DNA from: Rhodobacter sp. CZR27
GTDB taxonomy: Bacteria; Pseudomonadota; Alphaproteobacteria; Rhodobacterales; Rhodobacteraceae
Assembly (NCBI RefSeq): GCF_002407205.1
Contig: NZ_CP023548.1
Location: 2,876,501 to 2,940,500 of the forward strand
Reading direction: 5' to 3'
Length of the DNA stretch: 64,000 nt
The notes under the pieces were generated by a model. It had not been told where the DNA came from and made no database searches. It saw nothing but the letters and a program-made list of their open reading frames with translations. Every line of letters starts with the position of its first letter. The stretch's first letter is position 1. The position numbers were made by a program, and so were the translations under genes. Below are positions 1-64,000 of this stretch, piece by piece.

Positions 1-226
1 CGACACGATCTTCGGCCTTGCCTCCTACTTCTATGCCCGCGACATCGGCCGCATCACCCGCGTGCAGGAGGCGCTGGAATACGGCATCGTGGGCGTGAAC
101 ACCGGGATCATCTCGACCGAGGTGGCGCCCTTCGGCGGGGTGAAGCAATCCGGCCTCGGCCGCGAGGGCAGCCACCACGGGATCGAGGATTACCTCGAGA
201 TGAAATACGTCTGCCTCTCGATCTGA
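1..226 (+). CDS. aldehyde dehydrogenase, probably succinate-semialdehyde dehydrogenase (3' end only)
   Basis: Only the last 74 codons lie in the window, in frame from base 2 to the TGA at 224-226. The tail contains GVNTG and a [14 protein letters not shown] block, the C-terminal signature of NAD(P)-dependent aldehyde dehydrogenases. The ending ([17 protein letters not shown]) is of the type seen in succinate-semialdehyde dehydrogenases, which oxidise succinate semialdehyde to succinate in GABA breakdown. The catalytic Cys and Glu are upstream of the window, so substrate assignment within the family is an inference. A strong terminator follows 20 bases downstream. Confidence 0.8.
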
Positions 227-245
227 GGCAGCCGCCGCCCCCTGC

Positions 246-276
246 CCGCCCGGAGGCTCTCCGGGCGGTTTCGTTT
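246..276 (+). terminator. rho-independent terminator after the aldehyde dehydrogenase
   Basis: A perfect 9-bp stem (246-254 with 260-268) closes a 5-base loop and is followed by TTTCGTTT. It ends transcription of the aldehyde dehydrogenase just before the next gene. Confidence 0.8.
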
Positions 277-287
277 CAAATCGCCGA

Positions 288-1568
288 GTGTTCATGCTTT
301 TCGAGATTCTCATCGTCCTCGCCCTGATCGCCCTGAACGGGGTGCTGGCGATGTCGGAACTGGCCATCGTCTCGGCGCGTCCGGCGCGGCTCAAACCGAT
401 GGCCGAGGCCGGGCGCAAGGGCGCCGCCATCGCGCTGAAGCTGGCCGAGGATCCGGGCCGCTTCCTGTCCACGGTGCAGATCGGCATCACCCTCGTCGGC
501 GTCCTGTCGGGCGCCTTCTCGGGCGCGACGCTGGGCGCCCGGCTCGCCGACTTCCTCAGCCGGCAGGGGCTGGAGCCCGGGCTGGCCAACACGCTCGGCG
601 TGGGCAGCGTGGTGGTGGTGCTGACCTACCTCTCGCTGATCGTGGGAGAACTGGTGCCCAAGCAGCTTGCCCTGCGCAATGCCGAGGGCATCGCGGCGGG
701 CATGGCGCCCTCGATGCGGCTGCTGTCGATCGTCGCGGCGCCGGTCGTCTGGTTCCTCGACCGCTCGGGCAAGCTTCTGCTGGCGCTGCTGGGCCAGTCC
801 GGGGAAAGCAAGTCCCGCGTCACCGACGAGGAGGTGCGCACCCTGCTGACCGAGGCGCATCAGGAAGGCGTGATCGAGGCGGAAGAGCGCGCGATGCTCT
901 CGGGCGTCATGCGGCTTGCCGACCGCACGGCACGCGCCCTGATGACCCCGCGGCGCGACGTCGAGATGCTGGACATCGAGACCGAGCCGTCCGAGATGCT
1001 GGCGGCGATCTGCCGGGTGTCGCGCGCGCGGATCCCGGTGCGCCGGCGGGCCACCGACGAGGTGCTGGGCGTGCTCTACCTGACCGACGCCTTCGCGGCG
1101 GTGGCGCGGGGCGAGCCGGTCGACCTGAAAAGCCTCGTGCGCGAGGTGCCGGTGGTCTCGGACATGGCGAACGCGCTCGACGTGGTCGAGATGCTGCGCG
1201 CCCCGCAGAACCACCTCGTTCTGGTCTATGACGAATACGGCCATTTCGAGGGCATCATCAGCCGCGGCGACATCCTCGAGGCGGTGGCCGGCACCTTCCG
1301 CGAGAGCGTCGAGGACGAGCCCGCCGTGGCCGAGCGCGCCGACGGATCGCTGCTTGTCGCGGGCTGGATGCCGGTGGACGAGTTCTGCGAGCGGCTGTCG
1401 ATCCCGCGCGCGCTGGCGGGCGATTACGAGACGGTGGCGGGCCTCGTGCTGAACCAACTGCGCGCCCTGCCGCAACTGGGCGACCACGTGACGGCCGCCG
1501 GCTGGCGGATCGAGGTGGTCGACATGGACAGCCGCCGCATCGACAAGGTGCTGGTCAGCCGGCTGTGA
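288..1568 (+). CDS. hemolysin C / CNNM-family membrane transporter (DUF21-CBS-CorC)
   Basis: The protein of about 426 aa has the standard CNNM/CorC layout. A hydrophobic DUF21 domain with several membrane segments fills roughly residues 1-150. A CBS pair follows (about 205-325, including LMTPRRDV and HLVLVYDEYG), then a C-terminal CorC/HlyC domain (about 345-426) with the GDYETVAGL motif. Family members sit in the inner membrane and are linked to Mg2+/Co2+ efflux; 'hemolysin' is a historical label. The start could be GTG 288 or ATG 294, since no strong Shine-Dalgarno separates them. It ends just before a sigma-factor gene on the same strand, but nothing shows a functional link. Confidence 0.85.
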   Translation: MFMLFEILIVLALIALNGVLAMSELAIVSARPARLKPMAEAGRKGAAIALKLAEDPGRFLSTVQIGITLVGVLSGAFSGATLGARLADFLSRQGLEPGLANTLGVGSVVVVLTYLSLIVGELVPKQLALRNAEGIAAGMAPSMRLLSIVAAPVVWFLDRSGKLLLALLGQSGESKSRVTDEEVRTLLTEAHQEGVIEAEERAMLSGVMRLADRTARALMTPRRDVEMLDIETEPSEMLAAICRVSRARIPVRRRATDEVLGVLYLTDAFAAVARGEPVDLKSLVREVPVVSDMANALDVVEMLRAPQNHLVLVYDEYGHFEGIISRGDILEAVAGTFRESVEDEPAVAERADGSLLVAGWMPVDEFCERLSIPRALAGDYETVAGLVLNQLRALPQLGDHVTAAGWRIEVVDMDSRRIDKVLVSRL

Positions 1569-1615
1569 CCGGCGGCGGCTTGCGAGAAGCGGGGGCAGGC
1601 GCCTATCCTTCTGCG

Positions 1616-2155
1616 ATGGACACATCCGACGACTCCCTTGCGCGGGGGGCGGCGGCGGGCGACCGGGACGCTTTCGCCGCCCTGATCGAGCGGCACTATG
1701 ACCGCATCTTCCGGCTGGCTTGGCGCATGACCGGCAGCCGGACCGAAGCCGAGGATCTGGCGCAGGACATCTGCGCGGCGCTGCCGGCGAAGCTGCGCGG
1801 CTGGCGGGGCGATGCCCTGTTCACGACCTGGCTCTACCGCGTGGTGGTGAACGCGGCGCACGACCTGCGCCGCCGGCAGTCCGTGCGGAACCGGGCCGCC
1901 CTCGGCTGGGGCGACTGGGAACTGGCGCGGCAGGACGAGGTTCAGGAGGCCCGCGCCGCACAGGAATGGCTGGTCGCCGCCATGACCGCGCTGCCGGTCG
2001 AGTTGCGGGACACGGTGGCGCTTGTGCTGGGCGAGGAGATGACACAGGCCGAGGCGGCGGCCGTGCTCGGTCTGGCCGAGGGCACCGTCGCATGGCGCAT
2101 GTCCGAGGTGAGGAAGCGGCTGAAGGCCGTGGCCCGGAAGGAGGCCCGCACATGA
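1616..2155 (+). CDS. ECF-type RNA polymerase sigma factor
   Basis: This 179-aa protein has sigma-70 region 2 (about residues 20-90, including RLAWRMTGSRTEAEDLAQD) and region 4 (about 120-170, including EAAAVLGLAEGTVAWRMSEVRKRL), and no region 1 or 3, which is the layout of group IV sigma factors. I chose the ATG at 1616 because an upstream in-frame start would add 17 low-complexity residues. Its stop overlaps the next start by 4 bases (ATGA), so it is translationally coupled to a membrane-anchored VWA protein. No classical anti-sigma gene is adjacent. Its target promoters are unknown. Confidence 0.85.
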   Translation: MDTSDDSLARGAAAGDRDAFAALIERHYDRIFRLAWRMTGSRTEAEDLAQDICAALPAKLRGWRGDALFTTWLYRVVVNAAHDLRRRQSVRNRAALGWGDWELARQDEVQEARAAQEWLVAAMTALPVELRDTVALVLGEEMTQAEAAAVLGLAEGTVAWRMSEVRKRLKAVARKEART

Positions 2156-4059
2156 GCGACGAACTCGAACGGCTGCGCCGGGCGCTGGCCGGGGATGCGG
2201 TCCCCGAGCCGGATGCCGCGGCGAAGGCGCGGGCGCTCGCGCTGGCGATGGAAAATTTCGACCGCTCCCAAGGACGGGCGGGCCGGACGCGTCAGGGGAA
2301 GGACCGCCCGCGACGGGCGGGTGCCCTGAACGGAGTGCGTGGCATGTCGAGTCTGATTTCCTCCCGGTTCCTGCTGGCGACGACGGGATCGCTGGCGGCG
2401 CTTTGCGTCGCGCTGGTGGTGGTGCTTCCCTCGGCCCGTGACGAGGCGCCGGGCCTTCCGCGGCCCGCCGTGGCCCCCACGTTAAAGACTGTCCCGGATG
2501 CGGCGGCCCCCGAAGCGGTCGCCCCCCGGATGGAAGCCGTGCCCGGCAAGGCGGTGGATCGGGCCGGCGATGCTGCCCCCGCGCCGCAACCGGTGCCGAT
2601 GGCGGATGCCGCCGTCGACGAGGCGGTGACCCACGCGATTGCGCCGCCGCCCTCGACCGAAGCCTTCGCGAACGCGCCGCAGGGCCGGCTGCACGTGACG
2701 GCGGAAGAGCCGGTCTCCACCTTCTCGATCGACGTCGACACGGCAAGCTATGCCATCGTCCGCTCCAGCCTCGAGGCGGGCCGGCTTCCGCCGCCGGATG
2801 CGGTGCGGATCGAGGAGATGATCAACTACTTCCCCTACGCCTACCCCGCTCCGGAACCGGGAGCGCCGCCGTTCCGCACCACCGTCACGGTGACGCCCAC
2901 GCCCTGGAACCCGGGCACGCGGCTCGTCCATATCGGGCTGCAGGGCCGCCAGCCCGAGGCCGGGGCGCGGCCGCCGCTGAACCTGGTGTTCCTGATCGAC
3001 ACCTCGGGGTCGATGCAGCACCCGGCCAAGCTGCCCCTGCTGAAGCAGTCCTTCGGGCTGATGCTGGGCCGGCTGAGTCCCGCGGATCAGGTGGCCATCG
3101 TCACCTATGCCGGATCGGCCGGCGAGGTGCTGGCGCCGACGCCGGCCGATCAGCGGCAGACGATCCTCGATGCGCTTGACCGGCTCGACGCCGGCGGGTC
3201 CACGGCGGGCGAGGAAGGGCTGCGTCTCGCCTACCGCACCGCCGCCGGCATGTCCGGCGCGGGCGAGATATCGCGCGTGATCCTGGCCACCGACGGCGAC
3301 TTCAACGTCGGCATCGCCGATCCCGAGGACCTGAAGACCCTGATCGCGGAGGAGCGCGACAGCGGCATCTATCTTTCGGTGCTGGGCTTCGGCCGCGGCA
3401 ACCTTGACGACGCGACGATGCAGGCGCTGGCGCAGAACGGCAACGGCCAGGCGGCCTATATCGACCGGCTGGGCGAGGCGCAGAAGGTGCTGGTCGACCA
3501 GCTGGGCGGCGCGCTGTTCCCGATCGCCAACGACGTGAAGCTGCAGGTGGAATGGAACCCGGCCACGGTGGCGGAATACCGTCTGATCGGCTACGAGACG
3601 CGGGCGCTCGCCCGCGAGGACTTCGCCGATGACCGTGTCGACGCGGGAGAGATCGGCGCCGGCCACTCGGTCACCGCGCTCTACGAGATCACGCCCGCCG
3701 ACAGCCCGGCCCGGCTGACCGACCCGCTGCGCTATGGCGAGGAGGCCGCCCCGGCCGACCGCTGGGCCGGCGAACTCGGCTTCCTGAAACTGCGCTACAA
3801 GGCACCGGGAGAGACGGACTCGGCCCTGATCGAGACGCCGATCCCCGCCACGCTGTCCGAACCGTCCGACGACGTGCGCTTCGCCGCCGCCATCGCGGGC
3901 TTCGGCCAGCTTCTGCGCGGCCCGGACCGGCTGGGGGACTGGGGCTGGCCCGAGGCCATCGCGCTTGCCGAGGGGGCTCGCGGGGTCGATCCCTTCGGCT
4001 ACCGGATCGAGGCGGTGAACCTGATGCGCCTTGCCGAAAGCCTGTCACGGGCGGAGTGA
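2152..4059 (+). CDS. membrane-anchored von Willebrand factor type A protein (YfbK-like), coupled to the sigma factor
   Basis: A 635-aa protein. Residues 1-63 are a polar, probably cytoplasmic segment; one membrane helix follows at about 67-88, then a long Ala/Pro-rich linker. Next come a VWF N-terminal region (FSIDVDTASYA, about 188) and a VWA domain from about 275 with an intact MIDAS motif (DTSGS) and ATDGD. The C-terminal part matches the DUF3520 type. Homologues are YfbK-like, and many alphaproteobacterial relatives sit beside an ECF sigma factor. The start at 2152 overlaps the sigma-factor stop. By position, the short N-terminal cytoplasmic tail could act as an anti-sigma segment, but I see no ZAS or other known anti-sigma motif. 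Confidence 0.85.
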   Translation: MSDELERLRRALAGDAVPEPDAAAKARALALAMENFDRSQGRAGRTRQGKDRPRRAGALNGVRGMSSLISSRFLLATTGSLAALCVALVVVLPSARDEAPGLPRPAVAPTLKTVPDAAAPEAVAPRMEAVPGKAVDRAGDAAPAPQPVPMADAAVDEAVTHAIAPPPSTEAFANAPQGRLHVTAEEPVSTFSIDVDTASYAIVRSSLEAGRLPPPDAVRIEEMINYFPYAYPAPEPGAPPFRTTVTVTPTPWNPGTRLVHIGLQGRQPEAGARPPLNLVFLIDTSGSMQHPAKLPLLKQSFGLMLGRLSPADQVAIVTYAGSAGEVLAPTPADQRQTILDALDRLDAGGSTAGEEGLRLAYRTAAGMSGAGEISRVILATDGDFNVGIADPEDLKTLIAEERDSGIYLSVLGFGRGNLDDATMQALAQNGNGQAAYIDRLGEAQKVLVDQLGGALFPIANDVKLQVEWNPATVAEYRLIGYETRALAREDFADDRVDAGEIGAGHSVTALYEITPADSPARLTDPLRYGEEAAPADRWAGELGFLKLRYKAPGETDSALIETPIPATLSEPSDDVRFAAAIAGFGQLLRGPDRLGDWGWPEAIALAEGARGVDPFGYRIEAVNLMRLAESLSRAE

Positions 4060-4086
4060 CGCCAGTCCCGCACTGTGCCTGCAACG

Positions 4087-4111
4087 GAAAAGGCGCGCCT
4101 TGCGGCGCGCC
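4087..4111 (-). terminator. terminator of the small heat-shock protein gene
   Basis: A 7-bp GC stem (GGCGCGC at 4092-4098 pairing with 4105-4111) is followed, reading the minus strand, by TTTTCC. It lies 24 bases past the hsp20 stop. Confidence 0.7.
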
Positions 4112-4134
4112 CACGGTGCGATCGAAGGATCGCG

Positions 4135-4611
4135 TCAGGCCTCGACCGGCTCCTTCGCAGCCTCGATCGCCTTCGCCGCCACATCGCCGCCGCGCGCGAT
4201 CTCGATCCGGCGCGGCTTCAGCGCCTCGGGCGTCTCGCGGACGAGGTCGATGTGCAGCATCCCGTGTTCCTGGCTCGCGCCCGTCACGCGGACATGGTCC
4301 GCAAGGGCGAAGCGGCGCTCGAAGGCACGGGTGGCGATGCCACGGTGCAGGTAGGTCCGCCCGCTGTCATCGGCCGCCTTGCGGGCGCCGACATGCAGCG
4401 TGCCTTCCTTCACCTCGACGGCCAGTTCCTCGGGCGTGAAGCCCGCGACGGCGATCGAGATGCGATAGGAATTCTCGGCAGTCTTCTCGATGTTGTAGGG
4501 CGGATAGGTCGGCTGGGCGACCTCGTTGGTCAGCACGCGGTCCATCAGGTCGGCGATGCGGTCGAACCCGACGGTGGCGCGATAGAGCGGCGAGAAATCG
4601 TAGGTGCGCAT
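4135..4611 (-). CDS. Hsp20-family small heat-shock protein
   Basis: A 158-aa protein with the alpha-crystallin domain at about residues 40-140 (YRISIAVAGFTPEELAVEV, then HRGIATRAFERRFALADHV), the typical length for bacterial class A small heat-shock proteins. It is an ATP-independent chaperone that holds unfolding proteins in the cytoplasm. I chose the ATG at 4611 (MRTYDFSPLYRATVGFD), because GGAGG lies 6 bases upstream of it; the ATG at 4617 abuts that Shine-Dalgarno directly. Upstream are a sigma32-like promoter and a leader with a ROSE-like motif, so heat control at both transcription and translation is likely. Confidence 0.9.
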   Translation of the reverse strand: MRTYDFSPLYRATVGFDRIADLMDRVLTNEVAQPTYPPYNIEKTAENSYRISIAVAGFTPEELAVEVKEGTLHVGARKAADDSGRTYLHRGIATRAFERRFALADHVRVTGASQEHGMLHIDLVRETPEALKPRRIEIARGGDVAAKAIEAAKEPVEA

Positions 4612-4697
4612 GGTCATCCTCCACGAAGCGATGTCGTTCCGGCCCTCCCGGATGGGACGGGCCTTGCGTCTCTCCGGGCCCGTCATGGCGCCCGGCA
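4612..4697 (-). promoter_or_regulatory. candidate ROSE-like RNA thermometer in the hsp20 leader
   Basis: The predicted leader is about 85 nt. Just before the start codon, reading the minus strand, it has TCGCT, then TTCGT-GGAGG-ATG: a U(U/C)GCU box a few bases from the Shine-Dalgarno. In ROSE elements, which precede many alphaproteobacterial small heat-shock genes, such a box pairs with the ribosome-binding site at low temperature. The motif and spacing are seen; the fold is inferred. Confidence 0.45.
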
Positions 4698-4703
4698 ACG
4701 GGA

Positions 4704-4732
4704 ATCTGGGAGGCGCCCCGCGGCCTTTCAAG
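4704..4732 (-). promoter_or_regulatory. sigma32 (RpoH)-type heat-shock promoter for hsp20
   Basis: The minus strand reads CTTGAAA (4732-4726), 15 bases, then CCCAGAT (4710-4704). This closely matches the RpoH consensus CTTGAAA-N(11-15)-CCCATNT and sits at the expected distance upstream of a small heat-shock gene. Confidence 0.65.
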
Positions 4733-4737
4733 AGGGG

Positions 4738-5550
4738 TCAGCGCTGCTCCGGCCGCAGGAATTTCGCCCCGCCGGCGTGGCCGCCCGAGATCGTCCGCAC
4801 CTGGGGTTGAACCCGCCGGATCAGACCGTCGCCGCTGTCGAGATCGTCCAGCACGTCCTGAAGCGGCTCCTCGATGTCGATCCCGAGCGCCACCGGCGTG
4901 CCGTTGATCTCGGCCTTGGCCGACACGACCGAGACCACCCGCGGCTCGCCGTCGCGCATCGTGAAGACCGGCGCGCCGGACGAGCCGAAATCGACCGAGC
5001 AGGATAGCACCAGGGCCCCCGGCATCTGGCCGAGCACGCTGCAGATCTCCTGCAGCGAAGGCACCTCGGCCCGGCCCTGGGCATAGGAGACGACGCCGAC
5101 CTGATCCCCGCTCAAGGGCGGGCGGTCGACGGCGAAGGGCACGACCGAGGGCAGACGGATCGGCTGGTCAAGCTCCAGCACCGCAAGATCGAAGCCCACG
5201 CGATCCACCGGCTTCTCGCCAGAATAGACGTAGTCGGGGTGGACGATCGCCCGGCGGACATGGCGATAGGCCGCGGCCCTGCCGTTGCGCCAGCCGGCGA
5301 GGAACTCGACGGTGGAGGCATCGATCCGCGCGCCGCTGTCCTTCTCGAACAGGCAATGTGCCGCGGTCAGGACCAGATCCGGGCGGATCAGCGCGCCGGT
5401 GCAGAAGCCGAGATCGCCCAGCCTGAGCTTGCCGACCGCGTTCCATCCCCGACTGTCGTCCCCGGTCTCGAGGCTGCGCAGACCGGCATCCTCGGCTGTC
5501 GCGGGAAGTGCCAGCGTGGCGGCCAGCATCAGGATCGCAATCAGGCGCAT
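4738..5550 (-). CDS. secreted trypsin-like serine protease
   Basis: A 270-aa protein with an N-terminal signal peptide (about residues 1-19, ending ATA). The S1 fold has a complete triad: His65 in TAAHC, Asp121 in GFDLAVLEL and Ser191 in DFGSSGAP. It should act in the periplasm or outside the cell. The Ser motif reads GSSG rather than the classic GDSG, a common variant in bacterial V8/glutamyl-endopeptidase-like members. The substrate is unknown. It lies between glcF and hsp20 on the same strand but has its own leader and no functional tie to either. Confidence 0.85.
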   Translation of the reverse strand: MRLIAILMLAATLALPATAEDAGLRSLETGDDSRGWNAVGKLRLGDLGFCTGALIRPDLVLTAAHCLFEKDSGARIDASTVEFLAGWRNGRAAAYRHVRRAIVHPDYVYSGEKPVDRVGFDLAVLELDQPIRLPSVVPFAVDRPPLSGDQVGVVSYAQGRAEVPSLQEICSVLGQMPGALVLSCSVDFGSSGAPVFTMRDGEPRVVSVVSAKAEINGTPVALGIDIEEPLQDVLDDLDSGDGLIRRVQPQVRTISGGHAGGAKFLRPEQR

Positions 5551-5601
5551 GTCCGCTCCGGGGCCCAGATCGCTTCGGGCTAGGCCGCGGAAATGGCCAT
5601 T

Positions 5602-6903
5602 TCAAGGCGGATCGTTGCCAAGATCCAGACGTCGCGGTTTCGGCCCGCCGGTGGCCCAGTCGAGCAGTTCGACGGTGTGAACGACCGGGATGCCGGTGCC
5701 CGAGCCGATCTGCATGATGCAGCCGATGTTGCCGGCCGAGATCACGTCAGGCCGGCGCGCCTCGAGCGTCGCGACCTTGCGGGCCTGAAGTTCCGCCGAG
5801 ATCTCGGGGTGCAGCAGGTTGTAGGTCCCGGCCGAGCCACAGCAGAGATGCGGGTCCGCCGGCTCGGTCACCTCAAAACCGGCGCGCTTCAGCAGATCCT
5901 TCGGCGCCTGCCGGATGCGCTGGCCGTGCTGCAGCGAGCAGGCCGAGTGATAGGCGACGCGCAGCCCCTTCGGCGCACCTTCGGGCAGACCGAGACGCTC
6001 CAGCAGCTCCGTCACGTCGAGCGCGAGGGCCGAGACCTCGGCCGCCTCCGCCGCCAGCGGGTCGTTGCGGAAGATGTGGCCGTAGTCCTTGATCGTGGTG
6101 CCGCAGCCGCTGGTGTTGATCACCACCGCGTCGAGGCCGCGCGCCCGCTTCTCGGCGATCCAGGCCCGGATGTTCTTCGCGGCGAGGCCGTGGCTCTGCT
6201 CCGCGCGGCCCATGTGATGGGTCAGCGCCCCGCAGCAGCCCATGCCCTTCGGGATCACCACCTCGCACCCCATCCGCCGCAAGAGGCGGATCGTGGCGTC
6301 GTTGATGTCGGTATCGAGCGCCCGCTGCGCGCAGCCCGTCAGCAGCGCCACCCGCATCCGGCGCGGAGCCGTCGCCTCGAACACCTGCGGCCGGTCGTTC
6401 GGGCTGGCCTTCGGGATGTGGTGTGGCGCGAGCGCGAGCATCGCCTTCAGCCGCGCGTCCGGCATCAGGCGGGCAAAGGGCCGGCCGAGTTGCGCCAGCC
6501 GCAGCGCCAGCCGGAACCGCCCCGGATAGGGCAGAAGCTGCGCCACGGCCCAGCGCATCAGCCGCTCCAGCGGCGGGCGGCGGTAGGTCTTCTCGATGTG
6601 GTCGCGCGCGTGATCGACAAGGTGCATGTAATGCACGCCCGAGGGGCAGGTCGTCATGCAGGCCAGGCAGCCGAGGCAGCGGTCGATGTGCTTCACCGTC
6701 TTCTCGTCGGCGGGGCGCCCGGCCTCCAGCATGTCCTTGATCAGGTAGATCCGGCCGCGCGGGCTGTCGAGTTCGTCGCCCAACACCTGATAGGTCGGGC
6801 AGGTCGCCGTGCAGAAGCCACAATGGACGCAGGCGCGCAGGATCTCGTTGGCGCGCGCGACGCCGGGGTCCTTCAGCTGCTCTTCGGTGAAGTTGGTCTG
6901 CAA
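5602..6903 (-). CDS. glcF: glycolate oxidase iron-sulfur subunit GlcF
   Basis: A 433-aa protein with two 4Fe-4S ferredoxin clusters (Cys25, 28, 31, 35 in CVHCGFCTATCP; Cys76, 79, 82, 86 in CLGCLACMTTCP) and two C-terminal CCG domains (GCCGALTHHMGR and CCGSAGTYN), the standard GlcF architecture. It passes electrons from the flavin subunits to the quinone pool during oxidation of glycolate to glyoxylate at the membrane. It is the last gene of glcD-glcE-glcF, 12 bases after glcE. Confidence 0.93.
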   Translation of the reverse strand: MQTNFTEEQLKDPGVARANEILRACVHCGFCTATCPTYQVLGDELDSPRGRIYLIKDMLEAGRPADEKTVKHIDRCLGCLACMTTCPSGVHYMHLVDHARDHIEKTYRRPPLERLMRWAVAQLLPYPGRFRLALRLAQLGRPFARLMPDARLKAMLALAPHHIPKASPNDRPQVFEATAPRRMRVALLTGCAQRALDTDINDATIRLLRRMGCEVVIPKGMGCCGALTHHMGRAEQSHGLAAKNIRAWIAEKRARGLDAVVINTSGCGTTIKDYGHIFRNDPLAAEAAEVSALALDVTELLERLGLPEGAPKGLRVAYHSACSLQHGQRIRQAPKDLLKRAGFEVTEPADPHLCCGSAGTYNLLHPEISAELQARKVATLEARRPDVISAGNIGCIMQIGSGTGIPVVHTVELLDWATGGPKPRRLDLGNDPP

Positions 6904-6915
6904 GAGGATCTCCGC

Positions 6916-8031
6916 TCAGGCCATCAGGCCCGGATTGAACAGTCCGCGCGGGTCGAACTTCGCGCGCAGGCCCGCGGCGATGCCGGCCAGAGGCAGCAGC
7001 TCGGGCTGGAAGGTCGGGATCTGCGGGAGGGAGGCGCCGCCCCGGACCCGCGTGGCATGGCCGGCGAAGGGCGCGATTCGGGCGCGGAGGTCGGTGCCCG
7101 GCTCCACAAGCGCCCAGATCAGGCCGCCGCCCCAGTCGAAAAGGACTTCGCCACCGGCTCGGGCGGCGATGCCCGGGGCGTCGGAGGGCTTGACCGAAAG
7201 GCGCCAGACGTCGCCCTCGCTGCCGTGGAAGGGGGCCACGTCGCGGATCGCCGGCCACGGACTCTCCACGCGCCCGACCGCGCCGAACTCGGCGAGAAGC
7301 GCGGCGAGGCGTTCCGCGCGGTACTCGACCGAGGCCGCGAAGCCCTCGATCCGCAGGAAGGTCCCCCGCCCCGGCCAGTGTGCCGCGCCCGAGACGTCGA
7401 AGGGCGAGCCCAGCGCCACCGCCATCGCCGCCACCGCCTGCGCCGCCGAGAGACCGGAAAGCGCAAGCGTCGCCTCTGCCTCCGGCACCGGCAGCAGCTT
7501 GAAGGCGACCTCGGTCAGTATCCCGAGCGTGCCGTGGCTGCCCGCCATCAGCTTCACGAGGTCGTAGCCGGTGACGTTCTTCATCACCCGGCCGCCGTTG
7601 CGGATCACCGTGCCCGTGCCGTCCACGAAGCGCACGCCGATCAGGCTGTCGCGGCAGGCGCCGGCCTGAATGCGGCGTGGGCCGGAGGCATTTGCCGCCA
7701 CCACGCCGCCCAGCGTCGAGCGGCCCTCGCGCCCCAGGAGCCCGCGCAGGTCCGGCACTTCGAACGGCAGGCGCTGGCCCTCGCGGCCGAGAACGTCCTC
7801 CACCTCCGCAAGCGCAGTTCCGGCACCGGCGACCAGCGTCAGCGCGCCGGGTTCGTAGAGCCGGATGCCGGAGAGTCCGCCGGTATCGAGCCGCTCGCCC
7901 GCCGTGTAGCCGATGGCGCGCGTGCCGCCTCCGACGATCCTGAGCGGGCCACGCGCTTCGCGCACGAGTTCGGCCAGCTCCTCTTCCGTCGCAGGCTGCA
8001 TCCTGACGCCTTCAACCGAGTCCACCGTCAT
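6916..8031 (-). CDS. glcE: glycolate oxidase FAD-binding subunit GlcE
   Basis: A 371-aa FAD-linked oxidase-like protein containing RSTLGGVVAANASGPRR and GRVMKNVTGYDLVKL, typical of GlcE. It pairs with GlcD and GlcF in the glycolate oxidase complex. The start may be ATG 8031 or ATG 8001 (MQPATEEELAEL), which resembles the usual GlcE N-terminus and has GAAGG a few bases upstream. The gene follows glcD after 72 bases. Confidence 0.92.
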   Translation of the reverse strand: MTVDSVEGVRMQPATEEELAELVREARGPLRIVGGGTRAIGYTAGERLDTGGLSGIRLYEPGALTLVAGAGTALAEVEDVLGREGQRLPFEVPDLRGLLGREGRSTLGGVVAANASGPRRIQAGACRDSLIGVRFVDGTGTVIRNGGRVMKNVTGYDLVKLMAGSHGTLGILTEVAFKLLPVPEAEATLALSGLSAAQAVAAMAVALGSPFDVSGAAHWPGRGTFLRIEGFAASVEYRAERLAALLAEFGAVGRVESPWPAIRDVAPFHGSEGDVWRLSVKPSDAPGIAARAGGEVLFDWGGGLIWALVEPGTDLRARIAPFAGHATRVRGGASLPQIPTFQPELLPLAGIAAGLRAKFDPRGLFNPGLMA

Positions 8032-8103
8032 CGGACGTTCCCCCTGTCCCGAAGATCCTGTCGAAGCCCGTGACCGGACGTCCCGGCGCGCACCCCGCGC
8101 CCT

Positions 8104-9537
8104 TCAACCCGCACGGCGCGCGGCCGTTGCATCGAGCGGGAACACCTTGGCCGGATTCAGCAGCCAGCGCGGGTCGAACACGTCCTTGACCCGCATCTGC
8201 GCCTCGAGATCGGCCGGCGAGAACTGCACCGTCATCAGGTCGCGCTTTTCCACGCCCACGCCATGCTCTCCGGTCAGGCAGCCGCCGACCTCGACGCAGA
8301 GCTTCAGGATGCGGGCGCCCAGCGCCTCGCACCGTTCCAGATCGCCGGGCTTGTTCGCGTTGAACAGGATCAGCGGGTGCATGTTGCCGTCGCCGGCGTG
8401 GAAGACGTTGGCGACCTCGAGCCCCGCCTCGGCAGCCATCTCGCCGATCCGGCGCAGGACAAGCGGCAGTTCCGTCACCGGGATCGTCCCGTCGAGGCAC
8501 ATGTAGTCGTTGATCTGCCCCATCGCGCCGAAAGCCGACTTGCGTCCCAGCCAGATCCGCCGGCTCTCCTCCTCCGACCGGCTTTCGCGCAGCTCCACCG
8601 GGTGGTGGCGTTTCGCGATCTCGACGATGCGGGCAAGCTGGTCGTCGATCTCGGCGGGCGAGCCCTCGACCTCGACGATCAGCAGCGCCTCGCAATCGGG
8701 ATAGCCCGCGTGGGCGAAGGCTTCCGTGGCGCGGATGCAGGGGCGGTCCATGAATTCGATCGCGACGGGCAGGATTCCCGCGCGGATGATGTCCGACACG
8801 CAGGCCCCCGCCACCTCGTTCGAGGCGAAGCCCATCAGCACCGGCCGCGCCCCCTCGGGCTTGGGCAGGATGCGCAGCGTCGCCTCGGTCACGACGCCCA
8901 GCTGGCCCTCGGAGCCGCAGATCACGCCCAGCAGGTCCAGCCCCGGCGCGTCGAGATGCGCGCCGCCGATCTCGACCACGGTACCGTCCATCAGCACCAT
9001 GGTCACGCCCAGCAGGTTGTTCGTGGTCACGCCGTACTTCAGGCAATGCGCCCCGCCCGAGTTCATGCCGATGTTCCCGGCGATGGCGCAGGCCAGTTGG
9101 CTGGAGGGATCGGGCGCGTAGAAGAAGCCGTCGGCCTCGACCGCGCCGGTGACCGAGAGGTTGGTCCGCCCCGCCTGCACGCGGATGAAGCGGTTGTCGT
9201 AGTCGGTCTCGATCACCCGGTTCATCCGCGCGATGCCGAGGATCACGCAGTCCGCCGTGGGCAGCGCCCCACCGGCCAGCGAGGTGCCCGAGCCGCGAGG
9301 CACCACCGGCACGCCCTCCTCGTGACACAGGCGCAGGACGGCTGAGACTTCCTCGGTCGTGCGCGGCAGCACGGCCACCAGTGGCGGGCAGCGATAGGCC
9401 GTGAGCGCGTCGCATTCATAGGCCCGCGTCTCGGCCTCGTCATGCACCACGGCGTCCGAGGGCAGCACGGCGCGCAGCCGCTCGACGATGCGGGACTTGC
9501 GGGCCAGGACGCCCGCGTCCGGTGTCGGCATGTCCAT
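8104..9537 (-). CDS. glcD: glycolate oxidase FAD-linked subunit GlcD
   Basis: A 477-aa member of the FAD-linked oxidase family. It has the FAD-binding PRGSGTSLAGGALP motif, NIGMNSGGAHCLKYG, and the C-terminal GEHGVGVEKRDLM signature. It oxidises glycolate (2-phosphoglycolate salvage in a Calvin-cycle organism). I chose the ATG at 9537 (MDMPTPDAG) because GGGGAGGA sits 5 bases upstream; an ATG 24 bases further up lacks such a site. It is the first gene of glcDEF. Confidence 0.93.
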   Translation of the reverse strand: MDMPTPDAGVLARKSRIVERLRAVLPSDAVVHDEAETRAYECDALTAYRCPPLVAVLPRTTEEVSAVLRLCHEEGVPVVPRGSGTSLAGGALPTADCVILGIARMNRVIETDYDNRFIRVQAGRTNLSVTGAVEADGFFYAPDPSSQLACAIAGNIGMNSGGAHCLKYGVTTNNLLGVTMVLMDGTVVEIGGAHLDAPGLDLLGVICGSEGQLGVVTEATLRILPKPEGARPVLMGFASNEVAGACVSDIIRAGILPVAIEFMDRPCIRATEAFAHAGYPDCEALLIVEVEGSPAEIDDQLARIVEIAKRHHPVELRESRSEEESRRIWLGRKSAFGAMGQINDYMCLDGTIPVTELPLVLRRIGEMAAEAGLEVANVFHAGDGNMHPLILFNANKPGDLERCEALGARILKLCVEVGGCLTGEHGVGVEKRDLMTVQFSPADLEAQMRVKDVFDPRWLLNPAKVFPLDATAARRAG

Positions 9538-9618
9538 GGCGGTCCTCCCCTGTGTGGTCATCTTTTATAACCAATTTTGCAGCATGGCAACAGGGGGCAA
9601 GTTGGCTATGGTGCCGGC

Positions 9619-10314
9619 ATGATCAGCATGCCCGCCGCCCTTGCACCGCTCGACCTTGTCGCCGTGACCCTTCTGCTTGTCGCATGGCTGGGGACGGGAT
9701 GGCTGTGCGAGCATCCGCCGGCCTCTCGGCCCTCGGTCTCGCTGCTGATGAAGCACTATCGCCGGGCGTGGATGCGCGAGATGGTGGAACGCTCGCCGCG
9801 CATCTTCGACGCCAGCGTGATCGACAGCCTGCGGCGCGGGACGGCCTTCTTTGCCTCGGGCTCGATGATCGCCGTCGGCGGCGGCATGGCGCTGATCGGC
9901 GATCCCGACCGGCTGGCGACGCTGGTCCGGGACCTGACGCTGCCCGCCGACACGGTGCGGCTCGAGTTGCGGGTGATCCTTGTCATGTTCATCGTCGCCA
10001 ATGCCTTCCTGAAGTTCGTCTGGTCGCACCGCGTTTTCGGCTATTGCGCGATCCTGATGGCGGCGGTGCCGAACGAGGCCTCGGACCCCCGGGCGCAGCC
10101 GCTGGCCGCGCAGGCTGCCGAGATCAACATCAACGCGGCGCGCAACTTCAACAGCGGGCTGCGCGCGGTGTTCTTCGCGCTGGCGGCGCTTGGCTGGCTG
10201 CTCGGGCCGCTGGCGCTGATCGCGACGACCCTGGCCACGTCCTTCGTGATCCTGCGGGCCGAATTCGCCTCGGGCACCCGTGCGGCGATCCTCGACCAGA
10301 CGCGGCAGGACTAG
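9619..10314 (+). CDS. DUF599-family membrane protein
   Basis: A 231-aa protein with about four membrane segments (near the N-terminus, around residues 75-95, 118-138 and 180-215) and the conserved LMKHYRRAWMREMVERSPRI stretch after the first helix, which places it in the DUF599 family. Function is unknown. Start candidates are ATG 9619 and ATG 9628; neither has a clear Shine-Dalgarno. It is divergent from glcD across an AT-rich 81-base gap that must hold both promoters, and its 3' end overlaps the convergent next gene by 4 bases. Confidence 0.7.
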   Translation: MISMPAALAPLDLVAVTLLLVAWLGTGWLCEHPPASRPSVSLLMKHYRRAWMREMVERSPRIFDASVIDSLRRGTAFFASGSMIAVGGGMALIGDPDRLATLVRDLTLPADTVRLELRVILVMFIVANAFLKFVWSHRVFGYCAILMAAVPNEASDPRAQPLAAQAAEININAARNFNSGLRAVFFALAALGWLLGPLALIATTLATSFVILRAEFASGTRAAILDQTRQD

Positions 10315-12377
10315 ACGCGGCGGCCGAAGCGCCCCTCGCGCAGCCAGGCGCCCAGCGCGAGGCCCGCGGCCAGCAGCAGGTAGAGCCAACCGGGCAGCAG
10401 CGCCGCAACCCGGATGTCCTGCGTGACATGGGCGCCGCGCGGCGTGATGCCGACCCAGCCGCGGCCGGCGGCGACGCGGCCTTCGCGCACCGCGCGGATG
10501 TCGGGCTCGCCATCCTCCAGCCGGATCGTGCCGCCGTTCGTCGGCCCGATGATCGGAGCGAGCTTCTCGCCGCTGGCGATGGTCTCCTCGAACTCGCGCG
10601 GGGCCGAGGGGCCGACCGCGATCACCGCCTTCTGCTCGCCCTGCGCGAGGCGATAGACGCCCATCTCGGGCGCGTCCCAGGTCGTGCTCCAGCGGCCCGG
10701 CGCGGTTTCCTCCATGGTCAGGGCGGTCTCACTGCCGTCGGGTCCGGTGATCGTAACCTCGCCCGGCGCCTCGCCGATGGTGCGGCGGGTGATGGTGACC
10801 GTTGCGCCCTCGGCATTGGCGATCAGGGCCTCCTCCTCGAGGTCGGGCTCCTTCATCATCCAGTGCGCCAGCCGGCGGAGCAGTTCCAGTTGCGGCCCGC
10901 CACCCTCGTAGCCGCGCCCCCAGAGCCACATGTGGTCCGACGCGAGCACCGCGATCCGCCCCTCGCCGACCCGGTCGAGGACCAGCAGCGGCCGCTCGCC
11001 CGCGCCGTTCATCACCACCTGCCCCGAGGAGGCGGTCAGCTCGATCTGGCGGAACCAGCGGCCCCAGCCGCCCTCGGGTGCCAGCTTTTCCAGACCTTGA
11101 GTGACCGGATGCTTGCGGCCGACATCGGTCAAAGCCGGGCGGAACCCGCCCTCGATCACCCGGCTGGTGGCCTGCACCGGCAGCACGTCGGCCAAGGGCG
11201 AGCGCCAGAGGCTGTCGGCCGAGCCGAACTCCGGCCCCGCCGCCACCAGCACGGTGCCGCCGCCGCGGACATAGTCGCGCACGTTTTCCAGATAGGAGGT
11301 CGGCAGGATGCCCCGCAGGCGGTAGCGGTCGAAGATGATCAGGTCGAACTCCTCGATCTTCTCGACGAACAGTTCGCGCGTCGGAAAGGCGATCAGCGAC
11401 AGTTCCGACACCGGGATGCCGTCCTGCTTTTCCGGCGGGCGCAGGATGGTGAAATGGACCAGATCGACCGAGGCATCCGACTTCAGCAGGTTGCGCCAGA
11501 CCCGCTCGCCGGCATGCGGCTCGCCCGAGACGAGCAGCACCCGCAGCCGGTCCCGCACGCCGTTGATCTGCACCACGGCGGCGTTGTTGCGGTCTGTCAA
11601 CTCGCCCTCGGACGCCGCGACCTGGAATTGCAGCACGTTCATGCCGCCATGCGGCAGGGTCACCGGCAGCTCCAGATCCTCGCCGACCGGCACGCGGAAG
11701 CTTTGCGGCTCGTCACCGTCGATCGAGATGGTGAGATCCGCGCTCTCCCCCGCCGAGGCCGGCGCGCGGCCCTGATCCTCGATCCGCAGCGTCAGCGTCA
11801 TCGGCTCGCCGAGGATCGCGAAGGCGGGGGCGTTCTTCACCACCAGCCGCCGGTCCCAGTCCCGCTCTCGCCCGGTCAGCAGCACGTGCAGCGGCGCGGG
11901 CATCTGCGGCGCGAGTTGCAGGTCATGCGCCTGCCCGTCGGTGATGAGGATGGCGCCCGCCACGCGCGAGCGCGGCTCCTCGGCCAGCGCCTCGGAGAGC
12001 GCGGTCATCAGCTGGGTGCCCTCGTCGCCCTCGCCGTCGCCCACGCGCACCACGCGCAGTTCGGTGTTCGGCAGGGCCGCCACCTCGGCCTCGACCGCGG
12101 CGAGAGCGTCGGCGCCTTGCTCCGCGCGGTCGCCGATGCGCTGGCTGGCGCTTTCATCCACCACCGCGATCACGATGTCGGAAAGGGGCGCGCGGTCCTC
12201 CTCCTGCAGGGCGGGGTTGGCGAGGGCAGCGAGCAGCACGCCCAGCGCCAGCGCGCGGAGCCACCAGCCCGAAAGCCCGCGCCAGAGCGCCAGCGCCACC
12301 AGCAGGAGCGCCACGCCGCCCAGTGCCCAGATCACCGGCCAGGGCAGGATAGGATCGAAGACCACGGTTCCGTTCAC
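10311..12377 (-). CDS. membrane protein with glutamine-amidotransferase-like domain (last gene of MoxR operon)
   Basis: A 688-aa protein with two N-terminal membrane helices (about 8-55), a VWA-like region starting IVIAVVDESAS, a class I glutamine-amidotransferase-like domain in the middle (DLIIFDRYRLRG, then YVRGGGTVLVAAGPEF), and a C-terminal helix (LLPGWLYLLLAAGLALG). I chose GTG 12377 because it overlaps the upstream stop (GTGA) and removes 32 unlikely residues. I see no catalytic Cys in the amidotransferase-like part, so it is probably a binding or structural fold. Together with the MoxR, DUF58 and BatA-type genes it likely serves a membrane stress or assembly complex of unknown target. 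Confidence 0.75.
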   Translation of the reverse strand: MNGTVVFDPILPWPVIWALGGVALLLVALALWRGLSGWWLRALALGVLLAALANPALQEEDRAPLSDIVIAVVDESASQRIGDRAEQGADALAAVEAEVAALPNTELRVVRVGDGEGDEGTQLMTALSEALAEEPRSRVAGAILITDGQAHDLQLAPQMPAPLHVLLTGRERDWDRRLVVKNAPAFAILGEPMTLTLRIEDQGRAPASAGESADLTISIDGDEPQSFRVPVGEDLELPVTLPHGGMNVLQFQVAASEGELTDRNNAAVVQINGVRDRLRVLLVSGEPHAGERVWRNLLKSDASVDLVHFTILRPPEKQDGIPVSELSLIAFPTRELFVEKIEEFDLIIFDRYRLRGILPTSYLENVRDYVRGGGTVLVAAGPEFGSADSLWRSPLADVLPVQATSRVIEGGFRPALTDVGRKHPVTQGLEKLAPEGGWGRWFRQIELTASSGQVVMNGAGERPLLVLDRVGEGRIAVLASDHMWLWGRGYEGGGPQLELLRRLAHWMMKEPDLEEEALIANAEGATVTITRRTIGEAPGEVTITGPDGSETALTMEETAPGRWSTTWDAPEMGVYRLAQGEQKAVIAVGPSAPREFEETIASGEKLAPIIGPTNGGTIRLEDGEPDIRAVREGRVAAGRGWVGITPRGAHVTQDIRVAALLPGWLYLLLAAGLALGAWLREGRFGRRV

Positions 12378-15127
12378 TGGCCCAGCCTTTCCAGCAGCGC
12401 CGGCACGTGAACCTGGTCCGACTTGTAGTTGCCGGTGAGCACATGCATGACGAGGTTGATCCCGAAGCGCCACGAGATCTCGCGCTGCCGCTCGCCGGTA
12501 TAGCCGCGGCCGACGGGCAGAAGCTCCATCCCGCGCTCGTCCACCGCCCAGGCCGAGGCCCAGTCATTCCCGCCGATCACCACCGGCGTCACGCCGTCAT
12601 TCAGGTTGCGGAAGGGCATGCCTTCGGCCTGCTCGGCATCGGGGGGCGCGGCCTCGACCCAGACGGGTGCGTTGGCGTAGCGGCCCGGGAAATCCTGCAA
12701 CAGGTAGAAGGTGCGGGTCAGCACATGGTCCTGAGGGATCACCTCGAGCGGCGGAATGTCCAGCGGCGCTGCGAGCGCCTGCAAGCGGCGCGCCTCGGGC
12801 GTCGAGCCGCCCGCGCCGGCCATGTCGGCGTCGCGCGTGTCGAACAGGATCATGCCGCCGGTGCGCAGGTAATCGTTGAGCCGGCTGTAGGCCGCGGCCG
12901 AGGGCATGGGCTGCGTGGCGGTCACCGGCCAGTAGATGAAGGGAAAGAAGGCGAGTTCGTCCGTCTCGATGTCGAGACCCATCGGCTCGCCCGGCTCGAC
13001 CGAGGTCCGCTCGCGCAGGCGGTAGCCAAGGCCACGCAGCCCCGCCTCGGCCAGCCGGTTCACCTGCGCGTCGTCCGTCTCGACATAGGCCAGATGGACG
13101 GCGGCGGTGGCCTCGACGGCAAAGGTATCCTCCTGCGCGCGGGCCTGCGGCGCGGCGCCCAGCACAAGGACCAGCACCGCCGCCCCCCGCACCGCGCCGA
13201 CGCGGGTGCCGAGCCGGCCAGAGACCGCCAGCGCCGCCAGCACGTCGAGCAGGAGTAGCGCGAGCGCCCCCGCGAGGAAGGCGCCCTTCAGCGCCTGCTC
13301 CTCCTCGGTCTCCAACCCTTCGACCGCGATCCGGTCCGGCCAGACGGCGGGCGAAAGCGCGGTATCCGCCTGCACGGCGTTCAGCGCGACGCGACGGTCG
13401 GCCCCGGCATAGAGGCCGGGCAGCAGCGTCGGTCCCGGCACGCCCTCGGCCAGAACCTCGCCCGGCACGCCCGCGACCTCGCCCGCGTCGAGCGGGGCGC
13501 CGAAGCCGTCCAGCACCACCTCAGGCACCCAGACCTGCCCGGCGAGATTGGCGGCCTCGGGCGCGGCGGGCCGGGTCGAGACCGCCAGCCGCTCCAGCAT
13601 CTGCACGAAGAGGCCCGAGAGCGGCAGGTTCGACCACTCGGCATTTGCGGTCACATGGACCAGCACCACCTGCCCCTGCCCCACCGGCTTGCGCGTCACC
13701 AGCGGAGTGCCGTCCGCCAGCGCCGCGATGGTGCGGCCGGCCAGCTCTGGATCGGGCTGCGCCAGGACCTGCGCGGTCACGGACACTTCCGGCGGGACCG
13801 GCAGGCCGTGGAACGGCGAGCCTTCGGCGAAGGGCGCCAAGGTCTTCGGCTCGCCCCAGCTCATCGCACCGCCCACCGTGCGGCCGCCTTCCCGCAGCCG
13901 AACCGGCATCAGCGGGTCCTCGGACATCCGGCTCACGTCCGAGGTAGCCAGTTGCGGTCCGGCAAAGCGGAGAAGCAGGCCGCCCTCGTCCAGCCAGTCG
14001 AGGATGCCGTCCTGCTCGGCCTGCGTCAGCCGCGCCACGTCGGCCAGCACGATCACGTCGGGACTGGCCAGCAGAACGTCCTCAAGCGAGCCGTCGATCA
14101 GGTCGGCCACCGGCTCCAGGGCCTGCCGCAGGTAATGGGTGGGCGACAGAAGCTGAAGCTGCTCGCGCCCCGCGCGCCCCGAGATCAGCGCCACCTTGCG
14201 GCGCTTCAGGCTGTCGTCGGTCAGGCTGACCGCACCGGCCGAGCGCACGCCCGCAATCTCGAAGCGCGAGATGCGGTTGCGCAACTCGGGCGGCAGCGAC
14301 AGCGCCGCCTTCGCCTCGTCGGCGCCAAGGCCGAATTCGATCGGAACGCGGGCCAGTTCACGCTCGATCCCGGCCGGATCGAGACCGCGCGCCGAGACAT
14401 CGACCGAAACCGCATCCGCCGCAGGCTGGCGCAGCACCGAGAGCTGAACGGCTCCGTCGGCGAAGCCCGCGGGGCGCAGGGCCAGCACGGGCCTTGGGCT
14501 TTCGAAGACCGTGACCGCCCCGCGCGCCTCGAGCGCCGATAGAAGGTCCTCCCGGCCAGCCTGGCTCAGGCCGTCCGAGAGCCAGAAGCTGTCGAACCGA
14601 CCCTCGGGCAGCGCGGCGGCCCAGGGGGCGAGGTCCGGCAGCCAGGGATGCGGCACGAGGGCCGAGAGGCGCCCCTGCCAGTCGGCCGCGCTCTGGAAGG
14701 CGGGCGGCTCGGGACGGTCGGTCAGGCGCACAACGGCCACGGGGCGCCCCTCGCGCGCCGCTTCCTCGGCCAGCGCCTCGGCACGGTCGAGCCGGCGCGG
14801 CCAGTCGCGAGCGTCGGCCCAGCCGCCGTCGAGCAGGATCAGCAGCGGCCCCGTCCCCGGCTCGCGCACCTGCGGGTTCAACACCGGCCCGGCGAAGGCA
14901 ATGATGGCCGCGGCCACCGCCAGCATCCGCAGAAGCAGAAGCCACCATGGCGTCTTGTCGGTCTCGGTCTGCTCGTCGGTCAGGCCGAGGAGCAGCGCGA
15001 CGCCGGGAAACCGCCGGCGGATCGGCGCGGGCGGCACAGCGCGCAGCAGGATCCACAGCACCGGCAGCAGGACGAGGCCGAGAAGCAGCCATGGCGCGGT
15101 GAAGCCGACGGGTCCGAGCATCCACAT
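12374..15127 (-). CDS. BatA-type N-terminal / DUF4159 membrane protein
   Basis: A 917-aa protein. The N-terminus (GFTAPWLLLGLVLLPVLWILLR) is the BatA/aerotolerance-type double-helix anchor. The middle carries a degenerate VWA-like region (LLILLDGGWADARDW) and a C-terminal membrane helix pair at about 635-680. The last 220 residues match DUF4159, including DYLRTGGMILFDTRDAD and HPLTRTFYLL-like text (HVLTRTFYLLQDFPG). It overlaps its neighbours by 1 and 4 bases, so the operon is tightly coupled. Function is unknown beyond membership of MoxR-associated clusters. Confidence 0.8.
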   Translation of the reverse strand: MWMLGPVGFTAPWLLLGLVLLPVLWILLRAVPPAPIRRRFPGVALLLGLTDEQTETDKTPWWLLLLRMLAVAAAIIAFAGPVLNPQVREPGTGPLLILLDGGWADARDWPRRLDRAEALAEEAAREGRPVAVVRLTDRPEPPAFQSAADWQGRLSALVPHPWLPDLAPWAAALPEGRFDSFWLSDGLSQAGREDLLSALEARGAVTVFESPRPVLALRPAGFADGAVQLSVLRQPAADAVSVDVSARGLDPAGIERELARVPIEFGLGADEAKAALSLPPELRNRISRFEIAGVRSAGAVSLTDDSLKRRKVALISGRAGREQLQLLSPTHYLRQALEPVADLIDGSLEDVLLASPDVIVLADVARLTQAEQDGILDWLDEGGLLLRFAGPQLATSDVSRMSEDPLMPVRLREGGRTVGGAMSWGEPKTLAPFAEGSPFHGLPVPPEVSVTAQVLAQPDPELAGRTIAALADGTPLVTRKPVGQGQVVLVHVTANAEWSNLPLSGLFVQMLERLAVSTRPAAPEAANLAGQVWVPEVVLDGFGAPLDAGEVAGVPGEVLAEGVPGPTLLPGLYAGADRRVALNAVQADTALSPAVWPDRIAVEGLETEEEQALKGAFLAGALALLLLDVLAALAVSGRLGTRVGAVRGAAVLVLVLGAAPQARAQEDTFAVEATAAVHLAYVETDDAQVNRLAEAGLRGLGYRLRERTSVEPGEPMGLDIETDELAFFPFIYWPVTATQPMPSAAAYSRLNDYLRTGGMILFDTRDADMAGAGGSTPEARRLQALAAPLDIPPLEVIPQDHVLTRTFYLLQDFPGRYANAPVWVEAAPPDAEQAEGMPFRNLNDGVTPVVIGGNDWASAWAVDERGMELLPVGRGYTGERQREISWRFGINLVMHVLTGNYKSDQVHVPALLERLGQ

Positions 15128-15995
15128 CAGCCGACGCGCTCCAGCGCGCGGTAAAGCCAGAGCAGCGCCGGCAGCGCCGCCTGCCCGGTGTGGTGGCAGT
15201 GGTAGTGCCAGCCCGAAGCGCGCGCGAGCGTCGCGAGGTGGTCCTTCCGCTGCGCCAGCCGCTCGAGATAGCGCGCGCGCAGGTCGCCCGCGCGCAGCGT
15301 CTCGTGCCGGATGCTGCCGCCCATGGATTCGAAGATCGTCCGGCCATCGAAGGGAAAGGCTTCCTCGGCCGGGTCCAGCACCTGCAAGAGCGCGCCGCGC
15401 ACGCCGCGTTCCGCCGCGCGGGCCATGGCGGCCTCGATCCCGGCCATGTCGCCCAGGAAATCCGACAGGAAGACCATCCGGCCATGCGCCACGAGGCCCG
15501 TGGTCTCGGGCCGTCCGTAGTCGGCCGCGGCCTCGTCGGCCAACGCATCGGCCAGCCGAAGGATCTGCTGCCGACCCGAGCGCGGCGGCGCGGCTTCGCC
15601 CGACAGGCCCACCCGCTCGCCCGCGCGCAACAGAAGCACCGCGACGGCCAGCGCCACCAGCCGGGCGCGGTCGGCCTTCGTCTCGCGCGAGCGGTCACCG
15701 GTGAAGGACATCGAGCGCGAGGCATCGACCCAGAGCACCACGGTCTGCGCCGCCTGCCACTCGCGTTCGCGTACGAAATGCGCATCCGACCGGGCCGAGC
15801 GGCGCCAGTCGATCATGCGGGCCGTGTCACCCTCATGCGCCGGGCGATACTGCCAGAACTCGTCGCCCATGCCGGCGCGGCGACGGCCATGCTCGCCGAG
15901 GATCACCGTGGCTGCCAGATGCTCGGCCGAGGCCATCAGCGGCGGCAATGCCTGCCCGAGCGCCTCGGCCCGCGGACGCAGGGCGAGGATGTCAC

Positions 15996-15999
<4 letters not shown>
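15127..15999 (-). CDS. DUF58-domain protein
   Basis: A 290-aa protein with the DUF58 signature (YRPAHEGDTARMIDWRRSAR) and a VWA-like core (VLWVDASRSMSFTG) with a MIDAS-type DxSxS. DUF58 proteins are the usual second gene of MoxR operons and are thought to be metal-dependent adaptors of the MoxR ATPase. Its start overlaps the moxR stop by 4 bases and its stop overlaps the DUF4159 gene by one base. Confidence 0.88.
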
Positions 16000-17012
<1,013 letters not shown>

Positions 17013-17094
17013 GACAACTCTCCCCGAGGCGTTATATGAGCATCAGACCAAACTATGCCGTGCGGCACAAATGGCAAAAAGCCGGGAGGCACAA

Positions 17095-17658
17095 ATGATC
17101 GTGAAACCTTCGGCTGAAGGCGTGATGGCCCAGGCCGCAGCGGCCGCGAAGAAGGGGCCTCCTCCCGTTCATCTGTGGAACCCGCCGTTCTGCGGCGACC
17201 TCGATATCCGCATCGCGCGGAACGGGACGTGGTACTACCTCGGCACCCCTATCGGCCGGCCCGAGATGGTGCGGCTGTTCTCCTCGATCCTGAAGCGCGA
17301 GGGCGAGCGCTACTTCCTCGTGACGCCGGTCGAGAAGGTGGGCATCCGGGTGGACGATGCGCCCTTCGTGGCAGTGGACTTCGAAAGCCACGGCGAGGGG
17401 CGCGAGCGCAGCGTGACCTTCACCACGCAGGTTGGCGATGAGGTGACGGCCGGCCCCGACCACCCGATCCGGGTGATCCGCGCCGAGGATGGCGAGCCTT
17501 CTCCCTACGTCATGGTCCGCGCCGGGATGGAGGCGCTGATCGACCGCAAGTCGTTCTACCGCCTCGTGGAGATCGGCGAGCATCACGACGGCTGGTTCGG
17601 CCTCTGGTCGGGCGGCGTCTTCTTCCCCATCATCCCCTCGGACGAGCTGCCCGCATGA
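17095..17658 (+). CDS. DUF1285-domain protein
   Basis: A 187-aa soluble protein containing [19 protein letters not shown] and [20 protein letters not shown], the defining blocks of DUF1285. Function is unknown. The ATG at 17095 was chosen because GGGAGG lies 6 bases upstream. The stop overlaps the next start (ATGA). Confidence 0.85.
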
Positions 17659-17879
17659 TCCCGGCCCGCTTCGCGCCCTATCTGTTCGGGCTGATCCTGT
17701 CGGGGCTGATGTCGGCCATCGTCTCGGGTGTGGCCACGCTGAAGGCCATCGGCCTGCCGCCGGGCTTCCCGCTGCAATGGCTGTCGGCCTGGCTCACCTC
17801 GTGGAGCATCGCCTTCCCCGCGGTGCTGGTCGTTGCCCCCATCGCGCGGCGGCTGGTGGAGCGCCTCGTCCGGCACTGA
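17655..17879 (+). CDS. DUF2798-type small two-helix membrane protein
   Basis: A 74-aa protein made of two membrane helices ([20 protein letters not shown] and [19 protein letters not shown]) and a short basic tail, matching the DUF2798 pattern. It overlaps the DUF1285 stop by 4 bases, so the two are coupled. Function is unknown. Confidence 0.75.
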
Positions 17880-17953
17880 AGGCCCCTTGCCCCTGCGGTG
17901 CCGCCCGCTATCATGCGCCGCCAGCCGCAAAGCCGCATCGGGAGACAGCCTGC

Positions 17954-18136
17954 ATGACCATCGACGCCCCGGAAACCGTTGTCGTCACGACCTGGAAGGT
18001 CGCCTGCGACGGAGGCGAGGGCGCGCTCGGCCATCCGCGCGTCTGGCTCTCGATCCCGCACGAGACCGGCATGGTCGAATGCGGCTACTGCGACCGGCGC
18101 TTCGTGCACGAAAGCTACGCCGGGCAGGTGAAGTAA
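17954..18136 (+). CDS. zinc-finger domain protein (NDUFS6-like, CHCC type)
   Basis: A 60-aa protein with a C-x(n)-H-x(n)-CGYC pattern: [13 protein letters not shown], then [13 protein letters not shown]. This is the CHCC zinc-finger fold shared with the mitochondrial complex I subunit NDUFS6. Alphaproteobacterial members are short like this one. A role in complex I assembly is plausible from homology only. It sits alone between the DUF2798 gene and polA. Confidence 0.8.
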
Positions 18137-18182
18137 GGCCGCACCCCCTCTCGGGGCGACCGCATCCATCCGGGGAGGGACC

Positions 18183-20996
18183 ATGGGTTTCGGCAAGGGC
18201 CACCATCTGCACCTGATCGACGGGTCGGCCTTCATCTTCCGCGCCTATCACGCACTGCCGCCGCTGACCCGCAAGTCCGACGGCCTGCCGGTCGGCGCGG
18301 TCGCGGGCTTCTGCAACATGCTGTGGAGCGAGCTGAACACCCAGCGGGCGCAGGAGGCGCCGACCCATATCGCGGTGATCTTCGATCATTCCGCAAAGAC
18401 CTTCCGCAACGAGATCTATCCGCTCTACAAGGCGCAGCGTCCCGAGCCGCCCGAGGAGCTGCGCCCGCAGTTCCCCCTGACGCGCGAGGCGACGCGGGCC
18501 TTCAACATCCCCTGCATCGAAAAGGAAGGCTTCGAGGCTGACGACATCATCGCGGCACTGGCCTGCCGGGCGCGCGAGGCGGGCGGATCGGTCACCATCG
18601 TCTCGTCCGACAAGGACCTGATGCAGCTGGTGGGCGACGGGGTCGACATGCTCGACCCGATGAAGAACAAGCGCATCGGCCGCGACGAGGTGATCGAGAA
18701 GTTCGGCGTGCCGCCCGAGCGCGTGGTGGACGTGCAGGCGCTGGCGGGCGATTCCATCGACAACGTGCCGGGCGCGCCGGGCATCGGCATCAAGACCGCC
18801 GCGCTGCTGATCCAGGAATACGGCGATCTGGAGACGCTGTTGGCGCGCGCGGGCGAGATCAGGCAGCCGAAGCGCCGCGCCGCCATCGAGGACAATGCCG
18901 AGCAGATCCGCATCTCCAAGCGGCTGGTGGAGCTCGACTGCAACACGCCGCTCGACTTCACGCTGGATGATCTCGAGATCCGGCTGCCGGTGGCGGACGA
19001 CCTGCTCGCCTTCCTGAACCGGATGGAGTTCCGCACCCTGACGAAGCGGGTGGCGGAGAGCCTGAAGGTCGAGCCGCCGCCCGCCCCCACCGCCTATGTG
19101 GTGCAGCACGAGAGCGTGCACGAGATCGTCGAGCAGATCGACGCTTCGCTGCCCTTCGACACTGCAAGCTACCAGTGCGTCCGCGATGCCGAGGCGCTGG
19201 CCGCCTGGATCGCCCGCATCCGCGAGGTGGGTCATGTGGCGGTGGATACTGAAACCACCAGCCTTGACGAGATGCAGGCGGAACTGGTCGGCATTTCGCT
19301 CTGCGTGGAGGCCGGGACCGCCTGCTACATCCCTGTGGGGCACCGGCAGGGCGGCGGAGACCTGTTCGGCAGCGTCGATCTGGTGGCAGACCAGATCCCC
19401 CTCGACCTTGCGCTCTCGATGCTGAAGTCGGTGCTAGAGGATGAGGCGATCCTCAAGATCGGGCAGAACATCAAGTATGACGCCAAGATCTTCGCGCGGC
19501 ACGGCATCCGGGTGGCGCCCATCGACGACACCATGCTGATGTCCTACGCCATGCACGCCGGCAAGCACGGCCACGGCATGGACGAGCTTTGCGACACCTA
19601 CCTCGGTCACAAGCCCATCGCGATCAAGACGCTGCTCGGCTCGGGCAAGGCGCAGGTCACCTTCGACCGCGTGCCGGTGGATCAGGCGGTCTGCTACGCC
19701 GCCGAGGATGCCGACGTGACGCTCCGGCTCTGGAAGCTCTTCAAGCCGCAACTGCACCGTGCCCGTGTCACCACCGTCTACGAGACGCTGGAGCGTCCGC
19801 TGATCCCGGTGCTGGCCGAGATGGAGATGGCGGGGGTGCAGGTCGACCGCGACACGCTCTCGCGCATGTCCAACGCCTTCGCGCAGAAGATGGCGGGGCT
19901 CGAGGCCGAGATCCACGAGCTTGCCGGCGGGCCGTTCAACGTGGGCAGCCCGAAGCAGCTGGGCGAAATCCTGTTCGAGAAGATGAGCCTTCCCGGCGGG
20001 GTGAAGGGCAAGAACGGTGCCTGGGGCACCGGCGCGGATGTGCTGGAAGACCTGGCCGCCGAGGGGCACGACCTGCCGGCGCGGGTGCTCGACTGGCGTC
20101 AGCTCTCCAAGCTGAAATCGACCTATACCGACGCTTTGCAGGACCACATCAACCGGGAGACGGGGCGCGTCCACACCTGCTATTCCATCGCCGGGGCGAA
20201 CACGGGCCGCCTTGCCTCGACCGATCCGAACCTGCAGAACATCCCCGTCCGCAGCGAGGAAGGCCGCCGCATCCGCGAGGCCTTCGTGGCCCCGCCCGGC
20301 AAGCTGCTGGTCAGCCTCGACTATTCCCAGATCGAGCTGCGCATCCTCGCGCACATCGCCGACATCCCCGCGCTGAAGCAGGCGTTCCGCGAGGGGCATG
20401 ACATCCACGCCATGACGGCGTCGGAGATGTTCAACGTGCCGCTGGAAGGCATGGACCCGATGGTGCGCCGCCAGGCCAAGGCGATCAACTTCGGCGTGAT
20501 CTACGGCATCTCGGGCTTCGGCCTCGCGCGGAACCTGCGCATCCCGCGTGCCGACGCCCAGGGCTTCATCGACCGTTACTTTGAACGGTTCCCGGGCATC
20601 CGTGGCTACATGGACGAGACCATCGCCTTCGCGAAGGCAAACGGCCATGTGGAAACCCTGTTCGGCCGCAGGATCAACACACCCGAGATCAACGCCAAAG
20701 GCCCCGGCGCCGGCTTCGCCCGCCGCGCCGCAATCAACGCGCCGATCCAGGGCACGGCGGCGGACGTGATCCGCCGCGCCATGATCCGCATGCCGAAGGC
20801 CATCGAGGGCATGCCCGCGAGGATGCTGCTGCAGGTCCACGACGAACTGCTGTTCGAGGTGAACGAGGATGCGGTCGATCCCGTCATCGAGCGCGTCCGC
20901 GAGGTCATGGAAGGCGCCGCGGAGCCGGCGGTGAAGCTGTCGGTGCCCCTCACCGTGGACGCGGGCCGCGGCGCCAACTGGGCCGAGGCGCACTAG
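18183..20996 (+). CDS. polA: DNA polymerase I
   Basis: A 937-aa protein with all three domains: a 5'-3' exonuclease (about 1-290; FRAYHALPPL, EADDIIAAL, GDSIDNVPGAPGIG), a 3'-5' exonuclease (about 335-525; VAVDTETTSLDEMQAEL) and a family A polymerase (about 550-937; DYSQIELRILAHI, KAINFGVIYG, QVHDELLFEV). It fills gaps in repair and removes RNA primers in replication. The start at 18183 is preceded by GGGGAGGG. Length and motifs are complete. Confidence 0.97.
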   Translation: MGFGKGHHLHLIDGSAFIFRAYHALPPLTRKSDGLPVGAVAGFCNMLWSELNTQRAQEAPTHIAVIFDHSAKTFRNEIYPLYKAQRPEPPEELRPQFPLTREATRAFNIPCIEKEGFEADDIIAALACRAREAGGSVTIVSSDKDLMQLVGDGVDMLDPMKNKRIGRDEVIEKFGVPPERVVDVQALAGDSIDNVPGAPGIGIKTAALLIQEYGDLETLLARAGEIRQPKRRAAIEDNAEQIRISKRLVELDCNTPLDFTLDDLEIRLPVADDLLAFLNRMEFRTLTKRVAESLKVEPPPAPTAYVVQHESVHEIVEQIDASLPFDTASYQCVRDAEALAAWIARIREVGHVAVDTETTSLDEMQAELVGISLCVEAGTACYIPVGHRQGGGDLFGSVDLVADQIPLDLALSMLKSVLEDEAILKIGQNIKYDAKIFARHGIRVAPIDDTMLMSYAMHAGKHGHGMDELCDTYLGHKPIAIKTLLGSGKAQVTFDRVPVDQAVCYAAEDADVTLRLWKLFKPQLHRARVTTVYETLERPLIPVLAEMEMAGVQVDRDTLSRMSNAFAQKMAGLEAEIHELAGGPFNVGSPKQLGEILFEKMSLPGGVKGKNGAWGTGADVLEDLAAEGHDLPARVLDWRQLSKLKSTYTDALQDHINRETGRVHTCYSIAGANTGRLASTDPNLQNIPVRSEEGRRIREAFVAPPGKLLVSLDYSQIELRILAHIADIPALKQAFREGHDIHAMTASEMFNVPLEGMDPMVRRQAKAINFGVIYGISGFGLARNLRIPRADAQGFIDRYFERFPGIRGYMDETIAFAKANGHVETLFGRRINTPEINAKGPGAGFARRAAINAPIQGTAADVIRRAMIRMPKAIEGMPARMLLQVHDELLFEVNEDAVDPVIERVREVMEGAAEPAVKLSVPLTVDAGRGANWAEAH

Positions 20997-21032
20997 CCGC
21001 GCTTGCCTTCAAGCGGAACCGCGACCTACAGC

Positions 21033-21053
21033 GGCGGCGGTCGCCCCGCCGCC
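21033..21053. terminator. hairpin between convergent polA and HIT genes
   Basis: An 8-bp GC stem (21033-21040 with 21046-21053) sits between the two convergent stops. It lacks a long T-run, so termination is inferred from placement and symmetry. Confidence 0.45.
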
Positions 21054-21065
21054 TGCCTTCGACCC

Positions 21066-21449
21066 TCAGTCGCGCCGCGAGAGCATCGGCCCCAGCGGAC
21101 GCCCGGCAAGGATGTGCATGTGGTAATGTGGCACCTCCTGCACCGCATCCACGCCCGCATTCGAGACGGTGCGGTAGCCGGCCCCGTCCTCGCCCGGGCA
21201 GATGCCCAGCATGGCGCAGACCTTCGCGGCGGTGCGATGGAAGTCCACGATCTCGTCGGCCGAGGCTTCGGCCGCGAAATGATCGAAGCAGACATAGGCC
21301 CCCTTGGGGATCACCAGCACATGCGCCGGGGTCTGCGGCCGGATGTCCCGGAAAGCGAGCGTGTGTTCGGTTTCCAGAACGGTCGCGTTGGGGATCTCGC
21401 CGCGCAGGATGCGGGCGAAGATGTTCTGCGGGTCGTAGTCATAGGCCAT
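21066..21449 (-). CDS. HIT-family nucleotide-binding protein (HinT-like)
   Basis: A 127-aa protein with the histidine triad HYHMHIL near the C-terminus and HVLVIPK, the HinT-type signature. Such proteins hydrolyse adenosine phosphoramidates and related nucleotides. The start at 21449 (MAYDYDPQNIFARILRGEIP) fits family N-termini. It begins 5 bases after the stop of the glycosyltransferase gene on the same strand. Confidence 0.92.
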   Translation of the reverse strand: MAYDYDPQNIFARILRGEIPNATVLETEHTLAFRDIRPQTPAHVLVIPKGAYVCFDHFAAEASADEIVDFHRTAAKVCAMLGICPGEDGAGYRTVSNAGVDAVQEVPHYHMHILAGRPLGPMLSRRD

Positions 21450-21453
21450 TGCG

Positions 21454-23031
21454 TCAATCCACGAATAGGTAGTCGGTGGCGGCGATCTCGTGCGCCTGAG
21501 CCTCGGAAATCCCGAGGAACTCCGCAAGGGGGCGCGTGTTCTCGGCCACGCTCGCCGCCTCGCGGATGCGGTAGATCCGCCGGAACTCCGCGTCGCGGAT
21601 CCGGTCGCTCTCGAAGCGGATGTCGTAGCGGATGGTCGGCAGCAGCCGGTCGATGACCTCGGCCGGCGTGTGTTCCGCGGCCAGGCCGATGCGGCGCGCA
21701 TGGCCGATGAGGTAGTCGTCGGTGAACTCGCATTGCACCTCGAGCAGCCGGGTCTGCGCCCGGTCGGCGTTGAAATCCTGCATGAGGTCCAGGTTGGCAG
21801 GGTCGATGCAGATCACCAGCCGGTCGCTCTGCCAGCTTTCGAACAGCATCCGGAGCAGTGCGCGCCGGTGGCGCGTGCGCTTTTCCAGCGTGGTCTGTAT
21901 GCCGCCGAGGTCCGGCAGCGGCGTGTCCACCTCGTTGAACAGGTAATCCACCGCCGGCGTCCCGGTCACCTGCCGCACCCGCTCGACCAGCCGCTTGGCC
22001 ACATGCCATTTCTTGCAGGTCACCATCATCAGCGTGCGGTCGCGCCCGAGGCTCGACTCGGTCTCCCAGAAGCGCGGCGCGAAGCGGCGGCCGATCCGGC
22101 CCCGTCCGGCGAGGAAGGCATGCAGCTTCCGCCCCTCGTTCGAGACCGGGAACCGCCCCCCGCGCGCCGAATATAGCTGGCCCAGCCGCTGCTTCAGGGC
22201 CGCCGCCTCGGGCGAGATCTTGCGGGCGAACAGGTAGTCCTGCCCCACCAGCAGGTCGTAGTGGTCATTGTAGAAGGTCACCGGCATGCCGTAGTCGGTG
22301 AACATCAGGAAGGTCAGGGTGCGCGAGCGGATCTCGTTTCCCGGGACAAGGTGGCGGACGAGGGTCTGGAAGAAGGTCTCGTCCGGGATCCAGGTGGTGC
22401 GGAAGAACCGCAGCACGTCCGGCCGGCGCTCGCAGAAATCCAGCAGCACCTCGACGGTCCGGCGGCGCAGGCACCACCACTGGCTGCCGATCTGGATCTG
22501 CAGCTCGGCCGGGATGCGCCGCGCAAGGCCGAGCCGCTTCTGCAGGTCGAGCAGCACATAGAACAGCCGCCTGCGGCTGCGCTCGTTCACGAAATGGCGG
22601 TAGATCAGGCGCTCTTCCCGGATCCCCGTCTTGATCCAGTCCGAGCGGAAGAAGTCGAAGCTCTCGATATGGTCGGCATCCTCGCGATCGAGGAAGTCGT
22701 GGATGTAGTCCGCCGACTTGATCGGCATGCAGTCGCCCGACAGCATGTAGAAATGCGTGGCGCGCGGAAAGGCCGTCACGGCGGCGCGGACGGCCTCCAG
22801 CGTCGCCGCCACGAGGCTCCACTCTCCCCAGCCGCATTTCATGCGCCGCGCCGCGAAGGTGACCGACGAATTGGCCCCGAGCGCACTGCGGATGCGCCCG
22901 TAGGCCTCGCGCGGGGCCCGGGCGTCGAAGTGGATCGCCACGAAGTCGCCGGCCGCGGTCAGCCGCTCGGCCTGGGCGATGATGCCCTCGGGATCCTTGT
23001 GGCACAAAAGGATGTAGGCGACCCTCGCCAT
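21454..23031 (-). CDS. beta-1,6-N-acetylglucosaminyltransferase-like (GT14) with C-terminal DUF5927-type domain
   Basis: A 525-aa protein. Residues 1-260 look like a GT14 'Branch' glycosyltransferase (AYILLCHKDPEGI, FYMLSGDCMPIKS, GSQWWCLRR). The C-terminal 260 residues, which contain LMMVTCKKWHVAKRLVERV, form a separate domain of the DUF5927 type found in Rhodobacteraceae. It probably adds sugar branches to a surface glycan. It is divergent from a sulfotransferase gene 112 bases away, suggesting one glycan-modifying unit. Confidence 0.75.
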   Translation of the reverse strand: MARVAYILLCHKDPEGIIAQAERLTAAGDFVAIHFDARAPREAYGRIRSALGANSSVTFAARRMKCGWGEWSLVAATLEAVRAAVTAFPRATHFYMLSGDCMPIKSADYIHDFLDREDADHIESFDFFRSDWIKTGIREERLIYRHFVNERSRRRLFYVLLDLQKRLGLARRIPAELQIQIGSQWWCLRRRTVEVLLDFCERRPDVLRFFRTTWIPDETFFQTLVRHLVPGNEIRSRTLTFLMFTDYGMPVTFYNDHYDLLVGQDYLFARKISPEAAALKQRLGQLYSARGGRFPVSNEGRKLHAFLAGRGRIGRRFAPRFWETESSLGRDRTLMMVTCKKWHVAKRLVERVRQVTGTPAVDYLFNEVDTPLPDLGGIQTTLEKRTRHRRALLRMLFESWQSDRLVICIDPANLDLMQDFNADRAQTRLLEVQCEFTDDYLIGHARRIGLAAEHTPAEVIDRLLPTIRYDIRFESDRIRDAEFRRIYRIREAASVAENTRPLAEFLGISEAQAHEIAATDYLFVD

Positions 23032-23143
23032 CGTTGCAGCTCTGACCGCCCCCTGCTCCGCGCTGTTCTAGAGCCGGCCGCCGGTCATTGAAAAGCAATA
23101 AATAGTCTGCTTTCTGAGGGCTGCCGCCTGAAGAGGAACAGAC

Positions 23144-23962
23144 ATGGGTTTCCCCGGAACCTGGATGACCGAAAGCGAAAGCCTCGTGTATCGCGTCGTC
23201 CCGAAATGCGCCTGCTCGACCATCGGGCAGATCATGTTCTACTCGGACCACGGACGCTTCTTCGACGGCGACATCCATGATGCCACCGCGGGCCTGCACA
23301 AATGGGCGCAGGAGGACAGCCAGCCGCTGATCGAGGCGAACGTGAAGGCCCATCGCGCGCCGGCCTTCACCTGCGTGAGGAACCCGTACTCGCGGATCCT
23401 GTCGTCGTTCTTCGACAAGATCTGCGGCATCCAGCGCAACGGCAGGCGCTACCGCGGCAATCTCGTACCGCTGCTGATGCAGAAATACGGCATCGAGGTC
23501 GGCGGCGAGGATGGCCGGCAGGAGTTCGACCAGATCGCGAGCTTCCGGCGCTTCCTGCTGTTCGCGCGGGACACGATCCGCTGGAAGAAGCCGATGGAGG
23601 CGGACATCCACTGGTCCGCCATGTCGGGCCACATCTCGACCTTCATCGTCAACGGCGGTCGCTACGACGCGATCTTCTTCACCGAGCGATTCGACGAGGG
23701 CCTGCGCGCCGTGCTGGATCGCGCGACGCTGCGCCACCCGGTCGATCTGGGCGCGATCCCGCGGTTCAACGAAAGCGAGGGCCATGGCCCCGCACGGGCG
23801 CACCCGGTCGAGGCCTATTTCGACGACCTGTCGATGCACCTGATGTGGGAGATCTACAAGAAGGACTTCCAGCTCTTCCGCTACGACTTCGACAACCCGG
23901 CGAACCGCATGCCGAAGGGCGAGGTCGACCTCGACGAGATCCACGCCAAGCTGGGCGACTGA
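23144..23962 (+). CDS. sulfotransferase family 2-type protein
   Basis: A 272-aa protein with a 5' phosphosulfate-binding loop (VPKCACSTI, residues about 18-26) and a 3' phosphate-binding motif (RNPYSRILSSFFDKI), as in carbohydrate sulfotransferases that use PAPS. It probably sulfates a surface polysaccharide or glycolipid. The start at 23144 has GAGGAA upstream. It is divergent from the GT14-type gene. Confidence 0.8.
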   Translation: MGFPGTWMTESESLVYRVVPKCACSTIGQIMFYSDHGRFFDGDIHDATAGLHKWAQEDSQPLIEANVKAHRAPAFTCVRNPYSRILSSFFDKICGIQRNGRRYRGNLVPLLMQKYGIEVGGEDGRQEFDQIASFRRFLLFARDTIRWKKPMEADIHWSAMSGHISTFIVNGGRYDAIFFTERFDEGLRAVLDRATLRHPVDLGAIPRFNESEGHGPARAHPVEAYFDDLSMHLMWEIYKKDFQLFRYDFDNPANRMPKGEVDLDEIHAKLGD

Positions 23963-24033
23963 GCGATCTTCAGGCGCAACGCCGGGCGGCGGCCTGCGGG
24001 CACCCCGGTGGCCGGATACATGATGCCACGGGC

Positions 24034-24066
24034 ACGCAGAAGGCCCGCAAGGCCGGCCTTCTGCGT
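24034..24066 (+). terminator. probable terminator downstream of the sulfotransferase
   Basis: A perfect 12-bp stem (24034-24045 with 24055-24066) closes a 9-base loop, 72 bases after the sulfotransferase stop. The following T-run is weak (TCAT), so the call rests on stem strength and placement. Confidence 0.6.
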
Positions 24067-24162
24067 TCATGGCTGGGGGCATGCGGTCGATGCCTGCGGC
24101 CGTCCACGACAGGCCAAGGGAAACCAGCCTTTGCCCGCGGACGACGAAGCTGGCGGCAGCAT

Positions 24163-24297
24163 TCACTGCGCCATCTGGCACGACACGGTCTCGCCGCAGT
24201 CGGCAAGGCTCACCCCCTGGACGCAGCCGAATGCCAACGGCGTCCAGCGCCGATCGATCCACGGAACAGCGATTGATCCAGCCTGCGGCGCGGACAT
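24163..24297 (-). CDS. possible 44-aa small protein downstream of tRNA-Arg
   Basis: An ATG-started frame of 44 codons begins 33 bases past the 3' end of tRNA-Arg on the same strand. Its end, GCVQGVSLADCGETVSCQMAQ without the first residue, has three Cys and looks more protein-like than its shadows. There is only a weak GCGGG upstream. I do not recognise it, and it may be chance. Confidence 0.25.
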   Translation of the reverse strand: MSAPQAGSIAVPWIDRRWTPLAFGCVQGVSLADCGETVSCQMAQ

Positions 24298-24330
24298 CTG
24301 CCCGCTTACGGCGTCGTTGCAGAGGAAAAT

Positions 24331-24407
24331 TGGCGCACCCGGAGCGATTCGAACGCCCGACCCTCAGATTCGTAGTCTGATGCTCTATCCAGCTGAGCTA
24401 CGGGTGC
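24331..24407 (-). tRNA. tRNA-Arg (anticodon ACG)
   Basis: A full cloverleaf is readable on the minus strand: acceptor GCACCCG pairing with CGGGTGC, D-arm GCTC-AGCTGGATA-GAGC, anticodon stem CAGAC/ATCTG with loop CTACGAA giving ACG, T-loop GTTCGAATC, and an encoded CCA end. It reads CGU/CGC/CGA arginine codons after A34-to-inosine editing. No integrase or duplicated 3' end is nearby. Confidence 0.97.
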
Positions 24408-24466
24408 GCGGTGAGGGCCATGTAGCCGGGGCGGCAGGACAATGCAAGGGCCGATCCGCAAAAACT

Positions 24467-25870
24467 TCAGGCCGCCTCGCCGAGGCCGGCGCCTTTCGGC
24501 AGCCGGATGATGAACTCGGTCCCGTCCTCGCCGGTGCGCAGCAGGTTCAACCGTCCGCCATGCCCGCGGACCAGCTCGGCCGAGATCGCGAGCCCGAGGC
24601 CCGAGCCGCCCTTGCGCGTGCCGCCCTGGAAAGCAGTGAAGAGGTGCTCGCGCGCCTTGGGCGGCAGGCCGGGGCCGGTGTCGCCGACCTTGATCCACCA
24701 TTCCTCCTCGCCCTCACCGGCCGACAGCTCGATCGTGCCGGACTGGCCCGTTGCCTCGATCGCCTGGCGGGCGTTGCGGACGAGGTTGCCGAGGACACGA
24801 TAGAGCTGCTCGCCGTCGGCCTTGATGACCATGCCGGGCGGCACGTCGATCAGGCAGGTCACGAGATTGTCGGCTCCCAGCGATTCGGCCTCGGCCACCT
24901 CCTCCATCAGCCGGCGGAGCGGCAGGCGCGCAAGCTGCGGCGGCGGCTCCTCGGCGCGGCCGAAGGTCAGCGTCGATTCGCAGAGCGACACGGCGCGGCG
25001 GATCGAGCCGACCAGCTTCGGCGCCGCCCGCGCCACCGCCGGATCGGCCGAGGCGCCGAGTCGGTCCGCAAAGAGCTGGGCCGTGGTCAGGATGTTGCGC
25101 AGGTCGTGGCTGATCTTCGCCACCGCCGCGCCAAGCTGGGCCAGCCGCTCCTTCTGGCGCAGCGCACCGATCAGCTGGGTCTGCATCATCTGCAGCGCCT
25201 CCTCGGCCTCGCGCAGTTCACGCACCTTTGCCGTGGGCGCGATGACGCGGCGGGCGTCCTCGGGCGCCTCGGCATAGGCCGTCATGTGCGCCACCACGCG
25301 GCGGATGGGCAGCACCAGCAGGCGTCGCACGGCCAGGAACAGCAACACCGCCGTCACCACCGAGATCAGCGCCGAAAGCACCAGCACCCGCGCGCCGTAT
25401 TCCAGCATCGCGAGACGCATCGGGCCGCTTTCCAGCGTCACCTCGATCAGCGACCCGCCGCTTTTCACCGGCTCGCCGATCACCCGGATCACGCCGCCGT
25501 CGATGTCCAGGAGATCCATGAAGGCGTCGCGGATCAGGCGGAAGGGGCCGGCAAGGCGCAGGTCGTAGGTGTCCTCGACCGGGACCGGGATGGGCGAGGA
25601 CAGCACCAGCTGGCGCACCTCGTCGCGGCGCAGCACGACGTTGTAGACGCCGGCATTGGCCAGAAGCTCGGCCTCGAGTTCCGGCGTGATCATGTCGTCG
25701 GACGCCAGCAGCGCCAGCGAGGCGATCTGCGCCTTCTCCAGCCGGAGGAGCAGGTAATCCTCGCGGAAGCCCGCGACCGAGGGAACGAGGATCAGGACCT
25801 CCGCCAGCATGACGAAGGCCACGGTCAGCATCAGGAACCGCCCGGAGAGCGTGTTCAGGAACCGCCGCAC
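24467..25870 (-). CDS. membrane sensor histidine kinase (orphan)
   Basis: A 467-aa kinase. It has an N-terminal helix (about 12-33), a periplasmic sensor region of about 130 residues, a second helix near 175-197 and a HAMP-like linker. The kinase core has H-box KISHDLRN, N-box NLVRNARQAI, DTGPGLPPKA and GSGLGLAISAELVRGHGG. The H-box has HDLRN where many kinases have HELRT. No response regulator is adjacent, so its partner is elsewhere. The signal is unknown. Confidence 0.9.
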   Translation of the reverse strand: MRRFLNTLSGRFLMLTVAFVMLAEVLILVPSVAGFREDYLLLRLEKAQIASLALLASDDMITPELEAELLANAGVYNVVLRRDEVRQLVLSSPIPVPVEDTYDLRLAGPFRLIRDAFMDLLDIDGGVIRVIGEPVKSGGSLIEVTLESGPMRLAMLEYGARVLVLSALISVVTAVLLFLAVRRLLVLPIRRVVAHMTAYAEAPEDARRVIAPTAKVRELREAEEALQMMQTQLIGALRQKERLAQLGAAVAKISHDLRNILTTAQLFADRLGASADPAVARAAPKLVGSIRRAVSLCESTLTFGRAEEPPPQLARLPLRRLMEEVAEAESLGADNLVTCLIDVPPGMVIKADGEQLYRVLGNLVRNARQAIEATGQSGTIELSAGEGEEEWWIKVGDTGPGLPPKAREHLFTAFQGGTRKGGSGLGLAISAELVRGHGGRLNLLRTGEDGTEFIIRLPKGAGLGEAA

Positions 25871-25931
25871 GATCTTGCCCTTCCGATCCTACCCGATACG
25901 AACATGGCCACCGGACGGCGCGGGTCCGGCC

Positions 25932-27344
25932 TCAGGGAAGCACGCGCTGGACCAGCCGCACCGCCCCCTTCACCACCCGACTATCAAACAGCCTCGGGGA
26001 AAAATAGGCTCCCGCGGCGCGTTTCGACAGGTCGTTGAGCGTGGGATAGGGCAGGACCATGCCGGCCACGGTCGAAAGCCTGACCCGGCCCGCCAGCGCC
26101 AGCGCCCAGAGGCCGATCATCTCGCCGGCGTGGGCGCCCGCGATCGACACGCCCACCGGCCGCCCGCCCGCGACCATCAGCTTGACGAGGCCGGTGGTGC
26201 GACCCTCGGTCTGGGCCCGGTCGCTGGCGGCGAACGGAACGCGCAGCACGTCGAGCCGCGGGCCGTGGCGGTCGCGCGCCTCGGCCTCGGTCAGGCCGAC
26301 ATGCGCAAGTTCCGGCTCGGTATAGGTCACCCAGGGGATCGCGGCGGTCGCCTTCGACGGCAGGCCGAACAGGATTGCACGGATCACCACCGAAGCGTGG
26401 TAGCCCGCCAGATGGGTGAACTGCAGTCCGCCCGCCGCATCGCCGACGGCATAGATCCGGCGGTTTCCGGAGCGCAGGTCCGGCCCGACCTTCACGCCCC
26501 TTTCGGTGACCTCGACCCCCGCGCGGTCGAGATCCAGCGCCTCCAGCGCCGGCCGCCGCCCCGCCGCCACCAGAAGATGCGAGCCGAGGATGGTGCGCCC
26601 GCCCGCCGTCACCGCGACGCCCCCGGACCGCGCCGAGACCGCCTCGGCATGGACACCTTCGAGGATCTCGACGCCCTCGCTCCGCAGGGCGGCCAGCACG
26701 ATGGCGGCCAGCTCGGGATCGTCCTTCGGCAGCGCCCGGCGTCCCGCGATCACCGTGACGCGGCAGCCAAGCCGCCGGTGCGCCTGCGCCATCTCGATGC
26801 CGATCGGACCGCCGCCGATGATCACCAGATGGTCCGGCCGTTCACGAAGCGCGAAAATCGTCTCGTTCGTCAGGTGGTCGACCTCGCCGATCCCGGGGAT
26901 CGCCGGGAGGTCGGGGCGGGATCCGGTGGCGATCACGAAGCGGCGGGCGCGGATGATCCGCCTGCCGACCTGCAGCTCGTCCGGCGACAGGAAGCGGCCC
27001 CAGTCCCGCAGCACGCGGACGCCGAGCGATTCGAACCGCTCCTGGCTGTCATGCGGCGCGATGGCCGCGATGCTGCGGGCCACATGGTCCTTCACGGCGG
27101 CGAAGTCGATCTCGGGCTCCACCGGGCGCAGTCCGAAGGCAGCGCCCGTCCGCATGGCCTGCGCCGCCTTGGCCGCCGCGAGCAGCGCCTTTGACGGCAC
27201 GCAGCCGGCGTTCAGGCAGTCGCCGCCCATCTCGCCGGCCTCGACCAGCACCACGCGCGCGCCCATCTGCGCCGCCCCGGCCGCGACCGACAGGCCGCCC
27301 GAGCCCGCCCCGATCACGCAGACATCCGCCCTGATCCGCTCCAT
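25932..27344 (-). CDS. FAD-dependent pyridine nucleotide-disulfide oxidoreductase (mercuric-reductase-like)
   Basis: A 470-aa class I flavin disulfide reductase. It has an N-terminal FAD motif (VIGAGSGGLSVAAGAAQMG), a redox-active CX4C pair (GGDCLNAGCVPSKALL), an NAD-binding GGGPIGIEMAQAHRRLG and a C-terminal dimerisation domain. It lacks the HMA domain and C-terminal Cys pair of true MerA, so mercury reduction is unlikely. It follows a TVP38-family gene with no gap, an arrangement common in bacteria but of unknown function. Confidence 0.85.
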   Translation of the reverse strand: MERIRADVCVIGAGSGGLSVAAGAAQMGARVVLVEAGEMGGDCLNAGCVPSKALLAAAKAAQAMRTGAAFGLRPVEPEIDFAAVKDHVARSIAAIAPHDSQERFESLGVRVLRDWGRFLSPDELQVGRRIIRARRFVIATGSRPDLPAIPGIGEVDHLTNETIFALRERPDHLVIIGGGPIGIEMAQAHRRLGCRVTVIAGRRALPKDDPELAAIVLAALRSEGVEILEGVHAEAVSARSGGVAVTAGGRTILGSHLLVAAGRRPALEALDLDRAGVEVTERGVKVGPDLRSGNRRIYAVGDAAGGLQFTHLAGYHASVVIRAILFGLPSKATAAIPWVTYTEPELAHVGLTEAEARDRHGPRLDVLRVPFAASDRAQTEGRTTGLVKLMVAGGRPVGVSIAGAHAGEMIGLWALALAGRVRLSTVAGMVLPYPTLNDLSKRAAGAYFSPRLFDSRVVKGAVRLVQRVLP

Positions 27345-28061
27345 TCACCACCCCTTGCGCCACAGCCTCACGACGATAGGCAGAGCCGAGAGCGCGGCAA
27401 GCCCGAGAAGCGGCAGCAGCACCGGCGGTGTGAAGATCACGCCGAGGTCCGGCGCCTCGCCGCGCGCCAGCACCTCGCCCAGCCCGGTGCCGACCGAGGT
27501 ATAGACCAGCGCCCCCGGAACGATGCCCAGCACGGTCGAGATGGCGAAGCGGTGGAGCGGGACGTTCAGGAACGCCGGCAGCAGGTTCGCCACGAAGAAC
27601 GGCACCACCGGCACCAGCCGCATCAGGAACAGCACCGACCATTCGCTTTCGCGCAGGGCCGCCTGCAGGCGGGCGGCGGCGCCGCCCTGCGCCGCGATGC
27701 GCTCGGCGAATCGGGCGCCGAAGCCCGCCCGCGCCGCAAGGAACAGCAGGACCGCCCCGGCAGAGGCCCCCGCCACGTTGTAGAACACGCCGGGGAACAG
27801 CCCGAACAGGAAGCCTCCGGTCAGGGTGCAGATCAGTCCTCCCGGCAGGCTGAAGGTGACAACCGCCACATAGGTCGCGACGAACCCCGCCACGGCGAGG
27901 CCATAGTGTGCATCGCGGAAGGACAGCAGCGCCTCGCGATGCTGTGCCAGCGCCTCGAACGACAGCCGGTCGCGCAGCAACAGGGCCCCCGCCGCGGCGA
28001 CGGCCAGGATCAGCAGGATCGGCAGTCGCCGGACGAGGTCGGAGGATCGGCGCTGGCCCAT
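27345..28061 (-). CDS. TVP38/TMEM64 (DedA-superfamily) membrane protein
   Basis: A 238-aa protein with about five or six membrane helices and the SNARE-associated/VTT block SLPGGLICTLTGGFLFGL followed by GVFYNVAGASAGAVLLF. Relatives are proposed lipid scramblases or small-molecule transporters. The start (MGQRRSSD) has GGAG 7 bases upstream. It abuts the disulfide reductase gene directly downstream and is divergent from rpmH. Confidence 0.87.
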   Translation of the reverse strand: MGQRRSSDLVRRLPILLILAVAAAGALLLRDRLSFEALAQHREALLSFRDAHYGLAVAGFVATYVAVVTFSLPGGLICTLTGGFLFGLFPGVFYNVAGASAGAVLLFLAARAGFGARFAERIAAQGGAAARLQAALRESEWSVLFLMRLVPVVPFFVANLLPAFLNVPLHRFAISTVLGIVPGALVYTSVGTGLGEVLARGEAPDLGVIFTPPVLLPLLGLAALSALPIVVRLWRKGW

Positions 28062-28160
28062 GCTGCGGCTCCTTTCGGGTCGGAGGCGCAGGATGGGACG
28101 CCCCGGCGCCCAAGGCCAGAGGGCTGGCGCCGCAGGTCGGAATTTCTTGAAGCGGACGAA

Positions 28161-28189
28161 TTGACTTGGCCGCCGGGCGCCAGTATGGA
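28161..28189 (+). promoter_or_regulatory. candidate sigma-70 promoter for rpmH-rnpA
   Basis: TTGACT (28161-28166), a 17-base spacer and TATGGA (28184-28189) lie about 70 bases upstream of the rpmH start, in the right orientation. The -35 box is strong, the -10 box is weak. Confidence 0.5.
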
Positions 28190-28259
28190 CCGGACCTCAA
28201 AGGAACGTGGCCTGCGAATCCCGCGGGGGTTCCCGTTGCACGTCTGATGGAGATCCGCG

Positions 28260-28394
28260 ATGAAGCGCACTTTTCAACCGTCGAACCTGGTCCGCGCGCG
28301 TCGCCACGGCTTCCGCGCCCGCATGGCCACCAAGGGTGGCCGTCTGGTGCTGAACGCCCGCCGCGCCAAGGGCCGCAAGAAGCTCTCGGCCTGA
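28260..28394 (+). CDS. rpmH: 50S ribosomal protein L34
   Basis: A 44-aa, very basic protein that starts [18 protein letters not shown] and contains [19 protein letters not shown], which is L34 over its whole length. It is part of the large ribosomal subunit. It heads the conserved rpmH-rnpA-yidD block. Confidence 0.98.
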
Positions 28395-28416
28395 GCACCC
28401 GCCAGGGTCCAGTGAC

Positions 28417-28830
28417 ATGATGCCGCCGGAGGCCGGAGGGACAGGCAGCGATGCCGCATCCGCCGGTTCCCCGGCGGTTTCGTCGCTTCCGACGCTGGAG
28501 ATCCTCAGGAAACGCGCCGACTTCCTGCGCGCCGCGCAGGCGCGGCGCCAGGGCACGCCCGGCTTCCTGCTGCAGGCCCGCCGCCGCGGCGACGAGGGCG
28601 GCATCCGCGTGGGCTTCACCTGCTCGAAAAAGGTCGGCAACGCCGTGACGCGCAACCGCGCGAAGCGGCGCCTTCGGTCGCTGGCGCGCGAGGTTCTCGC
28701 GGGCAAGGGTCATCCGGGCTGGGATTACGTCCTTGTCGGCCGCCCCGGCGCGACGATCGAGCGTCCCTATGCCGCCCTCCTGTCCGACCTCGACCGGGCG
28801 CTCGGCCAGATCCACGGCTCGGGGCGATGA
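28417..28830 (+). CDS. rnpA: ribonuclease P protein component
   Basis: A 137-aa basic protein carrying the RnpA signature [14 protein letters not shown] and [16 protein letters not shown]. It assists the RNase P RNA in tRNA 5' processing. The first 25 residues are a nonconserved extension, so the start could be ATG 28417, ATG 28420 or a later codon. Its stop overlaps the yidD start (ATGA). Confidence 0.95.
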
Positions 28831-29078
28831 GCCCCCTGGCGCATCTGCTGGCGCTGCCGGTGCGGGCCTACCGGCTGGTCCTCAGCCCCTGGGTCGGTCA
28901 TGGCTGCCGCTATCAGCCGACCTGTTCCGTCTATGCGCTCGAGGCTCTGGAACGGCATGGTGCGCTGAAGGGCGGCTGGCTCGCGGCGCGCCGGCTGCTC
29001 AGCTGCCATCCCTGGGGCGGTTCGGGCTACGATCCCGTGCCGGGCAGCGATCCCGGGCATGACCACCGCGCCCCCTGA
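28827..29078 (+). CDS. yidD: membrane protein insertion efficiency factor YidD
   Basis: An 83-aa protein with the family pattern [19 protein letters not shown] then [16 protein letters not shown]. It supports YidC-mediated membrane insertion, and yidC itself lies 7 kb downstream, separated in this genome by the ttcA insertion. It starts within the rnpA stop. Confidence 0.95.
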
Positions 29079-29099
29079 CGATCTGACCGGAGGTCTCCG

Positions 29100-29274
29100 A
29101 TGTTCGACGACGAGGACGAGATCCACCCGCTGCTTGCTGGCGCGCCCCGAACGACCGAGTTCCGCAAGCTGAGGAAGCGAATCGTCCGCGAGGTGCGCGA
29201 GGCGATCGAGACCTGTGGCATGGCCGAGCACGGCGCGCGCTGGCTGGTCTGCGTGTCGGGCGGCAAGGACAGTT
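29100..29274 (+). pseudogene. ttcA: 5' fragment of the native ttcA gene, cut at the PP-loop codons
   Basis: Fifty-eight native codons with a GGAGG Shine-Dalgarno encode a protein beginning [20 protein letters not shown] and ending [13 protein letters not shown], the N-terminus of the tRNA 2-thiocytidine synthetase TtcA. The frame runs straight into an insertion sequence after the AGT of SGGKDS and stops two codons later. Codon use matches the host (about 6 of 58 codons end in A or T). A complete ttcA lies 4 kb downstream, so this is the severed original 5' end. Confidence 0.9.
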
Positions 29275-29279
29275 GTAGT

Positions 29280-30259
29280 TAGTCCAAGTGTTCAGTCCCG
29301 GCATCTGGTGGATCGGGTCAAGGATGAATCGATCCGGCTCCGAGGTCCAGACCTTGCAGATATATCCGTAGGGAGTGAGGCCGTTCAGCGTCTTGAGCCT
29401 GCGAGCGACGTTTTAGGCTGCCAGGAAGTCGCCGAGGTGCGCCCGCCGCTGATCGTGGCTATCGTATTGGAAGCGCTTGACGGTCGCGTCCTTAATCGTG
29501 CGGTTGGGCTTGGTCAGGCGGTGCTCGATCACGTTGGCTTCGCAGATCATGCCGAAGCGCATCGGCCGGGAGTAGATGGTGTTCCGGTTCCGGGGCTGCT
29601 CGGCGAACTGGATGCCGGTGTCGGTGAGAACGGTGTGGACCTGATAGGGCACGGCCTCGAGCATGTGCTGCAGGAACTCCCAGGCGGTCCTTCTATCAGC
29701 CGTTGCAACGAGTTGAGCGATAGCGAACTTGGAGGTCCGGTCGATTCCGACGAACAAGTAGAGCTTCCCTTCGCCGGTCTGAACCTCGGCAATGTCGATG
29801 TGAAAGAACCCGATGGGGTAGCGCTTGAACTTCTGGCGCTTTGATGTGTCGCCTTCGACATCCGGCAGGCGCGAGATGCCATGACGCTGCAGGCCCCGAT
29901 GCAACGCCGACCGTGTCAGGTGCGGGATGGAGGGCTGCAGGGCATAGAGGCGTTCCTCGCTTCAGACGATCCCCCGGATCGTCTGGTTGACGCTCGAACT
30001 CCAGCGGGCGAAGCGTGTGGCGCCGGATCGCCACGACCGCCGCTTCCTCGGGCTCGGTCAAGACCGTCGAGCGCGGTTCCTTCGGCCCGGTCTTCAAATC
30101 CTCGACCGTCGCGCGCTTGCGCCACTTCGCCACCGTCTTCGGATTGACGCCCAGTTCCCGGCTCGGCTGCGCGAGCGAAGCTTGCGACCGCTGTATTGCT
30201 GCTCTGACAGCGTGCGTGGTCGTGGCGCTCCCGTGATGTAGGGCTTCCTTCCATTCCAT
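29280..30259 (-). pseudogene. IS481-type transposase, frameshifted and lacking its catalytic Glu segment
   Basis: The N-terminal part (MEWKEALHHGSATTTHAVR, HTH text ELGVNPKTVAKWRKRA) and a DDE core (RYPIGFFHIDIAEVQT, GKLYLFVGIDRTSKF, VLTDTGIQFAEQPRN) lie in different frames. An extra stretch of some 40 bases with a palindrome interrupts the frame near 29960-30000. Between EHRLTKPN and RTIKDATVKRF the usual segment holding the third catalytic residue is missing. The C-terminal tail (SEPDRFILDP, HQMPGLNT) is again out of frame. Several lesions make it inactive. Confidence 0.85.
29964..29984. repeat. 9-bp perfect palindrome inside the dead transposase
   Basis: AGACGATCC and GGATCGTCT flank a CCC centre. 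It sits in the extra segment that breaks the transposase frame, so it may mark a small secondary insertion. Confidence 0.5.
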
Positions 30260-30296
30260 CGAATGGATCGCACCATCAAACCGTTGGAGCAAACAC

Positions 30297-30471
30297 CTCG
30301 GAAAGCGATCTCGCGGCGATGATCGCGAAATACCGGAAGCGCATCGCGGATCTTGAAGCGGAGGTCGAGCAGAGGAACGTGGAACTCGCGTTCTTGACCC
30401 AGCGGTGTCGGCGCGCGAACGTCGAGCTGTCCGACATCAACCGGCCCCTCAAGCTCGCTGCGAAGGACTGA
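30297..30471 (+). pseudogene. 3' fragment of an unidentified coiled-coil protein
   Basis: A frame opens right at the IS border and runs to TGA at 30469-30471. It encodes a heptad-like, highly charged sequence: MIAKYRKRIADLEAEVEQRN and onward to VELSDINRPLKLAAKD. An internal ATG at 30319 would give 50 aa. Because the reading begins at the IS end with no start or Shine-Dalgarno, I read it as the tail of a gene whose front was lost. I cannot name the family. Confidence 0.5.
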
Positions 30472-30476
30472 CATGG

Positions 30477-30866
30477 ATGTCGAACATCGAAAAGGATCGC
30501 GAGATTGCACGCCTGGCGGAGACCTGGGCCGCCGAGATCGAGGCATCGAGTCGCGCGGATGCATTCATCCGGTCGGGCGCGCTGAACAGGAGCCTTGTGG
30601 CGGTGCGTCTCGGCTTCTCGCGATCCGCCTGGCAGACGAACCCGGGCCTGAAAGCTCTGGCCGGGCGCCTCGATACGACATGGAGTGACGGCAAGACCCC
30701 ACCGGCTGCGCGCGTTTCCGCGCCGATCACTGAGCGTCGTTCTTCCGGAGAGCCTCTCCCCGTGACCGACGGTGCGCTGGTGCATCGCGAGATCGCGGAC
30801 CTTGCGGGCGTTTCCTACGCAGACATGGATCGGAAGGATGTGCGTTCCCTCCTGGCCGCCCGATGA
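30477..30866 (+). CDS. small helix-turn-helix-like accessory protein of the element
   Basis: The intact frame of 129 aa begins 5 bases after the previous stop. The core, SRADAFIRSGALNRSLVAVR then LGFSRSAWQTNPGLKALAGRL, has a helix-turn-helix look and resembles small partner proteins next to tandem tyrosine recombinases in genomic islands (such as VPA1267-type proteins); this link is from memory and weak. A coiled-coil segment follows in another frame, so this may be the front half of a frameshifted longer protein. No recombinase remains nearby. Confidence 0.5.
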   Translation: MSNIEKDREIARLAETWAAEIEASSRADAFIRSGALNRSLVAVRLGFSRSAWQTNPGLKALAGRLDTTWSDGKTPPAARVSAPITERRSSGEPLPVTDGALVHREIADLAGVSYADMDRKDVRSLLAAR

Positions 30867-30915
30867 GCATAGGGTGGCCTTGGGACGTCCTTGTCGCGTG
30901 GCACCTGAGGAGAGC

Positions 30916-31117
30916 ATGCCGCCACCACCTCTCGACCCTGCGGAAATGGTCCCCGCTTCGCGACTGCGGGACGCGCAGCGCCAGCTGTCGCAAGCCGAGA
31001 CACGGTTGGCGGAACTTCGCGCCGAGAACGCGAGGCTGAGGGCGCAGATCATGCGCGGCGATGAGGTCACTGAGCTTATCGCTTCGGGCGGTCGGATCGC
31101 GCCGACGGGGTGCCGTG
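30916..31117 (+). pseudogene. coiled-coil segment, probably the out-of-frame C-terminus of the preceding gene
   Basis: An ATG with GAGGAGAG just upstream opens a segment reading ASRLRDAQRQLSQAETRLAE, then LRAENARLRAQIMRGDEV, a clear leucine-heptad coiled coil. No stop occurs before the helicase remnant, and the frame then runs into nonsense. Either it is the frameshifted tail of the 129-aa protein or a separate small gene that lost its stop. Confidence 0.4.
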
Positions 31118-33059
31118 ATGAGCTTCGGTTCGGAGCCGTCCGGTATTCCTCGCGTGACTGGCCTGCTCGCCACCTACATGGCGCGCGAGAAGGCTTTCCG
31201 GGGCATCGGGCCACGCCGTGCCGCCGCCCTCGCCGACGCCCTCCGGACGACCTTGAAGCGTTGATCCTCGCGCTGGACGAACGCGTCATCGAAACGTCGG
31301 CGACGAGGCCTCCATCGCGGCCGCGGCCGCGATGGAGGCAAGACGGCGTTCCTTGGCTGGCTCAACGAGATCAGGGCCGAAATCCTCGTTGCCAAGGCGA
31401 TCCGGCTTGCGCGGGCCTGGGGGCCGAAGGGGGTCGAGGCCGTACGTGGGAACCCCTACCTGCTGCTGGCGATTGCGGACTGGAAGGCCGTCGACGCCAT
31501 CGCCCTTGCAACCCGGGTAGATGCCAACGATCCGCGCCGCGATGTGGCAGCCGTGGAGGCCGTCCTTCTGGGGGAGGCATGCCTGGGGAGTGGATCGACC
31601 CGCCTACCCGCCAGCGAAGCTCTCCGCTCTGCGCAGAGCCTCCTTGCGCGCCCTGTGGCGTCGGGAGTGGAAGAAGCTGCAGTTGCCTCGGGCGGCGCGG
31701 TGCGGCTCGCTGATGCGCTCCATCCGCCCGGGACGGCCCATATGGAGGGCGAGTGCGCCCTCAGGCTGGCGCGTCTGGCGAATGCCTCGCCGGTCATGAG
31801 GGTCACGCCCCCGGCCCAGTTGGATGCGCTGCTCGAGGCTAATGGGGACGACCAGCCGTTCCCGCTGACGGAAATGCAGCGCGAAGCAGTGCGGATGGCC
31901 CACCGGCACCGGTTGATGGTGCTGGCAGGCTATGCCGAGTCGGGCAAGACGACCGTCCTGCGGGGCGTCTGCGACACGCTGGAGGCAGTGGGGCGTGCGC
32001 CCCTCATCGTGACGCTGTCCGGCTGTGCCGCGTAGCGCGCTGCGGAGACGACGGGCAGGCGGGCGATCACGGTTGCCAGGTTCCTGATCGAGCAGGAGAA
32101 GGCCGACGGCCCGCTCGAGGTGACCACGGCGCTTATCGCGGACGAGGCATCAATGCCGGGTCTCGTGGAATTCTGGCGGATCCTGCGGCGTCTCGGGGAC
32201 GCCTCGCTCCTCCTGTGCGGCGACCCGGGGCAGCTGCCGCCTGTAAGTCCGGGTGTTGTGTTTCATGAGCGCGTGGACGACGGGGATATCGCGCGCGTGA
32301 TCCTCGATCGCGTCCATCGCCAGGACGAGGGCACCGGCATCCCTGCGGTTGCCGAGGCCGTTCGTCACGGAAGGATCGCGAGTCTGCCCGTCTTCGCCGG
32401 GGCTGGGGCCGGAGTGAGCTTCACCCGCTGCAGCTCGGAAAGGCTTCCCGCAGAGGTCCACGCGATGGGGCGCGCCCTGGCTCCGGCCAGGGCAGACCGC
32501 GACGGCATCCAGATCATTGCGCCGACGAGCCGCGAGATCGAGGCGCTCAACGGTTATTTCCACAGCATCGCCATGCGGCGTGGCCCGGCATGGCCCATGT
32601 GGCCGAGGGCGACCGGTGATCTGGACAAGGAATGATGCCGAGCGAGGGTTGACAAACGGCTCGATGGGCCGCGTCCTGCATATCGGACCCGACAGCATCA
32701 CGGCCGTACTCGACGGGGACACTCACGAGCTCGCGCCGTCAGATGGCGCATTCCTGCAGCTCGCCTACGCGGATCCGTCCACAAGGCGCAAGGCTCGCAA
32801 TGGCAAAGGGTGATCGTTCCGGATTTCCAGAGCCGGATCCTCGACCGCTCCTTAGATCCATACTGCGCTCAAGCGCGCGCAGGAGCAGTTGATCTTTCTT
32901 GGGGATCAGAAGGCCCTCGAGGTCGCCGGCCGCCCGCCGCCGACCGGCGCGACGTGGGCTTCGGCGACTGGCTGCTGCTCGCCCGCGCCCGGTTGGGCAC
33001 GGGCCAGAGAGACGGCTCGGTCCGTCCTGAACCTGTCGCATCCGGTTCCGTGGCGGTAA
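31118..33059 (+). pseudogene. RecD-like SF1 DNA helicase, multiply inactivated
   Basis: Joined across frames, the segments give a RecD2-type helicase: an HhH-like N-terminus (FRGIGPRRAAALADAL), NEIRAEILVAKAIRLARAWG, Walker A (AGYAESGKTT), Walker B (LIADEASM), motif III (LLLCGDPGQLPPV), UvrD_C_2-type domain (TVHKAQGSQWQRVIVP) and a tail TRAQEQLIFLGDQ. Lesions include frameshifts near 31240, 31340 and 32600, a TAG at 32033-32035 where related proteins have Lys, and further shifts near 32770 and 32860. It is cargo of the element and now dead. Confidence 0.8.
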
Positions 33060-33197
33060 GACGTTAAAATCCCGCCGAGCTTCTCTCACATCAGATGGAC
33101 AGCAGACCAAGGCAGTCCACGCGACCACTGTCAGTTCGGTGGCAGCTATGGCAAATGTCCCTTTCCAGAACCCGTGCTTTCCCATGAGGCGCCGCTT
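33060..33197 (+). promoter_or_regulatory. 138-base imported leader upstream of the chimeric ttcA
   Basis: This stretch between the helicase remnant and the second ttcA has no reading frame of note and must hold the promoter for the replacement ttcA, since the native promoter now leads only to the cut fragment. GAGG sits 8 bases before the ATG. I see no clear -35/-10 pair. Confidence 0.35.
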
Positions 33198-34064
33198 ATG
33201 ATCGATGAGCTTGATGACATCCATCCCATTCTCCAAGGCGCTCCACAGACCACGGAATTCCGTAAGCTGCGCAAGCGGATCGTACGGCACGTTCGCGAAG
33301 CCCTTGACCACTACGGCATGGTGGATGGGCGGGATGCACGCTGGCTCGTTTGCTTGTCCGGCGGGAAAGACAGTTTCACTCTCCTGGCCGCCCTCATCGA
33401 GCTGAAGTGGCGCGGCCTGTTGCCGGTGGACCTGCTGGCATGCAACCTCGACCAGGGCCAGCCTGGCTTTCCGGCCACGGTCCTGCCGGAGTTTCTCGCC
33501 CGGATGGGAATCCCCCACCGCATCGAGTACCAGGACACCTACTCGATCGTTGTCGACAAGATCCCGCAGGGGCGCACCTATTGCTCGCTCTGCTCGCGGC
33601 TCCGTCGTGGCAACCTCTACCGGATTGCGCGCGAGGAAGGCTGTTCGGCCATCGTGCTCGGCCACCATCGCGACGACATCCTCGAGACCTTCTTCATGAA
33701 CCTCTTCCACGGCGGGCGACTTGCGACCATGCCGCCGAAGCTCGTGAACGAGGACGGCGACCTCTACGTCTACCGGCCCCTGGCCTTCGTGGCCGAGGCC
33801 GATTGCGAGAAGTTCGCCCAAGGGATGAATTATCCGATCATTCCTTGCGATCTCTGCGGCTCGCAGGAAGGGCTGCAGCGCCAGCAGGTGAAGCAGATCC
33901 TTGACGGATGGGAGGCGCGCAGCCCCGGGCGGCGCCAGGTGATGTTCCGCGCGCTGATGAACACGCGGCCCTCGCATCTGCTCGACCCGCAGCTTTTCGA
34001 CTTTGCCGGCCTGCAGACCGGACAAATCCGGGAAAATCCGCCGCAACTTCGCGTCGACGATTAA
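33198..34064 (+). CDS. ttcA: tRNA 2-thiocytidine(32) synthetase TtcA, chimeric gene with imported 5' end
   Basis: A complete 288-aa TtcA with PP-loop SGGKDS at residues 54-59 and Cys129, Cys132 and Cys217/220 ([17 protein letters not shown]) for the Fe-S cluster. It thiolates C32 of several tRNAs. The first 59 codons differ from the host fragment at 29100 in protein and codon use: about 20 of 59 end in A or T, against 6 of 58 in the fragment and about 7 of the next 57 here. So the gene is probably a fusion of a foreign 5' end with the native 3' part at the shared GACAGTT. ATG 33198 aligns with the start of the fragment. Confidence 0.93.
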
Positions 34065-34135
34065 CCCTCCGCTGAGAATCGCTGCCTAAGGTCCGCCACT
34101 GGGGGTTGTGCCCCCGGCGGCGGAAGGGAATCGCG

Positions 34136-35668
34136 ATGCAGGACCGGAGTGCATCTTGGACGGGGATCGCCCGTGTCGGCAGGCGGCTGCGCCGGCCGGA
34201 GGCGCTCGCCTTCCTGCCTGCCATCAGCCTCCTGGCCTACTGGCTCGGCGGCGAGATGCATCTTGTCCTGGTCGCGCTCGGCCTGCCCCTGATCTATGCC
34301 GTTGCCGGCACCTTCGAGGAGGGCGAGACCGCCGGGCTGCGCGACAGGCTCGACGAACTGGCGCTGCGGCCGCAGGTGATTGCCGCCCTAGATGCCGTCC
34401 TTGCCGACGGGGGCGCGGGCCGGACGACCGGCTGCCTCGTGCTGCAGTTCGACGAGATGGAAAAGCTGCTCGACCGGCATGGCCGCGCGGCGCAGACCGA
34501 GGTGCTGGCCCGGAGCGGCGAACGACTCTGTGCGGCGCTGCGCGAGGGCGATGTCGTGGCGCGTCTGGAAGGCGGCGGCTTCGCGGTGGCCCTGCATCCG
34601 GTGCGCCGGCTCGATCTCGAATCGATGATCCAGCTGGCCGCGCGCCTGCAGGCCGCGGCGGCGGCCCCGATCAGCCTCGACGGGGTCCGGCTCTATGTCA
34701 CCTGCTCGATCGGCTTCTGTCTCGCGGCCCGCTCGCCCGCGCCACGGGGGCGCGCCATGCTCGATGCGGCGCAGGTGGCGGCCGACGAGGCGCAGCGGAA
34801 CGGTCCCGGCGCCGTCCGGGCCTATGCACCCGAAATGGCGCGCAAGCGTGCCGACCGGGATGCCCTGCGCGAATTGCTGGAGGTTGCGCTGGACGGCGGC
34901 CAGATCGTGCCCTGGTTCCAGCCGCAGATCTGCAGCCGGACCGGCAGCGTCAGCGGATTCGAGGCCTTGGCGCGCTGGCAGCATCCCGATCGCGGGCTGA
35001 TCCCGCCGTCCGAGTTCCTTTCGGCCATCGAGGAAGCCGGCCTGTCCGAACGGCTGGGAGAGGTCATGCTCTACCAGGCCCTGACGGCCCTCCGGCAATG
35101 GGATCGCGAGGGATTCTCCGTGCCGAGCGTGGGGGTGAACTTCTCCGTGGCCGAATTGCGCAATCCGCGCCTCGTCGAACGCCTGAAGTGGGAGCTCGAC
35201 CGATTCGAACTGGCGCCGTCACGGCTCTCGATCGAGATCCTCGAGACCGTCGTGGCGGAAGGGGCAAGCGACGTGGTCGTTCACAACATCGCGGGGCTTG
35301 GGGCGCTCGGCTGCGGCATCGACCTTGACGATTTCGGCACCGGCCACGCATCGATCACCACGATCCGCCGCTTCGCGCTGCGCCGGCTGAAGATCGACCG
35401 CAGCTTCGTGACGCGCGCGGACGAGGACAGGGACCAGCAGACCATGCTGGCGGCGATCATCTCCATGGCAGAGCGGCTGGGCCTCGAGACGCTGGCCGAA
35501 GGCGTGGAAACGCCGGGAGAACGGGTCATGCTGGCGCAACTCGGCTGCGGCCACCTGCAGGGCTTCGGCATCGCGCGGCCGATGCCCTTCGCCGAGGCGG
35601 TCACATGGCTCCAGTCGCAGGGCACCCGCCGCGTCAGCGCCGCCCGGCGCGGATCGCGCGGGATCTGA
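34136..35668 (+). CDS. GGDEF-EAL protein, likely c-di-GMP phosphodiesterase with degenerate GGDEF
   Basis: A 510-aa protein. Two short N-terminal hydrophobic stretches (about 22-52) suggest a membrane anchor. The GGDEF domain (about 85-235) is degenerate: the signature site reads EGGGF. The EAL domain (about 250-495) keeps the key motifs: FEALARW, NFS, SIEILET, DLDDFGTGHAS, KIDRSFV and EGVET. It should therefore hydrolyse c-di-GMP. ATG 34136 has GGAAGGGA upstream. It follows ttcA after 71 bases. Confidence 0.88.
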   Translation: MQDRSASWTGIARVGRRLRRPEALAFLPAISLLAYWLGGEMHLVLVALGLPLIYAVAGTFEEGETAGLRDRLDELALRPQVIAALDAVLADGGAGRTTGCLVLQFDEMEKLLDRHGRAAQTEVLARSGERLCAALREGDVVARLEGGGFAVALHPVRRLDLESMIQLAARLQAAAAAPISLDGVRLYVTCSIGFCLAARSPAPRGRAMLDAAQVAADEAQRNGPGAVRAYAPEMARKRADRDALRELLEVALDGGQIVPWFQPQICSRTGSVSGFEALARWQHPDRGLIPPSEFLSAIEEAGLSERLGEVMLYQALTALRQWDREGFSVPSVGVNFSVAELRNPRLVERLKWELDRFELAPSRLSIEILETVVAEGASDVVVHNIAGLGALGCGIDLDDFGTGHASITTIRRFALRRLKIDRSFVTRADEDRDQQTMLAAIISMAERLGLETLAEGVETPGERVMLAQLGCGHLQGFGIARPMPFAEAVTWLQSQGTRRVSAARRGSRGI

Positions 35669-35801
35669 CCCGGCGGCGCCTGCCCGCGCAGGGGTCCGGG
35701 CAAAGCGCCCCACGCCCGGGGGCGGCCGGGAAAACCGCTTGACCTTTGCAGCCCCCTTCTGTTGAACGGCCGCACCCCTGAACAGGAACCGCGTGTCTTT
35801 C

Positions 35802-37673
35802 ATGGACGACCAGAACAAGAACCTCATCCTGGCAACCGGACTCAGCTTCCTCGTGATCATGGTCTGGTTCTTCCTGTTCCCGCCGCCTGAGACGGTGACG
35901 GACGCCACCCAGCCCGTCGCGACGCAGGAGGTCCCGGCGGCCCCCTCGGCCACTCCGGACGCGCCCATCACCGCGGTGCCCCCGGATGCCGAACTGCCCG
36001 CGACGCCGCGCGTCGGCATCGACACGCCGCGCCTGCAGGGCTCGATCTCCATGCTCGGCGGCCGGATCGACGACCTGTCGCTGAAGGCCTATCACGAGAC
36101 GCTCGACCCGAAGTCCGACATCGTCCGCCTGCTGTCGCCGGTGGGCAAGCCCAATGCCTATTACGCGCTCTATGGCTGGACCCCGGCGGGCAGCCTCGAC
36201 TACGAGGACGTGCCGGGCGCGAACACCCAGTGGACGCAGGTGGGCGGCTCCACGCTCGGCGTGGGCCAGCCGGTGACCCTCGAATGGGACAATGGCCAGG
36301 GGCTCGTCTTCACCCGCCGCGTCGCGGTGGATGACCACTACATGTTCACCGTGACCGAGAAGGTCGAGAACCGCACCGGCGAGGCCGTGCGGCTTGCGCC
36401 CTACGGCATCGTGGCCCGGCACGGCAAGCCCCTGAACCTGCAGAACTTCTTCGTGCTGCACGAGGGCGTGGTCGGACGGACCGACGGGACCCTTGCCGAG
36501 ACGAAGTATGGCGATCTCGAGGAACTTCCGGAAGTCGCGCGCGAGGGCGCGCTGGCCGAGGTCACCGAGGCCACGCAGGATGGCTGGATCGGCTTCACCG
36601 ACAAGTACTGGATGACCACGCTCATCCCGCAGCAGGGCCAGCCCTTCACCAGCGTGATGAAATTCGTTCCGGGCGCCGACATCTACCAGACCGAGACGCG
36701 CCAGCCCCTCGTGTCGGTCGAGCCGGGCGCCAGCACCGAGGTCACCTCGCGCCTCTTCGCCGGGGCAAAGGAGTGGGAGGCCATCCGCGCCTACCAGAAC
36801 GAGGGCTTCATCGAGGGCGGCGAGGCGGCCGAGCCGATCCCCGGCTTCATCGACTCGATCGACTGGGGCTGGTTCTTCTTCCTGACCAAGCCGATCTTTG
36901 CGGTCCTGCACTGGCTGCACGCGCTCCTCGGCAACATGGGCCTCGCGATCATCGCGCTGACCGTGGTGCTCAAGGCGCTGGTCCTGCCGCTCGCCTACAA
37001 GTCCTATGTCTCGATGGCGCGCATGAAGGAGCTGCAGCCGGAACTCGAGGCGCTGCGCGAGCGCGCCGGCGAGGACAAGATGCTGATGCAGCGCGAGATG
37101 ATGCGGCTCTACAAGGAAAAGAAGGTCAACCCCGCCGCGGGCTGCCTGCCGATCCTGATCCAGATCCCGATCTTCTTCTCGCTCTACAAGGTGATCTTCG
37201 TCACGATCGAGCTGCGCCACGCGCCGTTCTACGGCTGGCTCAAGGACCTCTCGGCGCCCGATCCGTCGTCGATCTTCAACTTCTTCGGGCTGGCCCCCTG
37301 GGCCGCGCCGATGCCGGGAACGATGATGGCCACCATCTTCATCGGGGTCCTGCCGATCCTGCTCGGCGTCTCGATGTGGCTGCAGCAGAAGCTGAACCCG
37401 GCGCCGACCGACAAGTCGCAGGCGATGATCTTCGCCTGGCTGCCCTGGGTCTTCATGTTCATGCTGGGCAGCTTCGCCTCGGGCCTCGTGCTCTACTGGA
37501 TCGTGAACAACCTGATCACCTTCAGCCAGCAATACGTGATCATGCGCAGCCACGGCCACCACCCGGACATCTTCGGCAACATCAAGTCGAGCTTCAGCCG
37601 CAAGCCGGCCGCTGCGCCTGCCGGAAAGGCCGCGAACGACAGCCGGCCGCCGGCGAAGAAGCAGAAACCATGA
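35802..37673 (+). CDS. yidC: membrane protein insertase YidC
   Basis: A 623-aa protein with an N-terminal helix (about 8-25), a large periplasmic domain (about 60-350) and the conserved insertase core with five helices (about 360-590, containing GNMGLAIIALTVVLKALVLP and GCLPILIQIPIFFSLYKVI). It inserts and folds inner-membrane proteins with or without SecYEG. I chose ATG 35802 (MDDQNKNLILATGLS), the usual YidC start, over GTG 35793. The stop overlaps the MOSC gene by 4 bases. Confidence 0.96.
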   Translation: MDDQNKNLILATGLSFLVIMVWFFLFPPPETVTDATQPVATQEVPAAPSATPDAPITAVPPDAELPATPRVGIDTPRLQGSISMLGGRIDDLSLKAYHETLDPKSDIVRLLSPVGKPNAYYALYGWTPAGSLDYEDVPGANTQWTQVGGSTLGVGQPVTLEWDNGQGLVFTRRVAVDDHYMFTVTEKVENRTGEAVRLAPYGIVARHGKPLNLQNFFVLHEGVVGRTDGTLAETKYGDLEELPEVAREGALAEVTEATQDGWIGFTDKYWMTTLIPQQGQPFTSVMKFVPGADIYQTETRQPLVSVEPGASTEVTSRLFAGAKEWEAIRAYQNEGFIEGGEAAEPIPGFIDSIDWGWFFFLTKPIFAVLHWLHALLGNMGLAIIALTVVLKALVLPLAYKSYVSMARMKELQPELEALRERAGEDKMLMQREMMRLYKEKKVNPAAGCLPILIQIPIFFSLYKVIFVTIELRHAPFYGWLKDLSAPDPSSIFNFFGLAPWAAPMPGTMMATIFIGVLPILLGVSMWLQQKLNPAPTDKSQAMIFAWLPWVFMFMLGSFASGLVLYWIVNNLITFSQQYVIMRSHGHHPDIFGNIKSSFSRKPAAAPAGKAANDSRPPAKKQKP

Positions 37674-38413
37674 CGGCGCGGCTCGGCCACATCTGCCGGC
37701 ACCCGATCAAGGCCCACGGACGCGAGGAACTCGCGTCCGTTCTGCTTTCGCCGGGCGCCTGCCTGCCCTGGGACCGCCACTGGGCCATCGCGCACGAGAG
37801 CGCGAAGCTGGAACCCGGCTGGTCGCCCTGTCACAACTTCAGCCGCGGCGCCAAGGCGCCGGCGCTGATGGCCATCACGGCGACATTCGACGAATCCTCT
37901 CGCGCCGTGAGCCTCGCCCACCCCGACCTGTCGCCGATCACCGTCCGTCCCGATGTGGCCGAGGAGGCCGAGCGACTGGTGGACTGGGTCCGCCCGCTCG
38001 TCCCCGCCGACCGTGCCCGGCCCTGCCGGGTGGTCACCGCCGGGCGCGGCATGACCGACAGCGCCTTTCCCTCCGTCGCGATCCTCTCGCTTTCGAGCCT
38101 GAGCGACCTTTCCGAACGCATGGGACAGCCGATGTCGATCCACCGCTGGCGCGGCAACCTCTGGGTCGAGGGCTGGGCGCCCTGGGCCGAATTCGGGCTG
38201 ATCGGCCAGGAGATTCGCGTCGGCAGCGCCCTTCTCCGCATCGAGGAGCGTATCACCCGCTGCCGCGCCACCTCGGCCGATCCGGACACCGGCCGGATCG
38301 ACGCCGACACGCTCGGCGCGCTGGAACGGCATTATGGCCACCGCGATTTCGGGGTTTACGCAACCGTGGTCGAAGGCGGCCAGATCGCGATCGGCGAAGA
38401 GGTGCGGACATGA
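37670..38413 (+). CDS. MOSC-domain protein
   Basis: A 247-aa protein with an N-terminal MOSC_N-like beta-barrel (HICRHPIKAHGREEL) and a MOSC core that includes RWRGNLWVEGWAPWAEF and ERITRCRATSADPDTGR, with the conserved Cys. MOSC proteins carry sulfur or molybdenum cofactor. It sits between yidC and engB with 4-base overlaps on both sides. Confidence 0.88.
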   Translation: MTARLGHICRHPIKAHGREELASVLLSPGACLPWDRHWAIAHESAKLEPGWSPCHNFSRGAKAPALMAITATFDESSRAVSLAHPDLSPITVRPDVAEEAERLVDWVRPLVPADRARPCRVVTAGRGMTDSAFPSVAILSLSSLSDLSERMGQPMSIHRWRGNLWVEGWAPWAEFGLIGQEIRVGSALLRIEERITRCRATSADPDTGRIDADTLGALERHYGHRDFGVYATVVEGGQIAIGEEVRT

Positions 38414-39063
38414 CCTCCCTTCCCTTCCCGCTGTCGCCCGAGCCGGAAGACCTTGCCCGCGAGGCCGGCCGTCTGCTCTTTGCCGGGCCGGTGGACTTCG
38501 TGAAGGGCGTGACCACGATGGAGGCCCTGCCGCCCGCCGACCGGATCGAGGTCTGCTTTGCCGGGCGGTCGAACGTCGGCAAGTCGAGCCTCATCAACGC
38601 GCTGACCGGGCGCAAGTCGCTGGCGCGGGCCTCGAACACCCCGGGCCGGACGCAGGAGATCAACTACTTCGCCCTCGGCGACAGCCGTTACATGGTCGAC
38701 CTGCCGGGTTACGGCTATGCCGAGGCGCCCAAGCCCCTTGTCGAACGCTGGCAGCGCCTGCTGAAGAGCTATCTCGCCGGACGCCAGACCCTGCGCCGCG
38801 CCTTCGTGCTGATCGACACGCGGCACGGCATCAAGGCGGTGGACAACGAGATCCTGACCCTGCTCGACCGGTCGGCCGTGACCTTCCAGGTCGTGCTGAC
38901 CAAGGCCGACAAGGTCAGCCGGGCCGAACGCGAGGCGGTGCTGGACCAGGTGCGGGGCGCCCTCAGCAAGCATCCCGCGGCCTTCCCCGAGCTGGTCATG
39001 ACCAGTTCCGAGAAGGGCGACGGCATCGAGACGCTGCGGGCGATCATCGCCACGCTGGCCTGA
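38410..39063 (+). CDS. engB: ribosome biogenesis GTP-binding protein YihA/EngB
   Basis: A 217-aa GTPase with G1 ([14 protein letters not shown]), G2/G3 ([20 protein letters not shown]), G4 (LTKADK) and G5 (TSSEKGDG). It is an essential-type factor in large-subunit assembly. The start overlaps the MOSC stop. Confidence 0.95.
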
Positions 39064-39071
39064 GGGATCCG

Positions 39072-39091
39072 CCGGCGGGGGTTCCCGCCGG
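39072..39091. terminator. hairpin between convergent engB and SDR genes
   Basis: An 8-bp stem (CCGGCGGG at 39072-39079 with 39084-39091) lies just after the engB stop. It has no T-run; placement between convergent genes supports a termination role. Confidence 0.45.
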
Positions 39092-39160
39092 TCCGGGCGC
39101 AGAGGGGCGTCGCTCGGGACGCATCGTTGCCGACTGCCGGCCGGACCGGGCCGCCGAGGG

Positions 39161-39892
39161 TCAGACGTGCTGGGCGCCGTTGATCTCGATCTCGGCGCCC
39201 GAGATGTAGCTCGACTGGTCAGAGCACAGGAACCAGATCGCGTCCGCGACCTCCTTCGGCTGGCCCAGCCGGCGCAGAGGCAGCTTCTCGACGATCTTGT
39301 CGGTGCCGGGCGAGAGAATCGCCGTCTCGACCTCGCCCGGTGCAATGGCGTTCACCCGCACGCCGAGCGGGCCGAAGTCATGCGCCATCTCGCGCGTCAG
39401 GGCCGCCAGCGCGGCCTTGGACGTGGCATAGGCCGCGCCCGCGAAGGGATGCACCCGGCTGCCCGCGATCGAGGTCACGTTGACGATCGATCCCTGACCG
39501 GCCGTCAGCTCGTTCTGCAGGCCGCGCGCCAGCACCACCGAGGCGAAGAAGTTGACATGGAACACCTGCCCCCAGGTGCGCAGGTCGGTGGTCAGCGTGT
39601 CGAGCCGCTCTCCCCTCGGACCCTTGGGCGAGACCCCGGCATTGTTGACCAGCGCATGCAGCTTGCCGTCGATGCGCCCCTTGATCGTCTCGATGGCGGC
39701 GATGGTCATCTCGGGACTGGCGAGGTCCACCTGGATGTGATCCTCCTCGCCGCGCGGCCAGGGGCAGCGGTCGTCGAACGGGTAGCGCGAGCAGGTGAGC
39801 ACGCGCCAGCCCTCGTTCGAGAACCGCTTCACCGTCGCATGCCCGATGCCGCGGCTCGCCCCGGTCAGCACCATGATCTTCTGTTCGCCCAT
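39161..39892 (-). CDS. SDR-family oxidoreductase
   Basis: A 243-aa classical short-chain dehydrogenase with TGASRGIG (cofactor loop), NNAGVSPKG, catalytic Ser in NVTSIAG and YATSK, and [10 protein letters not shown]. Substrate unknown. The Rossmann loop is followed by [12 protein letters not shown], which is unusual for this position but does not break the fold. It is divergent from argB. Confidence 0.88.
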
Positions 39893-40021
39893 TGTCCGCC
39901 CCCTGCGCCTCCGGCGAAGCTATGCCCGGCTGGCGGAATTGCAAGGCGCGCCGCCTTGGCAGGGTCAGCCAAAGGCGATACCAGAGGGCCGATCCCCAAC
40001 CGCCCGATGAAGAGAAGCCCC

Positions 40022-40903
40022 ATGACGCGTGACCCGATCGCCACCGCCCGCACCCTGTCCGAGGCCCTGCCCTATCTTCAGCGCTACGCCGGAGCGGTGG
40101 TGGTGGTGAAGTTCGGCGGCAATGCCATGGGCGATCAGGCCGCGATGGCCGAATTCGCCCGCGACATCGTGCTGATGCGGCAGGTGGGGGTCAACCCGGT
40201 GGTGGTGCACGGCGGCGGGCCGATGATCAACGAGCTGCTCGGAAAGCTGGGGATCAAGTCGGAGTTCGTGCGCGGCAAGCGCGTGACGGACAAGGCCACC
40301 GTCGAGGTGGTCGAGATGGTGCTGTCGGGTCTGGTCAACAAGCGCATCGTGCAGGCGATCAACGATCAGGGCGGCCGCGCGGTCGGCATCTCGGGCAAGG
40401 ACGACGACCTGATGGTCTGCGTGGCCGACGATCCGGACCTCGGCTTCGTGGGCAAGCCCGTCGAGATGAACGTGCAGGTGCTGCGCGACCTCTACAACGC
40501 CGGGATCATTCCCGTCGTGGCGCCGGTGGCGACGGGGATGGAGGAGAACGAGACCTTCAACGTGAACGGCGACACCGCTGCAGGCGCGATCGCCGGCGCG
40601 CTTCAGGCCGACCGGCTGCTGCTGCTGACCGACGTCGCGGGCGTGAAGGACGAGAGCGGCACCGTGCTGACCCAGATCACGCCCGAACAGGTGCGCGAGA
40701 TGACCGAGCGCGGCACGATCTCGGGCGGGATGATCCCCAAGACCGAGACGGCGCTGGCCGCGCTCGAGGCCGGGGTGCGCGCCGTGGTGATCCTCGACGG
40801 GCGTATCCCGAACGCCGGACTGATCGAGCTGTTCACCGACGAAGGCGCCGGCACGCTGATCCGCTCGACAGAGCCGCGGGTGAAGCCGCGCGGTCGGCCC
40901 TGA
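40022..40903 (+). CDS. argB: acetylglutamate kinase
   Basis: A 293-aa amino-acid kinase with [37 protein letters not shown] and [10 protein letters not shown], the ArgB signatures. It phosphorylates N-acetylglutamate in arginine synthesis. I chose ATG 40022 ([19 protein letters not shown]), with GAAGAGAAG upstream; an in-frame ATG at 40007 is also possible. Its stop overlaps the next start by one base. Confidence 0.96.
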
Positions 40904-41547
40904 TGCTCGACCAGATCGCGGCAGGCGCCGCCGGCCATGCGCTGGCGGTGCTCGGGGCCTGTCCTGTCACGGCCGAGGACGGGCTGCCTGAAGGGACGAG
41001 AACGCTTGTCCTGCTCGGCCCGCGCGAACCGGGCTTCTGGCCGCGGTTCGTGGAGAGCCCCGAATGGCAGGATCGCGCGCCCGATCCGATGGACCGCTGG
41101 TCGCGCCGGGTGATCGAAAGCCTTGCCCGTCAGTTCGAGGCGGAGCCGGTCTTTCCCTTCGGCGGCCCGCCCTACTGGCCGTTCTACGGTTGGGCGCTGC
41201 GCACCGGCCGCAGCTTCGCCTCGCCGGTCCGGCTGCTGGTGCATGACGAGGCAGGCCTCTACTTCTCGTGTCGCGGCGCGCTGGCGCTGCGCGAGGTGCT
41301 GCCCGTCCAGGCCTCCCGCTCGCCCTGCGAGGGTTGCGAGGCGCAGCCCTGCCTGACCGCCTGCCCGCCCAGGGCATTGACGGCGAACGGCTATGACGTT
41401 CCCGCCTGCCATGCCTTCCTTGACACCGCAGCGGGCGCCGACTGCCTGTCACGCGGCTGCGCGGTTCGCCGCGCTTGCCCCCGCTCGCAGGGCCATGCAA
41501 GGATGGAAGCTCAATCCGCCTACCACATGAGGCAGTTCCACCGATGA
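40903..41547 (+). CDS. ferredoxin-like protein of unknown function
   Basis: A 214-aa protein with a Cys cluster near the C-terminus (CEGCEAQPCLTACPP, later CLSRGCAVRRACP), which could hold one or two Fe-S clusters as in ferredoxin-like or epoxyqueuosine-reductase-like proteins. No cobalamin-binding domain is present. The central part (GGPPYWPFYGWALRTGRSF) is conserved-looking. It overlaps argB by one base and the phosphatase start by four. Function unknown. Confidence 0.75.
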   Translation: MLDQIAAGAAGHALAVLGACPVTAEDGLPEGTRTLVLLGPREPGFWPRFVESPEWQDRAPDPMDRWSRRVIESLARQFEAEPVFPFGGPPYWPFYGWALRTGRSFASPVRLLVHDEAGLYFSCRGALALREVLPVQASRSPCEGCEAQPCLTACPPRALTANGYDVPACHAFLDTAAGADCLSRGCAVRRACPRSQGHARMEAQSAYHMRQFHR

Positions 41548-42050
41548 ACAAGCGTCTGATCCTGATTCGCCATGCGAAATCGGCCTGGGACGATCCGCTG
41601 CTCCCCGACCATGACCGACCGCTCAACGCCCGCGGCCTCGGCGCCGCGCGCGATCTTGGCCAGTGGCTCGCCTCGCGGGGCTATGTGCCCGGCGAAGTCC
41701 TCTGCTCGGATGCGCTGCGCACCCGTGCCACCTGGGAAGGCATCGCGCCGGCCCTGCCCGACGCGCCCGAGCCGATGCTGAAGCCCACGCTCTACCATGC
41801 CGGCTCGGACGTGATGCTGGCGGTGCTGCGGCATGCCACGGCCGAGACGGTCTGCATGATCGGCCACAACCCGGGCATCGCGGAGTTCGCCCATCGGCTG
41901 GTGAAGCACCGGCCGCTGAACACCGAGTTTCAGAAATATCCGACCGGCGCAACGCTGGTGGCGGACTTCGGCCAGATCGACTGGAGCGACGTGGGCTATG
42001 GCATGGCCGAGCCGGTGGACTTCATCGTGCCCCGCGAACTGGTGGCCTGA
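41544..42050 (+). CDS. SixA-type histidine phosphatase
   Basis: A 168-aa protein with the RHG motif at the N-terminus (LILIRHAKSAW) and a second His in CMIGHNPGIAEF, the phosphatase pair of the histidine phosphatase superfamily. The short length fits the SixA branch, which dephosphorylates phosphohistidine proteins. It is the third gene of the argB cluster. Confidence 0.88.
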   Translation: MNKRLILIRHAKSAWDDPLLPDHDRPLNARGLGAARDLGQWLASRGYVPGEVLCSDALRTRATWEGIAPALPDAPEPMLKPTLYHAGSDVMLAVLRHATAETVCMIGHNPGIAEFAHRLVKHRPLNTEFQKYPTGATLVADFGQIDWSDVGYGMAEPVDFIVPRELVA

Positions 42051-42053
42051 GCC

Positions 42054-42494
42054 CTACCAGCGGCGGAGGGCGGCCTCGTCCTCGTCCTTCGCCGCCACCC
42101 AGTCCGCGCCCGCCTCGGTAATTTCCTTCTTCCAGAAGGGCGCGCGCGACTTCAGGTAATCCATCAGGAACTCGGCGGCCGCGAAGGCCTCGGCCCGGTG
42201 CGCGGCGGCGGTGGCCACCATCATGATCGGCTCGCCGGGGCCGAGCCGGCCGTGGCGGTGGATCACGAGGGCGTCGAGAAGCTGCCAGCGCTCGGCCGCC
42301 TCGGCCGCAATGGCGGAAATCGCCCGCTCGGTCATGCCGGGATAGTGCTCGATCTCCATGGCCGAGAGCCCGCCGGAGAGGTCGCGCACGAGGCCGGTGA
42401 AGGTCACGACCGCGCCTGCCCCCGACACGCCGGACGCGAAGTCAGAGGCCTCGGCGCCGAAGTCGAAGGCCTCGGCCTGAACCACGATGCGCAT
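42054..42494 (-). CDS. moaE: molybdopterin synthase catalytic subunit MoaE
   Basis: A 146-aa protein with TFTGLVRDLS, the HRxG region (IHRHGRLGPGEPIMMV), AHRAEAFAAAEFLMDYLK and the active Lys in APFWKKE. With MoaD it inserts two sulfurs into precursor Z to make molybdopterin. It begins 2 bases after moaD. Its product supplies the cofactor for the formate dehydrogenase encoded 8 kb away. Confidence 0.95.
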   Translation of the reverse strand: MRIVVQAEAFDFGAEASDFASGVSGAGAVVTFTGLVRDLSGGLSAMEIEHYPGMTERAISAIAAEAAERWQLLDALVIHRHGRLGPGEPIMMVATAAAHRAEAFAAAEFLMDYLKSRAPFWKKEITEAGADWVAAKDEDEAALRRW

Positions 42495-42495
42495 C

Positions 42496-42744
42496 TCAGC
42501 CTCCGGTCATCGGCGGGAAGAAGGCGACCTCGCGCACGCCGGCCAGCGGGGCGTCGAACTCTGAAAGCTCCTGATCGAGCGCGACGCGCAGGGACGAGAG
42601 GTCCGCGAAAGCTAGCGCGTAGCGTTCCTCGCGCCCGCGCAGTTCCTCGACCAGATCCTGCACGGTATGGGCAGCCGTCTCCAGCCGCTCGCGCGGCAGC
42701 CCGATCCGCTCGCGGACCCAGGCGAAGTAGAGCACGTCGATCAT
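42496..42744 (-). CDS. moaD: molybdopterin synthase sulfur carrier subunit MoaD
   Basis: An 82-aa ubiquitin-fold protein ending in the obligatory Gly-Gly (AFFPPMTGG), which is thiocarboxylated and delivers sulfur to MoaE. The start overlaps the pgsA stop by 4 bases. Confidence 0.94.
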   Translation of the reverse strand: MIDVLYFAWVRERIGLPRERLETAAHTVQDLVEELRGREERYALAFADLSSLRVALDQELSEFDAPLAGVREVAFFPPMTGG

Positions 42745-43406
42745 TTCTCGTCCTTCAGGTAAGGCAGCGCCTTCCTGAAATAGTCCCATCCGGTGATGAA
42801 GGTAAGGGCCGCGGCCACCCAGATCAGCGCAAGCCCGACCCATGTCGCATAGGACGAGCAGCCGCGCATGCCGCAGCTGCGGATCGGGTCGGCGTCGCCC
42901 TGGCTGACCGCCTGGGCGTATTGCTCCCACGTCATGCCCTGCCGGGCGATGCCCTCGAGGTGTTCGAGGCCGGTGCCAAGGAAGAGGATCGCGATGGCGA
43001 TCATCTGCGCCGTGGTCTTCCACTTGGCAAGCTTCGTGACCTTCAGCAGCGACGCCTTGGAGCCGAGGAACTCGCGCAGGCCCGAGACGAAGACCTCGCG
43101 GAACAGGATGACCGTCACCGGCAGGATCAGCCAGGGGTTCATGCCGGAATAGCCGGTGATGATCACCAGCGCGATCACGACCATCGCCTTGTCGGCAATC
43201 GGGTCGAGCATGGCGCCGAACTTCGATTCCTGCTTCCAGAGCCGGGCGAGGTAGCCGTCGAAGAAATCCGTGACCGCCGCCAGGATGAACAGCGACAGCG
43301 CGAACCAGTCGGCCCATGGCCTGTGGAAATACAGGAACATCACCGCAACGCCGGGGGCGGCGAGCAGACGCAGCACGGTGAGGATATTCGGAAGCGACCA
43401 GTTCAT
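42741..43406 (-). CDS. pgsA: CDP-diacylglycerol-glycerol-3-phosphate 3-phosphatidyltransferase
   Basis: A 221-aa membrane enzyme with the CDP-alcohol phosphotransferase motif D-G-x2-A-R-x8-G-x3-D-x3-D (DFFDGYLARLWKQ through KFGAMLDPIADK) and several membrane helices. It makes phosphatidylglycerol phosphate at the inner membrane. The start (MNWSLPNILTVLRLL) is typical. Confidence 0.95.
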   Translation of the reverse strand: MNWSLPNILTVLRLLAAPGVAVMFLYFHRPWADWFALSLFILAAVTDFFDGYLARLWKQESKFGAMLDPIADKAMVVIALVIITGYSGMNPWLILPVTVILFREVFVSGLREFLGSKASLLKVTKLAKWKTTAQMIAIAILFLGTGLEHLEGIARQGMTWEQYAQAVSQGDADPIRSCGMRGCSSYATWVGLALIWVAAALTFITGWDYFRKALPYLKDEK

Positions 43407-43467
43407 GCCGATGGTCTAGCCCATTCCCCGCGGCGGGGGGAAGAGGCAGAAGCAGCGGCGCCCCGCC

Positions 43468-45339
43468 TCAGGTCCCGTGAAAATAATCGTGAATGGTCTG
43501 GGCAAGCGTCTCGGAGATGCCATCGACGGCGCAGAGATCGGGCACGCCCGCCCGCGCCACTGCCTTGGCCGAGCCGAAATGGGCCAGAAGCGCCCGCTTC
43601 CGCGTGGCGCCCACACCCGGGATCTCGTCGAGCGGCGTCGCGCTCACCGCCTTGGCGCGCTTCGCCCGGTGCGCCCCGATCGCCCAGCGGTGGGCCTCGT
43701 CGCGCAGCCGCTGCACGAAGTAGAGCACGGGATCGTTCATGCGCAGCGCGAAGGGTGGCTCGCCGGGGCGGTGGAACTCCTCCTTGCCGGCGTCGCGGTC
43801 GATGCCCTTGGCCACGCCCACGAAGGGGATGTCGTCCACACCCAGCCCCTGCATGATCTCCTGCACGGCCGAGACCTGTCCGGCGCCGCCGTCGATGAGC
43901 AGAAGGTCGGGCCACGCGTCGGACTTCCGCTCGGGGTCCTCCTTCAGCAGGCGCTCGAACCGGCGGGTGAGCACCTCCTTCATCATGCCGAAGTCGTCGC
44001 CCTGCGCGCCCGCCGCGCCGCGGATGTTGAACTTGCGATACTGGCTTTTCAGGAACCCCTCGGGCCCGGCGACGATCATCCCGCCCACGGCGTTGGTGCC
44101 CTGGATGTGCGAGTTGTCATAGACCTCGATCCGCTTCGGCGGGGCGTCGAGGTCGAAGGCCTCGGCCAGTCCGGTCAGCAGCCGGTTCTGCGTGGCGCTT
44201 TCCGCCATGCGCCGCGCGAGGCTTTCGCGGGCATTCCTCAGCGCGTTCTCGACCAGTTCGGCCTTCTCGCCCCGCTGCGGCACGCCCAGCGTGACCTTGC
44301 GGCCGGCCCGCTCGGACAGCAGCTGTGCCACGAGGTCAGGGTTGTCGACCGGATGCGACAGCAGGATCAGCCGGGGCGGTTCCTTGTCGTCGTAGAACTG
44401 GGCAAGGAAGGCCTCGAGGATCTCGGGCTCCTCCGCCCCCGCGCCGGTGCGGGGATAGAAGTCGCGGTTGCCCCAGGACTGGTTTGCGCGGATGAAGAAG
44501 ACCTGCACGCAGGCCTGCCCGCCTTCCAGATGGACGGCGATCACGTCGGCCTCGGCCACGCCCTTCGGGTTGATGCCCTGCGAGGACTGCACCTGCGTCA
44601 GCGCCTTGATCCGGTCGCGGAGCGCGGCCGCCCGCTCGAACTCCATCGCCTCGGAGGCTGCCGCCATCTGCTCGGCAAGGCTCGCCTGCACCTTGGTCGT
44701 GCGCCCCTGCAGGAAGCGCTCGGCGTCGCCGATCAGCGCGGCATAATCTTCGGGTTCGATCCGGCCCACGCAGGGGGCGGAGCAGCGCTTGATCTGGTAG
44801 AGCAGGCAGGGCCGCGTGCGGCTCTCGAACATGGAATCCGAGCAGGTGCGCAGCAGGAACACCCGCTGCAACTGGTTCAGCGTGCGGTTCACCGCGCCCG
44901 CGCTGGCGAAGGGACCGAAGTAGCTGCCCTTCTCGCTGCGCTTGCCACGGTGCTTCTTCAGCATCGGAAAGGGATGGTCCTTGGCGATGAGAATGTTCGG
45001 GAAGCTCTTGTCGTCGCGCAGCAGCACGTTGTAGCGCGGCTTCAATTGCTTGATCAGGTTCTGTTCAAGCAGCAGCGCCTCGGTCTCGGTCCGCGTGGTC
45101 AGAAACATCATCGAGGAAGTTTCGCGGATCATCCGCGCGATCCGCCCCGAGTGCCCCGAGGGCCGGGCATAGTTCGACACCCTCGCGCGGAGGTTGCGGG
45201 CCTTGCCGACATAGAGCACCTGGCTCTGCGCATCGAGCATCCGGTAGACGCCCGGCGAGCCGTCGAGCGTCTTCAGGTAGCCCTGAATGACCGCATGCCC
45301 AGTGGGCGCCGCCTTGCCTTCCGTTTCGTCACCCTGCAC
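43468..45339 (-). CDS. uvrC: excinuclease ABC subunit C
   Basis: UvrC of about 623 aa. It has a GIY-YIG endonuclease domain ([18 protein letters not shown]), a UVR motif ([21 protein letters not shown]) in the middle, an RNase H-like C-terminal nuclease ([14 protein letters not shown]) and tandem HhH ([15 protein letters not shown]). It makes both incisions in nucleotide excision repair. I placed the start at GTG 45339 because an ATG at 45426 would add 29 atypical basic residues; this choice is uncertain. Confidence 0.92.
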
Positions 45340-45644
45340 GACCGTTCCCGATCCTTTCCGACGTCCTCGATTCCCGGTCCTTCGCTGCAACGATAGCGGC
45401 AGGGCCACAAGAGGAAACCTGTCCACCGTTTCTGTGGATAACTCTGCGCAAAACGTTCTGGCAGTGCGGAATTTTCCTTGTTGTAAGGCGGTTTCGCCTG
45501 TTTGCGTGTTTTTTAGGCAATGCTGTAACGGACTGAATAAGCATGATAATTTTTATCGCCACATCCCAAAGGCATGAAACGGCACAGCTTTCCGGGTGCC
45601 CCTGTCCGCAACTTTCCAAAAGTGGACAACTCGGGCGGGAGCGG
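45340..45644. other. 305-base AT-rich noncoding stretch upstream of uvrC with a DnaA-box match
   Basis: The stretch between the SDR stop and uvrC is clearly richer in A/T than its surroundings, especially 45430-45590. It holds TGTGGATAA at 45433-45441, a perfect DnaA box (TTATCCACA on the other strand), and a weaker AGTGGACAA at 45621-45629. It presumably contains the uvrC promoter. I see no reading frame with coding character. Confidence 0.5.
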
Positions 45645-46418
45645 TCAGTCCCTGAGCGTGCGGAGCGGTCCGGGACCCAGATGCTGCCCCCCGTCGACGC
45701 AGATCATCTGCCCCGTCACGGCAGGGGCATCGATGAGAAAACCAAGCGCCGCGGTAATATCGGAGACGTTCGCGCCACGGCCGAGGACGGTCGAGGCACG
45801 CTCGGCCGCGAAGGTCTCGGGCGTCTGGTGCGCACCCTGCAACGTGGGGCCCGGGCCAATGCCGTTCACGCGGACCCGCGGGGCCAGTTCCTGCGCCGCG
45901 ACTCGGGTCAGCGTCCAGAGCCCGACCTTGGCTATCGTGTAGGTTGCGAAGTCCGCCGTCGGGTGCAGGACACGCTGATCGATCATGTTGACGATCAGTC
46001 CGCGGGCCAGCGGCTCACCCCGGGCGTCCCGGTCCGGCGGGGGAACCTGCCCGGCGAAGCACTGCGTCAGCAAGAAGGGCGCCCGCAGGTTCGATTCCAT
46101 ATGCCGGTCCCACGACTCGCGCGTGGCGCCGGCGATGGTATCGTGCTCGAAGATCGAGGCGTTGTTCACCAGCAGGTCGAGCGGCCCGCCCAGCGCCTCG
46201 GCGGCGCGGGGGACCAGCGTCGCCGTCTCGGCCTCGACCAGCAGATCGGCCCGCAGCGCGGCCGAGGCCCTGCCCAGCGACCGGATCCGGGCCACGACAT
46301 CCTCGGCATCGGCGGCAGAGCCGGCGTAGTGCACCGCCACGTCGAAGCCGCGACCGGCCAGATACAGCGCCATCTCGCGGCCCAGACGCCGCGCCGCGCC
46401 GGTCACCAGTGCCCGCAT
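45645..46418 (-). CDS. SDR-family oxidoreductase, pteridine-reductase/FolM-like
   Basis: A 257-aa SDR with TGAARRLG, the Arg-containing cofactor loop typical of NADPH-dependent pteridine reductases and FolM-type dihydromonapterin reductases. NNASIFEHD, catalytic YTIAK and IGPGPTLQG follow. A pteridine substrate is an inference from the loop. The start at 46418 overlaps the stop of the upstream zinc-ribbon gene. Confidence 0.78.
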   Translation of the reverse strand: MRALVTGAARRLGREMALYLAGRGFDVAVHYAGSAADAEDVVARIRSLGRASAALRADLLVEAETATLVPRAAEALGGPLDLLVNNASIFEHDTIAGATRESWDRHMESNLRAPFLLTQCFAGQVPPPDRDARGEPLARGLIVNMIDQRVLHPTADFATYTIAKVGLWTLTRVAAQELAPRVRVNGIGPGPTLQGAHQTPETFAAERASTVLGRGANVSDITAALGFLIDAPAVTGQMICVDGGQHLGPGPLRTLRD

Positions 46419-46603
46419 CAGCCCCGTCCCTTCCGGCAGTCGCATCCGCCCTTGCCGACGATGAACCGGCCGCAATGGCCGCAGATCGTCGGCGGCGGCA
46501 CCTTGGCCTGCGGCCTGCGCCCGCCCAGCGGCCAGCGGAACCGGCCGATCAGCGCGATCGCCGCCATGCCGAGCAGGAAGAGGAGCGTGATCTTGAGCAG
46601 CAT
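46418..46603 (-). CDS. 61-aa membrane peptide with a C-terminal zinc-ribbon-like motif
   Basis: One N-terminal membrane helix (LLKITLLFLLGMAAIALIG) is followed by a short basic linker and CGHCGRFIVGKGGCDC, four Cys spaced like a small metal-binding knuckle. I do not recognise a named family. It is sandwiched between the S49 peptidase and the SDR with no gap on the left and one base on the right, so it is clearly part of that operon. Confidence 0.65.
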   Translation of the reverse strand: MLLKITLLFLLGMAAIALIGRFRWPLGGRRPQAKVPPPTICGHCGRFIVGKGGCDCRKGRG

Positions 46604-47401
46604 CTAGAGCCCGTAGCGCGCCCAGAGGCTGCGATCCTCGATCTCGGACAGGGCATCGCGCAGGAGGCCCGCGCCCAGCCGTTGCAGCAGCGGCCGCCGC
46701 ACGCCGTAGGGCACGAGGCGCACCTTCTCGCCGTAAAGCTCCTTCAGCTTCGGCACGAGATGCCCGACGCCGTCGGCAAGGCCCAGCTTCACCGCCTCGG
46801 CGCCCACCCAGATGTCGGCGTTGAACAGGTCGGCCGAGTCGTCCAGCCGCGCGCCGCGGCGGCGCTTCACATGGTCGATGAAGGCGCGGTGGATCGGCTC
46901 CTGCAGCGACTTCAGCCGCTCCACATCCTCGGCCTTCTCGGGCAGGAACGGATCGGCCAGCGACTTCGACCGGCCCGCTGTGTGCACCCGACGCTCGATC
47001 CCGTTGCGCGCCATGAATTCGTGAAAGCCGAAGCTGGCGAAGATCACGCCGATCGACCCGAGGATCGAACTGTCATCGACCCAGATCTCGTCGCCCGCGC
47101 AGGCCAGCCAGTAGCCGCCCGAGGCCGCGACATCCTCGACGAAGGCGTGCACCTTGATGCCCTTCTCGTCGGCAAGCCGCCGGATGCGCGCCGCGATCAG
47201 GCTGGACTGAACCGGGGAGCCGCCCGGAGAGTTGATCGCCAGCGCCACGGCCGCCGGCTTCCCGCGCGAGAAGGCCTTTTCGATCACGCTGGCCAGTCCG
47301 CTGTCCGACAGGCCGGCACGCGGCCCGGTCGCGATCACACCCTGAAGCCGGATCACCGGCACGACCGGGTCCTTCCTGATGAACGGGATATACTGTTTCA
47401 T
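46604..47401 (-). CDS. S49-family peptidase (SppA/SohB-like)
   Basis: A 265-aa serine protease of the signal-peptide-peptidase family with INSPGGSP, the catalytic Ser in AASGGYW and the catalytic Lys in RSKSLADPF. It is the short, single-domain form. It lacks an obvious signal anchor with the chosen start (47401, MKQYIPFIRKDP). It heads the minus-strand run that continues into uvrC and is divergent from fdsR. Confidence 0.88.
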   Translation of the reverse strand: MKQYIPFIRKDPVVPVIRLQGVIATGPRAGLSDSGLASVIEKAFSRGKPAAVALAINSPGGSPVQSSLIAARIRRLADEKGIKVHAFVEDVAASGGYWLACAGDEIWVDDSSILGSIGVIFASFGFHEFMARNGIERRVHTAGRSKSLADPFLPEKAEDVERLKSLQEPIHRAFIDHVKRRRGARLDDSADLFNADIWVGAEAVKLGLADGVGHLVPKLKELYGEKVRLVPYGVRRPLLQRLGAGLLRDALSEIEDRSLWARYGL

Positions 47402-47489
47402 GCGCCCGATGTAGGCCGGAGCTTGTCGGGGAACAAGACGAAGCCGGACGTCCACGGCAATTCTTGCCGTCCACTCCCTGGAGAGCCGA

Positions 47490-48383
47490 ATGATCGACAA
47501 GCTGGAAATGTTCATTGCGCTCGCGCGCGAGCGTCACTTCGGCCGCGCGGCCGAAGCCTGCCGGGTGACGCAGCCCACGCTGTCCTCGGCGATCCGGCAG
47601 CTCGAGGATCAGCTGGGCGTGCAGCTCGTCTTCCGCGGCTCGCGCTTTCAGGGCCTGACGCCCGAGGGGGCCCGCGCGCTGGACTGGGCGCGGCGCATCG
47701 TGGGCGACGTGCGCGCGCTGCGGGACGAGATGCGCGCGGTGCGCTCGGGCCTCTCGGGCAACCTGCGGATCGGGGTGATCCCGACCGCCGTGCCGATGGT
47801 GGCCGAGCTGACGGCGCCCTTCCTCGAACGGCACCCGGGGGTGCATGTGCGGGTGCTGTCGCGCACCTCGGCCGAGATCCTTGCCGGAATCGAGGGGCTG
47901 GAGTTCGACGCGGGCATCACCTACCTCGATAACGAGCCGCTGGGCCGCGTGACGCAGGTGCCGCTTTACGCCGAGGGCTACCGGCTGGTCTGCGCCCCCG
48001 GTTTCGCGCTGGCGGGGCGGGCAGCCGTCACCTGGGCCGAGGTCGCGGACCTGCCGCTCTGCCTGCTGACCGCCGACATGCAGAACCGGCGCATCGTGAA
48101 CCAGCATCTGACCGGGCCGGATGCCGCGATCACGCCGTCGGTCGAGTCGAACTCGACCCTCACGCTGATCTCGCATGTGATGACGGGCCGCTGGGCCAGC
48201 GTGCTGCCGAAGAAGCTGGCCGACCTCTTCACCGCGAACGGCAGCCTGATGGCCATCCCGATCGGCGAGCCCGAGGTGGAGCATCTGGTCGGGCTGATCG
48301 CGGCCCATCGTGAACCGCACACGCCGATCCTGACAGCGCTGCTCGATGCGGCGCGGCGCCTGACCGAGGCTCCGGCTCGATAG
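47490..48383 (+). CDS. fdsR: LysR-family transcriptional regulator, probable formate dehydrogenase regulator
   Basis: A 297-aa LysR protein with an N-terminal HTH (FGRAAEACRVTQPTLSSAIR) and a substrate-binding domain (LRIGVIPTAVPMVAELTAPF). It sits directly upstream of and co-oriented with fdsG, like FdsR genes elsewhere. The 91-base gap downstream carries a symmetric operator candidate. The assignment rests on position. Confidence 0.8.
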   Translation: MIDKLEMFIALARERHFGRAAEACRVTQPTLSSAIRQLEDQLGVQLVFRGSRFQGLTPEGARALDWARRIVGDVRALRDEMRAVRSGLSGNLRIGVIPTAVPMVAELTAPFLERHPGVHVRVLSRTSAEILAGIEGLEFDAGITYLDNEPLGRVTQVPLYAEGYRLVCAPGFALAGRAAVTWAEVADLPLCLLTADMQNRRIVNQHLTGPDAAITPSVESNSTLTLISHVMTGRWASVLPKKLADLFTANGSLMAIPIGEPEVEHLVGLIAAHREPHTPILTALLDAARRLTEAPAR

Positions 48384-48403
48384 GCTTTCTCGATCATCCC
48401 ACG

Positions 48404-48429
48404 GATAGTTGATATTGATATACCTATCA
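48404..48429 (+). promoter_or_regulatory. candidate operator in front of the fds operon
   Basis: GATAG (48404-48408) and CTATC (48424-48428) form an inverted pair, and inside it TGATA (48416-48420) and TATCA (48425-48429) form a second. The site is AT-rich and lies about 45 bases before fdsG, as expected for LysR-type control. Confidence 0.45.
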
Positions 48430-48474
48430 GGCTGCGTATTTTTGTCGCCTGTTCCGGGGGAGGAGGAGGGCCGC

Positions 48475-48948
48475 ATGCGTCTGGACGAGGCGGAGGTACA
48501 CGCGCGCGTGGGAGAGATCCTCGACGCGCATGAAGCCATGGAGGGACCGCTCCTGCCGATCCTGCATGCCGTGCAGGACGCCTTCGGCCATGTGCCCCTC
48601 GAGGCCCTGCCCCAGATCGCCGAGCGGCTGAACCTCTCGCGGGCGGAAGTGCATGGCGTGATGAGCTTTTACCACGATTTCCGCAGCCAGCCGCATGGCC
48701 GCCATGTCATCAAGCTGTGCCGGGCGGAGGCGTGTCAGTCGATGGGCGCCGATCGCGTGGCAGGCCATGCGCAGGCGCGGCTGGGCATCGGCTGGCACCA
48801 GACCACCGCGGATGGCGGCGTAACGCTGGAGCCGGTGTTCTGCCTCGGCCTCTGCGCCTGCGGGCCGGCCGCTCTGGTCGATGGTCGCGTGGTGGGACGC
48901 GTGGACGAAGCGCGATTCGACCGCCTGCTGGAGGAGGTGCGGCCATGA
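48475..48948 (+). CDS. fdsG: NAD-dependent formate dehydrogenase gamma subunit (NuoE-like)
   Basis: A 157-aa NuoE-like protein with the 2Fe-2S Cys set (KLCRAEACQSMGA, then CLGLCACGP) and VHGVMSFYHDF. It relays electrons within the cytoplasmic FdsGBA complex. ATG 48475 has GAGGAGGAGG upstream. It overlaps fdsB by 4 bases. Confidence 0.93.
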   Translation: MRLDEAEVHARVGEILDAHEAMEGPLLPILHAVQDAFGHVPLEALPQIAERLNLSRAEVHGVMSFYHDFRSQPHGRHVIKLCRAEACQSMGADRVAGHAQARLGIGWHQTTADGGVTLEPVFCLGLCACGPAALVDGRVVGRVDEARFDRLLEEVRP

Positions 48949-50474
48949 GGATCTTCGTTCCCCGAGATGCCGCCGCCAAGGCACTGGGCGCCGATGAGGT
49001 CGCCGAGGCGATCCGCGCCGAGGCCACGCGCCGCGGTCTTGACCTGACGCTGGTGCGCAACGGCACGCGCGGCATGGTCTGGCTGGAGCCGCTGGTCGAG
49101 ATCGCGACGCCCGAGGGCCGCATGGCCTTTGGCCGGGTCACGCCTGCCGACGTGCCGGCGCTGTTCGACGCCGAATGGGCGGATCATCCACTGGCGCTCG
49201 GCCCGACCGAGGAACTGCCCTGGCTGATGATGCAGACCCGCCTGACCTTCGCGCGCTGCGGGATCACCGATCCGCTCTGCCTTGCGGATTACGAGGCGCA
49301 CCATGGCTTCCGGGGCCTGCACCGCGCGATCGGAATGAGCCGCGAGGCAATCCTGCAGGAGGTAATCGACTCAGGCCTCCGCGGCCGGGGCGGCGCCGGT
49401 TTCCCCACCGGCATCAAGTGGAAGACCGTGGCCGAGGCGCCCGCGGATCAGAAATACATCGTCTGCAACGCCGACGAGGGCGACAGCGGCACCTTCGCCG
49501 ACCGGATGATCATGGAGGGCGATCCCTTCACCCTGATCGAGGGCATGATCATCGCCGGCATCGCCACCGGCGCAACCCGCGGCTACGTCTACATGCGGTC
49601 CGAATATCCGGACGCGACCGAAGTGATGATCGAGGCGGTGAAGATCGCCCGCGAGCACGGGCTGCTTGGCCCTTCCGTCATGGGCTCCGGCCACGCCTTC
49701 GACATGGAGATCCGCGTCGGCGCCGGCGCCTATGTCTGCGGCGAGGAAACCTCGCTGCTAAACTCGCTCGAAGGCAAGCGCGGGGTGGTGCGGGCGAAGC
49801 CGCCGCTGCCCGCGCTGGAGGGGTTCCTCGGCAAGCCCACCGTGGTCAACAACGTGATCTCGCTTGCCTCGATCCCCGTGATCTTCGAGAAGGGCGCCGC
49901 CTACTACCGCGACTTCGGCCTCGGCCGGTCGCGCGGCACGATCCCCTTGCAGATCGCCGGGAACGTGCGGCGCGGCGGGTTGTTCGAAGTGGCCTTCGGC
50001 ATGAGCCTCGGGCAGATCGTCGATGACATCGCCGGTGGCACCGCCTCGGGCCGGCCGGTCAAGGCGGTGCAGGTCGGCGGCCCGCTCGGCGCGTATTTTC
50101 CCCGCGCGCTGTTCGACACCGCCTTCTGCTACGAGGAATTCGCCGGCGCCGAGGGCCTCGTGGGCCATGCCGGAATCGTGGTCTTCGACGACACGGTGGA
50201 CATGCTGAAACAGGCCCGCTTTGCGATGGAGTTCTGCGCCATCGAAAGCTGCGGCAAGTGCACCCCCTGCCGGATCGGCGCGGTGCGCGGGATGGAGACG
50301 GTGGACCGGATCGCGAAGGGCGATCCGGCCGCGATCCCGCTTCTCACGGATCTGTGCGCCACGATGAAATCGGGATCGCTTTGCGCTCTGGGCGGTTTCA
50401 CCCCCTACCCGGTAATGAGCGCCCTCACCCACTTCCCGGACGACTTCGCCCCGTTGAAGGAGGCAGCCGAATGA
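48945..50474 (+). CDS. fdsB: NAD-dependent formate dehydrogenase beta subunit (NuoF-like, FMN/NAD site)
   Basis: A 509-aa protein whose N-terminal thioredoxin-like part is followed by a NuoF core with RGRGGAGFPTGIKWK (NADH/FMN loop), CNADEGDSGTFADR, YVCGEETSLLNSLEGKRG and a 4Fe-4S site ESCGKCTPCRIGA plus a distal Cys (DLCATMKSGSLC). It reduces NAD+ with electrons from formate. Both neighbours overlap by 4 bases. Confidence 0.95.
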   Translation: MRIFVPRDAAAKALGADEVAEAIRAEATRRGLDLTLVRNGTRGMVWLEPLVEIATPEGRMAFGRVTPADVPALFDAEWADHPLALGPTEELPWLMMQTRLTFARCGITDPLCLADYEAHHGFRGLHRAIGMSREAILQEVIDSGLRGRGGAGFPTGIKWKTVAEAPADQKYIVCNADEGDSGTFADRMIMEGDPFTLIEGMIIAGIATGATRGYVYMRSEYPDATEVMIEAVKIAREHGLLGPSVMGSGHAFDMEIRVGAGAYVCGEETSLLNSLEGKRGVVRAKPPLPALEGFLGKPTVVNNVISLASIPVIFEKGAAYYRDFGLGRSRGTIPLQIAGNVRRGGLFEVAFGMSLGQIVDDIAGGTASGRPVKAVQVGGPLGAYFPRALFDTAFCYEEFAGAEGLVGHAGIVVFDDTVDMLKQARFAMEFCAIESCGKCTPCRIGAVRGMETVDRIAKGDPAAIPLLTDLCATMKSGSLCALGGFTPYPVMSALTHFPDDFAPLKEAAE

Positions 50475-53353
50475 AAGACTTCATCATCCCCGACGACCGC
50501 GACTACGGCACGCCCGAGTCGAAATCCACGACCTTGGTCACGCTGGAGGTGGACGGTTTCGAAGTCAGTGTTCCGGCCGGAACCTCGGTGATGCGTGCGG
50601 CGGCCGAGATCGGCATCATGGTCCCCAAACTCTGCGCGACCGACAACATGGACGCCTTCGGCTCGTGCCGGCTCTGCCTCGTCGAGATCGAGGGGCGCGC
50701 GGGTACGCCTGCCTCCTGCACGACGCCGGTCACGCCCGGCATGAAGGTCCGCACCCAGACGCCGAATCTGAAGCAGCTGCGCCGCGGGGTCATGGAGCTT
50801 TACATCTCCGACCACCCGCTCGACTGCCTGACCTGCGCCGCCAACGGCGATTGCGAGTTGCAGGACATGGCAGGCGCCGTGGGCTTGCGCGACGTGCGCT
50901 ATGAGGCCGTGCAGAACCATTTCGAAGCGCGCCGCACCGGCGGCGATCCGAACCCCGAATGGATCCCCAAGGACGAGTCGAATCCCTACTTCACCTTCGA
51001 TCCGGCCAAGTGCATCGTCTGCTCGCGCTGCGTGCGGGCCTGCGAGGAGGTGCAGGGCACCTTCGCCCTGACCATCGAAGGCCGGGGCTTCGACAGCCGC
51101 GTCTCGGCCGGCATGACGGGGGACACGTTCCTCACCTCGGACTGCGTGAGTTGCGGCGCCTGCGTGCAGGCTTGCCCGACCGCTACCCTGCAGGAGAAGT
51201 CGATGATCGAGATCGGCACGCCCGAACGCTCGATCATCACCACCTGCGCCTATTGCGGCGTCGGCTGCTCGTTCAAGGCCGAGATGCGCGGCGACGAACT
51301 GGTGCGGATGGTGCCGTGGAAGGCCGGCAAGGCCAACCGCGGCCATTCCTGCGTGAAGGGCCGCTTTGCCTACGGCTATGCAGCGCACAAGGACCGCATC
51401 CTGAAGCCGATGGTGCGCGAGTCGATCCATGACCCGTGGCAGGAGGTGACCTGGGACGAGGCGCTCGGCTTCGCCGCCCGCCGCCTGCGTGCGATCCAGG
51501 AGCAGCACGGCCGCCACTCGATCGGCGTCATCACCTCGTCGCGCTGCACCAACGAGGAGACCTACCTCGTCCAGAAGCTGACGCGCGCCGTCTTCCGCAA
51601 CAACAACACCGATACCTGCGCCCGCGTCTGCCACTCGCCGACCGGCTATGGCCTCGGCCAGACCTTCGGCACCTCGGCCGGCACGCAGGATTTCGATTCG
51701 GTCGATGACGCCGATGTGGTGGTGATCATCGGCGCGAACCCGACGGACGGGCATCCGGTCTTTGCCAGCCGCCTGAAGAAGCGCCTGCGCAAGGGCGCGA
51801 AACTGATTATCATCGACCCGCGCCGCATCGACCTGGTGAGGAGCCCGCATGTCGAGGCGGCGCACCATCTCGCCTTGCGGCCGGGCACCAACGTTGCCGT
51901 CGTGACGGCAATTGCCCACGTGATCGTGACGGAAGGCCTGATGGATGAAAAATTCATCCGCGAGCGTTGCGACTGGGACGAGTTCCAGGATTATGCCGAG
52001 TTCGTCTCGGATCCGAAGCATGCGCCCGAGGCGGTCGAGAGCCTGACCGGGGTGCCGGCGGCGGACCTGCGGGCGGCCGCCCGGCTCTACGCAACCGGCG
52101 GAAATGGCGCGATCTACTATGGTCTTGGCGTCACCGAGCACAGCCAAGGCTCGACGACGGTGATCGGCATTGCCAACCTGGCCATGCTGACCGGCAACAT
52201 CGGCCGCCCTGGCGTGGGGGTCAACCCGCTGCGTGGGCAGAACAACGTGCAGGGCTCCTGCGACATGGGATCCTTCCCGCACGAGCTCCCCGGCTACCGG
52301 CACGTGAAAAACGATTCCGCACGCGAGGTGTTCGAGCGGCTCTGGGGCGTGGAGATCGACACCGAGCCGGGCCTGCGCATTCCCAACATGCTCGACGCGG
52401 CGGTGGAGGGCACGTTCAAGGGACTCTATTGCCAGGGCGAGGACATCCTGCAATCCGACCCCGACACGAAGCACGTGGCGGCGGGCCTTGCTGCGATGGA
52501 CTGCGTGATCGTGCACGACCTGTTCCTGAACGAGACGGCGAACTACGCCCATGTCTTCCTTCCGGGTTCGTCCTTCCTCGAGAAGGACGGCACCTTCACC
52601 AACGCCGAGCGCCGCATCAACCGCGTGCGCAAGGTGATGGCGCCGAAGAACGGCTACGGCGACTGGGAGGTGACGCAGATGCTCGCGAATGCGATGGGCG
52701 CCGGCTGGACCTATACCCACCCGAGCCAGATCATGGACGAGATCGCGGCGACGACGCCTTCGTTCGCTGGCGTGAGCTATGACCTGCTCGAGGAGGTCGG
52801 CTCGGTCCAGTGGCCCTGCAACGAGGAGCACCCGTTCGGCACGCCGCTCATGCACACCGACAGCTTCATGCGCGGGCGCGGCAAGTTCATCCGCACGGAA
52901 TACGTGGCGACTGACGAGAAGACCGGCCCGCGTTTCCCGCTGCTGCTGACCACCGGCCGGATCCTCAGCCAGTATAACGTGGGCGCGCAGACCCGCCGCA
53001 CCGCGAACGTCGTCTGGCACGAAGAGGACGTGCTGGAGATCCATCCCCACGATGCCGAGGTGCGCGGCGTGAAGAACCGCGACTGGGTGAGGCTCGCCTC
53101 CCGCGCCGGCGAGACGACGCTGAGGGCGAAGCTCACCGACCGGGTGTCGCCGGGCGTGGTCTACACCACCTTCCACCACCCGCAGACGCAGGCCAACGTC
53201 ATCACGACCGACTTCTCGGACTGGGCGACCAACTGCCCGGAATACAAGGTGACGGCGGTGCAGGTCTCGTTGTCGAACGGTCCGTCGGATTGGCAGGAGG
53301 ATTACATGGCGCAGACGCAACTTGCCCGGCGCATCCTGCCCGCGGCGGAATGA
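50471..53353 (+). CDS. fdsA: NAD-dependent formate dehydrogenase alpha subunit (Mo-bis-MGD)
   Basis: A 960-aa protein that starts with a NuoG-like ferredoxin region: 2Fe-2S (FGSCRLCLVE), the CLTCAANGDCELQ segment and two 4Fe-4S clusters (CIVCSRCVRACEE, CVSCGACVQACP). The molybdoprotein core follows with another 4Fe-4S (CAYCGVGCSF) and the Mo ligand in DTCARVCHSPT, where Cys is followed by the catalytic His. It uses Cys, not Sec. It oxidises formate to CO2 in the cytoplasm. Its end overlaps fdhD. Confidence 0.96.
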   Translation: MKDFIIPDDRDYGTPESKSTTLVTLEVDGFEVSVPAGTSVMRAAAEIGIMVPKLCATDNMDAFGSCRLCLVEIEGRAGTPASCTTPVTPGMKVRTQTPNLKQLRRGVMELYISDHPLDCLTCAANGDCELQDMAGAVGLRDVRYEAVQNHFEARRTGGDPNPEWIPKDESNPYFTFDPAKCIVCSRCVRACEEVQGTFALTIEGRGFDSRVSAGMTGDTFLTSDCVSCGACVQACPTATLQEKSMIEIGTPERSIITTCAYCGVGCSFKAEMRGDELVRMVPWKAGKANRGHSCVKGRFAYGYAAHKDRILKPMVRESIHDPWQEVTWDEALGFAARRLRAIQEQHGRHSIGVITSSRCTNEETYLVQKLTRAVFRNNNTDTCARVCHSPTGYGLGQTFGTSAGTQDFDSVDDADVVVIIGANPTDGHPVFASRLKKRLRKGAKLIIIDPRRIDLVRSPHVEAAHHLALRPGTNVAVVTAIAHVIVTEGLMDEKFIRERCDWDEFQDYAEFVSDPKHAPEAVESLTGVPAADLRAAARLYATGGNGAIYYGLGVTEHSQGSTTVIGIANLAMLTGNIGRPGVGVNPLRGQNNVQGSCDMGSFPHELPGYRHVKNDSAREVFERLWGVEIDTEPGLRIPNMLDAAVEGTFKGLYCQGEDILQSDPDTKHVAAGLAAMDCVIVHDLFLNETANYAHVFLPGSSFLEKDGTFTNAERRINRVRKVMAPKNGYGDWEVTQMLANAMGAGWTYTHPSQIMDEIAATTPSFAGVSYDLLEEVGSVQWPCNEEHPFGTPLMHTDSFMRGRGKFIRTEYVATDEKTGPRFPLLLTTGRILSQYNVGAQTRRTANVVWHEEDVLEIHPHDAEVRGVKNRDWVRLASRAGETTLRAKLTDRVSPGVVYTTFHHPQTQANVITTDFSDWATNCPEYKVTAVQVSLSNGPSDWQEDYMAQTQLARRILPAAE

Positions 53354-54168
53354 TGGAGACCAGCCGCCTGCTGCCCCGGCTGGCCATGTCGCCGGGGCAC
53401 GTGGAGGGGGGCTCCCGCTGCCTGCCCGAGGAGGTGGCGATCGCGCTCACCTTCAACGGCAGCACGCAGGCCGTGATGATGGCCACTCCGGCGGATCTCG
53501 AGGATTTCGCGGCAGGCTTTGCGCTGACCGAAGGGTTCGCCCAGGTGGAGGAGATCGACAGCATCACGCCGGTGGAAGTTGCGCGCGGCATCGACCTTCA
53601 GATCTGGCTGCGCCCCGCGGCCGAGGCGCGGCTTGCCGCGCGCCGGCGTCGGATGGCGGGTCCCGTCGGCTGCGGACTCTGCGGCATCGACTCGCTCGAC
53701 GAGGCGCTGCGTGATCCGCCGCCGGTGCCGGACAATGCGCTTCGGCTGACGGTTGCGCAGGCGGCCGAGGCGGTCTCCGCCCTGACCCAGCACCAGCCGT
53801 TGCATGACGCGACCCGCGCCGTCCATGCGGCGGGCTTCTGGATGCCCGGACTGGGAATGGTCGCGGCGCGCGAGGACGTCGGGCGGCACAACGCGCTCGA
53901 CAAGCTGGCAGGGGCGCTGGTGCGCCGCGGCACCGCGACGGCGGCTGGCGCGGTCGTGCTCACCTCCCGCGTGTCGATCGATCTGGTGCAGAAATGCGCC
54001 CGCCTCGGGTCTTCCCTGCTGATCGCCGTCTCGGCGCCGACCGCCCATGCGGTGAGGATGGCCGAAGCGGCCGGGATCACGCTTGTGGCCCTGGCACGCG
54101 GCGGGCGCTGCGAGGTCTTCTCCCATCCCCATCGCATCCATTCCGACGAGGCCGCGCATGTCGCCTGA
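53350..54168 (+). CDS. fdhD: formate dehydrogenase accessory sulfurtransferase FdhD (FdsC)
   Basis: A 272-aa FdhD-family protein with the Cys motif GPVGCGLCGIDS, GFWMPGLGMVAAREDVGRHNA and TSRVSIDLVQKCA. It passes sulfur from a desulfurase to the molybdenum cofactor and helps insert it into FdsA. In fds operons the gene is called fdsC. The start is ATG 53350 or 53353. It overlaps fdsD by 11 bases. Confidence 0.93.
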   Translation: MMETSRLLPRLAMSPGHVEGGSRCLPEEVAIALTFNGSTQAVMMATPADLEDFAAGFALTEGFAQVEEIDSITPVEVARGIDLQIWLRPAAEARLAARRRRMAGPVGCGLCGIDSLDEALRDPPPVPDNALRLTVAQAAEAVSALTQHQPLHDATRAVHAAGFWMPGLGMVAAREDVGRHNALDKLAGALVRRGTATAAGAVVLTSRVSIDLVQKCARLGSSLLIAVSAPTAHAVRMAEAAGITLVALARGGRCEVFSHPHRIHSDEAAHVA

Positions 54169-54379
54169 GAAGCTGATCCACATGGCGAACCAGATCGCCA
54201 CTTTCTTTGAATCGAAGCCTCATGCCGAGGGCGTCGCGGGCACGGCGGCCCATATAAACGATTTCTGGGAGCCGCGTATGCGCCGTCAGCTCCTGGCGCT
54301 GATCGAGGCCGGCACGCCCGGCCTGCGGCCCATGGTGCTGGAAGCTGCGCCGGGCATCCGCCGACCGACGGAAGTCTGA
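54158..54379 (+). CDS. fdsD: formate dehydrogenase delta subunit
   Basis: A 73-aa protein (KLIHMANQIATFFESKPH, then HINDFWEPRMRRQLL) typical of FdsD, the small subunit present in the FdsGBAD complexes of Rhodobacter and relatives. ATG 54158 lies inside the end of fdhD. Confidence 0.93.
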   Translation: MSPEKLIHMANQIATFFESKPHAEGVAGTAAHINDFWEPRMRRQLLALIEAGTPGLRPMVLEAAPGIRRPTEV

Positions 54380-54404
54380 CTGCCGGCCCGGCGGGAGGCG
54401 AAGG

Positions 54405-54614
54405 TCAGTTCAGGCCGGGGCTTTGATGCGCGACGACGACGCGGTCGCGCAGACCCGGACGGATGACGGCGAAGGCCATGAACAGGATCGCGCCGGCGGT
54501 GCCGGCCAGCGAATGCAGCAGCACGGCCGCAGGGATCGAATAGCCGTGGAACAGCCCCCAGATGGCGAGGCTCAGGCCGGGGATGATGCTGGAGAAGATG
54601 AGTCCGAAGGCCAT
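54405..54614 (-). CDS. small two-helix membrane protein of unknown function
   Basis: A 69-aa protein with two helices (FGLIFSSIIPGLSLAIWGLF and AAVLLHSLAGTAGAILFMAF) and a short tail. I chose ATG 54614 because CAGGA precedes it; an upstream start would add 19 polar residues. I do not recognise a family. It is convergent with fdsD. Confidence 0.55.
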   Translation of the reverse strand: MAFGLIFSSIIPGLSLAIWGLFHGYSIPAAVLLHSLAGTAGAILFMAFAVIRPGLRDRVVVAHQSPGLN

Positions 54615-54967
54615 CGGCAGATCCTGAAATGTCCCGCCATATCGTGCGGTGCGTTCAATCTTTGCAGACAATCGTTAGCAAACCGTTCAAAACCGCGGAC
54701 GGTTTGCGGCTAAATCATGGCATTCCGCTGCAATCCTGCCCCCATGGCCTGCCTGCAGCACAAAGGCCGATCTGCCGTGACGAAGCGGCTGTCCCGCGGC
54801 CGGAAGGTCGACCGCAGAACCGCCCCCCGGCGCAGGCCGGCCCTGGAAGCGTCCCTGCCCGGAGGGGGGCGGCACTTTGCCCGCTGCATCATCATGTCGC
54901 CGCGGGGCTAGGAATGGCTGGCTGCACGGCCTATGCCTTGGACATTTCCGCAAATCGGTTCTGCCAA
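54615..54967. other. 353-base divergent intergenic stretch with an inverted repeat
   Basis: It separates the small membrane gene from the GT4 gene. The AT-richer part near 54640-54720 holds a 9-bp inverted repeat (listed separately). A 64-codon frame at 54717-54911 is mostly Arg/Pro/Ala and does not look coding. Promoters for both neighbours must be here, but I cannot pinpoint them. Confidence 0.5.
54678..54707. repeat. perfect 9-bp inverted repeat, possible operator
   Basis: GCAAACCGT (54678-54686) and ACGGTTTGC (54699-54707) are exact inverse complements with a 12-base spacer, centre to centre about two helical turns apart. This is typical of a dimeric regulator site. It lies between divergent genes. 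Confidence 0.55.
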
Positions 54968-56161
54968 ATGAATATCGGCTACCTGGTGACCATCTATCCG
55001 CGCGCGACGCACGGCTACATCCGGCGCGAGATCCAGGCGCTGGAGCGTGCGGGGCACCGGGTCCACCGCTTTGCCATCCGCAGCGACCGGGCGGCTCTTA
55101 CCGATGCCGCCGACCTGGCCGAGGACGACCTGACCGAGCACCTGCTGCGTCAGGGGCCGGTCCGGCTGGCGCTGTCGGCCCTCTTCTGGATGGCCGGCAG
55201 GCCCCGCCAGGCCTCGCGAGGGCTGCGGCTTGCGGCCAGGTGCGGAACCCAGGGCGGGCGGCTGCGCCACATCGGCTACCTGATCCAGGCTGCGCATCTT
55301 GCCCGGCGGTGCCGGGATCTCGGGATCACCCACCTCCACGCCTATTTCGGAACCGCCTCGGCAACGGTGGCGATGCTGGCCGAGGCGCTCGGCGGGCCGA
55401 GGTTCAGCTTCACCGTCCACGGGCCGGACGAATTCGACGCACCGGTGGCCCTCAGCCTGCCGCTGAAGATGCACCGCGCGACCTTCACCGTCGCCGTCAG
55501 CTCCTATGGCCGCAGCCAGCTCTACCGCTGGGCGCAGCCACAGGACTGGCGGCGCATCCACGTGGTGCATTGCGGGATCGAGCCGGAGCTGTTCCCGACC
55601 ACCCTACCGCTTCCGCCGAGCGGGCCGCGGCTGGTGGCCGTGGGGCGCCTGTCCGAGCAGAAGGGCTTCGTGCTGCTGGTGGAGGCCATCGCGCTGGCGG
55701 CTGCGCGCTTGCCGGACCTGCACCTGACGCTGGTGGGCGACGGACCCCTGCGTGGCCGGATCGAGACGCTGATCCGCGCGCGGAACCTGGCCTCGCGCAT
55801 CACGCTGACCGGCTGGGCGGACGAGGCCCGCGTCCGGCGCGAACTGGAGGCGGCACAGGCCCTCATCCTGCCCTCGTTCGCCGAGGGGCTTCCGACGGTG
55901 GTGATGGAGGCGATGGCGGCCGGCCGGCCGGTGATCGGCACGATGGTGGCGGGCGTGCCGGAACTGGTCCTGCCCGGAGAGACCGGGCATCTCGTGCCCG
56001 CGGGCGACGCGCAGGCGCTGGCCGCCGCCATCGAGCGACTCGCGGCCACCCCGCTCGAGACGCTGGCCGAGATGGGGCACGCGGCCCGCCTGCGGGTTCT
56101 GGAGCGCCACGACATCAACCGCGAGGCGGCGCGGCTGGCGCAGCTCTTCGCCGGCGCCTAG
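54968..56161 (+). CDS. GT4-family glycosyltransferase
   Basis: A 397-aa GT-B enzyme: an N-terminal acceptor domain (MNIGYLVTIYPRATHGYI), LVAVGRLSEQKGFVLLVEA, LVGDGPLRGRIE and the EX7E motif EGLPTVVMEAMAAG. It is probably involved in exopolysaccharide or lipid-linked sugar assembly; the sugar is unknown. Its stop overlaps the convergent response-regulator stop by 4 bases. Confidence 0.88.
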   Translation: MNIGYLVTIYPRATHGYIRREIQALERAGHRVHRFAIRSDRAALTDAADLAEDDLTEHLLRQGPVRLALSALFWMAGRPRQASRGLRLAARCGTQGGRLRHIGYLIQAAHLARRCRDLGITHLHAYFGTASATVAMLAEALGGPRFSFTVHGPDEFDAPVALSLPLKMHRATFTVAVSSYGRSQLYRWAQPQDWRRIHVVHCGIEPELFPTTLPLPPSGPRLVAVGRLSEQKGFVLLVEAIALAAARLPDLHLTLVGDGPLRGRIETLIRARNLASRITLTGWADEARVRRELEAAQALILPSFAEGLPTVVMEAMAAGRPVIGTMVAGVPELVLPGETGHLVPAGDAQALAAAIERLAATPLETLAEMGHAARLRVLERHDINREAARLAQLFAGA

Positions 56162-56862
56162 GCGGTGAAGGCGTAGCCAACGCCGTGGACCGTGCGGATG
56201 AAATGGCTGCCGCGGGTCGCCGAGGGGATCTTGCGGCGCAGGCGGCTGACGATCCCGTCCACGACCCGGTCATAGCTTTCCCAGTGCCGGCCCTTGATGG
56301 CATTCATGATCTGGTCGCGGCTCAGCACCTGCCCGCGCCGGGCGATCAGCGCGGCCAGCAGCTCGAACTCCGACGTGGTCAGCATGATCTCGCTGCCGTC
56401 CGCGGCCCAGACCTGCCGGGACTGCAGGCTGATGCTGTAGCCCTCGAAGCGATGATCGACATTCGGCTGCTCCGGCGGGCGGACCGGCGTGCCGCGTCCG
56501 GTGCGCCGATAGACCGCCGTGACGCGCGCCGCCAGTTCGCGCTGCCGGAACGGCTTCACCAGCGAGTCGTCCGCGCCAAGCTCCAGCCCGCGCACCCCCT
56601 CGCCCTCGTCGCGGCGACCGGCAAGCAGGATGATGCCCCTGTCGGTGACCTGACGCAGTTCCCGCACCAGCGAGAGCCCGCTTCCATCCGGCAGCGAGGT
56701 ATCGATGAGATAAAGATCGACATCCTCCTCGGCGTCCAGCTTTCGGAACTGCGCCATGTTCTTGGCCGTGATCACGCGGAAGCCCCGATCCTCCAGGGTC
56801 TCCTGCACAGCCGTCAAGACAGACGCCTCGTCATCGAGAGCCAGGATGCAGGGGGCCATCAT
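56158..56862 (-). CDS. OmpR-family response regulator (orphan)
   Basis: A 234-aa regulator with a receiver domain (LALDDEASVLTAV; phospho-acceptor Asp54 in LIDTSLPDGSG; LVKPF) and a winged-helix DNA-binding domain (about 135-234; YDRVVDGIVSRLRRKI, FIRTVHGVGYAFTA). ATG 56862 has GGAG a few bases upstream; a GTG at 56886 overlaps the stop of the preceding small gene. No kinase gene is adjacent. The acidic pocket reads DDE as normal, but ILLAGRR replaces the usual ILTA. Confidence 0.88.
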   Translation of the reverse strand: MMAPCILALDDEASVLTAVQETLEDRGFRVITAKNMAQFRKLDAEEDVDLYLIDTSLPDGSGLSLVRELRQVTDRGIILLAGRRDEGEGVRGLELGADDSLVKPFRQRELAARVTAVYRRTGRGTPVRPPEQPNVDHRFEGYSISLQSRQVWAADGSEIMLTTSEFELLAALIARRGQVLSRDQIMNAIKGRHWESYDRVVDGIVSRLRRKIPSATRGSHFIRTVHGVGYAFTA

Positions 56863-56882
56863 CCGACACTCCGATCTATCCC

Positions 56883-57086
56883 TCACCTTATCATTTGGAC
56901 AACCTTAGCGTGTTCCGCATCCATGGCAATCGCCAAAGGGTAGGATGAGCGCGGCAGTCGCTCGCGGCCGGCGTCCGGCGCGGAAGGTAGCATGAAGACG
57001 TTGGCAGTCTCGAGTCCCTCGCGATGAAGATAGCGAAGGGCGCGCAATCTGCGCATCCGGGCGAGTTGCAGCAGAACAATCGACAT
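56883..57086 (-). CDS. small unknown gene upstream of the response regulator
   Basis: A 67-aa frame that starts MSIVLLQLARMRRLRALRYL, with a strong GAGGAGG 8 bases before the ATG at 57086. It ends just at a possible GTG start of the response regulator (GTGA overlap). The N-terminal third is Leu/Arg-rich and may be amphipathic. No family recognised. The good ribosome-binding site and operon position are the evidence that it is real. Confidence 0.5.
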   Translation of the reverse strand: MSIVLLQLARMRRLRALRYLHREGLETANVFMLPSAPDAGRERLPRSSYPLAIAMDAEHAKVVQMIR

Positions 57087-57414
57087 GTGTCTTTTCCTCC
57101 TCATCGTCCCCACGGAATTGCGTTCAATGGAGGAAACGGCGAGAAGCACACCCGCTTTAGTTGTGCCGATGAGAAATTTGCAACCGCTTGGCGGGACTGC
57201 GGAAAACCGCTGTGGCAGATTTGCACGAAGGAGAAGAAATTCTCCTAGGTATGGGCTGGTTCCCACCTGTCCGCATATTCGGCACAAATCCGCCTACTAC
57301 TTGTGAGAGCGTGGAAGGACGACGAATCATTCTCTGGCTGAGAACGGGGCTGCCACCTCGAAAGCGGTATGAAGAAGCGTCAGTACAAGGGCATCGTTCC
57401 GGGGAAACGACATC
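57087..57414. other. 328-base AT-richer stretch with a GAAA-loop hairpin
   Basis: This divergent spacer has visibly lower GC than the surroundings and no convincing frame. It contains a 7-bp hairpin with a GAAA tetraloop at 57229-57246. It should hold promoters for the small genes on either side and could encode a small RNA. Confidence 0.4.
57229..57246 (+). other. GNRA-tetraloop hairpin
   Basis: AGGAGAA, GAAA, TTCTCCT: a perfect 7-bp stem closed by a GAAA tetraloop on the plus strand. As RNA it would also bury a Shine-Dalgarno-like AGGAGA. Confidence 0.45.
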
Positions 57415-57636
57415 ATGCGCATCAACTTCATTTCTTGGGCTGACGGCATCCGCCTTGCCTGGCCGTTCTTCCTGGGCACCCTCCCCCATCCGCGAGGGGC
57501 CGCGAAGTCGCCGAAGATCCTGACGCGCGAGGAACTCAGGGAACTCTTCTCGTCAGAGCTTTCGCACGCGGGCCAGGGCGGGCAGAGCCGCCAGCGGCCG
57601 GTCGGCATGCCCGACAGGACGCGGCTGCCGGCCTGA
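57415..57636 (+). CDS. possible 73-aa hypothetical protein
   Basis: A frame starting MRINFISWADGIRLAWPFFL, with a moderately hydrophobic front and a middle part KILTREELRELFSSELS that reads like a real helix. A weak GGGG lies upstream. No family recognised. It is divergent from the small gene upstream of the response regulator. Confidence 0.4.
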   Translation: MRINFISWADGIRLAWPFFLGTLPHPRGAAKSPKILTREELRELFSSELSHAGQGGQSRQRPVGMPDRTRLPA

Positions 57637-57733
57637 GCGACGGCCTCCCGCCGCTGCGCCGCCCGCCTTTCCGGCTGTCATGCCGTCGCAGATCTGGTAT
57701 CCCTGAAGGCGAGAACGCCACCGGAGGCCCCAG

Positions 57734-57979
57734 ATGCTGACATACCTCTGCCTGCGCGAGACCGACGGCCCCTCCCGCTTCTACCGGGTGGAACTCGTCT
57801 ACAACCTGTTCGGCGAATATACCGTCCTGCGGGAATGGGGACGGCGCGGCCCGCGCGGCTCCGGTGGCCGTCTCGTCACCTGGTTCTCCAATCTGCGGGA
57901 TGCCTGCCTTGCGGCCGAGCGCTGGCACCAGCGCGCGCGCCGCCGCGGCTACCGCACCACTGTCGAAAGCAGCGAATGA
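57734..57979 (+). CDS. WGR-domain protein
   Basis: An 81-aa single-domain WGR protein with YNLFGEYTVLREWGRRGPRG. WGR domains occur in poly(ADP-ribose) polymerases and in short bacterial proteins, and bind nucleic acid. The stop overlaps the next start by 4 bases (ATGA), coupling it to a saccharopine-dehydrogenase-like gene. Confidence 0.88.
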   Translation: MLTYLCLRETDGPSRFYRVELVYNLFGEYTVLREWGRRGPRGSGGRLVTWFSNLRDACLAAERWHQRARRRGYRTTVESSE

Positions 57980-59031
57980 CGCATCTCTGGGTCAGGGCCG
58001 AACAGCGGCCGAACGAGGAACGGGTGGGGCTCACCCCGGATGGCGCCGCGGCGCTGATCGCGCGCGGACTGCGCGTCACGGTCGAGGCGAGCCGGACGAG
58101 GGCCCTGTCGATCGAGGGCTATGCCGCCGCCGGCTGCGGGATCGCCCCCGAGGGCTCCTGGCCGGATGCGCCGCGCGACGCGATCATCTTCGGTCTGAAG
58201 GAGCTGCCCGAGGACGGCACGCCCCTGCCCCATCGCCACATCCTGTTCGGTCACGCCTACAAGGGCCAGCCAGCGGGCCGGGTGCTGCTCGGGCGCTTCA
58301 AGGCGGGCGGCGGGACGCTCTACGATCTCGAATCGCTGGTGGACGAGACGGGTCGCCGGGTTGCCGCCTTCGGCTACTGGGCGGGCTATGCCGGGGCTGC
58401 GGTGGCGCTGAAGTGCTGGGCGGCGCAGGCGCGCGGCGGGATCTGCGACCCCGTCTCGACCTGGCCGGGACGCGAGGGATTGCTGGCCGATCTCGGCGCG
58501 GAACTCGCTGCCGCGCATGCCACCCAGCCGCGGGCGCTGGTGATCGGGGCGAAGGGCCGCGTCGGCACCGGCGCCGCCGATCTGTGCGAGTCGATGGGCC
58601 TTGCGGTCACCCGCTGGGACATCGAGGAGACCGCGCATGGCGGTCCCTTCCCCGAGGTGCTGGAGCACGAGATCTTCCTGAACTGCATCCTTGCCCGGCC
58701 GGGCTGCCCCGTCTTCGTCCCGGCCGGGGCCGCGGCCGCCCCGCGCGCACTGGCGGTGATCGGCGACATCGCCTGCGACCCGACCTCGGACTTCTCGCCG
58801 GTGAAGGTCTATGACCGGGTGACGAGCTGGACCGCGCCGGCGCTGCGCGTCCATGCCGATCCGCCGCTCGACGTCATGGCCATCGACAACCTGCCCTCGC
58901 TGCTGCCGGTCGAGAGCAGCCTCGACTATGCCGCGCAGCTTCTGCCCTCGCTCCTCGCGCTCGATGCGCTGGACGAAGGCGTCTGGGGCCGCGCGAAGGC
59001 CGAGTTCGACCGCCACGCAGCCACGGTCTGA
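57976..59031 (+). CDS. saccharopine dehydrogenase-like NAD-dependent enzyme
   Basis: A 351-aa enzyme of the alanine dehydrogenase/PNT-type fold. Its N-terminal RAEQRPNEERVGLTPDGAA and central nucleotide loop VIGAKGRVGTGAADLCESMG match lysine-forming saccharopine dehydrogenases (Lys1-like). FGYWAGYAGAAVALKCWA is also typical. The physiological substrate in bacteria is uncertain. It is followed by a strong inverted repeat. Confidence 0.8.
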   Translation: MTHLWVRAEQRPNEERVGLTPDGAAALIARGLRVTVEASRTRALSIEGYAAAGCGIAPEGSWPDAPRDAIIFGLKELPEDGTPLPHRHILFGHAYKGQPAGRVLLGRFKAGGGTLYDLESLVDETGRRVAAFGYWAGYAGAAVALKCWAAQARGGICDPVSTWPGREGLLADLGAELAAAHATQPRALVIGAKGRVGTGAADLCESMGLAVTRWDIEETAHGGPFPEVLEHEIFLNCILARPGCPVFVPAGAAAAPRALAVIGDIACDPTSDFSPVKVYDRVTSWTAPALRVHADPPLDVMAIDNLPSLLPVESSLDYAAQLLPSLLALDALDEGVWGRAKAEFDRHAATV

Positions 59032-59037
59032 AACGGA

Positions 59038-59060
59038 AAGGGGCGCCCCGGGCGCCCCTT
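59038..59060. terminator. bidirectional terminator hairpin
   Basis: A perfect 10-bp stem (AAGGGGCGCC with GGCGCCCCTT) closes a 3-base loop between convergent genes. The A's and T's at its ends allow it to act in both directions. Confidence 0.65.
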
Positions 59061-59066
59061 CGATCC

Positions 59067-59804
59067 TCAGCGCCGGCCCACCAGCCGGAAGAACAGCCCG
59101 TCCGGCAGCAGCTGCGCGAAGCGGAAGAACGAGGAGAAGGGCGCCGGGAAGTTCAGCCGGAAATTGTCCGAGCACATGTGCTCGAAGATGTGCCGGGCCG
59201 CCGCGTCGGGTTCCATGATGAACGGCATCCGGAACTTGTTCTTCGCGGTCATCCGGGTGTTCACGAAGCCCGGGTTCACCAGCTGGACGTCGACCCCGGT
59301 GCCGCGCAGGTCGGCATAGAGCGACTCGGTCAGCCCGACCACGCCGGCCTTGCTGGCGGCATAGCCGATCGCGCCCGGCAGGCCGCGGAACCCCGCGATG
59401 GAGCCGGTCACCACCAGATGCCCGCGGTCGCGCGCGATCATGCCGGGCAGGACGGCCGAGACCAGCCGGACCAGCCCCATCAGGTTGGTGTCGAGCATGG
59501 CGTCGATCGCCTTGCGGTCCCATTCCTGCGCCGTCATCGGCCAGTAGACGCCCGCGTTGAACACGATGCCGTCCACCTCGCCGATCGTCTCCAGCGCGGT
59601 GCGGATCGACTCGTCCGACTGCACGTCCACCGGAACCGCCTCGGCATGACCCGGCATCTCGGCGACCGCCGTCTTCAGCCGCTCCTCGTCACGGCCCGAA
59701 AGGATGACCTTCGCCCCCGCGCCGCTCAGTTTCTTCGCCAGCGCGAGCCCCAGACCCTCGCTGCCGCCGATAAGCCAGTACCGCTTACCAACAAATTGTC
59801 TCAT
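59067..59804 (-). CDS. SDR-family oxidoreductase (last gene of the SigmaE-linked operon)
   Basis: A 245-aa short-chain dehydrogenase with GGSEGLGLALAKKLSGAG, VFNAGVYWP, catalytic GSIAG, YAASK and VNPGFVNTRMT. It corresponds by position to RSP_1087-type genes of R. sphaeroides, in the operon next to rpoE-chrR. The C-terminal tail is hydrophobic, suggesting action on a lipid or at the membrane. It overlaps the DUF3833 stop by 4 bases. Confidence 0.85.
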   Translation of the reverse strand: MRQFVGKRYWLIGGSEGLGLALAKKLSGAGAKVILSGRDEERLKTAVAEMPGHAEAVPVDVQSDESIRTALETIGEVDGIVFNAGVYWPMTAQEWDRKAIDAMLDTNLMGLVRLVSAVLPGMIARDRGHLVVTGSIAGFRGLPGAIGYAASKAGVVGLTESLYADLRGTGVDVQLVNPGFVNTRMTAKNKFRMPFIMEPDAAARHIFEHMCSDNFRLNFPAPFSSFFRFAQLLPDGLFFRLVGRR

Positions 59805-60361
59805 GTCTCGATCCGTCGTAGTGTCGCCACAAGCTCGGCAACCTTGATCCCGAACTTGCGGAACTGGCTCCGATTGATGATCGTGCCATTCTCCAGCCGG
59901 TACATCCAGTCAATGACATCCAGCACATGCCCCCCTGCGTCATCTTGAAGCCGCAGCCGGTAGCGCAGGCAGAGGGCTGATCCTTCGGCTTTTCCGACGC
60001 CGCTGCCCACAAGATCATCGGCCTCGGCATGAAGCGTCCCGTCGTTGCCAAGCTGGAACCGCCACTCGCGATTGTCCACCGCACCGCTGTCGTAGCGGAA
60101 GCGTTCGGTGAGGATCCCGGCATTGCCCTCCCACCGGCCCACCATGTCGGCGACGAAGCGCGAGGTGACCCGGCCGGTCGGCCCGTAGATCACGCCCTCG
60201 CACAGCAGCGGCCCCGAAAGGTCCCTGCGCGGGTCAAGGGCGGGACCCTTCCCGGAATAGTCGGCAGGCCGCTGCGCGGCAAACGCCAGCGTCCGGTCGC
60301 GCAGGCCGAAAAGCCCGAGGCAGAGCAGGAAACCGAGGACGAGGAACAGCAGGGACAGCAC
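59801..60361 (-). CDS. DUF3833-family lipoprotein-like or membrane-anchored protein
   Basis: A 186-aa protein with one N-terminal hydrophobic helix (LSLLFLVLGFLLCLGLFGL) and a soluble domain (GVIYGPTGRVTSRFVADMVG, DVIDWMYRLENGTIINRSQF) of the DUF3833 type. Function unknown. It sits 4 bases after the MFS gene and is coupled to the SDR. Confidence 0.82.
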   Translation of the reverse strand: MLSLLFLVLGFLLCLGLFGLRDRTLAFAAQRPADYSGKGPALDPRRDLSGPLLCEGVIYGPTGRVTSRFVADMVGRWEGNAGILTERFRYDSGAVDNREWRFQLGNDGTLHAEADDLVGSGVGKAEGSALCLRYRLRLQDDAGGHVLDVIDWMYRLENGTIINRSQFRKFGIKVAELVATLRRIET

Positions 60362-60365
60362 GGGA

Positions 60366-61580
60366 TCAGGTCTCCGGGATGGGGGTGACGAGGAGCAGGA
60401 CGATGGCCAGCAGCTTCAGCCCGCAGGGGACCAGCGCGTAGAGCACCGAGAGGAACAGCAGGGCCGACGCGGGGGAGGCCGCGCCCGGCGCAAAGCCTGC
60501 GGCCCCGAGCGCGGGCAGCACCGCGGCAGCCGCGAGCGCAAGGGCCAGCTTCGAGGCGAAGGACCAGAAGCCGAAGGCCGCCGCATCTCCGCCCGCGCTG
60601 CGCGACAGGTGCCGGGCGAAGATCGCGGGCAGCAGCACCATGTCCGCCCCGAGCGCCGCCCCCGAGGCGGCGCAGATCACGGCAAACGCCGCAACGTCGC
60701 CCGGGCCGAGCGTGAAGGCGAAGATGAAGGACACCACCGCCAGCACCATCCCGGCCAGCAGCGTGCGTCTTGCGCCGAAGCCGCGTGCCAACTGGCTCCA
60801 CGCCGGCGCACTGAGCGCTGCCGCGAGGAAGAAGAGCAGAAGCAGCGGCCCTTCCGAACCGGGCGCGGCAAGCCGGCTTTCGACGAAGAACAGGAACAGC
60901 GTCGAGGTCACCGCCACCGGCGCGGCATTGACCAGCGCCAGCAGAAGAAGCCTCCGGGTCATCCGGTCCGCCAGCACGGCGCGCAGGTCGGGAACGGGGG
61001 CCTCGGCCAGTCCCGCCCATTCGCGCCGCATGGCGAACGATGCCAGAACGGCAAGGCCTGCGAAGCCCCAGGCGAAGGCCGCGAAGCTGCCCAGCAGAAC
61101 CGGCGCCACGGCGGCGACCGACACCCCGCAGAGCGCGCCGGCCTCGCGCCAGCCGGCCAGCCGGAGATGACCGCCCCGGCCCAGCCGTCCCGCCTTGCCG
61201 ACGCCTTCGGCATAGAAGGCGATGCTGAGGAAGGAGAAGGCCGAGAACAGCACCACCAGCGTCAGCGCGAACCACAGGAGCGGCAGGACAGGAGGTTCGA
61301 CCGCAAAGAGGCCGATCATCGCCAGCGCCATCAGCGCCACCGCACCGGCCACCATGGCCGCCCGCTTCTGTCGTGTCACCTCGGCCAGCCAGCCCAGCGC
61401 GGGGTCCTGCACCACGTCGATCAGGCGCAGCCCCGCCAGCACCGCCCCCAGCGTGCCGAGGCTGATGCCGTAGTCATCGACATAGACCTTGGGCGCGTGG
61501 ATGTAGATCGGAAGCCCGGCGGCGGCGATAAGCCCGGCAAAGAGCGACCACGGCGCAAGGCGGCCTTCACCTGCTGACAT
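60366..61580 (-). CDS. MFS transporter of the GPH (MelB-like) type
   Basis: A 404-aa, 12-helix transporter. Features such as IHAPKVYVDDYGISLGTLGA and LIDVVQDPALGWLAEVTRQK near the N-terminus fit the glycoside-pentoside-hexuronide/cation symporter branch. In this operon a lipid-related or unknown substrate is likely. Its start lies inside the end of the DUF1365 gene (14-base overlap). Confidence 0.85.
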   Translation of the reverse strand: MSAGEGRLAPWSLFAGLIAAAGLPIYIHAPKVYVDDYGISLGTLGAVLAGLRLIDVVQDPALGWLAEVTRQKRAAMVAGAVALMALAMIGLFAVEPPVLPLLWFALTLVVLFSAFSFLSIAFYAEGVGKAGRLGRGGHLRLAGWREAGALCGVSVAAVAPVLLGSFAAFAWGFAGLAVLASFAMRREWAGLAEAPVPDLRAVLADRMTRRLLLLALVNAAPVAVTSTLFLFFVESRLAAPGSEGPLLLLFFLAAALSAPAWSQLARGFGARRTLLAGMVLAVVSFIFAFTLGPGDVAAFAVICAASGAALGADMVLLPAIFARHLSRSAGGDAAAFGFWSFASKLALALAAAAVLPALGAAGFAPGAASPASALLFLSVLYALVPCGLKLLAIVLLLVTPIPET

Positions 61581-62316
61581 CTTGGGCGGGCGGCGCGGGA
61601 CGCGTGCGGTAGCGCGCCCCCTTCAGGGCAAGTTTCAGCGCCTGCCAGTGGATCAGCGCCAGCACCCGGCGCGAGCCGAAGGGCCGCCGCAGGCAGGCGG
61701 CAAGGATGCCGGCATTGGTCAGCGGCGCGCGGGTGCCGGTCAGCGTGGCGAACAGGCCGCCCTCGCCGAAGCTGTAGTCGATCCAGATGCCCACGCGGTC
61801 GTCGCGGATGTCGAAACGGAACCGATAGCTGCCCTCGACCGGCTGGAACGGCGAGACATGCATGATCTTGGTCGCGGTCAACGTGTCCGAGCGGGTGATC
61901 GGGCTGCCGTCCGGCTTCGTGCAGAGATACCAGTGCCGGTCGCCGAAGGTGTTCGACACCTCGGCCACGACGGTGCGCAGGGCGCCCGTCGCCTCGTGGC
62001 AGAGCCAGAAGCTGACGGGGTTGAAGACATGCCCCAGGACCCTCGGCTGGGTGAGCAGCAGGATGCGCTCTCCCCCCGGCGCGGCATGGGCGGCCAGCAC
62101 CTCGCGCACCCAGGCAACGCCGCGCCCCCTGCCCGGCTCGCCGCCATAGTCGCGATCGTGCAGCGCGACCAGATTGGCGCGGTTGCGCGAGAACAGCGCC
62201 GGCGCCTCGACCGCCTCGGGGTCGAGGATCACGTAGTCCACGCCATAGCGGAAGCTGTTCTCCAGCGCCCCCTTCCGGCCGTGGAAGGTCTCGCCCCGGA
62301 CATGCTCGACCCTCAT
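61567..62316 (-). CDS. DUF1365-family protein
   Basis: A 249-aa protein with ENSFRYGVDYVILD, VLGHVFNPVSFWLCHEATG, VEVSNTFGDRHWY-like text (VAEVSNTFGDRHWYL) and KIMHVSPFQPVEG, the DUF1365 blocks. These proteins nearly always accompany a flavin oxidoreductase and lipid-modifying genes. The start at 62316 overlaps the stop of the FAD gene. No CFA-synthase-like methyltransferase is present in this operon, as in R. sphaeroides. Confidence 0.9.
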   Translation of the reverse strand: MRVEHVRGETFHGRKGALENSFRYGVDYVILDPEAVEAPALFSRNRANLVALHDRDYGGEPGRGRGVAWVREVLAAHAAPGGERILLLTQPRVLGHVFNPVSFWLCHEATGALRTVVAEVSNTFGDRHWYLCTKPDGSPITRSDTLTATKIMHVSPFQPVEGSYRFRFDIRDDRVGIWIDYSFGEGGLFATLTGTRAPLTNAGILAACLRRPFGSRRVLALIHWQALKLALKGARYRTRPAPPAQDVSR

Positions 62317-63605
62317 GCGGCCACCGGCGTCGCGATGCGGCGGCGCATCGCCTCGACCACGTCCACCGCGCTGGCAAAGCCGTCCTCGTGAAAGCCGTTG
62401 CGCATCCAGGCGCCGGCGAACCACGTGTTGCGCTTGCCGTTCATCATGCGCAGCGCCGCGACCCCCAGCTGCGCCGCAAGGTCATAGACGGGGTGACGGA
62501 AGGTCACCACGTCATGCACCAGCTCGTCGCGGATCGGCCGCTCGCCGTTCAGGGTGACGAACAGCGGATCGTCATGCGGAATCGGCTGCAGCGAGTTCAT
62601 CCAGTAGGTGATGTCGATGGGGGCCTGCGGGTCCTCGGGCTCGACATAGACCCACGAGGCCCAGGCCGCGCGGCGCTTCGGCATCACGGAGGTATCGGCG
62701 TGCAGCACCGCCCGGTTCGGCTGGTAGCGCACCGCGCCCAGCGCCTTCGCTTCCTCCTCCGAGGCGTCGGACAGGAGCCGCAGCGTATCGTCGGAATGAG
62801 TGGCGAAGATCACCTCGTCGAAGGCTTCCCAGTCGCCGCCGGTCACGCGCACCTGCACGCCGTCGCCCTGCCGCCGGACGCCCGCCACGTCGGCGCCCAG
62901 CCGCAGATCGACCCCGGCCGAGGTCATCGCCACCTGAAGCCTGCGCACATATTCGATGGAACCGCCGGCCACCGTATACCACTGATGCTGCCCAGTGTGC
63001 GACAGCAGCGCATGGTTCTCGAAGAAGCGCAGCAGCGCCTGTGCCGGGAAGTCGAGGATCCCGCGCGAGGGCGTGGACCAGATCGCGCCCGAGATCGGCA
63101 GCAGGTAGTAGTCGCGGAACCAGTCGCCCAGGTCGAGCCGCTCCAGCAGGTCGCGGATCGTCATCACCGGATCGTCGGCATGGTCCATCGCATGGGCGTT
63201 GAAGCGCAGCACGTCCATCAGCATGTTCAGGAACCGCGGGTCGAGCGCGTTGCGCTTCTGCGCGAAGACAGCCTTCAGATCCTTGAGCCCGTATTCCAGC
63301 CGCCCGCCGCGCACCGAGGCGCCGAAGCTCATGTCGCTTTCCACCACCGGCACCTGAAGCTCGTCGAAGAGGCGCGTCAGATGCGGGTAGTTCACCTTGT
63401 TGAAGACGATGAAGCCGGTGTCCACCGGCTGGTCGCCACGCTTGCCGGCCAAGACCGTGCGCGCGTGGCCGCCAAGCCTGCTCTCCGCCTCGAACAGCAC
63501 CACCGTATGGTCGCGGGCCAGCAGATGCGCCGCCGCCATTCCCGAAACGCCTCCGCCGATCACAGCAACGCGCCGACGCGCGAATTCAGACGTCTCGAAT
63601 GGCAT
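62313..63605 (-). CDS. FAD/NAD(P)-binding amine-oxidase-like oxidoreductase (first gene of SigmaE-linked operon)
   Basis: A 430-aa flavoprotein with the dinucleotide motif VIGGGVSGMAAAHLL at residues about 15-30 and E in VLFEAES. TGFIVFNKVNYPHLTRLFDE is a typical block for the oxidoreductases paired with DUF1365. In R. sphaeroides the equivalent gene is a SigmaE target tied to the singlet-oxygen response and lipid modification. A TGATCC promoter box lies about 50 bases upstream. GGAG precedes the ATG. Confidence 0.88.
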   Translation of the reverse strand: MPFETSEFARRRVAVIGGGVSGMAAAHLLARDHTVVLFEAESRLGGHARTVLAGKRGDQPVDTGFIVFNKVNYPHLTRLFDELQVPVVESDMSFGASVRGGRLEYGLKDLKAVFAQKRNALDPRFLNMLMDVLRFNAHAMDHADDPVMTIRDLLERLDLGDWFRDYYLLPISGAIWSTPSRGILDFPAQALLRFFENHALLSHTGQHQWYTVAGGSIEYVRRLQVAMTSAGVDLRLGADVAGVRRQGDGVQVRVTGGDWEAFDEVIFATHSDDTLRLLSDASEEEAKALGAVRYQPNRAVLHADTSVMPKRRAAWASWVYVEPEDPQAPIDITYWMNSLQPIPHDDPLFVTLNGERPIRDELVHDVVTFRHPVYDLAAQLGVAALRMMNGKRNTWFAGAWMRNGFHEDGFASAVDVVEAMRRRIATPVAA

Positions 63606-63632
63606 GCCTGCAGTCTCCCGGTTTGCTCGGGG

Positions 63633-63662
63633 CCGATACGCCCCGCGAAGAGGAACGGATCA
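63633..63662 (-). promoter_or_regulatory. candidate SigmaE promoter for the FAD oxidoreductase operon
   Basis: On the minus strand TGATCC (63662-63657), an 18-base spacer and TATCGG (63638-63633) precede the gene by about 28 bases. TGATCC is the known -35 element of SigmaE-dependent promoters in R. sphaeroides; the -10 match is weaker. Confidence 0.6.
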
Positions 63663-63674
63663 ACCCGGTGGCGA

Positions 63675-63741
63675 TTTTTCTGCACGGCGGCGGATGATCC
63701 GGTCTCGCCCGTGCTTTTTCTGCAGGGCGGCGGATGATCCG
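63675..63741. repeat. tandem 27-bp direct repeat carrying TGATCC boxes
   Basis: Positions 63675-63701 and 63715-63741 are identical except for one base (C/G at the eleventh position) and lie exactly 40 bp apart. Each begins with five T's and TCTGCA-type text (TTTTTCTGCA) and ends in GATGATCCG. The duplication therefore doubles a -35 element. Confidence 0.85.
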
Positions 63742-63764
63742 CTCGGGCCGCTCGGCCGTAGAAG
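63735..63764 (+). promoter_or_regulatory. candidate SigmaE promoter for rpoE
   Basis: TGATCC (63735-63740), an 18-base spacer and TAGAAG (63759-63764) lie about 95 bases before the rpoE start, suggesting autoregulation as in R. sphaeroides. The upstream copy of TGATCC (63695) has TCTGCA at the same spacing, a poor -10. Confidence 0.6.
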
Positions 63765-63857
63765 AGATGACATGCCGGGGCCGGCCAAAAAATGCGGATG
63801 CAAGCGGGGGGGCGGTTGCCTATGTTTCCCCTCGGGCGACGAAACGGAAGGCCGACG

Positions 63858-64000
63858 GTGACAGGTCAGGGTAACGAGACGGATTGGGTAGCGCTGATGC
63901 AGGCGGTCCGGGACCAACGCGATGAGGCGGCCTTTGCGCGGCTGTTCGAGCACTTTGCCCCGCGGGTGAAGGGCTTCCTGATGAAGTCCGGCACGGCGGC
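63858..64000 (+). CDS. rpoE: RNA polymerase SigmaE (RpoE), 5' end only
   Basis: The first 47 codons, starting GTG 63858 with GGAAGG upstream, run to the window edge. The sequence WVALMQAVRDQRDEAAFARL, then FEHFAPRVKGFLMKSG, closely resembles the N-terminus of R. sphaeroides RpoE, the singlet-oxygen sigma factor controlled by ChrR. The divergent operon supports this. chrR would be expected just outside the window. Confidence 0.88.
   Translation, partial: MTGQGNETDWVALMQAVRDQRDEAAFARLFEHFAPRVKGFLMKSGTA

Follow-up and report, generated by a model that had tools for sequence, protein, structure and literature searches.

The window analysed here, a stretch of 64,000 nucleotides from Rhodobacter sp. 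CZR27, contains two 5' ends of ttcA, a conserved tRNA-modification gene, on either side of an insert. This arrangement raises the question of which 5' end is the host's own, where the other came from and how TtcA stayed intact. The initial annotation had proposed that a mobile element split the gene and supplied it with a new 5' end, and the insert does contain the remnant of a mobile element, with a native 5' piece of ttcA on one side and, on the other, a ttcA whose 5' end is foreign and whose 3' part is native.

The two 5' ends of ttcA

The complete ttcA is located past the insert, as had been proposed, at positions 33198-34064 on the forward strand and encodes a protein of 288 amino acids with SGGKDS at codons 54-59, CSLC at 129 and CDLC at 217. 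It is the sole complete copy in the genome, whose ttcA inventory otherwise consists of the 5' piece and one distant paralogue (36%). The 5' piece (29100-29274, forward strand) comprises 58 codons plus one base, ends in ...GGCAAGGACAGTT and reaches codon 59 in the numbering of the complete gene, which has one extra codon; its open reading frame closes at 29282. The two 5' ends have 119 of 174 bases in common, and the piece is 68% identical to complete TtcA over residues 1-61.

That the piece is the native 5' end, as the initial annotation held, is borne out by 20 diagnostic sites within bp 1-176, which were defined as positions where the complete gene and its counterpart in a related genome (G003) have the same base and three native genes of the same genus (genomes G001, G002 and G004) unanimously have another. 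At 19 of these sites the piece matches the native genes and at none the complete gene, and in trees it falls in a clade with the three native genes (support 98/89). The three genomes also allowed the suggested comparison with element-free relatives, as each has an uninterrupted order of rnpA, yidD, ttcA and a gene for a GGDEF-EAL protein, with a native ttcA 5' end and no insert. The corresponding flanks in the window, all on the forward strand, are the rnpA and yidD reading frames (28417-28830 and 28827-29078) and the GGDEF-EAL gene identified by Pfam (34136-35668); yidD lies 20-39 bp 5' of ttcA in the three genomes, and the GGDEF-EAL gene is 3' of ttcA in these and in G003.

Judged from its sequence, the working ttcA is a hybrid in which the first 67-78 codons are Roseobacter-like and the remainder is native to Cereibacter. 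The foreign part, assigned from an approximately unbiased (AU) test and GC3, covers 33198-33396; change-point likelihood puts the switch at bp 200-234 of the gene (codons 67-78, 33397-33431), and the remainder (33432-34064) has G003, G004, G001 and G002 as its nearest tree rows. The trees of the two segments conflict. For the 5' segment, a single clade of Cereibacter rows is rejected at moderate strength (p-AU 0.021); the converse test, on the 3' segment, did not reach significance (p 0.135). GC3 is 0.66 in codons 1-59 of the complete gene, 0.84 in its remainder and 0.88 in the native piece. The earlier description of a foreign front and a native rest is upheld, including a 3' half that is not foreign, but the proposed extent of 59 foreign codons is too short.

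The hybrid gene also occurs in G003, together with its leader and the 3' tail of the insert (the last ~20 helicase codons), and the event is therefore older than the split from G003. G003 also has a decayed native ttcA piece, 380 kb away, whose homology is lost only a few bases from where the piece in the window stops. The best named match to the TtcA N-terminus outside Cereibacter is from Aquicoccus sp. SU-CL01552. That the arrangement reflects an assembly artefact or contamination is extremely improbable: the genome is listed as 100% complete in 4 contigs with 0.16% contamination, the same hybrid N-terminus is found in proteins P0002 (named C. sphaeroides) and P0003 (named C. azotoformans), and the independent occurrence of hybrid gene and leader in G003 refutes this explanation.

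The recommended search of other genomes for a partial 5' piece accompanied by a complete ttcA yielded no second case in the family, of which 394 genomes were covered at about one per genus. Two candidates were set aside. In G255, ttcA is split between codons 57 and 68 over two contigs, with transposon-like pieces at the breaks, and the island of this genome is on a third contig. In Labrenzia sp. DG1229 (L108), 1.1 kb separate a decayed partial ttcA from a complete one, which is genus-like throughout; the island recombinases of relatives described below have no match at that locus.

Contents of the insert and related islands

By its recognizable contents, the insert (about 3 kb without its insertion sequence) is a decayed island with VPA1267-like and RecD2-like pseudogenes. 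At its left end are 14 nucleotides that match neither ttcA nor the insertion sequence (29275-29288) and are possibly a remnant of the left end of the island. They are followed on the reverse strand by a decayed IS481-family element (29289-30295, TGTTCAG...CAAACA), whose transposase is in pieces with an rve domain present; a fragment of 163 amino acids matches NF033577 (transpos_IS481) at E 3.6e-35, which is below the full-length cut-off. Elements of the IS481 family have a CTAG-type target that is duplicated on insertion. Related copies in L075 and G255 abut CTAG; the copy in the window does not, and no target duplication is visible at its flanks (TCCAAG and CCTCGG).

The remaining features are on the forward strand. 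A coding remnant at 30304-30471, recognized from its translation rather than from homology, is possibly the last part of a recombinase-type gene that has since been lost. The VPA1267-like pseudogene (30477-31113; 216 amino acids in relatives) has a frameshift near 30861, with protein P0123 aligning at 30480-30860 (81%) and 30862-31113 (92%), and its open reading frame matches NF040697 at E 2.5e-5 with 24 bits against a cut-off of 90. The RecD2-like helicase pseudogene (31115-33052) aligns with residues 1-657 of P0131 (67%), matches AAA_30 and contains one TGA and one TAG as internal stops. The leader of the hybrid ttcA (33053-33197), common to G003, may represent either the 3' end of the island or upstream DNA of the donor; positions 32990-33197 are 90% identical to G003 and have no match in any other locus compared. 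A Pfam match to Nnf1 in the window was taken as a coiled-coil artefact.

In relatives with intact islands the order is two or three recombinase genes, then the VPA1267-like gene and then the RecD2-like gene, an arrangement that resembles GInt elements and the Gamma-mobile-trio (GMT). Recombinase-type genes precede the VPA1267-like/RecD2-like pair in G150, G094 and G255, and in the window the IS481-family element stands where these genes would be. The recombinases of the relatives gave no match better than E 0.24 in 29001-33400. Of these three islands, that of G150 has the genes most similar to those in the window (VPA1267-like, E 8.9e-20; helicase, 50% identical), whose island genes lie 54 kb from its ttcA in an island of 8284 bp within a gene.

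The likeness to GInt, as that group is outlined in its published description, lies in the three recombinase-type genes, small gene and further genes of both G150 and G094, in the placement of the G094 island after ssb, a named GInt site, and in the 10-11 nt imperfect direct repeats of GInt type that flank the G150 island. A 5'-terminal set of three recombinase-type genes, as in ginABC, is present in G150 and G094 and missing from the insert in the window, where the VPA1267-like pseudogene stands in the place expected for the small GinD protein, right after ginC. Where GInt targets are hit at their start, the elements are described as providing an outward promoter rather than a coding 5' end. 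The likeness to GMT, compared by NCBIfam names, is seen in the G255 island, which matches GmtY (305 bits, cut-off 340), GmtZ (413, cut-off 600) and VPA1267 (94.3, cut-off 90). Unlike that system, the VPA1267-like reading frame in the window falls far below its cut-off, and its best kin, of the G150 type, have other recombinases.

The joins and the history of the hybrid

The initial annotation had placed the join at GACAGTT, which is present at both ends of the insert. The motif ends at bp 178 of the complete gene, and the foreign tract continues to bp 200-234, so that the switch lies 22-56 bp beyond it. A change point at bp 202 fits better than one at bp 178 (lnL -142.3 vs -151.2), and between bp 178 and 201, with foreign-type sequence reaching at least bp 200, the gene has the foreign type at 7 of 20 native-unanimous sites; for these reasons GACAGTT was rejected as the recombination core of this copy. 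Its two occurrences lie inside homologous ttcA codons, and the window contains four against 2.6 expected (at least four in 24 of 100 shuffles). No att pair could be distinguished at the insert ends from the homology of ttcA itself, and the two boundaries do not coincide, as the native piece ends at codon 59 and the complete gene is foreign to codon 67-78.

The balance tips slightly toward a site-specific island that re-supplied the 5' end of its target, as dusA islands and Rac do. A multi-recombinase island would have integrated into ttcA in a Cereibacter ancestor that this genome shares with G003, its distal end bringing the leader and a ttcA 5' end from the Roseobacter clade. The imported 5' end would have joined the host gene's 3' part in the correct reading frame, leaving TtcA intact and the host's own 5' end stranded on the far side of the island. 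Afterwards the recombinase genes would have been lost, an IS481-family element would have entered close to the left junction, and what was left of the island's genes would have decayed. The action of such recombinases in the integration, and the transport of the ttcA 5' end as part of the island, are inferred. Simple tyrosine recombination would give one shared core, and since the boundaries are unequal, a loss of at least eight codons on the left must be assumed; the left end in G003 lies at almost the identical base, which argues against recent trimming. Also against this reading are that no recombinase gene was found in the insert, that no second split ttcA of this kind came up among the family genomes covered, and that the island genes of G150 lie far from its ttcA.

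The unequal boundaries are explained directly by the main rival, in which a linear Roseobacter-clade fragment containing part of an island and the donor ttcA 5' end was brought in through conjugation, transformation or a gene transfer agent and was incorporated by homology-facilitated illegitimate recombination with no island recombinase. The join would be homologous in ttcA codons 67-78 and illegitimate at codon 59, with about eight host codons missing, and both the small insert and the position of the right switch within a strongly conserved stretch of ttcA fit this route. Such recombination has been reported in E. coli conjugation, where its efficiency is low, and in three species with natural competence (PMC3240628). 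We regard this route as rather unlikely, as it needs a donor in which an island fragment lay immediately 5' of ttcA and does not by itself predict linkage of island genes to ttcA in another genus. Such linkage appears to exist in Aquicoccus sp. SU-CL01552, where the two island genes and the ttcA whose 5' end matches best among named proteins from outside Cereibacter are all on contigs with a length of 164751 bp, probably one and the same contig. Homologues of both island genes had equal longest contigs in five cases (6534, 51685, 8538, 253185 and 164751 bp). The Aquicoccus helicase (62%) is not the closest helicase, and G285, examined in following up the Aquicoccus and Palleronia contigs, lacks the gene.

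One homologous crossover with a plasmid or conjugative element bearing a Roseobacter-type ttcA would likewise yield one copy with a native 5' end and one with a foreign 5' end and a native 3' part, and later deletion of the first copy's 3' part and the backbone, partly by the IS481-family element, would accord with the position of that element near the deletion edge. This history, however, needs a deletion whose endpoint lay no more than a few tens of bp from the crossover and was almost identical in this genome and in G003, and the ORFs scanned contained no recognizable gene for plasmid replication or transfer. Among 53 plasmid records with a ttcA match, five are 60-80% identical and 48 below 60%, and this history is improbable. 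In the plasmid collection the VPA1267-like protein had no match and the helicase only more distant ones, the best from a Thioclava plasmid.

Among viral contigs, the VPA1267-like alignment had no match, and four remote helicases (25-29%) and one TtcA relative (48%) were found. Five phage records have a ttcA match; of four inspected, two are Rac-like and one is unannotated, and in an Acinetobacter phage record ttcA lies amid chromosomal-looking genes.

Known target-restoring elements and the meaning of the hybrid

The logic of restoring the target, whose novelty the initial annotation had left undecided, is not new, as dusA islands and the Rac prophage in ttcA precede this case. Islands in dusA replace the 5' end of that gene with their own sequence (PMC4482086). 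The insert in the window likewise lies towards the 5' end of a conserved gene for tRNA modification, which it would have exchanged, and the pairing of a foreign gene 5' end with the native one across the insert is found here for ttcA rather than dusA. It differs in its target and in its multi-recombinase kin from dusA islands, in which one dusA-associated integrase is accompanied by a pair of att sites of about 21-28 bp (PMC4482086). No att pair or integrase of this kind was found in the insert, and the insert ORFs scanned contained neither a phage-integrase domain nor a dusA-associated integrase.

Rac is described as sitting in the 5' end of ttcA (PMC4632033), and in KU052037 (Rac-SA53) attP corresponds to nt 25-50 of the gene. 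The target, the 5' coding attachment site and the alteration of the TtcA N-terminus on integration are shared with Rac and Rac-like prophages. In Rac, however, which is found in Enterobacteria, four residues are changed, whereas about 67-78 codons including the PP-loop are swapped in this alphaproteobacterium. Neither intR nor phage genes as in Rac were found among the insert ORFs.

A more far-reaching reading, which we advance tentatively and consider doubtful, is that a clade of GInt/GMT-like islands in Rhodobacterales has ttcA as its home site, carries its own coding 5' end past the PP-loop and swaps the N-terminal quarter of TtcA between genera, with chimeras that outlast the islands. If the proposed history is true, re-supply of a target gene would extend from single-integrase islands and prophages to multi-recombinase islands, and the exchanged part would be not just a few N-terminal residues but about 70 codons, running through an active-site motif. 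The lasting outcome would be a chimeric housekeeping enzyme that persists after decay of the element, seen in two genomes of Cereibacter and in two other proteins named as Cereibacter. Such hybrid conserved genes may mislead gene trees and may mark old insertion sites.

The interrupted locus and its two ttcA 5' ends

The genome that holds the window (4.4 Mb in four contigs, 100% complete, with the window inside one contig) possesses one complete ttcA, a stranded 5' piece of the gene and one distant paralogue. Its genus, Cereibacter, was assigned from the names carried by the nearest TtcA proteins. Genes are arranged in the order rpmH (recognized by eye), rnpA, yidD, the ttcA 5' piece (29100-29274, the first 58 codons), 3.9 kb of other DNA, the complete ttcA (copy 2, 33198-34064) and a GGDEF-EAL gene. 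Codons are numbered after copy 2, which is one codon longer than the native form. The initial annotation predicted an uninterrupted yidD-ttcA-EAL order in relatives lacking the element, and among the four other genomes of the genus that were compared (G001-G004), three (G001, G002 and G004, referred to here as the natives) have rnpA-yidD-ttcA-EAL without an insert. The 29100 piece shares 84-88% identity with the ttcA 5' ends of the natives versus 70-75% for copy 2, while past bp 177 the identity of copy 2 to the native genes rises to 80-90%. Diagnostic sites were those where the natives are unanimous and differ from a base common to copy 2 and G003, and at 19 of these 20 sites the piece carries the native base. 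Together with its grouping with the natives, this upholds the earlier reading of 29100-29274 as the native 5' end of ttcA.

Trees for the 5' segment (bp 1-201, 73 rows) and the 3' segment (bp 235-779, 72 rows), from which loci L094-L128 and duplicate or partial loci had been removed before building, conflict with one another. In the 5' tree the 29100 piece joins the natives (support 98/89), while copy 2 and G003 belong to a seven-row set (support 100/92) with Epibacterium, Ruegeria, Allosediminivita, an uncultured Roseobacter and the genome G090. The rows nearest to copy 2 in the 3' tree are G003, G004, G001 and G002. Topology tests were run after quick trees had been inspected. Keeping all six Cereibacter rows as one group cost 62 lnL in the 5' segment (p-AU 0.021), and doing so for the five rows in the 3' segment cost 15 lnL (p-AU 0.33). 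Placing copy 2 and G003 with three Roseobacter-clade rows was not rejected for the 5' segment (p-AU 0.37) and not significantly rejected for the 3' segment (p-AU 0.135), so the contrast in the 3' segment is weaker.

The switch within copy 2 and the age of the insertion

The working ttcA switches from foreign to native type within codons 67-78, and the native piece ends at codon 59. The switch is placed there by site counts, a change point and protein letters common to copy 2 and G003. Of the sites at which the natives are unanimous, 20 of 146 are of the foreign type in bp 1-177, against 7 of 20 in bp 178-201 and 12 of 500 in bp 202-780. The optimal change point falls at bp 202 (bp 200-234 lie within 2 lnL), with a gain that none of 2000 permutations matched, and copy 2 and G003 share an 11-residue stretch that differs from the SYTLLAVLHEL of the three natives. 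The motif GACAGTT (bp 172-178 of ttcA), previously proposed as the join of copy 2, does not mark it, since foreign-type sites continue beyond bp 178 and the change-point optimum lies at bp 202; the motif occurs four times in the window versus 2.6 expected. Identity between copy 2 and G003 is 0.96-0.98 per 45-bp window over 33318-33422 (bp 121-225 of ttcA) and lower directly outside (0.89 and 0.91); the windows bp 361-405 and 451-525 are equally high, and the peak may be due to chance.

The hybrid ttcA of G003 is 90% identical to copy 2 over bp 1-177, and the 208 bp upstream, which include the last ~20 helicase codons, are common to both genomes at 90%. In G003, whose assembly is 83% complete, 380 kb separate the hybrid gene from rnpA-yidD and a frameshifted native 5' piece of ttcA. 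The alignment of that piece stops at 29268 in window coordinates, a short distance ahead of a gene read as rnhB. G003 is rearranged here, since the other flank of its hybrid ttcA aligns to remote sites in the genome of the window, at about 77 kb and 575 kb of the contig. Both sides of the insertion in G003 (L033 and L037) are at rearrangement breakpoints ~380 kb apart. Because G003 shares the hybrid ttcA, the upstream 208 bp and the native 5' piece, the insertion is older than the split of the two genomes.

The insert, related islands and other broken ttcA genes

The insert begins with 14 nt that fit neither ttcA nor the IS, followed by an IS481-family element (29289-30295, reverse strand) whose transposase is broken and by a short coding remnant. 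Next come a frameshifted VPA1267-like gene, a gene for a RecD2-like helicase that contains stops and frameshifts, and 145 bp that lead to the hybrid ttcA. The left end is nearly equal in this genome and G003 and 14 nt separate ttcA from the IS, which suggests that the boundary at codon 59 is old rather than the edge of an IS-made deletion. A perfect 32-bp palindrome (31308-31339) lies within the helicase pseudogene, and at L075 1-56 a further copy of the IS481-family end stands beside ACTAGG shortly upstream of rpmH-rnpA-yidD-ttcA.

The VPA1267-like gene had no match in the 394 family genomes except this one; its first 129 residues, as a protein query, retrieved 10 proteins, the window's own among them. 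For homologues of this gene and the helicase, the longest contigs were equally long in five cases (6534, 51685, 8538, 253185 and 164751 bp), the last being Aquicoccus sp. SU-CL01552, whose TtcA is the best N-terminal match among named proteins outside Cereibacter (87%; protein P0004 reaches 95%). Equal size and name would place the Aquicoccus ttcA and both island genes on one contig. With a helicase 62% identical to that of the window, versus 83% for metagenome protein P0131, the island in Aquicoccus is not the nearest one.

At E up to 1e-90, a helicase profile search of 337 family genomes recovered this genome, G150, G255 and G094, and in the latter three, recombinase-type genes precede a small gene and the helicase. 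The G150 island (L142 7349-15633) spans 8284 bp between imperfect repeats, interrupts an apparent MBL-fold hydrolase gene (assigned solely by motif), and carries VPA1267-like, RecD2-like and three recombinase-type genes. One of these three encodes a Phage_integrase protein of 447 aa, another a protein of 498 aa that hits NF041502 below cut-off, and the third a product of 766 aa for which no hit was obtained. Its small protein matches that of the window (E 8.9e-20) and its helicase is 50% identical, versus ~36% for the helicases of G255 and G094; the G094 small protein had no match to the window. G255 encodes GmtY-like and GmtZ-like proteins, both below cut-off, and is the only one of the three whose small gene reaches the VPA1267 cut-off. 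The G094 island (L144 1447-9997), of the same type as that of G150, has three recombinase-type genes, of which the second has a product that exceeds the NF041502 cut-off, and it carries an additional small gene. This island lies directly after ssb, a frequent site of GInts, which are described as having three integrases, GinD and imperfect 10-11 nt end repeats (PMC5385486) and have been compared with related elements (PMC10214605). Of such an island, the window retains only the last two genes.

Among 394 family genomes from 393 genera, ttcA was found in 360 at E up to 1e-9, a threshold that a decayed 5' piece could escape, and nine genomes, this one included, had two matches. In G084, G338 and G344 a distant paralogue accounts for the second match, and in G013 and G026 a single gene was matched as two adjacent pieces. 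In G169 a complete ttcA is accompanied by a 3' piece on another contig, and the two pieces in G187 are on separate contigs. G255 yielded no complete ttcA; there the gene is broken at codons 57 and 68 on two contigs (L047 6737-6916; L048 5411-6028); an IS200/IS605-like stretch (by eye) follows codon 57 and a 25-bp IS481-family end precedes codon 68. A second, decayed 5' copy was present in one of 124 partly overlapping loci rows with a ttcA N-terminus, this genome's own excluded. That row, Labrenzia sp. DG1229 (L108 6687-8231), has a similar layout, with a decayed partial 5' copy, 1.1 kb containing a 252-residue open stretch and a complete ttcA, and lacks the hybrid signal.

A proposed course for the insertion

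Integration of an island that re-supplied the ttcA 5' end is the most likely explanation. A multi-recombinase-type island would have integrated into ttcA, and its far end would have brought a leader and a Roseobacter-type 5' end, so that TtcA stayed whole. The breaks, at codon 59 and within codons 67-78, misfit one shared core; therefore, either host codons were lost later or homology acted on one side with illegitimate joining on the other. The latter combination is also the main alternative to island integration, namely import of DNA by homology at one side and illegitimate joining at the other, which accommodates the unequal breaks. Among the matches listed in mostly open-access literature, titles and the starts of abstracts mentioned neither a multi-recombinase island in ttcA nor a hybrid TtcA from Rhodobacterales. 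Island integration with a re-supplied 5' end would resemble the dusA islands, which likewise give their target gene a 5' end from the island, the original being characteristically replaced by new island sequence (PMC4482086). Rac inserts into ttcA itself and has the same effect on a small scale, changing four residues (PMC4632033).
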